Shown here: positions 1 through 64,000 of the stretch, piece after piece | Layout of the letters: every line of letters begins with the position of its first letter | How positions within the stretch are numbered: the stretch's first letter is position 1 | Origin: Tetracentron sinense | Lineage: Eukaryota > Streptophyta > Magnoliopsida > Trochodendrales > Trochodendraceae | Direction of reading: 5' to 3' | DNA length: 64,000 nucleotides | NCBI GenBank assembly: GCA_015143295.1 | Contig: CM026554.1 | Location: forward strand, 26,257,215-26,321,214 | Notes under the pieces: generated by a model | Told to the model about the DNA's origin: nothing | Seen by the model: only the letters and a program-made list of their open reading frames with translations | The model's database searches: none | Translations under genes and position numbers: made by a program

Positions 1-2649
1 ATAATACCTGTCATCACAATAGCCATCATACAAACCATATACCTGTATTATTTACATCAAGTTTGTTTTACAAAAGTAGGCGCCTCTATCACGCCAGGTA
101 CAACTTGTACAAGCTTCCAAAATGTCCAGATAGACTTTTCACTTACTGGTCAGCAGTTCCAAGATCTGCTGACACAAAAAGTCAGTGAGCTATGAAGCCC
201 AATAAAACCACAATCCTTCTAAACTATTTTCCACATAATAACACGCATCAATAATGATATAATAAGCAGTTCAATTTGCATGTTACAGTAAAATAGAACA
301 GTATATAATAAATTGTGACCCAAGGTCACTTAGGGTTACGTCACCCTAACAGAGGTTCCCGACCTCACATTACTTTCTAATTATGAGGTTCAGTTATGAA
401 TGTATTATATTACCAAATTATCGTTTCGATCATCAATCATGTTTCATTTCGAGTCCTAAGACTCTAATAATTGGCCACAGCCCACAAATGTTTAGCTTAA
501 AGTCTCTAAATCATAACCATAATACATTGAGTCATTTAGACTCACACGCGCTGTTCCGGCTTTCACCCGAACATGACAAAACCTTGGGTATACCAACCCA
601 ACTCACCTGGAATCCGATGATTCCATACCGAACTATGAGTCCACCAACTCAAACAAATACACCAACTCTGAGTATACCAACTCAGACCACTTCGTATCCG
701 AAGCTTACACACACAACATGGGCATTCACCCAATAAGAACATTTTTCCATTCAATTGACTGGCCACATCTACCGTGTATTCGCCGCCATCGCCCTGGGTA
801 TCAGTTATGAAGGAACCCCGACCAACCTGCCTACCATCATCTTCTGGCTAGTCTACGGAGGAACCCCGACATCTATACCAATGCCGACATCTCCTGACGT
901 TCCACCAAGAAGGGACCACGATAGACACGGTGCCGACATCTTCTGACCCACCCAGAGAGGAACCCCGGACTATACACTATCTGATGTTTAGCCACTTTAA
1001 ACTCCCTAGGACTCCGACATCTCCTGACTACCAGTCACGGAGGAACCACGAGCCATGCAGGACACCGCCACTCCTGACTTAGTCCAAGAGGCACCACGGA
1101 CGACCTAGACAAACAGACCGACATCTCTCGACTATCAGTCACGGAGGAACCCCGGGCCTTACTGGGCACCGTCTCTCCTAACCTAGTCAAAGAGGAACCA
1201 CGGACTATACTTAACCCTGGTTAGATTTTCTAACCACAGGTTAACCCCAGTTAACCCAAGCCTCGCTTGATTAACTGAAATACTTGGGCCTCGCGCCCGT
1301 GAACCAACTCCGGTAACACACCGTCCCGTTAGGGAACATTTTCAAGCTAATGGATGTCTCCATAGCCTTACAAGACATGCAAAACAACTTTTCGTCACCC
1401 TAGAGTGGCGATACAATTTACCCGGGACCCGATCTGGGCTCCCCGATGGACCACATAAAATCACAACATCACATAGGGGTTTCCGCCCCTTTTTCATTCA
1501 CGTCAAAAGACATGCATATACATCACATGAAATAATATAGCAAAATAAGCGGAAAAAGAGAAGAAAAGAGGGGTTTTACTTGCTTCACGCGTTTCGAGGC
1601 GACTAGAGTCGAAACGGACACCGCCAACGCGCTCGGAAGGATGATCAACCCCAAGGTAGAGCGCATGCAACTTTCTCTCTCAACTTTCTCTCTACCTTTT
1701 TCTCTTTCTCTCTCTACACGCAAAATGAGACGCCGGAGAGAAAATCAGACGCCGCCAACGCGTCGGGGACGTCGAAAAACCTCAAGGAGACCTCCCTTTC
1801 CCTTTCTCTCTCTTCCTTTCTCTCTCCTCACTTTCTCTCTCTAAAATGGTTGGGGCAGCATACTTTGTCTGCAGCTCTAAACCGTGAGCAAATGAGGGGC
1901 TGACCTTCATTTATATAAACCTTAAATGGGGTTTAGATCATGTGCAAAAGCACATGATCCATTTGGTGTGGAAAGGTGTGGTTGACCAAGTCAACCACTT
2001 TGACTAGTTTGACCAGTTTGACTGGATTTTCCCATTTTTCATGCATATATCCTTTGAAACCCTATTATATAACGCCTGATAGTGATGAAACTTCAGGTGA
2101 CCGAACTTGGGACAGCTCGACACCTACTGTAAAAATTTCGGGGAAAAATACTGAGTTTTGACAGCTACACTTTAGTCCGGAAGAAAATTGCAAAACCCAC
2201 TAATTTCCTGATTTCGAACACAAAACAGGCCGCCGTTTCTTCGTTTGAGATAACTAACTGCCGTGACGACAGACATTAGTCCCCACGGCCGACCGACACG
2301 CATTAGTGCTAACCGCACGGATTTCTATTAGGATCTCCAACAGATATTGGGTCCCACTTAATTTCTGGAAATATGGAAATTTCCCGTTTCTCTCAATTTT
2401 ATCACACATAATGGCCCCGCGGTCCCGCGAAATGATACTTGACGGAACCGATACGGTAGGGGTGTGTCCCGGCAGTCGACCGGCACACTGTGTGCGAATT
2501 TTTGCCAAATGATACTGAGATTTCCTCGGTGCACTTCAACCTTGAGCAAAATCCCCTTCTTATTAATTTAACAATTAATTAACTAATTAACCTTCATTAA
2601 GGACCCATAAACACATAATTTTATTATATTAAAATTCCGGGTCGTTACA
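1..2649. mobile_element. 3' or 5' part of an LTR (Ty3-type ends), start outside window
   Basis: No gene is seen here. The stretch ends with CCGGGTCGTTACA at 2649, which resembles the ends of the two solo LTRs further right (CCGGGGTGCTACA and CGGGGCTCTACA). It is followed abruptly by LINE sequence, as expected for an LTR that landed in a LINE. Just before the end lies an AT-rich part with a CATTAAGGA motif, also present in the solo LTR ending at 45929. Between about 800 and 1210 there are loose repeats of a GGAACCCCG...GACATCTCCTGAC unit. No TG start or target duplication can be checked because the left end is missing. Short open frames (for example 383-736) have no recognisable domain. The family assignment is inferred from the ends only. 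Confidence 0.6.
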
Positions 2650-3108
2650 TCTTATCTTCTTGGTTTTCCTCTCAATTTGAGGTTTTGCTGGATTTCTTCT
2701 ATGCCCTTCTCCTGGGGGCCACCTTCTGGATGATTTGGAAGGTGAGGAGGGATCAAGAGGGCATTTGATGACAGGATCTCCTCACACAAAATCCTTTCCT
2801 GGATCAAGCATCTGTTGTTAGCTTTGGGGTTTGTGTCAAAAGAGTTCGGGGAAAGGGATCTTCGAGCTCTGCTTTGACCTCATTTTGTTTTTGGTTGACT
2901 CGGTGATCCTTATGCTTAGTGCTTGCTTCCCTGACAGTGCTTTTCCTTGTGGAGGGGGGCCCTCCCGTGTATGAAATTTATTTTCTATTTTGCTTTTGTT
3001 GTGGGCACTTGCTTGTGATCCCTTTAGTTGTGTTCTCCTTTTTTTTCCTGCTGTTGCAGTTTTCTTTAATTCCAATTTGTTGATTACTGATCAATAAGAA
3101 AAAAAAAA
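2650..3108 (+). mobile_element. LINE 3' end remnant
   Basis: The first bases translate to the tail of a plant LINE ORF2: FWMIWKVRRDQEG, matching the FxxIWKERN signature that follows the zf-RVT zinc-binding domain. Stops follow. A T-rich 3' untranslated part then ends in TGATCAATAAG and an A run at 3099-3108. This ending (TTACTGAT..AAA) recurs at the 3' ends of the LINE copies near 5920 and 11380, so they belong to related families. The left side is cut by the LTR ending at 2649. No target duplication was found. Confidence 0.7.
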
Positions 3109-4741
3109 TTTCCTGGTTTCTGATGTCATCCTCTTTTCATCATGGTTTGTCTTGGAATTTTAATTTTCATAGAGCCCCTAGGCTTGTTGAAATTGATGAA
3201 CTTTCTTGTCTTCTTTTATTGTTGAATGACATTTCCATATTTCCCATTGACCCCTATTTGAGAATCTGGTACCTAATGCTAGTGGAAATTTCTCCTGTAA
3301 ATCTAATTTTTTTAATTACTAGTTGGGCGTGATCTTGCAAGCTTATTTCTTCAACCATGATTATCACAAAGTAAATGTTAAAAAAAAAAAAAAATCAACT
3401 AAAACACAAATCCTAAAACTGTCAATTGAAATCCTAAAATTCAATTCCTAGAAGCCACGAGTAGAGCCAGGATTTTCTTGTAGGGGGAGAGGAAGTGATG
3501 GTTAATTGATAATATTAGTAATTGCTGATAGATGTGTGCGGAATGATTAGGTGGGTATGAAATATTATGGGTTTAGTGGTACGCCTGCAAGAAAAGTTTT
3601 TGAGGACCATGTTCGCGGGCCATCTTGTCCGTACGTTTCATACATATACTACGGGTATTGTTTCTCCTTGTTTAGGGGGCAGCTGCCCCTTCCCCATGGG
3701 TCATGGCCATGCCCTGCAAAATAATATCGTATAAATTTTTTTTTGCCCATAAGTTTAAGGGGTATAACCTTTTCGCACCCCCAGAAACGGTTTTTGAGCA
3801 GCAAATTACAATTTGGACTATCAGTAGCTTCACCCATGTGAAATAATTAAATAAACATAGTATAAAAGATATTTTTTTAAACAGTTAAGGGGCAGCTTCC
3901 CCCTTGCTCTGCCCCTAAAAGAAGCGGTAGCAAGGGCAAAACAACATAATTCTGTAGTTAAATTACCTAAACTCAATTCAAATAAAAAAATCACAAATCC
4001 ATATGCAATCTGTCTGATTGGAATCGAATTGAAGAAAGTAAAGCATATGCAGTGAAACTTTGAGGGAGAATAAATCGATTCCTGAACAACAGCTCTAGAA
4101 TTGAAGGGCAAAGCTAAATCAGAAATTCCATATGTTATCAAATTTTATGAGGAATTGATCTGGATTCGACGTTGCAAGTTCTTGAAGCACATTTGATCTT
4201 CCATTTTCTGAAGCTTCGCCCATTTAATTTCTCTCCATTTTCACAGAAACTTGGGGATTTGAATGCAAATTGAGATTTGGGAGTTAATTATTGTTTCAAG
4301 GGATGAAGAAATGATATAAGATCGTAGTTGTATCATTATTGGTACTTAAGAAATGGAGTAAGATAGATAAAAGGGGTGAGTAAAATGAATGAACAACTAC
4401 CATGTTTTTCTTTATTAAGAAAAAAAAATAGTGAAGATGTTAAGGGGCACTTTTGGGAGTTTTGCTCGGCAGCTGCTATTCAACAGCAGCTAAGTGCCCC
4501 TTTAAAATATAGGTTATTGATTAACTAGGAATCAAAAATCCACTGCCACATTTCCTCACAAGGCCATCTGGAAATCCTGCTCCTCTCCAAAGGTAAGATC
4601 ATTTGTTTGGACTCTAGCACTTAGCAAGATTAGTACTTAAGAAATGGTTCAGAGAAACAATTTAATTTCCAACTATAGATCTCATAGCATCCCCATAAAC
4701 ACATGCAAGATCCAAGGCCGCAGGGCCTCGTGAGTGTCTAC
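3109..4741. other. No gene seen
   Basis: There is no recognisable coding domain on either strand; open frames up to 103 codons look random. The stretch has an A15 run near 3379 and several GGGGCAGC/GCTGCCCC motifs near 3670, 3887 and 4443-4505. It may be the remains of old elements or intron or upstream DNA of the UBP1 gene; the sequence does not decide. Confidence 0.5.
4439..4507. repeat. Short inverted repeat, possible hairpin
   Basis: TTAAGGGGCAC at the left is mirrored by GTGCCCCTTTAA at the right, with an inner GCAGCTGCT/CAGCAGCT pair. The arms could form a hairpin. A similar TTAAGGGGCAGC occurs at about 3884, so this could be one end of a small DNA element with TTAA-like edges, but no full element was delimited. 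Confidence 0.4.
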
Positions 4742-5940
4742 AAGTCTTAATTTTTGTGTTGGGAAAATGGATTTAGCGATTTGGAGCGGAAATGACTAGT
4801 TTGTGGAGGGAAGTGATAGTAGCCAAGCATGGGGTGGCATCGTGTTGGGTACCGAGACAGGTCAAGAGCACTCATGTGTTGGGTCTATGGAAGGGGATCA
4901 TGTCTATGTCATGCTGGGTGGTGCCTAATTTTCGATTTAGAGTGGGGCAGGGGACTGAAGTGAGATTTTGGAAAGATGTGTGGTGTGGAGAGTCGAGGCT
5001 TCAGGATGAGTTCGGGGATTTGTACCTGCTAGCCTGTAACAGGGATGCGGTGGTGGGAGACTATTTTGAGAGGAGGGCTAGGTAGGGGTTTGGTGTCTGG
5101 TGTTGCATCGGGATTTAAATGATTGGGAGTTGGATTAGATGGTGAGGTTGTTGGATAGATTGGAGCCCTTATCCCTGTGTGCGGGGATCAGAGATTGTAG
5201 GGTTTGGGGTGGTAGCAGACATGGGCACTTCTCGGTTCGATCTCTTTGCCAGATTTTGGGACCGGTCTCTTCGGGAGCGTTTCCTTATCAGGCGGTGTGG
5301 AAACCAAGCATACCTTCTAAGGTTTCTTTTTTCCTTTGGAATGCGGCGTTAGAAAAAATTCTTACATGTTATCACTTGCAACATCGTGAGTGGAGTTTGG
5401 CTAATAGATGCTTCTTGTGTCTCCAAGTGGAAGAGACTGTGAATCATTTATTTTTGCATTGTTCAGTGGTATTTGGGGTGTGGGATCACTTTCTCACCCA
5501 TTTGGGAGTGGACTGTGTCTTTCCCTCTTCCTTCATTAACTTTCTATTCGGTTGGGTAAGAGTTAGTGAGGATGGATGTAGGGAAGCTCTTTGGTCGGTG
5601 ATTCCGGAGGCAGTTGCTTGGACGATATGGAAAGAGAGAAATCGTAGAGTGTTTGAGGGTGTCTCAGCTTCCAAGTCCCGTATTTGTGCTCGGATTCGGT
5701 TAGCTGTGTTAGAGTGGGCAGAACTAAAGCAGGACGGGGAGGAGCTTCGGAAGGCGTTGGAATGAGGCTATTTCAGGGGGAGTTTTAGTGTCTGTGTTAG
5801 GAACATTTTTTCAGTTAGCGTTGAGTTTATTGTCTTGTAAGCTCTGGTTTTTTCTGATTGTATCTGGGTCCTGTATCCTTGGTTGCTTTTTATTAATATA
5901 TTTCTTGGCTTATCGATAAAAAAAAGTCTTAATTTTTATG
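4742..5940 (+). mobile_element. 5'-truncated LINE with target-site duplication
   Basis: The insertion is bounded by a 17-bp direct repeat with one mismatch: AAGTCTTAATTTTTGTG at 4742-4758 and AAGTCTTAATTTTTATG at 5924-5940. The second copy follows the A run 5918-5925. Two frames encode the C-terminal part of a plant LINE ORF2. The first, 4792-5085, has [13 protein letters not shown]. The second, 5139-5765, has SKVSFFLWNAALEKILTC, the Cys/His pattern RCFLCLQVEETVNHLFLHC of zf-RVT, and TIWKERNRRVFEG. The reverse transcriptase core is absent, as in 5'-truncated LINEs. One frameshift or stop separates the two parts near 5090-5139. The product would not be functional. Confidence 0.88.
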
Positions 5941-7575
5941 GTATATCATGCAGTGATATCATAGGGATTGGAGGAAGATTTTCGCTTTAGAGCCATCTCT
6001 GAGCTTTCTCGTCATATGTGGAGACCCCCCCGTGTGGTGGTTACAAGTTGAACTTCGATGGTAGTTCTTTGAGTAATTCGGGTAGGGCAGTAGGAATAGG
6101 GGGGACTATTGGAGATAGTGATGCTAGCTTAATGCTTAGATTCTCATGCCAAACAGGTTGTATGACCATGATGTCAAAAATCAACTCAATTCCGTCGAAG
6201 TTGATCGAATTGAGTCAACATTCGTGGTGTCTGAAACGAAATGCACTGGAATTTAAAAAATATTTGACTTCTTGGTAAACTTCGGTGAACTTCGGTAAAC
6301 TTCGACTGAAACAAAAGAAAAAAGTATTGAGAAAATACAGAACTTCGGTGGAAGTTAACCGAAGTGTACAGAAAAAGTCTTGAAATTGAAGGGCTTTTAA
6401 GTTTGAGCTTAAAAGGGTAACGCTAGTTCCACTCGCTTTAAACTTATTTTCTTCATAAGGAAAGACGTGTCCCTAGCATTAACTTTATTATGAATATAAT
6501 TAGCTTTAAAAGATTGTTGCTAGCATTAACCTTATTATAAATTATAATCTTATTATTAGAGTTTGGTTAGCATTAACCTTATTATAAAATAAAATTTTAT
6601 TATAATTTAACACATTGATTCTGTCCTGTAAAAACATTGAGTTCATCAATTATAGCTTGAAATAGGTTTAGAAACTAAATTGAATTTCAATTATTTATCA
6701 ACTTTAATATGCATTCATAAGTTTTTTTAGGTTTCTAAAACAATTAACATGGATAATCATTGAAAAATAAAGAGAACACATATCCCTTTCACTTGACGAA
6801 GAAGATAAAATATAGTTAAAAAAATTTGACAATATAGAGAAATATCGAGAAGAAATTATAGCTCAGCTAAGCAGACATTGCATGTCACTTAACATGATTC
6901 TCACATTTGGGTACTATATGCTTGCATCAGTAATATAACAAATTCTAGATGTGTATTTATACTTTAATGTTGAATTTCTAAAATTTCATCTTAGATTTTC
7001 AATGTTTCCTTAAAGTTTCCTATACTTGTATAATTTTTACATAACTTCCTTGGACTGACTTGAACTTCCTCAAAACGTTTCAACTTCCTTAGCGACCGAA
7101 GTTTAATACCTTGTGTACGACTTCGAACGATTCCAAGATTCTTGCATTGAGATAGGGGATCATCCTTGGTAGATTGCATCATCTCTCCCCTCTTACCGTA
7201 GAGGGGGGGACTTGAGGATTGAATTAGATGGACGAATGGAGCAGCGTGTGTGCCATTGAAGTATGCTTACATCATCCGGGAAATTCAAGATATCATTATC
7301 TAGGATAACATCTAATGTTCTTGGACCCCCAGATCGGCTTGTTATGAGTTGGCTAAGGAGGGTGGTGTGGGTAGGGCAACTTGTGGTGCGAGCCCTCCCC
7401 TCCTTGATCGTGCTCTTTTTATCTTTTTGTTTTATCTTTTTTCCTTTGGCTCCCTTGTTTTGGCTCCCTTTGTCCTTTGGCTCCCTTGTTTTGGGGCCTA
7501 GCCTTTCCTTGTATTCTTTTCTTGGTTGTTTTTAATGAGAATGAACTGCTTCATTGAGAAAATCTAAAAAAAGAG
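5941..7575 (+). mobile_element. LINE RNase H fragment split by an AT-rich insertion
   Basis: At 6018-6150 the frame reads GGYKLNFDGSSLSNSGRA and IGGTIGDSDASL, the start of a plant LINE-type RNase H (RVT_3) domain. The match stops near 6150. About 7200-7350 resembles the end of such a domain in broken frames, and a T-rich LINE 3' untranslated part runs to an A-rich end near 7575. Between 6150 and about 7190 lies an AT-rich stretch with several ACTTCGGT/ACCGAAGT motifs and no coding content. It is probably an inserted element, but I could not find clean terminal repeats. Confidence 0.6.
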
Positions 7576-10253
7576 TTAATCTAGATTTCAAAATCGGATT
7601 AAATAAGTTGGAGGCAGAAGGCATGGGTTGCATGGCTAAAAGAAGGTGATAAGAATACCTGTGTCTTTCACAAAATAGCCAACTCCCATAAGCGTTGCAA
7701 TTATATCAACAACCTGAAGGTGGATGGAACCTGGTTAGAGAATAAGGAGAAGACCAGAAATGCTGCCGTAGTATACTTTAAGAACATGTATAAAGAAATG
7801 CGCTCTCTCAGACCAAGACTTGATGGGATGCATTTTGATACCTTTTTTGATGAGCAAAGGGAGTTCCTTGAGAAACCCTTCGAAAGAGGCAGAAATCCTG
7901 AATGTTCTAAAGAACAATAAAGATAAAGCCACGGAGCCTAGTGGCTTCTCTCCCGAGTTCTTTAAAGTTTGTTGGGATATAGTGGGTCCTGACCTTGTAA
8001 GAGTTGTAAATGAATTCCATGAGTTCGGAAGTTTTAACTGAGTGTTGAACAACTCTTTCATCAGCCCATCCCAAAAAATGAGGGTACCCCTGAACTCCAT
8101 AACTTTCTAATTTGTTTGGTGGGTAGCACTTACAAAACCCTACTAAAACTCCTTGCATCTATGTTAAAAAATGTCATGGCCTCCATCATCTCTCCCCCAC
8201 TAGGGGCTTTTGTAAATGGTCAGCAAATCCTAGATGGTATCCTAATCACCAACGAATGTGTGGATGAGAGAATTCGAGTCGAGATCCCTGGAATTCTATA
8301 TAAATTGGACTTGGAGAAAGCTTTTGACCATGTTAATTGGGATTTCCTAGATTACATCATGAGCAAAATGCGCTTTGGGCTCTTTTGGAGGCAATGGATG
8401 AAAGCTTGCTATGTGACCATCTCCTTGGTCCTTATAAACAACTCTCTTGCAGGCTATTTCAAGAGCATTAGCGGATTACGACAAGGCAATCCCCTATCAC
8501 CTTTCTTCTTCATCATGGTCACCGAGGCTGTTAGTAGAATGATTTATAAGCCATCTGAGTTGGTGTTACCGGGCTTCTCTGTGGGAAGGGGTGAACTTTC
8601 TATTTCCCACCTACAATTTGTAGACGACACATTGATCTTCTTTGAGCCTTCATGCAGTCAACTCCTTCACTTGCGATGTCTGTTTGGATGTTTTGAGGTT
8701 GTGTCAGGATCAAAAATCAATCTCTCGATGAGCAAATTTTTTTATGTTGGCGAGGTACCTAATACCCAACCTTCAAGAATTGGCCAACATACTTGATTGA
8801 TGTGGGATCCGGTGATTGACAAAGTCAGTAAAAGGTTAGAGGGCTGGAAATCCATATACCCCCCCCCCCCTAAAGGTGGTAGGCTTATCCTTCTTAGGAG
8901 TGTCATTGGAAACCTCCCAACATACTTCCTCTCCCTCCTAACCGTCCTCCCTGCATCGGTAGTCAAAAGAATCGAGTGCCTCCAAAATAATTTCCTCTAG
9001 AATGATAAATTGGACTCTTGCAGATATAACCTAGTGAAATGTAACTCTTTGTGCTCTCATCCTTTGGAGCTGAGTGGAAAAGGCATCCACCATCTGTCAT
9101 TGCTAATAAAGCTTTCCTAGGTAAATGGCTATGGAGGTTCAAGACTGAAAGAGATAGCAGCATTTAGAGGAGAGTGATCTTGTTGAAATATTGAGAGGTC
9201 TCCTCCTGGAAGCCTGCAGGTGTCGGGGTTCCCCATAGAGTTGATTTATGGAAGTGTAGTATGGTGTGGTGAAGTATCTTCAATTTATCCGCTTTTGAGT
9301 CGGTATAGGGAATGAAGTGAGATTCCAGTTGGACAAATGGTGTAGCCACCACGAGGGATGATTTTAAGCTCCTATAGTCCCTAGTCCCTAGCTTCGGTTA
9401 AACTCGCCTCCGTAGAATCTTGTGTTGAGTATTACACAAACTCTAGAGTTTGGTGTCCCAGATTTAGGCGAAGACCTCAGTTATTGGGAGATTCCTTGTT
9501 TCATTAGCTTTTTGGATAGAATCCAATCAATCATTTCCTACCTAAGGGATGTTTGCGTTTTCAGTTCTTGGTGAAATCTTTCTACATGCTTTGCTTCCTC
9601 ACTAGGGTCCTCATTTCCCTCACAAATCCGTTTAGAGGGTGAATCTGCCCCCCAAGGTATCCTTTTTTCTCTAGACGACCGCCTTGGACAAGATCCTTAC
9701 ATATAATCACCTAATGAGTAGAGGGTTTATGATGGCCAACAACTGTTTTATGCGCCTGGATTTGGGGGAGTCAGACATTGTTCTTTTGCCTCTAAGGTTT
9801 GGAGTTATTTTCTTTTTCGTCTGGTAACCTTCCCTCACTCCTTCTGAGGCTTCTTATCCAGTCGTTTCTCAGTGAAGCTGGGGGCGGAGGGCTTCGATGT
9901 CGATGCTATGCTACTTGCAGGCTTGCAACAGTTATTTGGTCTAGTTGGAAGGAAAGGAATTCCAAGGTCTTTGAAAGATCCCCCTCCTCTTCCAAAGTTT
10001 GCTTTAGAGTGGGTCAGCTTCAATATCAATGGTGCTCTATCCAAGAGAATTTTGATGTAGCTTATTTATATTTCTTGTTGTAACTCTTTTTTCTAGTCTA
10101 GTTTCTTTTCTTTCCTTTTTCTAGGTCATGGGCTCACTCTTGTGAGCCCTCGACCTATACATGTATTCTCTTTCCTTTTACATATATATATATATATATT
10201 TCCTCATTTACTGATCTCTATATATATGCTATTATTACCAATCAAAAGAAAAA
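7576..10253 (+). mobile_element. LINE copy with reverse transcriptase, decayed
   Basis: It begins at the linker before the reverse transcriptase and runs through the polymerase to a T-rich, (TA)n-containing 3' end. Frames at 7720-7920, 7820-8041, 8116-8796 and 8797-9000 are pieces of one ORF2. The 8116-8796 piece carries IISPPLGAFVNGQQILDGIL, KLDLEKAFDHVNWDFLDY, SGLRQGNPLSPFFFIM and the catalytic motif FVDD at about 8617-8628. The next piece has GRLILLRSVIGNLPTYFLS. After 9000 the frame is too broken to read except for short matches such as WSSWKERNSKVFE near 9940. The endonuclease is missing. Frameshifts and stops make it inactive. Confidence 0.85.
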
Positions 10254-11380
10254 ATTAAAATTCTGTCAAGGCTCGACACAGGCTGTTGAATTGGTGATGC
10301 CCTAAGGTAGGGCATGGTCCTATGGGAGTAGGGGTGTGGGAGGCGATTATGTAGGTTTGGGAGGACTTTTCCAAGTTCACTGGCCTTAAGGTGGGTAATG
10401 GGGAGCATATCCATTTTTGTCTGACCTTTGGTGTGGGCAAGCTTCTCTTACAGTCTTTTGGCAACCTGTTCCTCCTAGCATCAAATAAGGAGGCATTAGT
10501 TGCCGAGTATCTGGCCTTTCAGGATGGGATACCTGTTTGGACTCCCCTTATGAGACACAATTTACTGGATTGGGAATTAGTGGACTTACTGCAGTTATTA
10601 TCCCTTATTTAGCAAGTTAGCCTACACCTACTCATTAAGGATAGTCGGGTTTGGTCCCCGGACAACAAGGGGCGGTTTTCAGTGAGATCTTTCTTACAAG
10701 TCTTGCAAATTGGGCCTCTTACTCTCTTCTTCCCTAAGCAGGCTGTGTGGTTCCCGTTGGTTCCCTAAGGGCTAAGGTATCATTTTTCCTGTGGACAGCG
10801 ACTTTGGACAAAATCGTAACAAGTGATCACCTTATGCATAGAGGGTGGTGCTTGGCTAACAGGTGTTATGTGTGCCTTTTAGCAGAGGAATCAATTGATC
10901 ACTTATTGTTGTATTGCTCGGTAGCGAGAGAAGTTTGGTCCTTTTTCCTATCTCACCTCTGTATCCCTTGGATTTTCCCCGATCATTGCAGAGCTTCTTA
11001 TCTGGTTGGCTTCCAGTGTCGTTTCCGGGTCCAACAGGGAGTGTTTGGCCTTTCCTCTCAGGAGCGATAGCATGGGTCATCTGGAAGGAAAGGAATAGGA
11101 GGATGTTCGAGGATACATCCTTGACCATCTCCCAAATACAGGAGCGGGTTCGACATCTGGTTACATCTTGGGGATCTGCACGGGGTGACAGGGGGGATCC
11201 ATGTGGGGGCATCTTTACTGTGTAGTTTTTTTTGACGACCGTTGGGGATTGTTTACTCCCCTTCGTCTTCTTTCCTTTTCTCCCTAACGCCTGGTTTACT
11301 TTTGGTGAACCCCGAGTTATTCTGCTTGTACTTTCTCATTTTCTTATTATATATATATGTTATTTACTGATAAAAAAAAA
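10254..11380 (+). mobile_element. 5'-truncated LINE, zf-RVT part
   Basis: It starts immediately after the previous LINE tail. Broken frames carry NGEHIHFCLTFGVGK, FGNLFLLASNKEALVAEYL, AKVSFFLWTATLDKIVTSDH (10747-11070), the zf-RVT Cys/His pattern RCYVCLLAEESIDHLLLYC, and AIAWVIWKERNRRMFED (10914-11225). A 3' untranslated part follows, with a short (TA)n, and ends TTACTGATAAAAAAAAA at about 11379. It belongs to the same broad family as the copies at 4759-5925 and 15040-19620. No reverse transcriptase core is present, and no target duplication was found. Confidence 0.85.
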
Positions 11381-12416
11381 TGTCAATTTATTCACGTTGT
11401 TTTCATATGATGTTTTGTTATTTCATGTGCTTCTCAATCATTAATTTATTCGTTTCTTTTGCTTTATATATGTCTGGGTTTTGCTACTTCGGTTGGTTAT
11501 TCTTTTCACTTCTGTTCACAGTTAGCATATTTTAGCCTGGATATGTGTTCTCTTCCTGTTATTGTGACATTCAAAGTTAATGTGACATTCAAAGCATTCA
11601 TACATGGTGCTTTTGCAATGTTGGTTCTGTTTTCACACGGCCCACATGTTTGTGATTTCTTGTCTAGAGTTGATTTAATGCCATTATTTAGCCACTTTAC
11701 ATTTGACATGCTTGTTGGACCTGGAAGTCTGATGAATTCATACTAGCAGGAAATTAGTGTATTTTTTCTAGGCAAACCTGAACACAGAAAACTGTTTTTC
11801 ATCTCTTCACTGATCTATGGTCAGACTTTTCTACAATCTGGTTTTCTATTTTGTCTCTATTGATTGGGGTACATGATGTTTAGGAAACTGACAATGTAAT
11901 TAGCTTTTTGACACTTCTTGAAACCTCTAACTATTGATATCAATATTTGGTTGGGTGTATCAATTGTTCATGTTTGAACTACCAGTATCCAAGGGCATCA
12001 CTGTTCTCCTTTTGTGTTTTTTCATACATTCTCTGATTTCTCTCTCCTTTTTGGTTGGATGCATGATGTCATCTTAGTCCATTGACTGAATGGTGAATTC
12101 GGTCCTTTTTTCCCTGTTTGGTATTGGATTAGGAGTTTATTTATTTAAGCATCGAGAAACTGCAGTTCATTTTTCTCTCTTCCTTTCTTTTTGCTGGCCT
12201 TAGGGTGTGGGCTCTAAGCTAGAACTTATTTTGTATAAGATATTTGTAGTCTATTTTTTCCCTTTTTGAGTGTGGGCTCTAAGCTAGAACTTATTTTGTA
12301 TAAGATTTTTGTAGTCTATTTTTTCCCTTTTTGAATCCTTGTTTCCCTTTTGATTCCTCTTAGATTTGCTAGAATGCACCTTTTTATTCTTCTTTTAACG
12401 CTTTTATATTTTGCAG
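11381..12416 (+). other. Upstream intron or leader of the UBP1 gene; no exon recognised
   Basis: This is T-rich, intron-like DNA with no coding similarity that I recognise. It ends in a long pyrimidine run and TTTTGCAG directly before the ATG at 12417, a good 3' splice site. The expected upstream exon of this family (Gln-rich, about 30-45 residues) was not found here or elsewhere to the left, so this is probably the end of a long intron whose 5' exon lies outside the window. Confidence 0.5.
12205..12334. repeat. 65-bp tandem duplication, two copies
   Basis: Units 12205-12269 and 12270-12334 both start GTGTGGGCTCTAAGC and differ at one base. Such similarity points to a recent slippage or duplication event. 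It lies in the T-rich stretch just upstream of the first visible UBP1 exon. Confidence 0.9.
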
Positions 12417-15400
12417 ATGGATCCGGTTCCAAGTGGAAATCTGCCTCCTGGATTTGATTCATCTTCATGTCGCAGTGTGTGAGTGCTATATAGTAGTTCA
12501 TTTTTTCCTTTACTGTTTCTAAAGTTTCTTTATGATTCTGTGCGTGTTGTGAACAGATTGGTATAAGTACCTTCTTTACTTTTAACTTTTGCAGTCTTCA
12601 CTTCTTATGATTTCATCTCTGGAACAGGCTTACTTGTTTGTGGGGTATTCTGTTACATTCATTTTTGTTATGTAGATCCTCAATCCACTACAAATAAGCA
12701 TGAATTGGCTGGAAGTGCTAATGATGTAGCATGATTATACTTTTATCCGCCATGTTGTTGGCAACTACTGTATTTACCTACTTATTAATCTGATAGCTTG
12801 ATGCTGATTCAGGTATGTAGGAAATATTCATTTCAATGTCACCGAGAGCCTTCTTGCAGAGGCTTTCCAGAGTGCAGGTCCTCTTGAAGGATGCAAGCTC
12901 ATTAGAAAAGAAAAGGTTTGATTCAATAATCAGCACTAAGCCCTTCTGTTCTTTTAGTATGCTCAGACTTTCTTTTCTTTAATGTCACACAATAAGATAA
13001 GCATCCACATTGGTCAGTTTATACTATTAAAGATGGTGATTCAAAATATGCATGTTTAACTACTTCAGTTTGTGGGTAAGTTGGCACCTTTCTTATTGTT
13101 TTTGGTATATTTTTAAGACTTCTATTTCATCTGACTATATTATTTGACAGAATGTTATATGAATATCTGATTTATTGATGAAGTCTTGGACATTGTTTCT
13201 TAGAACCACATATTGCTGTTTTATAGTTGTATACTTTGATTTGTCTGGTGTAAGATTGGTTCTTTGAAGGTTGCTCTGACTTCCCTTCCTACTACATGTA
13301 AAATTTATGAATGTAATCCTATTTGGATCGCCAATGAACATCGGAACAGGCTACAATATACATACTTTGTGTGAGGGACGGAGGGAGAGACTGCACTTGG
13401 TGTCCACGCTCCTTAGACCCGCTACGTCAATATTAACCCCCTAAGGTGAAGGGAGGGAACCTGTGCTCCACAGAGAGAGACCACACTTGCTGCCCGTGCT
13501 CCTTCGGCCTGCCATGTCAGTATTAAACCCCCCTAACGTTGATGCTTCCCCTCCTAGGCACACCAATGCCGGCTAGGGTTTTCATGCTCCTTGGCATGAT
13601 CCTTTCATTCCTTTGAACTAAACTGGGTCTCACTAGTAATCTTTGTCTATCCTTGTCCAATATCCATCCCGTCAAATGAATGCTTTACTTTGATTTGGTG
13701 ACCATTTGAGAAACATGGAAAGCATTTCTCTTATTGTCACATGATATAATCCAGAAATTCCAGTTTACATGTTTTGGGTCCTGTCACATGAGTAGAACTA
13801 CAGATGGCCTTAATGGTGAATTATGTTAATTCTCTTATTGTCACATGATATAATCCAGAAATTCCAGTTTACATGTTTTGGGTCCTGTCACATGAGTACA
13901 GACTACAGATGGCCTTAATGGTGAATTATGTTAAAATGTTTTGGGTCCTGTCACATGAGTACAGACTACACAATTTAGTGATTTTTTATCTGCAAAAAGC
14001 TTCTTAAAAGAACATGAGGGATATCTAGTTTTTAGAATCACTAATTATCACGTAGACTCATGCATACACTGCAATTTATTTGCTGATTTTGCAAATTTTC
14101 CATCCTTTTGATGCTTAGATTGTTTTATTGATTTATCATTGCAGTCATCTATTGCCTTTGTGGACTACCATGATCGAAGGTCTGCAGCTCTTGCGATAAT
14201 GACATTGCATGGACGACAACTGTAAGAATACCCTTTTTTGCATCAGGCGTGATAGGTTTGGTGCCTGTTTGGATGTGGATTTATCAACTTTGGTACTGTA
14301 GTGTAAATGTGAAACACTCATTTTGTTTGTTAAGGCGCGCGCCTAAGCTGAAAGTCTTTGCAACCAAAGTGAGCTGAGGAGCTGAATGACATGACAGCAC
14401 TACTAATTGAGTGCAGGGGACCGGCCCTGAGAAACTTATCAATGTCCAAAGCCCTCTATAAATAAAATTGATTTTTGGCCAACTTTTCCTAATTGGCATG
14501 TTGAGCTTTACCATGTTATTTTCCAAAGCATTGATAGGACCAATTTCTTGTTCAAATGTGCTGATTACCAGTTTGACAGTTTAAGTTTGCCACTTAGATG
14601 GTTCAAACAAGATCTTCATATTATCGTCCTTCAGTGGTGGTTTCCTTATGCTTCTCATTGATCATATTTTGATTTATTCTATTTGCAGTTATGGTCAGGC
14701 AATTAAGGTGAATTGGGCATATGCCAGTGGCCAGAGAGAGGATACTTCAGGTTACTATTAGCTTCCATCATTTTAAACTTGTTGTTCCTTTTGTTGCTTG
14801 TCGACTGTTCTTTTCCCCTATGGTTTCATGATACTAGCATTTATTGCGTCTTTATGCTCATCAGCTCACTTCAATGTTTTTGTGGGCGATCTGAGTCCTG
14901 AGGTTACCGACGCAACTCTATTTGCATGCTTCTCGGTCTATCCTAGTTGTTCGTAAGTTCCTCACTGCTTTCGAGATTTCTTATTATTTTATTTTACAAG
15001 TGTAATGTCTTCAAAATGACCTATGTTGCACTGGTATGGTTTTTTTTTTTTTTTTAATCGGTAAACAAGCTATATTATAAATAGTAGATCAAGAACAAGA
15101 GGGGCTCAAAAGAAAAAAGAAGAGTTTACAAGCACATAAACTCAAAGCAACATATCAAGCATGCCGAGCATGCCTTCCAGACCCTCCACCTCCATAAGAT
15201 CGACAATCAATATAATATCGCATTGATATCCTCCCCATCAATTCGGAGCCCTGCCCACTGTAATACAACCAACCAGATGTGCTCACAAATGCGAGAGGGG
15301 GGCGAAGAGGTGTTTTCAAACACCCTAAGGTTCCGTTCTTTCCATATCATGCATGATGCTGCCCCCGAGTGAACCTCCCATAATACCTTGCGCGCCCCCA

Positions 15401-18400
15401 CCACACTAACCTGAAGCCAACTAGATAAGAAGTTGTGAAAGGAAGAGGGAAAGACCCAGTCCACCCCTATGTAGGAGAGGAAAAAGCCCCATAAACCAAA
15501 CACAGCAGGACATTGTAAGAGCAAGTGGTCCATGGACTCTTCCGCTTGGAGACACATATAACACCGGTTAGCCATCCTCCACTCTCTATGGTGTAAATGT
15601 TCACACGTGAGGATCTTATTCAATGATGCTTTGAAGGAAACAGACCCGAGGATATAGGACAAAGAGACTGTAAAAATGATCTTACTGAGAATCGACCATG
15701 GTTGCTTCCAGACCAAACCCGTCTATCCCAGACATCCGACCATGGTGAAAATTGGCTAAGGTGAGCCAACAAGCGCACCATTTAATCGATTTCCCAATCA
15801 TTCAATCCACGCCGCAACTTCGGACCCCACCCCACCCCCTTTCCCTAATGCTCAAAATACTCCCCTACTAGAGCCCCTCTATTTGTAGCTAATGAGAATG
15901 TGCCCAAACTCATTTTGGAGCCCGTTTGCACTACACCATACATCTTTCCAAAATCTCACCTCTAAACCATTCCCCACAAGAAATTGGAACTTAGGCACAA
16001 CCAAATTGGCAGTTGCCATGATACCCTTCGAGAACCACATGCCATGCGGACCTCTAACCTCGCGCGGGATCCAACACGAAGACTCCATATTTCACTACAA
16101 TCACCTCCCGCCACAAACTAGTCCTCTCAGCCCCAAATCTCCAAATCCATTTCCCTAATAAGGCCTTGTTGACTTTGGCCAAGGACTCAACGTTGTTTCC
16201 AATCCACCAGGTGGTACTTAAAAGTCTCCACCTTCTCGTGCCAAAGAAACTCCCTTTGCAATCTCAAGGGACGTGGCCATAGACCTAGGCATGGTCAGGA
16301 TGGATATGTAGAATGTCGGGAGACTGCTGAGGGTGCTATGAATGAGGGTCAACTTTCCTCCCTTGGATAGAAAGTGTGACTTCCATTCTACCAACTGATT
16401 TGCAAACCGCTTTAACATTGGTGCCCAAAACGCCTTAGCCTTGAACCTAGCGGCATTCTAGCGGCATTCCCAAGTAAACGGATGGAAGGGAATCCACTTT
16501 ACAATCCAAACAGGCGGCAAGCTGGTCTATGTCTGGGATCTCACCTACACTTACGATCTCGGACTTAGCGAAGTTGACTCGTAGACCGGACACCACTTAA
16601 AAGAACCCAAGGAGACACCCGATATTGAGTAACTGGCGGGATGATGCTTTGCAAAAAATTAGGGTATCGTCCGCAAATTGAAGGTGAGAAATATGCAACT
16701 GGTCCTGCCCAATCGTAATACCCTCAAATACCGACCCCTCCGCTCTAGACAACATTTGGCTTAGAGCCTCCGAAATGATAACAAAGAGAAAAGGGGAGAG
16801 TGGGTCGCCCTGCCGTAGGTCCCTTGAGCTCGGGAAATAGCCCAATTGAACTCCCGTTGAGAATAATAGAGAAAGAAGTCGAGGAGATACACGACCTGAT
16901 CCACAACCTCCACTTTGCCCCAAAACCCATCCTCCGAAGGGCATTCTCCAAGAGGCTCCAATTAACGTGGTCGTAAGCTTTCTCCATTTCAACTTTACAA
17001 AGGATTCCAGGAGACTTGGATCGAATGCGTAATCGAGGCATTAATTGGCTATTAGGATCCCATCTAGAATTTGGCACCCCCCCACAAATGCTCCCTGTTG
17101 CGGGGATATGATCGAGGGCATCACTCTCTGGAGCCTAGCGGCCAGGACCTTTGATAGAATTTTGTAAACGCTATCCACCAGGCTAATAGGGCGAAAGTCC
17201 TGAGGCTCAACAACACCCTCCTTTTTGGGGATCAACACTACAAAAATATGGTTGAACACTATCAAATTTCCCTGTAATGAAGATTCCTTCATCACCTTCA
17301 AGAGATTGCCCCCCACTATCGCTCAACATTCCCTATAGAACTCTATGGAGAACCCATCCGGCCCACGGGCCTTGTCCCCTGAATCACTCCCAACACCTCC
17401 GAAAATGGCCCTTCCAAAGAGGTGCTTTGCTTGAGGAATAGACCCTCAAACTGAAGGCCATCCAGTGTGGGACGCCAACTCTCCCTCTCACCATACAATT
17501 CCTTATAATAAGAGAAAACACAATCCTCAATGTCCTTGGGACTCTCCAACCAAACCCCGTCCACCTTGAGTCTAGAGATGAAATTTCTTTTTCTAATGAA
17601 ATTTGTCACACGTTCAAAGAATTTGGTGTATCAGTCCCCCTCTTTAAGCCACCTTATTCATGCCTTTTGTTTGCAACTGATCTCCTTTAGGGTAAGCATG
17701 GACAAATATTCCAACTTCTTTGCCTCTTTGACTCGGATGTCAGCATTTGTTAAGGTCTGAGAGTCGACTAACTCATCCAAGGCCGAGATCTCACTAAGTA
17801 TCCCATCTAGTCTCACCCGGATATTTCCGAACACCTCCTTATTCCAAACGTTCATTCTAGCTTTGACGGCTTTCAATTTGAGGCTAAATCTCGAACTTGC
17901 TGCCCCCATCCTTTTTTTACCCTCCAAACCTCAGCCACAAGACCTTGAAAACCCTCATCCTTGAGCCACATGTTTTCAAACTGAAATGGAGGACACCCCC
18001 CCCCCCCCTCTAAAACTCCTGGATTCTAACACTATAGTCTTGTGATCGGAAATAGGCCGCGGGAGAGAGGATTGGGTAAGGCTCGGGAAATGACTCTCCC
18101 AACCAGGGCTAACTAAGAATCTGTCGCTATAGTCTGATTGGACCCAAGTAAATTGGGTCCCCCTAAGCGGATAATCGATAAGCTTATGGCGACAAATAAA
18201 GCTCCCAAATCTTTTCATCTTGGTAGAAATCGCACTTCCCCCTTTTCTCTTCGCAGAGAACCTGGTGCAGTGGAAATCACCCCTGAAACACCAAGGTACA
18301 CCTCAATGAACACTCACGTCGTCCAATTCATTCCACAGAACTGTGTCATCTGATCCCCCAAAGGAACCGTATACCCCGGTAAAGACCCATCTCAGGTCAG

Positions 18401-21400
18401 ACCCTACTAATCTACAGAGAATGGAGAGCGAGTATGCCCCTATTCTGACTCCAAGACCTCCACCTTGGCCTTCTCCCACATTAGTAAGATATCCCTTGAT
18501 GCCACTATAGACAGAACATCTACCCAACCTGGGGTGACGCCGCCCCAAATATCCCAAATATTAAATCTCCTGAGTTGCCTCCAGCTTAGTCTCTTGGAGG
18601 CACACAATTGACGGTTTCTTTGTTGACACCAAGTGTTTGACTACCCCCCCTTTTTCCACTCCCCGAATGTTCAAGGAAATGATGGAGATTCCTACCATCA
18701 AGATACACGACGATCACGGTTAGACTTGGGACTACACGAGATTCCCCTAGGGCATTGCCTGGATACAAGCGAGGGGGATGAGTTGGCCGCCTCATCAACC
18801 CGACAACCCCACACCCTTCAATTCTTTGGAACAAACCTCTGGCCTCGGCCTCATGCCCCTTTGTGGACAGGCCCAGGAACTGACCCATACCCTCCATCTG
18901 GTTCACCACCCACTCCGGGACCCCCCTTACCCGAATGGGATTCCCCTGCTGGATTCCATACCCGAATCTCCACAGGATTACAACGAACTGGGTCTGGAAG
19001 CACCGACTCTGATCTCCTGTTAAACTTAGGAAGAGCACTCATACCCACTGGTGAGCTAACCCGTACCACAATGTCCATTTCCTCATTGGAAAGTGGTGGT
19101 CTTTCCCCACCAGAATGCATTAGAGAATAAATTTCCACACCATATGAACACTTATCACTCACTCTATCCACCATATCCCTATCATATTGCTGGATAGAGT
19201 GGATACAATGAGAAGAGGGTTTAGGCGTACCTTCCAAGGGAAGAGGAGAAGACTCAGGCTGCTTACTACCTGTCCTCCCCCTGAATGGAGGTAGTGCTGT
19301 TGCATTGGTAGATTCCGCCACCGCTGAAGAGTGAACCAGAGTCTTTGATCCCCATCCCGGCATTACTTCCTCAAAACAGGTTAACCACAGGACCATGTGA
19401 GAAGGACATACGGCTCCGACCATGCTTGGGGCACTCAAAGCTTCATTGTCTGCCTGACCCAACAAATTGCTAGGGTCCACGCCCCCCACCTTTATCTGGT
19501 CCAGATCGAATTCCACCTCCACCTGCCTGTTCATTGACCCTGAGGGGTCCTGATCAACTCTACCTCCGACCAACCCATCTGACATGAAACGGTGTTTCCA
19601 ATTGGGCAAGACCTAGAAATTAGGATTCGTAGATGGCATTATTTTTAAATAACATATAAGAAAATATTTTTTCTGTACAATAATAAGCATTATGTTGGAT
19701 TATAGAATGGGGTAGCCTATGTTGTATCATGTAACTGTTGACAAAGCCAGAAATGATTGGAGTGATCATATTTGCCACCTAGAGACTTCCTATAGGTTAT
19801 AGGAACAAACAAAATACATAATTTATCGTAGATAAATAAGGTGTCCTACAAGTAAGGAAAGAGAAAAGGCAAAAAAATCTAGTAATGTGGGACCAGAATC
19901 TGGCAGTGTCGGAACCCTCACCTGCCCGACACAGGTACTATACTTTTTTAGAAGAATCAATGCAACATTGGCAATCGCAATTATTCTATATTTCTATTCA
20001 ATCGTAGTTAACTTCTTTGTTATTGTCCTCTTTTGTTTTGGTAGGTTTGTTATTATCCTCTTAGTTGAGCCTACATTGAATCTTGAATTATTTATAAGCC
20101 TACATCTAGATACTGTTACTTAATAAAAGGGTTTTAAGTATTGACCGATATCCCGGAATTTCAGCACCTTGTTTCGGTTTTGGGCAAATTCGAGAATTTC
20201 CATTTTGAATTTTAAGCCAAGTCTACAAAATTTACAGTATCTTGACTGAAATTTTAAATCTGGGTTAAGTTTCGGATTTGGCCAATAGCGGGACTGATGT
20301 GGAAGCCAGGATTTACAACCATGCTTAGGAAGTTGCTCTTATTAGGAGCCGCCCCAAAATTTTAAATATATTTCTTTAACAAAATAAGTTTGTGTGATTG
20401 GTTGTTGACAATATCTGTTGTCCACTTGCAGAGATGCGAGAGTGATGTGGGATCATAAAACTGGACGCTCAAGAGGATTTGGCTTTGTTTCTTTTCGTAA
20501 TCAGCAGGTATTGTTTTCCTCGTTATTGATAAAAATCACGTATCATTCTTACTATTATAATCAAATTATCATTCTCAAAACATTATGGTTGAGTCTACGT
20601 TTCATATATTTTCCCTTTAAATGGAACCCGAGTATGGATTTGGAAAATCAGTGGTAACCTGAGTCTACTTAGTGGGGTGAATTCTGCAACTGTCAATTTT
20701 GGAAATATTGGTTATTAGTAGATGCACGGAACCTTTTTTTGTTGGTGGATGCACAGAACCCTTAAACGTACGCTGAAAATCGTATTAATGGGATTTTGTC
20801 ATGGAATTATTTTGCAGGATGCGCAGAGTGCTATAAATGACTTGACTGGTTAGGCATCTGATAACTTGTTAACCTCTGTTACTTATCTTTTTCTTTGTTG
20901 AGTGAGGTGGAAAAATACAATATGTTTTGATCAGTTTCACGCCGTCTTGCAGGTAAATGGCTTGGGAATAGGCAAATAAGATGCAACTGGGCAGCTAAAG
21001 GAGCTGGCTTTAATGAAGAGAAGCAGAACAATGACAACCAAATTGCAGTTGTACTTACAAATGGATCTTCAGGTAGTATTGGTTTCTACTTGGATTAGGA
21101 CCACTAATGGTATGTAGGTTCCCTAAAGCATTGAGATTTGAGAGAAACAGGCTTGCCAATGCTGAAACTGCTTTCTGATCATTGTGTCAGAGAGTTCTTT
21201 AATGCATTATGTTAGCTGTATGTGTGACAAAGCTGCCAATTTGAAGTGTCGAGTTTCTGCGATGGGAACCTCCAAAAATTTAACAATGACATTTCTATGC
21301 AGATATCTTCTAGTTACAAAACAAGGACAAATAATTAGAAATTGAATATTAAATTGGTCATTTGTCAACTTAATTTTTGTAAGAGTATAAGAAGATGACC

Positions 21401-22427
21401 CTAAAATATCAAGTGATCTAAATGATCAGTTTAAAAGAAAAGAAGAGAAAATCTCAAAACAATCAAACTATAATAAGAGATGACTCATGAAATAATAATT
21501 ATATATTTAAGGGTTTAAAGTCAGGACTCAGTGTTCAACATTTTATGCATAGCCTGCCCTTCTTTAGGTGTCTGTATACAACATGAGTTGTACAAAAAGG
21601 GTTATCTGTAGCATACTAATACGTACACTATACATTTTGCTAATGCCACCATGTATATCCCCACATCTCTAGGAGTTTAATATCAGGTCACAAAGCGTCC
21701 ATGTTATTCCTTAGTGTCGGCACCCGATAAACAAAAATTAAAAGTCGGTATGCACAAGATCCCCCAGGGACTTTTTGATGCTAATCTTTTTCTCTTCTTA
21801 TTCTTCATTTCACAGATGGAGGTCAGGAGTATACAAATGAGGAGGCCCCTGAGAACAATCCAGCATACACTACTGTCTATGTTGGCAACCTTGCTCATGA
21901 GGTACTTAAAAGATGAAGAAAAGCAAAGCAAAAAATGTTATTTTAGTGTTGCTTTCGCAGTATAATCTTCATATATTCAGGACACTGATAAGTTCTCTTT
22001 TATTTTCTTATTTCCCTGGAAATTTTCCATGGGCCCCAGGTTACTCAAGCTGAGCTTCATCGTCAGTTCCATGCCCTTGGGGCTGGGGTTCTTGAGGAAG
22101 TGCGCGTCCAGAGGGATAAAGGGTTTGGATTTGTCAGGTACCACACCCATGAAGAAGCAGCCTTGGCTATTCAGATGGCCAATGGGAGGATGGTCTGCGG
22201 AAAGTCCATGAAGGTAAGCGAGCCTTTACTAGAAGGTTTTTTTTCCATCTAATGGTGTCTTGTAATCTGAATTGTGTTGCATGCACATTTATGAAAAAGG
22301 AGTGTTAGCCTCACATTCCAGCACGGGGCATGGGAGCCACATGCCCTTCCCAAGAGGACATTTAGCAGCTGTCTTTAACAAGCCAGTACTAATAACGGGT
22401 GAGAGAGGTTATACATATATATACATA

Positions 22428-22512
<85 letters not shown>

Positions 22513-24660
22513 GGCAAGGTTGCCTATGCATTACATGTTTGAGTGACACGTGACTCCTTTGGGCCCACCAAAAAGCACATTTTGCGGGTCCCCCTTTCCT
22601 GACACATGGCAAAAAATCTGCCCAATCGGAGAAGTCTAGGCTGTAAGATCGAACGATGGAAACTTTAACTTAGGTTGTGTTGTATTAACCCTAGGGGTTA
22701 ATATTGACCAACTATGCTTAGTGGCGGACGTTTTTGATTTCCAATTAGACGGTCTATATATCCACAATTAGGCTGATTTTTTGTTACGTGTCAAGGAATG
22801 ATCAATAAAGATTCACGCATTTTTTGTATGTGGCAGTGTGGGCTCAAAGGAGTGCCACGTGTTGCTCAAACGCACAACACATAGGATGTTACCTATATAT
22901 ATATATATATAGACGAGTTAGTTTAGGGGTACTCCCTATTATTACTCCATGTTTTTACACCCCATCTAAACCGTTCTGTAAAAAACATCAATGGTCTAGA
23001 TTATGCATAAGTGGCATCCTTAGCAGAAACAATATAATTCCAAAATTAACCTTTCATTAAAAAAACAAATAAACACGTTCTCATCTTCCCCATTCTCGTT
23101 CTTTCTTATCTCTCTCTCATCTCCCTTCCTCCCAAATCCAAAGCCTTCCACCACTACCGCGACGATTCAAAATGGGGTATGGTAGACATCCCATTTTCGT
23201 TTCATCATTAGGTATGTAGACTTTTTTAAAACCCGAAAAATGAGGTCTCTAACAATGAATAATGATTTGGAGAAGAAAGCATTCTTTCTCCTGTTCTTCC
23301 TCACCCCATTATCCCTACAAAAGCTATCCAACAACCCAAAGCCAAATCCTGATCTCCGCTCGAATCCTTCTCAATCTCCCCCCACTGATCTCAAACCCTG
23401 TTCAGAAACGATATTCTGGGATGGTTTCGAGGCCCCTCTTTTATTTCCCCTTGGGCGCGGATCATTGTCCCTAGTTTCGCAACTCAGCTCGGGGAAATAC
23501 TCTTACTGCTTTTCATCAATTAGACCAAAACCAGTAGTCTTTTGTTTGGATCTCTAGCTGATTTGAAGCAAACAGATGGTGAAATCATATCAACCCCACT
23601 AGTTAAAAATCCATCTCAACCATCATTTTATTATCTATCTCTTGAAGGGATTATTGTAGGATACACTCTCCTACCCATTTCAAGATCTGCATTTGCAGTC
23701 CAAGGAGATGGGAGTGGTGGCCTAATCATAGATTCTTGTACCACCTTTACATATCTAAAAGATTGTGGTTTTGAAATACTCAAAAGAGAGTTTGCCTAGC
23801 AGATGGATCTTCTGGTGGACAATTCGGACTATACAGGATTCGATTTGTGCTTCCTCTTGCCGTCGAATACTTCAGCGGTAGAGGTTCCCAAGTTAATATT
23901 TCATTTCCGAGGTGCCGATTTGGAATTACTGGTTGTTAATTACATGATAGCAGATTTTAGTATGGGGGTGATTTGCTTGGCAATGGGGGGATCCAGGGGA
24001 ATGCCAATCTTCAGGAACAGGTAACAACAGAACATGAGAGCGTTAGACATTCAAAAAGGAACATGGATTCGTTATCATCAATAGCCGGGGCGGATGTTTC
24101 TAGGTTCCAAATCTTGATTAGAATGTTTCTTTCTGGGTGGTGGTGGTGGAGACTTTGGATTTGGGGGGCAGAGAGAGAGAGATGAGAACGTATTTGTTTT
24201 TTGTTTTTAAATAAAAGGTTAATTTTGGAATTATATTATTTCTGTTAAGGATGCCACCTATTCGTTTTCTAGACCATTGACATTATTTGAAGAATGGTTT
24301 AGATAGGGTGTGAAAACAGGGAGTAAGAATTGGGAGTACCCCTAGACTGGCTCTCTCTCTCTCTCTAAATATGTATATATGAGTGTTACTAATGTTCACT
24401 ATGTTAGTGAACTTAGTAACCTTCACCAAGACATTTTAACCATTATATTAATTATCAAACTCAGTAAAGTTGAGGGTAGTAGTCATTTCATAGACCACCA
24501 GTCATTAAATCAGAAGAAAATATTTCTTGTCTCCCCTATTTAACAAATTATTCCCTAAGAAAGTACCAAAGCACCCTTATCTTTAATAGAATGGTATTTA
24601 TATAGGGGTCAAAAAAACTAGTGAAGGTTAACAAATTCATTAGTCTTAGTGAACGATAGC

Positions 24661-24710
<50 letters not shown>

Positions 24711-25754
24711 TCTTCTGGTATTAGGTACAAACCTTTCCGATTCAAGAGCAAGTCGTCAACCTGAAATGTGCGCTTGCAGTCCTGAAAATCTAACAATGCT
24801 AATTGTCATTAACTTCAAAAGGTAAAAGTCTAAAGGGGAATCTCCACTAAACATTGAGATCCATCTCATATAAATTTTTTCACGGCTTAATGAATGAGAG
24901 AGCTGGGAAAGAAAAAAGATATGGGAAGGGATCAAGATGAACATTTTGACAAGTAAAGAAGAAAAACCATCTGAAATAGAGTAAGAGTAGAAAGGTGGTG
25001 ACCCTGCAAAAGAAAGTGGGGAGGAATCAGGCAAGTTGCTTACAGGAAGTTGGTGAGTGATAGGGGTTTTTAGCCCAGGAATGGAGAGCTTGAGCTCATT
25101 AATAGCTTATTGCTCTTCATGATCTCTAAAATCTTTTTTAACTGGTTTCATCTGTCACAAACACTGGCTGGAAGAGAGAGCCACAAATCCTCTTGAGAAG
25201 GGCGCGCAGCCCCACAACTAGTTAGGGGCGTGTGTCTAATATTCCTCTAAGAAAATAAATTTAAAATAAAAATAATACTGATGTTCAAGTTGATTTATCC
25301 CAGTTTTATCTCCTAGATGACCTGGAAGATAACACTCTCAATGTTAGGAATGCTATTTAATGGTTGTTAATGTCTTAGTCATAATGGTAGTGAGGACTAA
25401 ATATTGTCCGATGAAGAAAACATGGGTGGTTTGTGCTTGCAGTGTTCATGGGGTAGCAAGCCAACTCCTCCAGGGACCGCATCAAACCCACTACCACCAC
25501 CATATCAGATCCTTCCGACTCCTGGCATAAACCAGGGATACGCTGCTGCGGATCTGTTGGCTTATCAACGTCAACTTGCCTTAAACCAGGCCGCTGGATC
25601 TGGCCTCTCGGGCCAGGCTCTTTTGCAGATGGCTGGACAGCATGGCCTTGCCGCTCCCCAGGCTTCTAGAGGTTCGAATTCTGTTGGTTCCCAGGGCATG
25701 TATGATGGTTATCCAAACAACTCGTCAGGTCAGCATTACATGTACTATCAGTGA
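12417..25754 (+). CDS. UBP1: UBP1-type oligouridylate-binding protein (three RRMs), 11 exons
   Basis: Exons: 12417-12478, 12813-12915, 14145-14221, 14689-14750, 14865-14952, 20432-20507, 20818-20848, 20953-21072, 21816-21901, 22040-22213 and 25443-25754. All introns are GT-AG. The joined frame is 1191 bases, 396 residues plus TGA, with no stop. RRM1 (about residues 21-94) has RNP2 VYVGNI and RNP1 [11 protein letters not shown]2 (about 105-182) has VFVGDL and [11 protein letters not shown]3 (about 227-293) has VYVGNL and KGFGFVRY. Linkers [15 protein letters not shown] and [16 protein letters not shown], and the tail [11 protein letters not shown]...[17 protein letters not shown], are diagnostic of plant UBP1, a TIA-1-like protein. 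In other plants such proteins bind U-rich RNA, promote splicing of weak U-rich introns, stabilise mRNA, and join stress granules. The ATG sits right after a splice acceptor, and the family's Gln-rich N-terminus is absent, so the true start is probably in an upstream exon. The RRM1 RNP1 lacks its usual Gly. Introns 5 and 10 carry transposons. Confidence 0.95.
13385..13550. repeat. Diverged tandem duplication in UBP1 intron 2
   Basis: Two similar blocks start at about 13385 (GAGAGACTGCACTTGG) and 13472 (GAGAGACCACACTTGC). Both run through ..GCTCCTT..CC..GTCA.TATTAA.CCCCC. They are clearly related but diverged, so this is an older duplication. Its origin, perhaps from a small retroelement, is unknown. 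Confidence 0.6.
13726..13971. repeat. 104-bp tandem repeat, about 2.4 copies, UBP1 intron 2
   Basis: Units begin TTCTCTTATTGTCACATG at 13726 and 13830. A third, partial copy of the middle part (ATGTTTTGGGTCCTGTCAC) starts near 13936. Units 1 and 2 differ by about two bases, so the array is young. It lies fully inside intron 2 (12916-14144). Confidence 0.9.
15040..19620 (-). mobile_element. LINE inserted antisense in UBP1 intron 5
   Basis: The element reads from about 19620 down to a T16 run (15040-15055) on the + strand, its poly(A) tail. In order it shows: the C-terminal part of ORF1 (frame 19609-18851); the endonuclease (18680 to about 17980), with a start resembling [15 protein letters not shown], then [15 protein letters not shown] and SDHKTIV; a linker (17927-17343) with ..[19 protein letters not shown]; reverse transcriptase (17316-16597) with [38 protein letters not shown] and [12 protein letters not shown]; the thumb region (16418-16218); and zf-RVT (15716-15207) with [19 protein letters not shown] and [13 protein letters not shown]. 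Many frameshifts break ORF2. A 9-bp CCTATGTTG match on both sides (about 15020 and 19713) is too short to call a target duplication. The insertion expands intron 5 to 5479 bp without touching the splice sites. Confidence 0.9.
22411..22509. repeat. Compound (TA)n-(GT)n-(GA)n microsatellite
   Basis: Runs of TA/CATA, then GT, then GA follow each other directly at the left edge of an inverted-repeat element in UBP1 intron 10. Predicted reading frames across it are artefacts of the repeat. Confidence 0.95.
22510..22896. mobile_element. MITE-like element, inverted repeats of about 65 bp
   Basis: The left end starts ATAGGCAAGGTTGCCTATG and continues TTTGAGTGACACGTGACTCC then TTTGGGCCCAC. The reverse complement of the right end gives ATAGGTAACATCCTATG, TTTGAGCAACACGTGGCACTCC and TTTGAGCCCAC, aligned with small gaps. 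The element is about 387 bp, AT-rich inside and non-coding, as expected of a MITE. The outermost 20 bases of the left end form their own palindrome (CATAGGCAA/TTGCCTATG). Microsatellite DNA on both sides hides any target duplication, so the superfamily is open; long repeats make a Mutator-like origin possible. Confidence 0.8.
22915..24353. mobile_element. Pack-type DNA transposon with long inverted repeats and captured gene fragment
   Basis: The ends are long inverted repeats. Left, 22915-23087 and on to about 23160: GAGTTAGTTTAGGGGTACTCCC, CACCCCATCTAAACC, CAATGGTCTAGA, GGCATCCTTAGCAGAAA, ATAATTCCAAAATTAACC, CGTTCTCATC, then CCAAATCCAAAG. Right, 24136-24353, read on the other strand: GAGCCAGTCTAGGGGTACTCCC, CACCCTATCTAAACC, CAATGGTCTAGA, GGCATCCTTAACAGAAA, ATAATTCCAAAATTAACC, CGTTCTCATC, CCAAATCCAAAG. 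Between them lies a broken aspartyl protease fragment (23240-24090). No transposase is present, so the element is non-autonomous. Repeats of about 170-240 bp around a host-gene fragment are the hallmark of Pack-MULEs, but the 9-bp target duplication expected of that group is not visible, so the superfamily is unproven. It sits in UBP1 intron 10 between two smaller inverted-repeat elements. Confidence 0.85.
23240..24090 (+). pseudogene. Captured nepenthesin-type aspartyl protease fragment
   Basis: The fragment covers the middle and C-terminal part of a plant A1 (nepenthesin-like) aspartyl protease. In order it shows [20 protein letters not shown] (near 23452-23515), [77 protein letters not shown] and [17 protein letters not shown]. 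The second catalytic motif, normally DSGTT, reads DSCTT (about 23728-23742). The N-terminal half with the first catalytic Asp is absent. A frameshift near 23545, a TAG at 23797-23799, and another frameshift near 24025, after which QQNM..LDIQKG continues the homology, make it non-coding. It has the UBP1 orientation, but splice sites bypass it in the gene model. Confidence 0.88.
24388..24660. mobile_element. MITE-like element, inverted repeats of about 45 bp
   Basis: The left end CTAATGTTCACTATGTTAGTG followed by AACTTAGTAACCTTCACC matches the reverse complement of the right end, CTATCGTTCACTAAGACTAATG then AATTTGTTAACCTTCACT. The interior is AT-rich and non-coding, and the element is about 273 bp. 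It lies between (CT)n and (TA)n-(GA)n microsatellites, which prevents recognition of a target duplication. Confidence 0.75.
24661..24704. repeat. (TA)n-(GA)n microsatellite
   Basis: A TA run followed by a GA run at the right edge of the neighbouring MITE, inside UBP1 intron 10. Confidence 0.95.
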
Positions 25755-26110
25755 TAATTGGGGCTAGGTGGCATTCCTCAGCCCAGGGTTATTTCCAATT
25801 TGATGTCAACAGTGGGAAGATTTTTGGTTCTGTTCTGTGTACTTGATGAGAAGTTGGTTTGTCTTATATTTTAATGTTTTTCTTTGGGAGTTTTTTTTTT
25901 TTTTTTTGCCTTTAAAAGTTTGGGTTTACTGTAATATCAACAACAAATTACTGGGGGGTTTCTGCTATTGCTTGGTTTCTCTAGAGCTCTATTTTGAGGA
26001 GGATTGGTGACCTTTCCATGTTCAGTTTCTCTATTTGACATTGTTAATCTTACATTCCTTACGAATCTAGTGGGAAGCCTTTTCTTTCTTTAACTGTATG
26101 TGCAGAAGTG
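25755..26110 (+). other. Probable 3' untranslated region of UBP1
   Basis: This follows the UBP1 stop codon without any splice signal and is T-rich. It contains a run of 16 T at 25891-25906, an oligo(U) tract in the transcript. No unambiguous AATAAA signal sits at a fixed distance, so the end is a guess. Confidence 0.5.
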
Positions 26111-26277
26111 TTGGAATTTGTTATTCAATTGCAAAAGGGTCTGTACCCAAATAGAGAACAATAATATATGGCAACCTCAGAAGTCAGAAGCTTGTCTCCC
26201 GGGAGAAACATGAGCAAAAGCTTGTTTACATTTCCCTATTAAGCTATTTTATTCCCTTTCTTTGTATAATATCTTAG

Positions 26278-26499
26278 TGGATGTTTGGTAACAGAGTTTC
26301 AATCTGTGTGGGAAATTCCTTTCTCAGATAAGTGGTGCAAGTACAAAGTGAGTGTTCAGTTGAAGTGCCCTGATATGAGACAGACCAGAGACGGATTCTC
26401 CAATAAAAAAAATAAACAAGTTGGTACCAAATGCTACTGTTAAGATATGGCTGACACAGCTTTGCAAATGACGATGCTTGTGACCAAACACTGCCTAAC
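26278..26499. mobile_element. Candidate MITE with TGTTTGG ends
   Basis: GTGGATGTTTGGTAACA at the left is mirrored by TGTGACCAAACACTGCC at the right. TGTTTGG-type inverted ends flanking a non-coding core of about 220 bp are common in plant MITEs. Flanks read TTA on the left and TAA on the right, which is not an exact duplication. The match is short, so this is tentative. Confidence 0.5.
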
Positions 26500-28565
26500 A
26501 CTGCTAGGAGTATCCATTCTATCCTTAATTCTTCAAATTTATAAATAGCTTAGACATGGAATACTGTTATTAATGATGATGAAATTAGGGATGGTAATCA
26601 TAATATTTGGAAAATGTATATCTTCTCTTTCTGGATTCAAACAAACTCAATGTGAATTACCTCCAAATTTACGAGGATTTTTCTTGCATTACTATCTAGT
26701 TATAACATGCTCAAAGGCTTCTTAAGTTCTTTTAAAAAAAGAAAAAAAAAATACTGGTGATACAGATTGTTTGTTTTTACCCTTTCTTTCCCCTTTATTT
26801 ATGTAGGTATATATATATCGAATTTTAAATGAGCCTTGGAGCTGATTCGATTCGCTTCAGTGCTTCAGACCCACATTTCTCTATTGCATTCATCACTTAA
26901 AATTTGATGCGATCTGCATTTCGTGCTACAGAAGGGCAAAACAAAATCCTCCAAAGCTATATGAGTAACAACTTCCATGTGGATTGAGATAAGTAGATGC
27001 TAAGTTATATCCGAAGAGTCGAAACCAAAATCCATTTGAGTATTTCCCAACTACCACAAGTTCTCCTCAACAGAGGAAAGGGAGTCAGTCTTCCACAAAT
27101 TAAACTACTACTGATTTCAGATGACAAATTCATAGCAAGAAGGATGAAAACCAAATTTTGGACACCATTGAAACAAGAAATAAATAGAAAAACTGATACA
27201 CATTATTGAACTATCCCCCAAAAGATTTTTTTAAAGAAAATAAAGGGACTAAACTAAACGGTCTAAAATGTGAAAACGTCTACCTGCAATAGACATAGAC
27301 AAGTAGACCCGAAGTTTAGACATTTCAAATGACACCTAAGGCTACAAAGCTCTCCATTGTTGAGATTCCAAACCTACAAAAAAGATTAGATGGTGATTAA
27401 TAGGCAGCACTGCAAGCAGAAAAAGCTAGAATTTAATCATTCAGATTTAGGATATGAAATGGGTCTCAAGAACAGCGGAACCCAATCCTCACTTGAATTT
27501 AATCAGTGACAACTTTCTCACACTTGATATAAAATTCCAAAAACAGAGGAACCCAATCATCACTTGAATGAATTTTAAACAATCTACTTAAAATAAAGAG
27601 ATACAATTTAATTGTTTTTGATCTCTTAAGTAATTCATTTCCCACTAAGAAGAAAAATGCATTTTCCTAATGAAATACTTCTAAGCTCATACATGATGGG
27701 CTTCTATACGCCGAGTATTTCATGCTCAGCCAAACTGTTATCTTTAGTAGGTCCATTTGATATTTGTACTCCAGCTCTATGAGTTGAGGAAGTATACGTC
27801 GAGGAGGAGCCTACTATGGATCATCATGTGGAGGATAGAGGTCTAGATAGATGGCCTTATCTAGATTACTATTGAGAGGAGTGAGGGGGAGATATTGTAT
27901 TTTGATAAAGTGGGAATGTCCACTTGGCATTTTGGGATTTTCAAACTTGATACACACTTGAAATACATCATCAATTTATGTTATTTAGAAATTTTCCGTC
28001 TCCGCTATTTGTATGCCTTTTGTATTCTCACAGGATGGTTTGATATGATTAGTCATGAACCAAAGTCTCTAAAACTTCTAAAGGGGATTCAGGACAGTGA
28101 TCATATAGCGACTAGGAATTGCCTTTGAAGTTCTGAAATTATTGTCACTTCAAGTGGTCAAAACTCAATCTAAACACCTTATTCGAAATTAAAACCCTAA
28201 ACTTTCACCCCAAGAATCTCCAAATAACTGTTCAACCGACAAAAATTGCTGCTCTGATTGCCCAAATTTCCTAGAAATTGCAACAAGGAGAGAGGGAAAA
28301 GTGGACGGGTTTTAGAAGTTTTTTTCTACTTTTATCCTTATTGGGGTTTTCATAAATTAGAAAGCAAAGAAAGGGGAGATTTTAAATAACTATTGTTTTG
28401 TTAGCTTTAACCGGCTGCAAAAGCAACCGGGAAAATCAGCTACACGTGTTGGCACTATAAGGAAAGTGAGGGAAAAGGATGCTAGGGCTAGCATTCCTCA
28501 AAAGAGAGTTAGGATTGTGGTGCACATATAAAAATGTGAGAAACAAAAAAAAACAAAAAAACAAA

Positions 28566-28597
<32 letters not shown>

Positions 28598-28791
28598 AAG
28601 AATTGTTTTTTATTGCATTGTAGTCATCCAGTATTGGGGTACACCAAACACCATCTTGATATATTATCTAAAAAGGGTAGGAATAGGAAATGTGTGAGTA
28701 TGAGAAATTTTATTCTTAGCTGCCTAAACCTTCCCCTTTGGGGGAGACACTCGCTCGGACAAGCCCATGGGGTGTCTTTGGCTGTGAATTA

Positions 28792-28840
<49 letters not shown>
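26500..28840. other. No gene seen; AT-rich spacer with microsatellites
   Basis: No coding domain was recognised on either strand. There are (TA)n tracts at about 28573-28597 and 28793-28840; the second is the target of the large nested retroelement block. Short open frames here, such as 27895-28128, lack any recognisable domain. Confidence 0.6.
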
Positions 28841-28844
<4 letters not shown>

Positions 28845-29504
28845 CGTCAATTTATTAAACCTTGTAGTAGCTACAATTCCGTAAAATAGTGACTAGTATA
28901 TGATGTCGAACCACAGAGGACTGCGCTGGTTTCGTTGCCTTTGTCTCAAGATTATTTTTAAGTCAAAAGGTAACAAGATTGATTGATTTTAACCTAAGTG
29001 TAGAAATGAAACTAACAAATTCTATTTTAACTAATTAAACTAAGGGCTTTTGGTTATATATTGGTGAAAGAAGATCTAGGACGTTCGAATCCACCACTAG
29101 CCTCATAATTAAATCCACATGTATTTATTCTGGTTTATCAAGTATAAAAAATAGGGATGAGATCGACTACAAGTGTCAACTCATCAAAACAAGAATGATT
29201 CAAGGGATAAAACTCTAGGCATATCCTATCTTTGGTTAGCGAGTGATACACACTAAACTAGGGCTGTGTCATTTTAAAAAAAAAAAAAATAAAACCACTC
29301 AGAGGAGTGGGGGGTTTGGTGGACCCCTACTTGTTTATTAATTAAGAAAATAATGGGGGGACATAAAACCTTACTCCTACAAGGACTCAAAAAATAGGGG
29401 GGACATAAAACCTTACCCCTACCAATACATTCCAAATAAAAAAGAAAAAAAAAGTAGGGGGGGACATAATCCTACCCCCTATAAAAAGACTCAAACCAAC
29501 AAGC

Positions 29505-32500
29505 TCAGCCTCTGTTAACCAACCTGACATTACCACATCCTGCTTTATCAAGAGTAAGAAGAGCTTTAAGCCTAGGAGGTTGATCCCGATGAGAAAAAAA
29601 TTCTCCTGAAGATTGAGTACAACACCCTTGGTTAGCAAGGAAATCAGCTACCATGTTAGCTTCTCTATATATGTTAATAGAAGACGAAATATTTATCACT
29701 TGAGATATCTTCTTGTTCCAATACCAAACATTCCAAGGATGACTCAAAGAACCCTTCCAAGCTTCAACAAGATTTTTAGCATCAGATTCAACCTCAACTT
29801 GAGGGAAACCAAGCTTTTGACAAAGAGAGAGACCATCCAAAAGAGCTCTAGATTCTGCAGTATAATTAGAACAATTCCCATAAAAAGCATAAAAGCATGC
29901 AATCATCTCTCTAGAATGGTCTCGAATGACACCTCCTCCACCTGCTAAGCCTGGATTACCTTTTGAAGCTCCATCCACATTCAATTTAATTCTACCCTAC
30001 AAAGGTCTAATCCATTTGACAACAGAAATAATGAGTCTTCGCCGAAGAACAGGAGGAGATAAGCAATTTATAATTGAAAGATCCAAAGGTTTTTTATAGG
30101 ATAAAGAACCTAGCTCCACCATCTATTTCTAAATTCTTGCAATAATCACATCAACTGGCTTACTCACATCTTTGAATCTACGAGAGCATCTTTCTTTCCA
30201 AATCTCCCAAATAATGATGAGGGGAAGAACAATAAGAATCGCATTATGATGTCTATCAGACACTCTAAACCATCGTATAAGTAAACATTGAATATTATCA
30301 CCGAGGTGGGAGCGAACAGAACAAAGATTACTAAAAAAATCTCCATATCTTACCTGCAATATCACTATGAATTAAAAGATGAGATAAGGTTTCAATATTA
30401 CCTTGAGAACAACATGAACAATGACTAACTAGTAGGATTCCAACAGAATGGACCATATAATCAATAGGAACCGCACCATACATAACCTTAAATCCAAATA
30501 TCTGAATTTTTTTGGGTATAATATTAAACCAAACATTCCTGGACCAGTCTTTCTGCTGAGTAGAATATCTAAGAAAATCTCAGGCTGACTTAACAGAAAA
30601 TTTACCTTTAGGACCTAGTTTCCAAATGAAAGCATCTTCTTAATCGAAAGTAAAGAAACCTGCATTTCTAATATCAGTCCTAAGATAATCAGGTAAATAA
30701 TCAATAACGGGACTAAAGTCCCAACTTCCATTATTATCCAGCATATCTAAAATACAAGGGAAATTATGAGGAATAGAAGAAGAATACACTATAAGAGGAT
30801 CCTCTCCAAACCAACAATCTAACCAAAAATTAATTCGTGATCCATTGCCAATTAAAGCAATCGAATTATAGATTACATCTTTACAATATTTTATAATTTG
30901 TAACCAAGTTTTAGAGAAATTAAGTCTAGACGTAGCAAACCAAAAATGATTAAATTGGAATTTAGATTTAAAGAATTTAGACCACAGATTTTTAGATTGG
31001 TAAAGATTCTAAGCTTGTTTAATTCTAAAAGCAGAGGAAAATTCATGCATTTTCCTAATGCCTATACCACCTTCCAAAAGGGGAAGGGCACAAGTATTCC
31101 AATTTATCCAATAACCTTTTTTGGAATCACTTCTATTGTTCCAAAAGAATTTAGCCATAGATCTATCTATAAGGTTAGAGATAGCTTTTGGAACATGGAT
31201 TCCAGCAAGAAGATGAATAGGAATAGAAGACAAAACATGTTTAATAAGAATGAGTCTTCCACCAACAGATAAGAACTTACCTTTCCACCCCTCAATTTTA
31301 TGAAGAATTTTATCAACTAAAGAATTAAAGTAAACATTTTTTAGCCTACCTTTATAAAGAGGGACACCAAGATAAGTGAAAGGAAAACTCTTATTAGGAA
31401 TCCCTATCCAATTAAAAATAGCCTGTTTTCTAGACCTATTCATTTTAGAAGAACAATAGTAAGCACTTTTAGCCTTATTTAGCAACTGACCCGAAGAAGT
31501 CTCATAAGCATGAATAAATTCAAAAAAAAATTTATGTTATATTTTTTACCATTGCAAAAAATTAAGGTGTCGTCTGCAAAAGAAGATGGGTAATAGGGAA
31601 ACCATACCTGCCTAGTTTATAATTTAGAGAAAGACTTTCAGAAGTAGCTTTTAAACCCCTGCTAAGAACTTCTTCAGCCATAATAAAAAGAGTAGGAGAG
31701 AGGGGATCACCTTGACGAAGGCCACGCGAACTCTGAAAAAAGCACCTTGAAGACTCCCATTAATAATGATAGAAAAGGATTGGTTACATAGACAGCCATG
31801 AATCAATCTGGTAATTGCATAATTAAAACCCATCTTTTGAAGGACTATTATAAAGAAATTCCATTCCATACGATCATATGATTTAGACATATCAAGTTTG
31901 AAAATGATATTACCTCCCGGAGTAGGTCTATCAATATCCTGCACCACCTCTTGTGCTAAATTAATGTTGTCAGTAATATTTCTACCCTTTACAAATCCAC
32001 TTTGCTCTTCAGAAATAATCCTAGGCAATAATATACCTATTCTATCAGACAATAATCTCGATATCATTTTGTAAAGAAATTATAAAGGCTAATGGGTCTA
32101 AAATCAGAAAAGGATATAGGAGAACTACATTTGGGAATTAAAGCAATAGCAATAGCATTTATGGCTTTAGGAATGTCTGCATAAACAAAGAATGAAGTAA
32201 TAATATTTAAGAGATCATCCTTAATAATATCCCAACAAGAATGATAAAAGTTCCTCGAAAAGCTATCTGGACTAGGAGCACTATCTGTAAACATACTAAA
32301 ACCCACTTTTTTAATTTCATCCATGGTAGGAGAAATGGAAATCGCAATATTATCTTCTTCCAAAATTAAACAAGGAATATGATTAAGAAGATTTTGATCA
32401 ATATTGCAATTAGAAGAAGTTAAAAGATCTTTAAAATAAGAAACAACAGCATTACCAATGTCCTCTCTCGATTCCATCCAATTACCTTGAGAATCTTGAA

Positions 32501-33600
32501 TACGAGAGATACAGTTCTTACCTCTTCTAGAATTAGAAACCATGTGAAAGAATTTGGTATTGTTATCACCTTCTTGAATCCATTTAATACGGGACTTTTG
32601 TCTCCAGTAAATTTCTTCACATAAAAGAACAATTTGCATTTCATCCTTAAGGTTATTAAGATGAGTAGTTTATCAATATCCTAGGAATTTTGAAGTTCTT
32701 CTTCAATACTGCTAATTTGAAATTCAAAATCTTTAATTTTTTTGAAAATTATTGCCAAAAACGTTCTTATTCCAACTTTTAAGAGAAATCTTAAGTCTTT
32801 TAAGCTTGAGAAAAAAAGACATAAGCGGATTAGAGGAAATAGGAATATTCCAGGATTCAGAAACAACTCTAAAGAAATCAGGATGATGAATCCACATTTG
32901 TTGAAATTTAAAAGAGGATGGAATCCTAGAATTATCCTTAACAAAAGCAAAGCAAAGAGGAGAATGATCAGAAGCTAATCTAGATAGATGGGAAACCAAA
33001 GAAAAGGAGAAATTAAAACCCTAATCTGAACTCAATAAAACTCTATCTAAACGGGCATAAATACGATTTACACCTACCTGATTATTACACTGAGTGAATT
33101 TATTCTCAGTAAAGCCTGGATCCATCAAACCCAAGTCATTAATCATACCGTTAAAATCAGTGAGAGATTCCACATTGACATCCCTCCCTCCGAGCTTTTC
33201 ATCAGAGTTAGAAATAGCATTAAAATCGCCTCCAATGACACAAAGATCCATCCAGAGAGACTTTCGTTCCCTACTAGTACATTTAGCATAAATAAAAGCA
33301 CATCTGATGGAAGAAAAATTAAAAGAAGAGACATCTACTATAATCAATTGGTCAGAAAAAGAAACAAAAGAAACTTGAATTTGACTTTTCCAAACTAACC
33401 ATATCTTAGGATGGGCGAATGAAGAATCTAATAGATTATCCATTCCAATAAAAGAGCACACTTCCTGAAGAGAATTTAAATTTTTTTAGGTTCCATGATA
33501 GCAGCCAGCAAAATATTGTTAGATGAAATTTGCTACTGAATTCTAGTTTTAGAAGCGAAATTACCAATTCCTCGAATATTCCAAAGCAGAAAATTATTTA
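29505..33600 (-). pseudogene. LINE ORF2 (endonuclease-RT-RNase H), broken
   Basis: Pieces read in order from the right. The endonuclease begins FLLWNIRGIGN (about 33595), then CVIGGDFNAISNSDEKLGG, YARLDRVLLS and ASDHSPLCF (33461-32900). The linker and start of the polymerase follow, with KSRIKWIQEGDNNTKFFHMV and DFRPISLYN (32639-32064). The polymerase palm has SGFVKGRNITDNINLAQEV and FKLDMSKSYDRMEWNF (32067-31651) and FADDTLIF (about 31580). The thumb has FTYLGVPLYKGRLK (31485-31009). zf-RVT remnants lie near 30129-30365. RNase H has NVDGASKGNPGLAGGGGVIR and ESDAKNLVEAWKG (29984-29505). Four or more frameshifts and stops make it inactive. Confidence 0.88.
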
Positions 33601-34556
33601 TCAATACCAATATTTAATTCAGGAACCAAATTAAGTACCGCAATTCTAGATCGAGTTACTCTATCCGAAACATGCACATTTTTGCTATTTTTTCCATTAA
33701 ATTTACTCTTAGACGTTGTATTATGATATTTAGAGAATAACTCAGATTTAAGCAGTCTTTGAGAAACATTTTTACTATCTTCCTTAAATAAATCAATATC
33801 TTTGAGAAAAAAAGGAGATATGTCAGAATGATATTCATAAGATTGAGAGGATTCCCTTAGGATATTATCCACCTTCAGGTTATCATTATAATTATATGAA
33901 CCTTCCAGTATTCTAATTAATTTAGCCCACATATGATAATGCGGAGTATGATGGAAATTAACTCTAAAATTAATATTTTCATTTAAATTAAGACCTTTTA
34001 ATTCAAAATTAGAAAGAATACTTTTATCTTCCATCATGCCTCCAGACATAGGAGTTTCCAATAAGGATTTTTCAGAGGATTTCTTAAGATTTAAAACACA
34101 CTCTTTGTTTAGTTGAGCTGATTTATACCTTGCATCATCCGAATCTGAATTTGTCTCATAATGATTCGAGTGATTTTCAATAGAAATCATAAGGTTATCC
34201 TCATTGTTCATATGATTATCCATAATATCTATCAATTGATTTAATGAACCATTACTAGAGATCATACCTGAAGAAGAAAGATGAATAATTTCTGAAGTAG
34301 GAAGAGAGGGTTTAGCAATACCATTCTTTTCACCACCTAGTGTAGATGTATGATAAATACCATGAGAGCTTTTATTCTAGTGAGGAGTAAAATCTTTCTT
34401 CCCTGTCGCAGCTATCGAACCAGATGCTAGATCTTGAATAATTAGCGATGAATTTCCTTGGATCTGTTGGTCTGAGTTTCGAACAGACTTCATTGCTGCA
34501 ACTGGATCAATATGATGATCATCATTAATATCTTGATCCATTGGAGAAGGTATATC

Positions 34557-35726
34557 TCAATCCAGCCGAGATCTATTATTATGATCTTGAGTTTGACTTT
34601 TCTTATGTGCTAAAACTAGCAAACCAGATGGAATCCCTTCATTGTATAAGGTCTTATTACCATATGGCTGTTCTATTACCTGAAACTGATCTGAATGATG
34701 ATCATTCATCCTTACTACAAGAGTTTGATATTCAATTTCATCAGTGACAGGAGGAATGAGACAAGCTTCGGCTGCTCCATTATTCTCCATTGATTTTCTA
34801 ACCGAGGAATTTCCATTAGGATGAATTGGAAAAGGGTTTTCAGAATTTGTATCTTTTTCATTAGGAGCCAAACTCTTAACAGCCCATTGTTTTGTGGAGG
34901 TCTTGAAAGAATCATCGGCAACCTCTTGATGAGCCCGAGATTTAGATCTGCCTTTAGATACCACTGAACAATCCTTCATCTCATGACCTAACTTTTTACA
35001 TTGAACACAAAACCTGAACCGTTTTTCATACTCAACAGTTTGCCATCGACCATGATCTCCAATACCAAGCCAAAACCGATCCGGGTTGTTTTTAAGGAGA
35101 TCTATTTCAATACAAACCCGAGCAACACTAGGTCTAGAGAATGATCTCGTAGCTCCATCAAGTTTCAAAACTTTGCCAAAAATACTGCCTATAGAAGTTA
35201 GGGCTGAATCATTAACAAGATGAAGAGGGAGGTTTGGGAAACTCACCCAAACTAGGACTATCGAAGGTTCCACCCCGGAAAAGAATGAAGGTGTCCATTT
35301 GAAAAACCTAAAGAGGAATCCATTGATATATAAAACTTCTTTGATCCAAATCATAAGGAAGTCTTCTTCTGAAGCAAATCTGAAAAGGAGGTGTCTTGAA
35401 TCTAAGATCCCAATGGATAAAGCAAGACGAAGCCCTTCATTTTTCTTCATATGCGTCTTGATAACATCAAGAGAAGGTCTACTGTAAGAACATTTAGTAA
35501 TAAAGGATAATCGATGAGGACCTGCTAACATAGAGGATTCTTCTTCGGAGAAGACGATGGCTGGTTCTCCTCTAAAAGTTCGAGGTTTTTTGATTGGAAT
35601 AACGGTTTGAGGATTCTTCAAAGCTATGATAGATTTACCCATAATCTGAGCATAGGAGATGGGATTATCAGGAGGACAAGAAGAAGATCCCCTTCCCATG
35701 GAACCGGCGGCCAGGGAGTTCTCCAT
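34557..35726 (-). CDS. LINE ORF1 protein, DUF4283 plus CCHC zinc knuckle
   Basis: This is an uninterrupted frame of 389 residues near the 5' end of the LINE. Residues about 65-215 match the DUF4283 pattern found in plant LINE and retroelement nucleic-acid-binding proteins (for example FRFASEEDFLMIWIKE, FFKWTPSF, VWVSFPNLPLHL, ARVCIEIDL). Residues 240-253 (C-x2-C-x4-H-x4-C in CVQCKKLGHEMKDC) form a zinc knuckle. The family binds the LINE RNA and helps form the retrotransposition particle. A similar frame continues after the stop at 34265-33594 (MISSNGSLNQLIDIMDN...), probably the former C-terminal part, so the protein is likely truncated. The start at 35726 is the first Met (MENSLAAGSMGRG), about 100 bp from the element's 5' edge. 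Confidence 0.8.
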   Translation of the reverse strand: MENSLAAGSMGRGSSSCPPDNPISYAQIMGKSIIALKNPQTVIPIKKPRTFRGEPAIVFSEEESSMLAGPHRLSFITKCSYSRPSLDVIKTHMKKNEGLRLALSIGILDSRHLLFRFASEEDFLMIWIKEVLYINGFLFRFFKWTPSFFSGVEPSIVLVWVSFPNLPLHLVNDSALTSIGSIFGKVLKLDGATRSFSRPSVARVCIEIDLLKNNPDRFWLGIGDHGRWQTVEYEKRFRFCVQCKKLGHEMKDCSVVSKGRSKSRAHQEVADDSFKTSTKQWAVKSLAPNEKDTNSENPFPIHPNGNSSVRKSMENNGAAEACLIPPVTDEIEYQTLVVRMNDHHSDQFQVIEQPYGNKTLYNEGIPSGLLVLAHKKSQTQDHNNRSRLD

Positions 35727-36788
35727 GAAACCCTAGAAGAGAAAACGCAAGAGAGATGCTAATATACACCTAAATTCCAAAACTTGCTAACATGAACCTC
35801 CAAAGGTTCTACTAAAAACAGCGATGACTAGGGTTGTGGCATCACTCGTCTTTCCTAGGCATAGAATATCTTATAATTTAAATCCTCGGCAGTAAAAACC
35901 ATTGTATAAAATTCATACCAATAATCACAGAAAGAAGAAATGAATGAATTTAATCTCAACACAATAAAACCTAAGACAATGATAAGATCATATTGAAACT
36001 GAGTCTAAACTCGAATAATTGGTTGAAGAACAACCCCCTCATTATGCAATCATTGTTTATACAAGAGAGAAAACCTAAATAAAGTACAAGGGACACAATT
36101 ACTTGGTGAGGCTTTCATCTAAACCCTAGAAAAAGAAGCTAGTTCATAGCGAGAGCAAGGAACACCGCTTTCGATGAAGAACACGAAGAACGCGAATAAT
36201 CCATCCTCCAACTTTCACAGATCTCTAGAGTCTTCTCTCCTTCAAATCTCTAAAATTCAGACATTTTGCATGGTAGGAGGCTTTCCTTTTTATAAAGAGA
36301 GAGTCTCAGTGAAGTATAGATTTAAAAATTGTTGGACATATGCCCTAAAAAGACATTTAGATTGTAAGATTCTTATTGATTAGATTAATAAAGACATCTT
36401 TTTTATCTATTGTGAATTCATTATGGGTAATTGACCAATATCATGAGATGATCTATATGATATGAGATATCGAACAAGGTCCCAAGGATATATTGTATGA
36501 AAGCTATGTGATTGGTTATGGATTGACACAGGTAGATATAGCTTTCCAGTTCTTACACCTTATAGAGTCACAACTATGGGTGAAGCTGAACACTTCACTT
36601 TTATGGCTGCCACAATGCTTAGATGTTCTCAATGGTTGAGATGTTTTATCTCGAACTATTGTAGTGAAGACTACACATCGGCATATGGGTGCTTAAATGT
36701 ACATTGACTGATTGCATTCAATGAGAGACCTCTTGCATAAACATACTATCAGATAGATGGTCTCTCATTCACATTGAACAGTTTTGAT

Positions 36789-38379
36789 GCTTTCCAACTC
36801 TTCAGTTCTCATCGGTAATGTATCTAAAGTAAATTTCTGGTTTGATCGATGACATAAAGAGTCTCCTCTTATTACGGTGACTTCTACATCTCCACAGAGT
36901 AACCCTTCTCTAGCTCAAATGCTTAATACAGATGGTCATTGGGATCTTTCTCAGGTGAGCCATTTCCTCACGCCAGCTATCATTGATGACATCAGAAAAG
37001 GTAATTATAGTTTATCAAATGAGGAAGATAAATTTGTTTGGATCTCTAATTCTTCGGGGGAATTTACTATTCAGTCTGCCTGGGATTTCTTGCGAAATAA
37101 AGGTACTGCTTTGGAGCGGTCTAAATCAGTTTGGAAGTCTATTATTCCTACCAAAACTCGAGTATTTTGCTGGAAAATTATGCATCGTGTTATCCCAACT
37201 AATTTAACCATTCAAACAATTGGCATTCCGTTGGTTAGTAAGTGGTACTGTTGCACAGTTTCTTGCACTGAAAGTACTACTCATCTTCTATCTAACAGTG
37301 AGCTAGCTTCTTCACTTTGGTCTTTATTCTTAGCCCGGTGTATTATTCCCTATTTCAAGCATGACTCTATTCATAGTACATTAACTAGATGGTTCCGAGT
37401 GGCTTCTTCAAGGAATAATGACCTCTTCATTCTCTTGCCCGCCTTGATAGTCTGGGAGATTTGGACGGAAAGATGTCGTAGGAAATATGAAGGTATTTCT
37501 CGTTCTGCAAGAGTTCTTATTGAGCACATCTCTAGAAAGGTATGCGATCTTGAATCAACCATTGATAACAAAAATCTTGATTTGTCTCCTTTATATCCTT
37601 CTAGATCTACCCATAAAAATAGAAATCGGGTGTTGATGGTTAAATGGACTTTTCCTCCTCGATCCAAGTTTAAGCTAAATGTAGATGGTGCATCTAAAGG
37701 TAATCCTAGCAAAGCTGGAGGTGGAGGGATAATCCGGGATCACAAAGGTAACTTTGTTGCATGCTTTTATTCCCATTATGGCATTTGTTCCAACTATATA
37801 GAGGAAACTCGAGCCCTTTTAAATGGATTAATTCTTTGCAAGAGTCTTCAAATTACCAATGTCATTATAGAATTTGATTCTTAGAGTTAGGTTGAGGTGT
37901 GGAAAGGTAGAATCCCAGGTACATGGAAAACTTGGTATTGGGACAAGCAGATCAAAAATTGTATGTCAGATGATTATTTGATAGATCACATTTATCGAGA
38001 AACTAATACAGTAGCTGATGAGCTAGCTAACATTGGTTGTCAAAGACAAATTTCTGTTTCTTTTCATACCTTGATTCTATTCCTATCAAAGTCAAATCTC
38101 TGATTTTTGAAATGTTAGACTTTAAAGGGTTTTATTGTTTTTTTTAGGGGTAAGGTTTTATGTCCCCCCCCCCCCCCCCCCCCCCCCCCTTTTTCTTTTG
38201 TTAGTTTTTTATGGGTCTTTAGGGGTAAGGTTTATGTCCCCCCTAGTCCATTGAGTCTGTAGGGGTAAGGTTTTCCCCCCCCCCCCCCCCCCCACTTTAT
38301 TTAACTTAATAAAACCGGTAGGGGTCTGCCAAACCCCCCTCTCCCTCTAAGAGGCTTATATAAAAAATTAAAAAACAAA
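36789..38379 (+). mobile_element. 5'-truncated LINE inside the copia 5' LTR
   Basis: The uninterrupted copia 3' LTR shows that the site GTTTTGAT..TCCTTAGATC was split here. A frame at 36877-37884 encodes the end of ORF2: WDLSQVSHFLTPAIIDDIRK, KSVWKSIIPTKTRVFCWKIM, a zf-RVT-like part, LIVWEIWTERCRRKYEG, then RNase H with FKLNVDGASKGNPSKAGGGG and IIRDHKGNFVACFY. A TAG at 37882-37884 interrupts RNase H; 37897-38103 continues it (YRETNTVADELANIGC). The 3' tail (38146-38379) has three GGGGTAAGG..CCCC units with C runs of about 27 and 20, and ends A-rich. No target duplication is visible, which is unusual beside the 29273-35826 copy. Confidence 0.88.
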
Positions 38380-40054
38380 TCCTTAGATCTGATGAGTTCA
38401 TTTATAACTGAGTAGTGATCTGATTATTTTGATTGCACCAAAGTACTCTCTACCTGAGGGACTACGATACGGTAACAGTTGGATAATCAGAAAGCCGTTC
38501 GAGTCATAATGAATTTCAAACAAGAAATTCATACTCATTAAATTAAGAGATTATCCAAGTTCCGGGTAAGACAGTACATTAAGGTTAAAGTCTGCGCAGG
38601 TGATTTTGAAATCAAATATGTTTGAAATATATTTTTTAAATAAAATATATTATACTTAATAAAAGATTTTTTCAAAATATTTTACACATGAGAAATAGTT
38701 TCTCATGGCTTAATTAAATGCTTTGGAAACCCGGATGATATGCAATAGGCTATGGGTTAGATAGTATCATAATCTCAAAGGCCTATTAGGGATAATGTTA
38801 TTTGAAGGATCAATCGAATGCATTAGTTCATGTGGCGGGATCCTTTATTGGTTTATGTTCTTTCACTGGGATTCAATTGCAACATGGATATCTCATGTCA
38901 CTTGCAATTCTAGTGTCATTCATATTAAAGGGTTAATGGGATTACACCGGGTAATCCAGGGTTAGAATGTCTCAAAGCAATCTATGGAGGTGCTCATAAA
39001 GAAATACAAGCTCGCAATAAATAGATTAAATGTTAATTAATAATTAAATAGATTAAATGTTAATCTATAATTTTAGATTAAATGTTAATCTAAATTAAAG
39101 GGATTAAATAATAATTATTTGACAAACCAAATATAAGGGAACATGAGTTTGACCCATATTCATAAAAGCCCATATAAAAAAAAGGACCTTATTGGTGGGC
39201 CCAAGCCCATGGGAAAGAACCCCAAAGTGGCGCCTACTTTATTGTTCCCTATGTTTAAGGGACTTTGGTTAGTAGATAATTATTAATTAACTATTCCTTA
39301 TCTAATAAGATTAGATAATTGGTTGGCATTGAAGAAACAAGAAGAGATAAGGATAAACTCTAAATCCCTACAAAGTAGCTCACACCCCCTCATGCTCACG
39401 CCCCCCTCTTGTGGATAATCTAGAATGTCTAGATTCTTAGTTCCATAATTTTTAGGGAGTTGGTTATATCCCTTTAATTAAGGAGTCCTTTTAGGAAAAT
39501 GAATCCTAAAATAAAAGGTTTGTTATAACTAACTAATTATGGATAAACTAGGAGTCTATTTAATGATAAGACTCATTGTAAAGTCCATGTTTTTTGAGTT
39601 GGCATATTCCGGTGTCAAAACAAGTAAGTCTAGGTGTCTAGGTGTGTATCTTGTGTCATTGCCGTCAAGCATTCATGACAAGTGAAGTTGAAGAGCGTTG
39701 AAGACCGTTGATCGACTCGGTTGAACATTTCCTTCATAGGATGATAAGTGACCCAGATACCATGCTACCATAGGTGGGAATTGACTTCGAATAATCCTAA
39801 CATGATGCCTTAGGTGATAAGTGTCCTAGACTAATCATACGGACCCTAGGTGATGAGATAAACAGTGCAAGACTTGTTTAAAATTCTGAAATTTTTCAAA
39901 AAATTAAGGTTGCTTGTTTTTGGCATATCTCCCAAACCCTAGCTCGGATTTTGCTCTATAATATGTCAAAATGACCGCATCGAAAAGCTCTACAACTTTT
40001 GTGAAGGGACTGAGAGCTAAAAATGAAGTTTTAAATTCCGTTTTCACCTCAGGG

Positions 40055-40220
40055 TCTACCCTGACAATTGGGGGTCGACCTTGAAGAGCCCTCTTCTTGT
40101 ATGGTGCAAATGGGAAGAGACTAGGAAAAGTGAGGGTCGACTCTGGAGGTTAGTTTGGTCGACCGAACTACACACTTGGGTTGACCCAACTAACCCCCAG
40201 GGTCGACCCTGATATGGGAA
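40055..40220. repeat. GGGTCGACCC palindrome cluster in SIRE-like LTR
   Basis: AGGGTCTACCCT, GGGGTCGACCTT, AGGGTCGACTCT, TGGTCGACCGA, GGGTTGACCC and AGGGTCGACCCT are spaced through 165 bp. The 3' LTR has the matching cluster at 47569-47712 with one block fewer, apparently lost between two of the repeats. Confidence 0.85.
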
Positions 40221-41109
40221 ATATGCCTAAATCAGTTTTTTTTCTTCTTTTGGTTTTTTTAACCTATTTTAGCAACTTCTAAACATGTTTTTTGATCCTC
40301 TATTATTGTGAACCCTTCTATTTCGTAGAGTACAACTTAGGGAGAGTATAGAGAGGGTTTTTAACTCCTTCTAGAGTTCATAAAAACCCTGGAAAACTTA
40401 GTGTTCTCACTCCCTTTGTTAGTGCATTCAATCTAGAGTTTGTAAGCCTAAAGCTCAATTATTGCTTGTTTGGACTTGTCCTTTGAAGTAGTCCATCTAG
40501 GTGTTGATTTCTATCAAACCATCAACCCGTTCTGGATAGAACATCTTGGTCGGAGTGTTCCAGAGCCTTATTGAAGGAGATAGATCTGAGACGGATCATG
40601 GATGTGTGATTTGGTCGGTGGAATCCGAAGCCGTCATTGACGGAGATCGATCGGAAGATTGTGGACTGTTTTCGAGACACAGAGAAGTACGAGCGGCTGC
40701 GGTTGATCACGGGACTTGAGAGTACATGATGAATTTTCAAGGTATGAAGAACTAAGAACTGAAGGATCATAGTGTCGAGTCCGAAGGAGTTAAGTTCGAG
40801 TCTTGTAAGTTCTTGTTTACTTTGTCTTAGTGGATTCTCATGGTTGGACTAGGTCCTGTGATTTTTCCCGGAAGAGTTTCCACGTAAAAATCCTTGTGTT
40901 GTGGTTTGCTTGGTTTTCTATTTCTGCTCTTAAATTTTATCATTCATTAAGTTAATAACTTAATTGTTAAAATATTCAAAATGGTAAATAGACTTTTAGG
41001 GAAACTGAACCATCCCCTTGAACTTGTGAGATTCTCAACTCAAACCTTAGATTTGAGGTTCACCGAAAATTTTCAATTAGTATTAAAGCAGGTTCACTAA
41101 TTTATTAGT

Positions 41110-43041
41110 GTGATCTCATTCTATTTTTCGGTGAATATAAATCTCCAAAGAGAGGGACGATCCATCTCTTGTCCCCCATTATTTGATGAAAATAATTATG
41201 CCTATTGGAAAGCTCGAATGAGAGCGTTTCTAAAATTGTTAGATGAAAGATTATGGTTCTCCATTGAACAAGGTTGGACCCATCCAACAAAGACCATAGA
41301 TGACCAGACCATCCCTAAACTTTCTTTTGAATGAACCAATGTAGAACTTGAAAGTTGTAGATAGAATAGTAAGGGTCTAAATGCAATCTTTGCCGCTGTC
41401 ACACTCAAAGAATTTCGATGTATTTCTAAATGTAACACTTCGAAAAAGGCATGAGACATTCTTCAAATTACCCATGAAGGGACTACAACTGTCAAGATCT
41501 CCAAACTTCAATTGTAACCTCTAAGTTTGAAAAGTTGATGATAATGAAACTTTTGATAGTTTTTATGCTAATCTGAGTGACATTGTCAATTCTAGTTTCA
41601 ATCTAGGGGAAAGAATTACAGAGTCCAAAATTGTTAGGAAAATTTTGAGATCTCTACCTGAGAGATTTTGATCGAAAGTTACCGCCATCGAGGAGAGCAA
41701 AAATGTTGATGCTCTCAAACTTGAAGAGTTGGTTGATTCTCTCCAAACCTATGAGTTAAATCTGAACCCATCTAAGAAACCAAAATCCATTGCATTGAAG
41801 TCCATCAAGGAATCCATAGATGGTTCAGATAATGACTCTAAGGATAAAGAAGAAGAGTTGGCTTTATTTGCAAAGAAATTCAGAAAATTTTTGAAACTTA
41901 ATAAGAGATTTAATCCTAAAGAAAAAAAATCATTCGAAAAGCCCAAGTCCAAGCACTTTGAAAATAAGAAACATCTTAAAAGTGTGGACAAAAAACCCCA
42001 TGGTGTTCAATGCTATGAATGCCAAGGCTATGCCCATATTGCCGCTGAGTGCTTTAATAAGAAAAAATGTAAGGGCAAAGCAAGGGATGACAGTGAATCT
42101 GGATCTGAGGAATCAGATAGTTTTTCTTGTAAGATTAGGGGTTATGTGTCCTTCACTGCATCTTTGTCTGGGGTTAAAGAATCTTCTTCAAAGGTTGTGA
42201 GTGACCAACACCATAGTGATGGTGAGGATGATGAGAGTTAGAATGACTCAGATTCTGAGGGAGACCTCGAGGCAACCTATGATGAACTATTTCAGGAATG
42301 CCTAAATCTGAAAAAGGTTCAGTTTTCCATGTCCAAAAAGATCAAATCTTTTGAAATAGAAAAAGATGCCTTAGACCAAGTGGCTTCAAGGTTGAGAGCT
42401 CATGTGTCACAGCTTGAGGAAGAAAAGACTTACCTCCTTGTCAAGACTCTGCTATTTGAATCTGATTTACATGTTTGTCTTGATGAAAAGACAAGTCTTG
42501 AAATTAAGTTAGCTGATCTTGAGTAAAATTAGAGGTGTGGAGATGTGAAGGGAACTCCATCCACCTCGAACACTGAGCCTAATGCTAAAAGACACCCTCC
42601 TGCTAAAGGGAAAGACCCTTCTACTTAGAAATTCATTCCTACATATCATTTTTGAAGGATCATATTAAGCCTCGATGTCCTAAACTTCGAAGAATGCCCA
42701 ATCATGGTTTTGAGAACCACAACAATTTTAATAGGAATCTTTAAAGGAGAGTTGAGGTCCTAGTGGAGAAGTCTAGGAGTTTGTGTGAAGATGTGATGAA
42801 AATTGCTTTAAACTCTAGACAGTGGGATGGTTATGACACTCCTCATGTTAGATATAGAGGAGGTAACGGGGAGAACCATAATGCCCGCCATAATTATAGG
42901 ACTCAATCTTGGAAAAGGAGGAACAGGAGGAAGAGGCAAAAGGTCATACCTATCTCAACTAAAACAGTTAGAGACCAAAGGTTTAATCAAACTTCTAAAA
43001 CCATTTGGGTGAGAAAGAAAGACCTGAAGGGCTTCACTTAA
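41110..43041 (+). pseudogene. SIRE-like gag with CCHC zinc knuckle, broken
   Basis: It starts with PPLFDENNYAYWKARMRAFL and WFSIEQGWTHPT (41110-41334), the N-terminal part of copia/SIRE gag. Decayed sequence with stops follows. The frame at 41729-42241 then has KLEELVDSLQTYEL upstream, a Lys-rich stretch, and the zinc knuckle CYECQGYAHIAAEC (about 42011-42052, C-x2-C-x4-H-x4-C). A coiled-coil-like acidic part follows (42329-42526, SKKIKSFEIEKDALDQVAS). The last piece (42763-43041) ends TIWVRKKDLKGFT, where SIRE gag normally leads toward pol. Gag would package the element RNA. Several stops (for example 41332, 42239, 42524) make it inactive. Confidence 0.85.
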
Positions 43042-44410
43042 TCCATACTTGACATAGCCTAGGGTGTGCTTGTAGTGTTCTATCTTTTCCCAGTGCTATG
43101 CTATTTGTGTATACTAGTATTTTTTTTTCCAGTGTTTATTTGCTTTGGTATGTTTTTCTGTTTTCTTTATTATAAAAAATCCAAAAACATTGAAAAACTG
43201 AAACCCAAAAAGATTTTTGTCATGTTGCCCTTATTTGACTTGCATGATCTGCATTTCTTATGTGATCTTTATTTCTATACTTGTCCAGGGTTGAACATGA
43301 GTTTGTTGCTGATTGAGGATATCTCACCTTCATAGTCTCTTGGTTAGGCTAAAAATTAGACCGATTTTATCTTGAACAGTTAGAGACTTATTCATGTGTG
43401 TATGCTTTACAAATTTCACATGCACTCTGACTGATTCTGTTAAGAGGTCTATTTTCCAATCTGTAGGTGTATAGCTTATCCCAATAGTGTGACCTTGGAT
43501 GACCAATCTAGAATGACCATTTTGTTAGTTATCCCCATTTTGTGTATCTTCCATGAGCTAAAATTGTTGCAATGAAAAGGGCTACCTACTGGGATAGTGT
43601 GAAAGTCACTATTAGATGTAAATAGTATGAAATGGCTACCTAGGTGGACAATATGTCGCGACCCAAAACCCACCCTAAGAGTTAGAGTGAATCTTGGACG
43701 ACTCAATCATGACTTACATGACTTGCTTGACAAACCAACCTGCAAAAACCCACAGAGCATATACAATAGAGGACATTATAGCGGAAACATAACTATAAAA
43801 CACAGCGGAAGTCTAACAAACCTCTAAGTATATACATATGGTCCAAGTTTATACAAAAAGTAACCAGAAGAAAGTGCGGACAGACCCGCCAAAATACATG
43901 GATAAAATCTCTCATCTCACCCACAGCTAATCCACTCAGAATCTACAACCACCTAATGGTAACCCTCTACTGGAGGTTCCTCAAAAGGCTTCTCGACGTA
44001 CTCCTCCTCCACCCATGGACTCGGAGCACAGATATCAAATGGAGCAGCTGCTCCGCCGTCACCTGCCGACATAAGAAGTACGGCTGAGCATGGAATACTC
44101 AGCGGGTACTAAGCACTAACCAATAGTCATAGCATACAGATAGCATACATAAAGGCAAGTTGCATATATAGAATACGAACAATTTATATCATACAAGGAA
44201 GCAAAACAATTTATAATCATGCTTGTATTTCGTAGAAAGCCGATGAAACCTCTTGAAAACATCGTGCACTTGACTTGACTTGAAAATACCATTTCCGTGC
44301 TTGAAACTTGTTATGTTGTCTTATCTTGTCATATCATGCGTGTCATGTCATGTCATGCGTGTCATGCGAGTATCATGCTTGCTTGTTCATAATTTAAACA
44401 TGTTCACATG

Positions 44411-44562
44411 CCTAGTTGCCGTTCATAGTCCGTCACAACTAGTACCCTATATGCAGATGGGTATGCCTAGTTGCCGTTCATAGCCCGTCGCAACTAGCAT
44501 CCATGCAGAATGTGAATGCCGAGTTGCCGTTCATAGTCCGTCGCAACTAGCATCCATGCAGA
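44411..44562. repeat. Minisatellite of about 50-60 bp inside the solo LTR
   Basis: Three units contain AGTTGCCGTTCATAG(T/C)CCGTC(A/G)CAACTAG. The last two are followed by CATCCATGCAGAATGTG. They are flanked by CATGTCATGCG-type short repeats. The related LTR at 52321-54734 has a different repeat at the same relative place (GAGGGAAGGGAGACCC units, 53115-53230). Confidence 0.85.
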
Positions 44563-45571
44563 ATGTGTGATGCTATGTTATGCGTGTCATGCCATGCTAT
44601 GCTATGCGTGTCATGCGATGCTATGCATGTCATGCAAGGGGATGGGAGACCTTTCCCTATGCAATGCATGATTGTCTTGCCCTTGTCAGAAGCGGAGTGA
44701 AACATATCTTAGGATATGCCCCACCTCTATGTCCCATACTCAAAACATCGGTAAATCACGTCATTTCATGCGTGCTCGTGAGATCGTGTGCATACTTGCA
44801 TTTGGAATTAAATATGACAATTTGGAGTGATTCACAAGGCATAGCATATAACAATTTAAGTAATTAATAATCTACACATTTTAAGAAATGTAAGAAACAC
44901 ACTATCATGAACCCTAACAAATTTCAAGAGCAATTAAACATGGGTTCCCTTAATTTATCATTTATTTCATTCACCTTGGCATTTCATCAAACATGTGGTG
45001 TGTTCATTATTCACTTAAACCTAAATCATGCTTTTCTATGTGGGTTATGCTCACATCACACTTGTATGTTCATTATTAGTACAATGCCCTTTCCCATTCG
45101 TTCATCACATCATCCACACGGCATCCATTCGCCAACATCCATCTCCATTCACCATTCATACCACCAATCTCATAACACATATATAGGTGAAAGAAAACAA
45201 GAAGAAATAAAGGAAAAGAGAAGCTATAACTAGGAGGGTAGTAAGAAGTACCGACCTTGAAAAGATGAGGAAGAAACCCCTCTTCCAAACGACCGTGAGT
45301 TGCTGCCCTAGCTTGGAACACGAGCTCCACCCGAGCTTGAGCCGAGATCTTGAAGGAAAACGTGCTTGAGGATGATCTAGGGTCTCAAACCCCTTTGATT
45401 CCTCTTCAAAATGGAAACCCTAGATTTAGGAACCCTTTCTCCTCTCTTCTAATCTCCCAAATCTTCTAAAGGTTGAGAATGAGCCCTAAAGGCTCGGGCA
45501 ATCCTATATAAGAAAGGGTATAACACCCGAATGCCGAAAATGCCCTTAGTGAAAATTCTGCAAAACGCGCG

Positions 45572-45718
45572 GACCGAGCGATCGGTGTTTATGACCGATC
45601 GACCGGTCAAAAACTCACTCTCTGGAAAATTTCCCCATACAAAATTTCTGACCGCGCGATAGCTACCGATCGATCGGTTATGGACCGATCGATCGCTGAC
45701 TGGACCGAGCGATCGGTT
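45572..45718. repeat. Array of ACCGATCGATCGGT-like palindromes
   Basis: Six units of a 14-bp motif lie within 150 bp: ACCGAGCGATCGGT, ACCGATCGACCGGT, ACCGCGCGATAGCT, ACCGATCGATCGGT (a perfect palindrome), ACCGATCGATCGCT and ACCGAGCGATCGGT. It is located near the right end of the solo LTR. Confidence 0.9.
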
Positions 45719-48700
45719 CTCTGTATGTCTGGACTGTTTTGACCATATCTTTTGACTCGCTCGTCGGATTTCGACGATTCAACTTGCGTTGGGTTCGTCT
45801 TTCGAAAACGCACATTTCTGACGTTTCGGAATTTTCGATTTCTCCCTTATTTATTAATTAGACTACAAAAATGGCCAATTAGTTACGAAGGTGCTATTCA
45901 TTAAGGATGAAAAAGTCCGGGGTGCTACACAATAGGTATCTATCTAGGTCACTAGATTGAAAGCCTCTGCTGCTAATAGTCAAGACTACCTACCTAGATA
46001 GTGTAAAAGCCATCATTGCATGAAAATATATGATCAGATAAAGATCATCAAAAGAAATCTTACAAAGTTTGGAGGTATTTGACCGAAAATAAAAGCAAAA
46101 TAATGAGTCAAATAAAATAGATACAGGAGCACTAAAATGTAAAAAATCAGCATATCTGGATCTAACTAGGTTTGAGTTCTAAGATTTATGTCTTCGGGAG
46201 TCCCCTTAGTGGTTAATGTCATATCCGTGGAAAGGGAAAGAAACCTTGATCTAGTCTCTTGTCAAACCACCACTACACACATATTGCTTCACTTTTGAAC
46301 TGTTCACTAAATGTGTCTAAGTGAATTGGCTATGAATTAGCATTCCATGAGATTTAGTTAGATGTGTATCCTCAGTCGGACTAACTAATCATGATCTTCA
46401 TTGGACTTGTAATTTTAAAATTACTACTGCTTGGAATGCTTTTGATGCATGTTTGTGTGGCACATGACATTTTTTTTGTAATATTATTATATGTTTTCTT
46501 TTTGGTTGTCATGGGCCTTTCTGGCTTAAGTGCTTTGTTTTTGGTGGTCTCCTTGATCTTAGGGGGAGAAGATCAAGTTCAGTTGTTGAGGGGGAGTTCT
46601 GTGCTTGAGTAGTTGAGGGGGAGTTTGTGCTTTATATTTCTATCTTGTTCCCTGCTCTTAAGTCCCCTCATTGTCTACTTTTGATTGGTTGTACAGTGGT
46701 TGCCTTGATATTTCACATTTGCTAAATTGATATATTTTTTGGAATATTGGCTTCCTGCCTTCCTTTGGCAATTGTGCCAAAAAGGGGGAGAAAGTTGGGT
46801 AGTATTTCCCAAGTTCAGTACATTTCTTGCATTACCTGTGTTTATATACTTTCATATTCCACACATGCTTCACTAAGTATTTTGTTTATGACCATGTGCA
46901 GGTGCGGGTTACAAAAGACAGATTTTAGTTGACAAACGCTTCAGTGTATTTATTTAAGATGATTTGTCAATTGGTTTCATGTAATAATGTTGGAGTCATG
47001 TAATGTCCTAATTCACCGTTTTGATGTGTTTGGGTGAGTTTGTGTCAAGTCATGTCCTTCAGTTTGGTTTTGTCACAGAATTGCCAAATGGGGAGATTGT
47101 AAAGTCCATGTTTTTTGAGTTGGCATATTCTGGTGTCAAAACAAGTAAGTCTAGGTGTCTAGGTGTGTATCTTGTGTCATTGCCGTCAAGCATTCATAAC
47201 AAGTGAAGTTGAAGAGCATTGAAGACTGTTGATCGACTCAGTTGAACATTTCCTTCATAGGATGGTAAGTGACCTAGATACCATGCTACCATAGGTGGGA
47301 ATTGACTTAGAATAATCCTAACATGATGCCTTAGGTGGTAAGTGTCCTAGACTAACCATACGAACCCTAGGTGATGAGATAAACAGTGCAAAACTTGTTT
47401 AAAATTTTGAAATTTAAAAAAAAACCAAGGTTACTTTTTTTGGCATATCTCCTAAACCGTAGCTCGGATTTTGGTCCATAATATGTTAGAATGACCGCAT
47501 TGAAAAGAGCTACAAATTTTTTTGAAGGGATCGAGAGCTAAAAATAAAGTTTTAAATTCGGTTTTCACCTCAGGGTCGACCCTAACCATTGGGGGTCGAC
47601 TCTGAAGAGCCCTTTTTTTGTATGGTGCAAATGGGCAGAGACAAGGAAAAGTGAGGGTCGACCTTGGAGGTTAGTTCGGTTGACCAAACTGCACACTTGG
47701 GTCGACCCTGATATGGGAAATATACCTAAATCGGTTTTATTCCTATTTTGGTTTTTTTAACCTATTTAGCAACTTCTAAACATGTTTTTTCATCCTCTAT
47801 TTATTGTGAATCCTTCTATTTCGTGGAGTACAACTTTAGGAGAGCATAGAGAGGGTTTTTAACTCCTTCTAGAGTTCATAAAAACCCTGGAAAACTTAGT
47901 GTTCTCACACCCTATGTTAGTGCATTCAACCTAGAGTTTGCAAGCCTAAAGCTCCATTATTGCTTGTTTGGACTTGTCCTTTGAAGTAGTCCATCTAGGT
48001 GTTGATTTCTATCAAACCATCAACCCGTTCTGGATAGAACATCTTGGCCGGAGTGTTCCGGAGCCTTTACGAAGGAGATCGATCCGAGATGGATCGTGGA
48101 TGTATGATTTGGTCGGTGAAATCCGAAGCTGTCATTGACGGAGATCGATCGGAAGATCGTGGACTGTTTTCAAGACACAAAGAGAAGTACGAGCGGCTGT
48201 GGTTGATCATGGGACTTGAGAGTACGTGATGAATTTTCGAGGCGTAGATGACTAAGAACTGAAGGATCGTAGTGTCGAGTCCGAAGGAGTCAAGTTCGAG
48301 TCTTGTAAGTTCTTGTTTACTTTATCTTAGTGGATTCTCATGGCTGGACTAGGTCCTGTGGTTTTTCCCGGATGGGTTTCCACGTAAAAATCCTTGTGTT
48401 GTGGTTTGCTTGGTTTTCTATTTTCGCTCTTAAATTTTATCATCACTTAAGTTAATAACTTAATTGTTAAAATATTCAAAAGGGTAGATAGACTTTTAGG
48501 GAAACCGAACCATCCCCTTAAACTTGTGAGATTCTCAACTCAAACCCTAGATTTGAGGTTCACCGAATTTTTTTCAGTTATCTTTAATTAGAAACTCTAA
48601 TAGATAATGATCAAGAGATGGATAAGATCCATATCAAACCACATCTATATATATATTCCCCAAGCCCAAACCATAGGGGATTGATTTTCATTATTATTGA

Positions 48701-49164
48701 CCACATGCAAAACTGTTTGGGGGTTGATTTCATGATTCAAACCCAAGAAATTTCGTGAGCTAGGGTTTTGAACCGTAATGATTTTGAGCTAGAGAGTCCA
48801 AGGGATTTTGTGGATTTACTTGTTGGGTTATAAGTTGTTAGAATTCCATAAACATCTTCATCTCTTTTTGATCTAAGGATTATTATCCGAGGATTATTTT
48901 GTTCTTCATAAAGCCAAGGAAAGATTCGAAAGCTTCGTGGAGATAACAAAGAGCGAGGATCGAGTTTGGAGTATTTTTTCGAGAATCTCTACAAAGAGTT
49001 CTAAAGTTTTATCATTTTTGTGCTTCACCGAAGAACATCATTCACCGAGGTAATATTCTTCTATCATGTAGTTAATATTAAATATTTTCTATGGTGTAAA
49101 GATCTTCCAGATCCAGTTTTCAGCATAATTTTTTATCTGGATTCACTTCAAGTGGTATCAGAGC

Positions 49165-50961
49165 TCATGGCTAAAGAGTAAATTTTTCATTTTTTAAAAA
49201 GATAATTAAATAAGTAAAATAATTCATGAGATGAATTTTATTTATTTATTTAAGCTCGTGGTTTTTCTTTTATTTGTTCATGAGATGAATAAATAAATAA
49301 TTATTTTTTATATATTATTTATCGAATGAGATTTGATAATAATAATAATTAGATAATTTTAAAAACTAGCTTTCTATGTGTTTTAATTAATTTTTGAAAT
49401 AAATAAGTTTATTATTAAAACCTTTTAAATGATTGGATCATATAAAAATATTTGTTAATTGTTTAAAATAATTAATGAATGTTTTTTCAAATAAATAGAT
49501 TTTATTCGAAAATTTTAAAACCCAATAAAGTGATGAGATCATTTTATTGTATACTTTCTTTTTTTGATGATGAGATCATGTTTAAGATTTTCCTCCCATT
49601 CCTTCTCTCAGTTTTTATTTTATTTTTGATCTTGAATAATATCATAACCAATCTTGAATTATATCAAAACCAATCTTTATGAAAGAATCTTGCATTCAAG
49701 AAAAGAATAAAAGATCATAGATTTTGAAATGGAAGTTAAGAAAATCCTATCTGAATTTTAAAAATAATTTTATTAAAATTTGTTTGTTGGGAAATATTAT
49801 GGTTTTATTATTTTCCGGTTTGATCTATATAAGATATAGATTTTTTGAGCTCAATGATAATTGTTATCATTCTTTTAATGTTTTAAAATATCGAAAAAAG
49901 TACTTCATCACCATGTTGCATTTAATTGTATGAGATTATAGTTATGGATCAATTTTATTAACTGTGATAAATTGTTTATCATGCATTCATATTAGAGGAA
50001 AATTTGTAGTAGGTTTTTGGCAATTTGTAAAGGGCAGATTCATTCGGTTTCCCTGATAATGGGCAAATGAAAATTTGGTTTCCCTAATGCCATTTAATTT
50101 CTGTATCATGCATTGGCCGAGGGTGAGCTAGTTTTGGACAAGACAAGTAGTCTCTCAGTTCCCTTTAATGTAAGGAGGATGCTGCGAGAAGGATCTCGAA
50201 TAAATGATAAAGGAAGGGATTGCGAAGCTATTTTCGAGTTGCCTTTATTCATTCTCTTACATTCATGCATTTTATTTTATTTGACCCATAGCAATTAATC
50301 TCATATAATCATAATTGTTGTTTATTGTCATGAGATGATACTTGTTTAGTTTATCATGAGATAATATTAACTACTGATTATTCATGTTTTATTTTGTTAA
50401 AATAATTGCCCTATATATCATGTGTATATAAGACTGGGGATAAGTCCCTATGTATTATGATCTTTTACCATACTCTATGTGCTCTTATAGTGGAGAGTGT
50501 GAGTAAGCTAACAGGCCAAAGCCGAGCCCAATCCCTCTCACCTATGTGAAAACATGGTGAAAACTTTATAAGTAAATAGTGAGAGCAACAACGCCAAAAT
50601 GTGAGCTTTCGCTAGGTGTATATTAGGTTCATGGTGGGTGGTCACATGAATAAGAGATGTCATACAATAACGCCAAAGAGTGAGTATAACATTCCTTATA
50701 GATCAGACAGTAGATCGAATACTCCAAGATTCACATGATAAGATCTGTGAAAGTGGAGAAGATAGATTCTATCTACCTATTCAAGGCGATGTGATGTTGC
50801 GCCCAAAGACGGGATTACATTAAGCCAGTGACTAGGTATTCGATGCCAATTAACTCTCCCTATATTGGCAATACTATTAGAAACAAACCCATAATCTAAT
50901 TGTATTAAATGAATTCAATAGATCCTTAATACTGTCTTTAATTTTGTCATTTGATTAGATC
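49165..50961 (+). other. Copia leader between primer site and gag
   Basis: No protein domain is seen. The left half is very AT-rich. The right half (50460-50900) has two AACGCCAAA(A/G).GTGAG stretches and ends just before the gag ATG at 50962. A long leader is normal for plant copia elements. Short open frames here, such as 49479-49682 and 50113-50298, look accidental. Confidence 0.6.
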
Positions 50962-51523
50962 ATGACATGCCTTCACCCTCTAACTAAAATTTTACGTGAT
51001 AAGAAGTTAGTTGGAACTAACTATGTTGACTGGAAAAGAAAAATTAGAATTGTATTTGCCGTAGACAACCTTGACCTGCTTCTTAAGACACCTAAACCTG
51101 AGATTCCTGATGATGCATCACCGGTCCAAAAGGCTGAGTTGGAGCATTGGGAGAGGTCCAATCAGATGATCAAGTGTTACATTCTGGCTTCAATGTCTAA
51201 CATTTTGCAAAGCCAGCATGAATACATGGATAAAGCTTATGACATTTTGCAAAACTTGCATGAGATGTTTAGTGAGCAAAATAGGTCAACTCGACAAATA
51301 AAGTTGAAAATCCTTGTTAACACCAAGATGGCTGAGGGAACTCCAATCAAAGAGCACATCATAAAGATGATGTGCTTGTTGAATGAACTGGAAATTCTTG
51401 GTGGAGAGATGGATGCTATCACTCAAGTTGATACAGTTCTTCAATCACTCCCTTCGTCTTTTAATGCGTTCGTGTTAAATTATAACATGAACAAGAGTGA
51501 AATATCACTAAGTGAGCTTATGA
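50962..51523 (+). pseudogene. Copia gag, N-terminal part, cut by a LINE
   Basis: This is an open frame starting MTCLHPLTKILRDKKL, with TNYVDWKRKIRIVF, YDILQNLHEMFSEQNRSTRQ, KMAEGTPIKEHIIKMMCLLN and DTVLQSLPSSFNAFVLNYNM, the classic order of Ty1/copia gag (UBN2-type domain). The protein forms the cytoplasmic particle. The homology stops at about 51523 in LSELMN, where a LINE fragment enters. Beyond it, 52238-52320 continues as a basic linker (KGTKRIERRT...), and after the solo LTR the zinc knuckle appears at 54785. Confidence 0.88.
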
Positions 51524-51529
51524 ACTTAT

Positions 51530-52237
51530 TTGTTTGTTTTTTTTTTTTAAAAAAACTCAGAAGGACTGGGGGGTTTGGTTTGGCTGACCCCTACCGGTTT
51601 TATTAAATTAGAAAAAGCTGGGGGGGGGGGGGGGGACATAAACCTTACCCCATACAGACAACCTGACGGAAGAGGGGGACATAAAACCTTACCCCTTCCA
51701 AGACAAACAACCTTAGTGATGACATTTTCACCCCTGACAAAACTGACCAAAGAAAAAACAAGGGGTGGACATAAACCCAACCCCTACAACCAAAAAACCC
51801 ATAAAACCAAAAATTGCACAGCTGGGGGGATATGAACTAGAACCCCAACTAAAAACCATTTCTCTTGAATCTGAAATTGACAATAACCAAATGACATATC
51901 TTTTCAACCATTCCAAAGGTAGCGGACATTGTATAGAGAAGAATTATCAGTGCACAACATACCCTTTATAGGCATCGGACAATCGCTAAGAGATCTGAAA
52001 ATTTTACTATCCTGATTCCTGCAAGCTTCTTTGGAAAGATAGTCAGCTATTTGGTTATTTTCAGGGTAAGTATACTGAAATACCAAATTACATTTAATCT
52101 TCAAACTGAGAATATTCTTCCACCAGTACCACGTTTTCCAAGGAGGCTCTATGATGTCATTGGTGGTTGCAGAAGATTTGATCAAAAAGTCAACGAAGGG
52201 TGAAATATGAATTATCGATAAACCTGATACCTCCAAG
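51530..52237 (-). mobile_element. 5'-truncated LINE tail inside copia gag
   Basis: Read from the right, a frame (52236-51904) gives part of a LINE RNase H: PPWKTWYWWKNILSLKIKCN and YPENNQIADYLSKEACRNQD. The 3' tail follows with three units of the GGGGTAAGG..CCCC type (51619-51651 with 16 G, 51672-51698, 51761-51787), and the end GGGGTC..CCAAACCCCCC, then a poly(A) seen as T/A runs at 51538-51557. The tail design equals that of the full LINE at 29273-35826, so it is a short copy of that family. Confidence 0.85.
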
Positions 52238-52320
52238 GGAACAAAAAGAATAGAAAGAAGAACAAGGGTAAAGGGAAGTTTAAAGACTACAGGGGTAAGG
52301 CAAAAGTTGTCAAAGGTTCT

Positions 52321-54734
52321 TGTCGCGCCCCAAAACCCACCCTAGGAGTTAGAGTGAATCTTGGACGACTCATCATGACTTGCATGACTTGCTTGACCAA
52401 AACAACCTGCAACAGACCTGGAGCATACACAATAGAGGACAATAATAGTGGAAACATAAACTATAAAGTACAGCGGAAGACTTAACCAAAAACCTCTATG
52501 TGTATATGCATATAAATGGTCCAAGTTTATACAAAAAGAAAATACAAAAAAGAAAGTGCGGATAGGCCCTCCAAAATACATGAATATATCTCTCTCACTC
52601 ACCCACAGCTATTCACTCAGAATCTACCACCTCTAATAATAACCTTCTACCGGAGGTTCCTCCACAAGTTCCTCGACATACTCCTCCTCCACCCAAGGGC
52701 TTGGAACACAGATATCAAAAGGAGTAGCCGCTCCGCTATCACCTGCCGACATAAGAAGTACGGCTGAGCATGGAATACTCAGCGGGTACCAAACACTAAC
52801 CAACAGCCATAGCATAGCAAATACAATATAAGACCGGAAGCGATTCATATCATAACAAGAAAGTAAAGCACTTTATATTCATGCTTGCATTACATAAAAA
52901 TTGATAAATCTCTTGAAAACATCGTGCATTTGACTTGACTTAAAATTCTCATTTTGTGCTTTAAAACTCGTCTTGTCATGTGTCTTGTTTTGTCGTGTCG
53001 TGTCATGCGTGTCATGCTTGTATCATGCGTGTCATGCGTGTGCCATGCTTGTCATGCATGCTTGCTTGAGAATTTAACATGCTCATGTACTTGTGAGATG
53101 CGCTTGTGAGATGCCTCGAGAGGGAAGGGAGGCCCTTCTTTCGTGATATGCCTTGAGAGGGAAGGGAGACCCTTCTTTAATGCAATGCACTTGTGAGTGA
53201 GGGGAGACCCCTCATGGAAGGGAGGGAAGTGTAAACTCCCTTGTCCTCTTTTCAAAAGCGAGGTAAAACATATCGTAAAATATGTCCCACTCCTAACATC
53301 CTTACTCTTGCAAAACCGTCGGTAAAACATGTCATGCATGCCGTGCTGGTGGAATCGTGTGCATACTTTCATTTGAAATTAAATATGACAATTTGGGGAT
53401 TTCGCAATACATAGACCATCAATAATTTGAGCAAATCAATATTTATACCAATTTAGGGAAAGTAACATATCACACTATCACAAACCCTAGCAATTTTTGT
53501 AAGCTTCTAGGCATGCATTTCTTGATTTACAACTTATCTCCTTCACATTGGCATTTCATCAAACACGTGGTATGTGCATTATGGTTAATCCTAAATCTTG
53601 AATTTCTAGGTGGGTTAACGATCACAACACACATGTGTATTCATTATTGGTACAATGCCCTCCCCATTTCATTCATTACAACAAACACACGGCATCCAAT
53701 CGCCTATTCACATCCACACCACCATCCATGCATCCATTCATCCCTGCATTATCTTGCTTAGAACTTTAGGGAAAAACATAAAATAAAAGAGACTATGAAC
53801 TAGGAGGGTAGTATAGGGTACCAACCTTGATTTGGGGTTGAAGAACACCCTTGATGTGGATTCCAACTTGAGGAAGAACCCCCACTTGGGTATGGAGAAC
53901 TCGTGATGCTTTAGGGAAGCCCCGTGCTTGCAATTTCCCAAGCTTGAACTCCCTTTGATCTCTCAATCCAAGCTCCTTGGAGGATTTCCTCAAAACCCTC
54001 TTCTCCTTTCTCTTTCCTCTTTCTCTCCTCTAGGTTAGAAATGCCCCAAAATGAAAACCCTCAAATAGATCAAGGGTTAAAACCCTCAAATCCGGCTTCA
54101 GTTACCGCATGCGATCGATCGCACACTTATCTGGGATCGATCGCAGGTCCTTGTGATCGGTCGCACCTGGATGCGATCTATCGCACATGAACCTGAACAT
54201 ATTGGTCTGATTTCCCCCTGTATGCGATCGATCGCACATTCTCGCGATCGATCGCAGAACCCTGCGATCTATCATGCTTGGGGAATCCATCTATCGCATA
54301 TGACCCCGAGAGTTTGGGACCCAATTCGCCTGCATGCGATCGATCGCACCAAACTTGCGATCGATTGCACCTTCCAGATCTTGTTGTTTTCTCCCAGTTT
54401 TCCCCCTACTTTGGTAATTCGACTATAACTTTTGACTCGGTTGCCCGATTTTGACGATTCAACTTGCGTTGGATTCGTCTTTCGAAGGGGAACATTCCTG
54501 GTATTTTAGAATTTCCAATTTATTCTTTATTTATCGACTAAATTGTCCCTGAAGTCGACTGATCCGCAAATGGGTTTCAGTAACTCGGGTTTTCGATATA
54601 TTCGACTTAGGAATACTACTTCTTAACACTTAGAGTTCTTTAAATTTTTCTCATTGCATAGGAATAGGAGGATTACAAAGGCAAAATGCCTTGACACGAG
54701 TTCCAATACATAGCAAAAGTTTCGGGGCTCTACA
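52321..54734. mobile_element. Solo LTR (Ty3-type ends), target duplication GTTCT
   Basis: It starts TGTCGCGCCCC and ends TTTCGGGGCTCTACA, with exact 5-bp flanks GTTCT at 52316-52320 and 54735-54739. It is 2414 bp without coding content. It is the second member of the family at 43654-45929, sharing its edges and long internal blocks but with different internal repeats. It interrupts the copia gene between the gag linker and the zinc knuckle. Confidence 0.92.
54108..54371. repeat. Array of TGCGATCGATCGCA palindromes
   Basis: About ten copies of TGCGATCGATCGCA or one-to-three-base variants lie within 265 bp (for example near 54110, 54134, 54172, 54222, 54243, 54334 and 54356). Five or so carry the uninterrupted CGATCGATCG core. 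The unit is a perfect 14-bp palindrome. It sits at the same relative position as the ACCGATCGATCGGT array in the related LTR at 45572-45718. Confidence 0.92.
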
Positions 54735-54739
54735 GTTCT

Positions 54740-57560
54740 TCAGGAGATGCTGGCAAGAATAAAAAAGGCAATGAAAAATGTTTCCACTGTGGTAAAATAG
54801 GCCACTGAAAGAGGAACTATAGGACTTACCTCGCAACTCTTAAGAAGGGCCACGCCGGTACTCAAGGTACTTTGAAGTACTAATTACTGTTGAGTCAAAC
54901 TTTCTGGATGGTCCCCCTAATTAATGGTGCGTGGATTCTGGATCCACTGTACATGTTTGCAATTGTTTGCAGGGATTCAAGGAAACCAGAAAACCGACAA
55001 AATAGGAGCAGAAGCTTAAAGTTGGTTCAGGTGCAAATATTGCAGTCCAGTCAATATGCATTTTTACTCTTTATTTACCTCAAAATTTAATTTTAGAAGA
55101 CTGTTTTTATGTGCCTTGTGCACACAGGAATTTGATTTCAGTTTCAAGACTTTTATATTGTGAATACTATCCTTTTTAATTCAATAGTTGAAATTAAGAA
55201 AGATGGAATGGTCTTAATTTCTGGTAATCTTATCAACAGTCTCTATTTAATATTTCCTTTGGTAAATAATGTAAGTTTACTTAGTGACAATGCCTCATCA
55301 TCTAGAATGTATGGAATGAAGAGACATTGCACAGAGTTAACTAATCTTTGACATAAGAGACTTGGTCACATTAATCTTGATAGGATCAAGAGGTTGGTAA
55401 AAGATAGTCCTATTGAATTTCTCAAGGTAGAACCACTCCCTACTTGTGAGTCATGTCTCGAAGGGAAGATGACCAAGAAGCCTTACCCTAAAAAGGTGGG
55501 AAGAGCTGAAGAAAAGTTAAACTCATACATAGTGATGTATGTGGTCCATTTAATATTGTTGCACGAGGGCAATACCGGTATTTTGTTACATTTACCAATG
55601 ACTATTCTAGATATAAATGTCTATTTGATGCAACAGGAATCTGATACTTTTGACAAGTTCAAAGAATTCAGATTAGAAGTTGAGAATCAAATAGACAAAT
55701 CCATTAAAAAACACTTCGATCAGATCGAGGTGGTGAATACCTCATCAACGATTTTATGGATTACTTAAAGGATAATAAGATTATCTCACAATGGTCAAGT
55801 CCTGCCTCACCTCAACAGAATGACGTTTTTGAAAGAAGAAACCAGACCTTATTAGATATGGTTCGATTTATGATGAGCCAGCTGATGTACCTTCCTATCT
55901 TTGGGGGTATGCTTTACAAACAACCATTTATATTCTGAACTGAGTTCCTTCTAAATCAATACCCCCTATGAATTGTGGACTGGGCGAAAACCTTGTTTAC
56001 AACATCTATAAGTATGGGGTTGTCCTGCGCATGTTCGCAAGCTCGAACCTACCAAGTTGGAATCTAGAATAGAAAAATGAAATTTTGTAAGGTATCCAAA
56101 GGAAACTAAGGGTTTCTATTTCTAATCCAAGGCAGACAAAACAATTGTTAGGAATCATGGCACATTCTTGGAGGAAGAAATGGATATTCTTAAAAAGGTT
56201 GAATTTCATGAGATGAAAGATAACACAACCAGTATCCCAAATGAACCTAATCCTTCCACTACAGACTCTTCTAATTCTATTCCACTAAGAATGTCTGAAA
56301 GAGTTTCTAGACCTCCAGATAGACTTCAATATTACAATAATGAGGTTTATCTAGTTACCCCTGCTGATGAGGATGAGGATACAAATCCTAACACTTATCA
56401 GGAAGCTGCATTAGATGTAGATGCATCTCAATGGAATAAAGCCATGAATGCAGAAATAAATTCCATGTATAACAACGACGTCTGGACTTTAGTAAATTCA
56501 CCAGATGGTATAAGGCACATTGGATGCAAATGAATTTACAAAAGGAAAAAGGGTACCGATGGAAACATGGAGACCTATAAAGCAAGAATTGTTGCAAAAG
56601 GTTACACTCAAATTCAAGGAGTTGATTATAAGGATACTTTTCACCAGTAGCTATGCTAAAATCCATCAGGATATTGCTAGCTATAGCTGCACACAATGAC
56701 TATGAGATGTGGAAAATGGATGTCAAAACTACTTTCCTAAATGGAATGTTAGAAGAAGACATCTGTATGAAGCAACCTGAGGGCTTCATTGCTCCTAACC
56801 AGGAGAACATGGTATGCAAGCTTAACAAGTCTATATATGGTTTGAAACAAGCTTCTAGAAGCTGAAACCAAAGATTTAATCTTTCGATCAAAGAATTTAA
56901 ATTCCAAAAGAATTTAGAGGAATCTTGTATTTATAAGAAGGACAGTGGGAGAGCGGTAGTATACCTTATTCTTTATGTAGATGACATCCTACTCATTGGG
57001 AATGATATAGGGATGTTATCATCAGTCAAGATCTGACTTTCTCAACATTTCTCAATGAAAGACTTGGGAGAGGCATCGTATATTCTCGGAATTAAGATCT
57101 TGAGAGATAGAAAATGCCGGATGTTGGGATTGAGTCAAACTTCCTACATTGACAAGATCTTGTCAAGATACAGTATGAGTGATTGTAAGACAACTCTCAT
57201 TCCTTTTGGACATGATGTTACTTTGTCTAAAAAGATGGCTCCTATGTCAGCTGATGAGATCAAGCAGATGAAGAGGTGTCCATATGCTTCGGTAGTTGGA
57301 AGCCTCATGTATGCCATGTTATGTACCATACCGGATATCTGTCATGCAGTGGGAGTTGTTAGTTGGTTTCAAAGCAATCCAGGAGTCAATCATTGGACTG
57401 TTGTGAAGCACATCATGAAGTACCTAAAAAGGACTTGAGATTATGTGCTTACTTTTCAAACTGAAGATTTCTGTGGAGAGCAAGTATCATTTCATTCGCG
57501 AGATTATTGAAAGGCAAGACATTATTGTTATAAAGATTAAGTCTCAACTTAATGTTGCTC
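54740..57560 (+). pseudogene. Copia pol polyprotein, broken (protease-integrase-RT)
   Basis: In order: zinc knuckle KCFHCGKIGH (about 54778-54820) with a stop where Trp is usual and the last Cys changed to Tyr; protease VDSGSTVHVC with the catalytic DSGS at 54934-54945, frameshifted against its surroundings; GAG-pre-integrase (LGHINLDRIKRLV, CESCLEGKMTKKPYPKK, 55359-55490); integrase core remnants (ISQWSSPASPQQNDVFERRN, 55783-55850); reverse transcriptase, with WNKAMNAEINSMYNNDVWTL (56168-56533), KMDVKTTFLNGMLEEDI (56653-56865) and catalytic YVDD at 56974-56985; and its C-terminal part (57055-57438, KDLGEASYILGIKILRDR, SLMYAMLCTIPDICHAVG). RNase H is only traces. Many of the breaks are TGG to TGA/TAG or TGT to TAT type changes. 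It is inactive. Confidence 0.9.
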
Positions 57561-57653
57561 ACCCGATGCTTTATCAGATAAAGTATTTGTAACACATTTA
57601 GATAGTATGAGATTGAAATCTATGTCACAGTGATTTTAGGGCAAGTGGAAGAT

Positions 57654-59402
57654 TGTTGAACATTATGCCCTAAAAAGTCATTTAGATTGTAAGATTTTTA
57701 TTGATTAGATTAATAAAGACATCTTCTTTATCTATACGATATAAGATATCGAACAAGGTCCCAAGGATATATTGTAGGAAAGCTATGTGATTGGTTATGG
57801 ACTGACACATGTAGATATAGTTTTCCAGTTCCTTATACCTCATAGAGTTATAACTATGGGTGAAGCTGGGCACTTCACTTATATGGCTGCCACAATGCTT
57901 AGATGTACTCAATGGTTGAGATGTAGTTTTATCTTGAACTATTGTAATGAAGACTACACATTGGCATATGAGTGCTTAAATGTACATTGACTAATTGCAT
58001 TCAATGAGATACCTCTTGCATAAACATACTATCAGATAGATGGTCTCTTATTCACGTTGAATTGTTTTGATAGTCCTTAGATCTGATGAGTTCATTTATA
58101 ACTAAGCAGTGATCTGATTATTTTGATTGCACCTAAGTACTCTCTACCTGAGGGACTACGATATGGTGACAGTTGGATAATCAGAAAGCCTTTTGAGTTA
58201 TGATGAATTTCAAACAAGAAATCCATGCTCATTAAATTGAGAGATTATCCAAGTTCCAAGTAAGACAATACATTAAGCTTAAAGCCTACGCAGGTGATTT
58301 TGAAATCAAATATGTTTGAAATATATTTTTTTAATAAAATATATTATAGTTAATAAAATATTTTTTCATAATGTTTCAAACATGAAAAATAGTTTCTTAT
58401 GGCTTAATCAAATGTCTTGGAAACCCAGATGATATACAATAGGTTATGGGTTAGATAGTATCATAATCTTGAGGGCCTACTAAGGATAATGTTATTAGAA
58501 CGATCAATCGAATGCATTAGTTCATGTGGCAGGATCTTGTATTGGTTTATGTTCTTTCACTGGGATTCAATTGCAACATGGATATCTCACGTCACTTGCA
58601 ATTCCGGTGTCATTCCTATTAAAGGGTCAATGAGATAACACCGGGTAAGCTAGGGTTAGAATGTCTCAGAGCAATTTGTGGAGGTGCTCATAGAGAAATA
58701 CAAGCTCGCAATAAATAGATTAAATGTTAATCTATAATTAAATAGATTAAATTTTAATCTAAATTAAAGGGATTAAATAATAATTATTTGACAAACCAAA
58801 TATAAGAGAATATGGGTTTGACTCATATTCATAAAAGCCCATATAAAAAAAAAGGACTTTATTGGTGAGCCCAAGCCCATGGGATAGAACCCCAAAGTGG
58901 CGCCTACTTTATTGTTCCTTATGTTTAAGGGATTTGGTTAGTAAATAATTATTAATTAATTATTCCTTATCTAATAAGATTAGATAATTGGTTGACTTTG
59001 AAGAAACAAGAAGAGATAAGGATAAACTCTAAATCCCTACAAAGTAGCTCACACCCCCCTCATGCTCACGCCCCCCTCTTGTGAATAATCTAGAATGTCT
59101 AGATTCTTAGTTCCCTAATTTTTAGGGAGTTGGTTATATCCCTTTAATTAAGGAGTCCTTTTAGGAAAAAGAATCCTAAAATAGAAGGTTTGTTATAACT
59201 AACTAATTGTGGATAAACTAGGAGTCTATTTAATGACAAGAGTTATTATTAATTAGAAACTCTAATAAATAATGATCATTATTAGATAATGATCAAGATA
59301 TGGATAAGATCCATATCAAACCACAACTAAATATATTCCCCAAGCCCAAACCGTAGGGGATTGATGTTCATTATTATTGAACACAAGCAAAACCGTGTGG
59401 GT
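57654..59402 (+). mobile_element. Copia 3' LTR, truncated
   Basis: It is colinear with the pieces of the 5' LTR (36330-36788, 38380-39576, 48577-48720) and shows what that LTR looked like before the LINE and SIRE-like insertions. It breaks off at GTGTGGG near 59402; the last part seen at 48721-49150 is absent and unrelated leader sequence of the Ty3-type element follows. Confidence 0.88.
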
Positions 59403-59909
59403 GATGAGTAGGTAGAAGGAATAAAATATTCCTTCAGAGACTTGTTTGGATCTTGGTCTTCATCCATTTAAGAGGAAAGGGTAGCTTTTAGGTTGGAGTA
59501 AAATCGGGCCGAAGCCTTGAGAAACCTTGCAGTACGTTCTAACTCCGAATTGATAGGGATTAACTCTGGTTTATAAGATTGTCTACTATTCATACACCCT
59601 AGAGGAAAACTCTATGTTCGACAGATACCAATTTTTCAAAATGAATCACTCGAGATGAGAGAATACTTACAGTGCTTTCGGCAGTTGGGAAATTGTGGTA
59701 CCTTTTGTTTTTGTAGAACAATCAGCTTCCTTGTTAAAATTTTTAGCAGAGCAGTATTTTCAATTGGAGCAATTGGTACCTGCAATACAGAATTTTAGAG
59801 ATCAGTAAAAATATTTTTTGTGATTTTTTAAATAAAAATGACTCAGTCTTAATCTTTTGAATTAAGTTACTAAACCGTTCCAATAATCCCCACCAACGGC
59901 ACCAAAAAT
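59403..59909 (-). other. Leader and primer-binding site of the Ty3-type element
   Basis: No coding content. On the - strand the first bases after the LTR edge read TTTTTGGTGCCGTTGGTGGGGA, a decayed tRNA-Asp-type primer site. The rest is untranslated leader; the gag-pol region that should follow has been lost. Confidence 0.7.
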
Positions 59910-61275
59910 TGATCGTCAATTTATTAAACCTCGTAGTAGCTACAATTTCGTAGAATAGTGACTAATATGGGGTGTCGAACCACAGAGGACTGCGTTGGTT
60001 TCGTGGCATTTTTCTCAAGATTATTTCTAAGTCAATGAGTAATAAGATTGATTGATTTTAACCTAATAGTAGAAATTAAACTAACAGATTTTATTTTAAC
60101 TAATTAAACTAAGAGCTTTTGGTTATATATCGGTGAGAGAAGATCTAGAGCGTTTTAATCTACCACTAGCATCATAATTAAATCTATATGTATTTATTCC
60201 GGTTTCTCAAGCATACACAATAGGGATGAGATTGACTACAAGTCTCAACTCATCAAAATAAGAATGATTCGGGGGATCAAACTCTAGGCATATCCTATCT
60301 TTAGTAAGCACGAGTGATACACACTAAACTAGGGTTGTGACGTCACTTGTCTTCCCTCTGCATATAATATCGTATAATTTAAATCCTCGACAGTAAAAAT
60401 CATTGCATAAATTCATACCAATAATCACAAAAAGAAGATATGAATGAATTCAATTTCAACACAATAAAACCTAAGACAATAATAAAATCATATTGAAATT
60501 GAGTCTAAACTCGAATAATTGGTTGAAGAACAACCCTCTCATTATGCAATCATTGTTTATATAAGAAAGAAAACTTAAATAAAATACAAGGGACATAATT
60601 ACTTGACTAGAGTTTCATCAAAACCCTAGAAAAAGAAGTTAGTTCATAGCGAGAGCAATGAACACCGCTTTCGATTAAGAACACGCAGAACGCGAACAAT
60701 CCATCCTCCAACTTTCATAGATCTCCAGAGCCTTCTATACTTCAAATCTCCAAAATTTAGACCTTTTGTATGGTAGGAGACTTTCCTTTTTATAAAGAGA
60801 GAGTCCCAGTGAAGTATAACTTTAGAAATATCCAAAATGGGCTCAAAGGAGGGTTTTTCATACTTTTCAACACAACCAAAACGGTGTCTTCCGATTGATC
60901 GGCTAGAATAGCGTCAATCGATTGGTGGGTATGGAATCTGACAAAACTTCCTGCACGAAAGTTGTAGATATTTTCGAGAAGGTCTATTTGATATATTATA
61001 GGCCAAAATCGAAGCTACGGTTAATGAGTTATGCCCCATACACCGAACAAGGTTTGTTTTTACATTTTTAATTCCTCTTTGGCTCGAATCTTTACTCGGT
61101 TACGATTCACAGGAAACTTTAAAGTTTGTAAATTCTTATTTTAATCTTCTTTTCCTCGTATGAACCTGAAAATAATAAACACACCCAAATGAAGTAACGT
61201 AGTGGATAAAATGACTCAACATGATTAACAAATACAGTTTAAAATACATAAATGTGTACCATTTAACACCGATCA
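59910..61275 (-). mobile_element. Ty3-type 5' LTR, intact copy
   Basis: It is 1366 bp with TG/CA edges and is colinear with 28841-29272 and 35827-36329. It contains the undisturbed target site (ACTAGGGTTGTGACGTCA near 60340) of the LINE that sits in the other copy. Near 60885-60930 there are CCGATTGATCGG and TCAATCGATTGG palindrome-like motifs. Confidence 0.85.
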
Positions 61276-61853
61276 ATAAATATATATATATATATAGTCC
61301 CGAGTGCAATGGTTGTAATATCCACCTAGAACATATACTAAAACACTCTAAACAGAGGGTTGCAGCCTAACCGTGACTTGTAAAAACAAAAAAACAAAAA
61401 CAAAAACAAAAAAGAAGCCAAATTGTACTATCAAATATACGCCCAAATCCTAAATATGATGTGGTATTTATAAAATGAAAAAGAAAAAAAAAGGCCAAAT
61501 TGTACTATCAAATATACGCCCAAATCCTAAATATGATGTGGTATTTATAAAATGAAAAAGAAAAAAAAAGGCCAAATTGTACTATCAAATAAACGCCCAA
61601 ATTGATGTGGGATTAGAAAGACAAAATAAGTCATAGTCAAATCTCCACCGTTAATGGTTATGGTTAGTTAATGACGGTTAGGATTTTAACCCCCAAATAA
61701 AAAAAATAGACGGTTAGGACTCATCATCAAATTAGTTGGCACGCCGATTGAAGGAGCGTGGCGTTGCATTTGGGTTTGGAAGTAGACAGAGATGTAGGTA
61801 ACGTTAGACAATTAGTGAACATGATAGGCTTCAGTTGGAAGGTAAGAGTTCAA
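61276..61853. repeat. 77-bp tandem repeat and AT-rich spacer
   Basis: Units starting GCCAAATTGTACTATCAAAT lie at 61417, 61494 and 61571 (the third partial, to about 61609). Units 1 and 2 are virtually identical, each ending in an A-rich run. The rest, to 61853, is AT-rich with no gene seen except the possible 5' untranslated part of the next exon. Confidence 0.88.
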
Positions 61854-61973
61854 ATGGAAGCTCCATCTCTTCTCACTTCTTCTCCTCTTTCGCTTACCCG
61901 AAACATCAAATCCAATTGCTCTAGGATTTGTCTCCAGCAAAAACATTCAGCAAATCGAGCCTTACTTCGAAAG
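61854..61973 (+). CDS. Possible first exon of a plastid-targeted protein (partial gene)
   Basis: An ATG opens 40 codons starting MEAPSLLTSSPLSLTRNIKS and ending ANRALLRK, followed directly by GTATTTGG, a usable 5' splice site, and then by T-rich, intron-like DNA. The peptide is rich in Ser, Thr, Leu, Arg and Asn, with no Asp and a single Glu at residue 2, as in chloroplast transit peptides. It begins after 60 bp of mixed-composition sequence that could be a leader. An upstream in-frame ATG at 61758 would extend it, but that part looks less like coding sequence. I do not recognise the gene; no second exon was found before the window ends. The case rests on composition and the splice site alone. 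Confidence 0.45.
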
Positions 61974-63004
61974 GTATTTGGTTTTATCTTGCTGCCTGCT
62001 TTACTTCATTGACATGAATTCTATTACTTCCAATTCCATCCCGTTATTGTTTTCTTCTGATTTTAATCTTCTTTTTTTTTTTTTTTAATTCATAAAATCT
62101 GTTTGTTCAACCAAATCATTCCTTTTTTTTGTTTAAAATTATTCCACCCCCCTGAAATTTTTTTCATTAGTGTAATCTATAGTATAAATTCAGATTTTTT
62201 TTACATTATTTCAGTAGTTTATTTAATTACTTTTGTCCATCTCTTTTCACTACTGCAATTTGTTCATCCTCTTTGTCCCCAAACCCTCTTTTCTATCCAT
62301 TTTAAGCCATTTAAGTCGAATTTCCTCTCCGAAGAGGAATCCTGAATCCTGATCTCCATCTGTGTCCGAACCTCAAGCATCATACAACAGATTTGTTGTG
62401 GAATGACTTTCTAAAATGGGTTTGATATTACTCTTTAATTCTTGTTTAACGATTGGTGTTTGTTGCTTGAGTTTCTCTATTTCTAGTTTTTTTTTAGCCA
62501 AGACTATCTTTTCTTTGTGAGGTGTTTGTTTATGAATGATTTTTGTTGATGAGGTTATGGTTCAAGTTTTTTAATGCCTTTGCTTTGATGGGGTTGCTTT
62601 GATTTTCCATTCAGTAGGTGTCTGAGAATCTCCTTCTTTTAATGCTTTGGATGATTGCCCTTTCTCTGTGTAATTTTGTGATTATTGTTTTGCTTTGGTG
62701 GTATTCATTTTTGATCATTTTCACAGCTGGGTTTTAAAGTCTATAGCATTACCTGCTATAAATCAAAAGTGTCCCTGTTTCTTTTTTCCTTTTGATTTAT
62801 TTGTTTGCCTTATGAGCAACAGACCCATTTTCACATATGACGTCGTTGATCAGAGAAATTTTCAGGCATCATTTCATCTATATTCGTTTTGATGTATATA
62901 TATATATGGATGCACACCACATTCTCGATCAAGTGATTCAGAGAGGCTACAGAATGAGAATTCTGATTGCATGCCTTATGCTCGTGTAGATGCCTGAGTT
63001 AAAT
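61974..63004. other. T-rich, intron-like DNA, no gene seen
   Basis: It is strongly T-rich with no coding domains. It fits an intron following the 61854-61973 exon. Open frames at 62103-62345 and 62695-62892 are probably chance frames in pyrimidine-rich DNA. Confidence 0.45.
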
Positions 63005-63580
63005 TTCAGACTCAAGAATTCCTAGTGGGTCCGATAATCAAGAGGTTAGTGTAGAGAAGACCCCTATTTATTTCAACACTGAATAGCAGGATGCAAACAA
63101 TGATCCGCAATTGAGGGACCTCTCTAATATTAGCAATAATTTGCAAACACTTAAATCATTAGATTCTGCTATTAAACCAGCTATAGGTGAAGATGTGAGC
63201 AAAGGAATCGGGGCTTCTGCTACAATCAGTGAGTGGAACTATGCTAAGATTTTTTTTGACAAGATAAATATATTAGGTGAGCCGAAGCAAGTTCGTGATG
63301 ATATTCCTATTGAAGAATTCAAAAAAGAAGACGGTTTTCAACCTGTGACTTTAATGAAAAATAAGAAGAAGAATAAGGCGCTAACAAGTGATTCTTCTCA
63401 AGGAAGCCCAAAGAGGGAGTTAGGAAACCTACTCGATTTTAGGAGTAGTTTTATTTTCACAGTTAATTCCAGTGTCTTTGTGCCATTGTGTCCTTGACTC
63501 CTTGCAGGGGAAAGTTTTATGTCTCCCCTTGCTTTTTCTTATTAATAAATCGGCAAGGGTCTACCAAACCCCCCCTCAGG
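63005..63580 (+). mobile_element. LINE-derived fragment: ORF1-like piece joined to a LINE 3' tail
   Basis: A frame at 63111-63497 (MRDLSNISNNLQTLKS..., EDGFQPVTLMKNKKKNK) resembles the low-complexity C-terminal part of a LINE ORF1. Right after its stop comes the 3' tail seen in the other LINEs: GGGGAAAGTTTTATGTCTCCCC at 63510-63531 and GCAAGGGTCTACC then AAACCCCCCCTC (63552-63577). The whole of ORF2 is missing between them. It could be an internally deleted or spliced LINE RNA that was copied. The ORF1 match is weak; the tail match is strong. Confidence 0.55.
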
Positions 63581-63625
63581 AATATATATATATATACACA
63601 CACACATATATACACATATATATAT
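63581..63625. repeat. (TA)n-(CA)n microsatellite
   Basis: TA and CACACA runs directly follow the LINE 3' tail. Confidence 0.9.
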
Positions 63626-63821
63626 TTCTGATTTATTCGTAATGGGTTCATTTGTCATATTGGAAAGAGTTCTTCTATCTCTTCTACATGGGTTTATTGT
63701 ATTGTATCAATGAGCTTTTTGTGTGTGTGTGTAACTCAGTAATATGTTATTTTAATTTGAATCAATGCCAACAGGTGGTATTAATTCGATAAACTTTTAC
63801 CTATTTGGTTGAGTTGGACAC

Positions 63822-64000
63822 AGTGTTTTAATAACCGGACCGGGCTTTGAACCGGCTAGGCGACTGGTTCCCGGTTTGGCTGGTTCGACCGGCCCGCACT
63901 GAAACCCCAAAAACAGCTCCTTTAGATACCCTGCCATCTTCACCATTGGATCTTGGATCACCATGATAATTAATTGACACCATCACTTTTTGTTTGGGTA
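63822..64000. mobile_element. Possible hAT-like MITE, right end outside window
   Basis: CAGTGTTTTAATAACCGGACC starts a GC-richer stretch with several CCGG-centred motifs (GAACCGGC, CCCGGTTTGG, TTCGACCGGCC). A CAGTG edge with AACCGG repeats is common in plant hAT-type MITEs. The other end is not in the window, so this is tentative. Confidence 0.35.

Follow-up and report, generated by a model that had tools for sequence, protein, structure and literature searches.

The segment 22915-24353 of the window (the whole stretch of DNA analysed, 64,000 nts) is very probably a Pack-type Mutator-like element, non-autonomous and decayed, of the sort that targets microsatellites (MuTAnT/SaTar). It is a real but rather unexceptional representative of a known class of gene-capturing transposons, and unites in one object two known behaviours, gene capture as in Pack-MULEs and microsatellite insertion in non-nested rows as in SaTar and MuTAnT. 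The Pack-type reading, proposed in an earlier note on this DNA, is borne out by the arms, the gene fragment between them, a dispersed repeat family and a donor-like gene without arms. The superfamily is most likely Mutator-like, judging by the length of the arms, the 9-bp duplications of sister copies and the preference for microsatellites. The features of the locus are as follows.

22040-22213, plus strand: 3′ portion of the UBP1-type exon that precedes the intron; its open frame continues into the last exon
22214-25442, plus strand: intron of the UBP1-type gene, 3,229 bp (AAG/GTAAGC ... TTGCAG/TGTTC)
22510-22892, unstranded: first row element, a short inverted-repeat element of an unrelated repeat family (self inverted alignment)
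22894-22911, unstranded: (TA)9 tract between the first row element and the Pack element
22915-23158, plus strand: left terminal inverted repeat, terminus GAGTTAGTTTAGGGGTACTCCC
23169-23282, plus strand: left subterminal sequence, common to other family members
23283-23449, plus strand: patchwork of short matches to other places
23450-24037, plus strand: 3′ portion captured from an intronless nepenthesin-like aspartic protease gene, 84% identical to L011
23731-23739, plus strand: second catalytic motif, Asp-Ser-Cys for Asp-Ser-Gly
23797-23799, plus strand: premature TAG, also present in the C8 copy but not in the donor-like gene
24091-24138, unstranded: right subterminal sequence, 90% to the C8 copy (24115-24138, 92% to L024)
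24139-24353, minus strand: right terminal inverted repeat, terminus (read inward) GAGCCAGTCTAGGGGTACTCCC
24351-24366, unstranded: (CT)8 tract at the right terminus
24380-24660, unstranded: third row element, a short inverted-repeat element of another repeat family (self inverted alignment)
25443-25754, plus strand: last exon of the UBP1-type gene

Inverted ends of about 170-240 bp had been suspected, and alignment recovered them. An ungapped match of 84% over 155 nt joins 22915-23069 to 24199-24353 in inverted orientation (blastn E 2.5e-49 within the window) and, with gaps, extends to 23158 and 24139 (244 and 215 bp, 75%), the larger gaps falling at TC-rich stretches. The two arms had a local score of 223, while the best of 500 shuffles of 2-base blocks reached 30. 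For 500 pairs of the same geometry drawn from the window the mean score was 18; the two highest (154 and 135, starting at 22959 and 22968) overlap the element and the next was 28. The repeat match previously indicated at CCAAATCCAAAG is present but, since CCAAATCCAAAG lies inside the arms, what had been described as a blurred edge of the captured part is the inner end of the inverted repeat. Next to the left arm, the subterminal sequence matches other members of the family at 83% (L026, 23169-23256), 81% (L028, 23185-23282) and 76% (L013, 23178-23278). The (CT)8 tract at the right terminus is probably an expansion of the terminal GA; similar GA runs are seen beside other members. In line with the earlier note, a Pfam scan of the three plus-strand frames of the element (E <= 0.05) detected no transposase. 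A search of a plasmid collection with the element gave no match, and Rfam gave 0 matches at gathering scores on the window.

The ends are not single-copy; they belong to a dispersed family in the window's own genome (1.16 Gb, 1,479 contigs). The arm search returned at least 99 genome matches (40 of 367 candidates scored), and the 21-bp terminus GAGTCAGTCTAGGGGTACTCC gave 1,743 matches at two mismatches or fewer, against 0 for the reversed control. Among the first 100 of these 1,743 places, 48 are exact and the rest carry one mismatch; most of the latter read GAGTCAGTCTATGGG, a second subgroup, so the 1,743 matches mix subgroups. In the terminus of this second subgroup, GAGTCAGTCTATGGGTACTCC, ATGGG replaces AGGGG, and a related end was seen in L026 at 1567. 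Paired facing termini, chosen by hand, were found at 23 of the 33 arm-bearing loci examined, giving 24 paired elements with that of the window (lengths 330-1,715 bp). The other 10 loci have a single terminus and were not counted as paired. Of 10 further loci, taken at perfect termini, four had a second, facing terminus within the stretch examined that differed by 6 substitutions or fewer.

Copies with the same repeats and other interiors, which the earlier note had proposed to look for, do exist, including one (L016) with a different gene fragment. Twenty interiors were scanned with Pfam, that of the window in the three plus-strand frames and 19 others in six frames; the scans were made without L015 and L022 (near-duplicates of L014 and L021) and without L023 and L029 (whose interiors measure 16 and 123 bp). 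No transposase family was detected in the 20 scanned interiors (E <= 0.05). Clear gene families were found in two of them, the protease in the window and an amine oxidase in L016 (PF01593, E 5.4e-6). As 18 of the 20 are without a clear family, the share of true gene capture in the arm family is uncertain. The amine-oxidase piece matches a C23 locus at 81% over 159 bp and, from its residues, is presumably of polyamine-oxidase type. In L016 574-1373 (C8:16219673-16220472), detectable homology starts beside the apparent exon start of the C23 gene. The other interiors gave weak matches to OCRE, bCoV_NAB, DUF3047, Neurobeachin, Prok-E2_D, Aa-Ago_N and CAP59_mtransfer (E 0.0009-0.033), those to DUF3047 and Prok-E2_D falling in L016. 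The alignments of L074 and L075 were junk and were left unused. L025 605-1564 (minus) and L030 1719-2450 (plus) have a long similar reading in common, which may stem from a shared capture or be internal to the family. The MULE domain as such is abundant in the genome: 150 of 1,282 candidate matches were scored, and none of these 150 could be tied to the termini of the element.

Mutator-like target duplications range from 8 to 11 bp (PMC5907723), and duplications of this size had been anticipated in the earlier note. This expectation held for sister copies. Exact 9-bp direct repeats at zero offset flank 6 of the 24 paired elements, four of the six being A/T-only. Outside simple repeats, the duplications read TATCTACAA (L026) and ATTATGTTT (L040), and a third, TTAACTGAA, came from one of the ten further loci (L065), where the facing terminus differs at 6 of 21 bases. 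It did not hold for the window copy, which shows no legible target duplication (TATATAGAC / TCTCTCTCT): it is flanked by (TA)9 then GAC on one side and by a CT run on the other, and a duplication is unreadable because these flanks are microsatellite. A preference for such sites was observed in the family as a whole. With at least four TA or GA units within 24 bp of the end as criterion, 33 of 44 ends lie beside TA/GA repeats, compared to 84 of 4,200 background 24-mers from the same loci (22 elements, L015 and L022 dropped). Both ends are beside microsatellites in 14 of these 22 elements.

Between the arms, the broken nepenthesin-like protease that had been proposed was recovered. Positions 23450-24037 encode the C-terminal half of the protein (PF14541, E 9e-19 with stops read as X); apart from a 4-bp deletion near 23510 the piece is colinear with L011, and it carries a frameshift as well as the premature TAG. 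The first catalytic Asp was said to be missing and DSCTT to stand in place of DSGTT. Both points were confirmed: no DTG motif was found in any forward frame of the element, and the second motif reads DSC. The latter is secondary decay, since DSG is found in the donor-like gene and also in the C8 copy. We infer that the piece cannot encode a protease and is without function. A search of solved structures with it returned two xylanase-inhibitor chains at E about 0.7 and was not useful. The protease is not the sole content of the element, whose interior is composite. Apart from the family match, a donor search with 23170-23455 found short matches only. In the patchwork, 23298-23349 matches C12 at 86%, 23347-23405 matches C3 and C1047 at 83%, 23352-23399 matches two places on C13 at 85%, and 23412-23448 matches the C8 copy at 85%.

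The earlier note also called for a donor protease gene. A donor-like intact gene, L011 (matching stretch C2:44853356-44853947, minus strand), is intronless over the piece and 84% identical to it. Its 496-codon stop-to-stop frame has DTGS and DSGTT, and in the part scanned it matches TAXi_N (1-176 of 176) and TAXi_C (2-146 of 161). The same gene is also present on the 53-kb contig C1339 (L012, 84%). A second homologue, L010 (77%), appears broken, with longest frames of 210 and 161 aa. The arms were not found in the stretches examined around the donor-like loci. L011 is not certain to be the exact donor; the actual source may be a paralogue that has since been lost.

A copy on C8 (L009) has part of the protease piece, together with the TAG stop and the changed AGGTAAC site of the window copy. 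The junction between protease and right arm is common to both, while beyond the right terminus the flank of L009 differs from that of the window. The left arm of L009 was not detected in the 5 kb examined, so L009 is regarded as a one-ended remnant. Over the window, C8, L011 and L010 sequences, 10 informative sites group the window with C8, and the two alternative groupings have 4 and 2. In terms of plain identity, the window is closer to L011 (0.848, 591 sites) than to C8 (0.825, 401 sites), and the single-capture reading therefore rests on the shared changes and the junction. These point to one capture, which would later have moved to at least two sites, C4 (window) and C8. The C8 copy has accumulated more changes and also contains an additional stretch, at about 2024-2182 of L009, which interrupts its protease sequence when compared with the window and donor-like copies.

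The element was placed by the earlier note in an intron of a UBP1 gene, in sense orientation, where it might be transcribed with the gene; the placement agrees with a GT at 22214, an AG before 25443 and the location of both the protease fragment and the UBP1-type gene on the plus strand. The name UBP1 is that of the earlier note and fits the family. When the host exons are joined, the frame stays open up to the terminal stop. The closest host paralogue, on C9, is 84% identical over 103 aa and matches the exon region 22040-22213 at 78% at the DNA level; its corresponding intron measures 356 bp, compared to 3,229 bp in the window. Host paralogues matched at 6 other places, and the three loci examined gave no match to the arms or to either of the neighbouring elements (E 1e-3). 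At the window locus, three elements stand end to end at 22510-24660, separated or bordered by TA, GA or CT tracts and each uninterrupted by the others: the array consists of non-nested, unrelated elements separated by microsatellites. The first row element has 66 genome matches including itself, several over nearly the whole unit, and the third has 49 including itself, many with identical unit edges.

Could the same structure have arisen otherwise? The old divergence (84%) and the decay would be in keeping with a pure genomic relic, that is, an old protease locus bordered by chance repeats. However, the ends are those of a dispersed family with paired termini, the closest paralogous intron, of 356 bp, is without the element, and an intact homologue exists on C2, so that we give this explanation practically no weight. 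A nested insertion, in which a truncated protease retro-pseudogene landed in an existing short inverted-repeat element, is very improbable, although not as much so. The donor-like gene is intronless over the piece and, for this reason, introns cannot exclude an RNA origin. Nevertheless, the piece is truncated on both sides and does not reach the stop codon of the donor, runs of A in 24038-24138 are of 5 at most, the C8 copy has the identical junction to the right arm, and 23283-23449 is without a protease match.

An origin as a composite, in which two short family elements flanked the protease fragment and then moved together with it, is a variant of the preferred explanation. We regard it as unlikely, but less so than the two others. 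This model has been proposed and tested for Pack-TYPE transposons in maize and rice (PMC8903248). It would gain support from rows of such elements at microsatellites. Against it, the window element has two termini only and none internal (at most 2 substitutions in the core), and the donor-like loci examined are without arms. Capture by a Pack-type Mutator-like element thus remains our preferred reading.

The element shares with Pack-MULEs and other Pack-TYPE transposons long inverted arms, a host-gene fragment between them with no transposase found, a composite interior and 9-bp duplications, seen here in sister copies (PMC8903248). Unlike them, the present family is mostly at TA/GA microsatellites (33 of 44 ends). 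SaTar elements are microsatellite-targeted non-autonomous MULEs from guayule and rice (PMC5907723). Like the elements here, they measure about 0.4-1.7 kb and have inverted arms and often (TA)n flanks, while some copies have target duplications instead, and they form non-nested arrays of unrelated elements (PMC5907723). In contrast, the guayule duplications are of 10 bp instead of 9 bp, and rSaTar1, 3 and 5 are called non-Pack-MULEs, whereas a gene fragment is carried here; the stem ‘captur’ has 0 occurrences in the main text of that report (PMC5907723). MuTAnT of Medicago truncatula resembles the present family in that it is a MULE inserting in (TA)n, has 9-bp duplications at sites other than perfect microsatellites, carries a run of GGGG at the end of its arms and has copies in introns or UTRs (PMC4486113). 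It differs in that its GGGG is the very end, while here GGGG comes after GAGTCAGTCTA, in that a putative autonomous partner is known, and in size, 90% of MuTAnT being 200-300 bp, unlike the elements here (PMC4486113). The combination of capture with microsatellite rows was not announced in the open-access titles and abstract openings surveyed, which is no proof of novelty.

The preferred reading gives a course of events, the order of which we infer. A MULE transposase encoded at another locus would recognise the ends of the element in trans. An ancestral copy would have taken nepenthesin-like protease DNA between its arms and, apparently, DNA from one or two other places. The loaded element would later have been copied or moved to at least two sites, on C4 and C8, as the shared changes and junction suggest. 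At C4 it would have inserted into a TA microsatellite in the UBP1 intron, beside two microsatellite-bordered elements, to give the non-nested row, after which the protease piece would have decayed (frameshift, stop and DSC). Tentatively, and with rather less confidence than not, gene capture may be recurrent in this microsatellite-seeking MULE family, with intronic TA tracts acting as docking sites for gene fragments in sense or antisense orientation. If so, fragments from different chromosomes would be stacked in transcribed genes, a targeted route to exon shuffling. If common, the arrangement would show delivery of captured fragments into introns with the host gene unbroken.

Elsewhere in the window, broken reading frames were noticed on the minus strand at 15207-17927 and 29505-33461; these resemble what we take to be LINE-type reverse transcriptase and RNase H.
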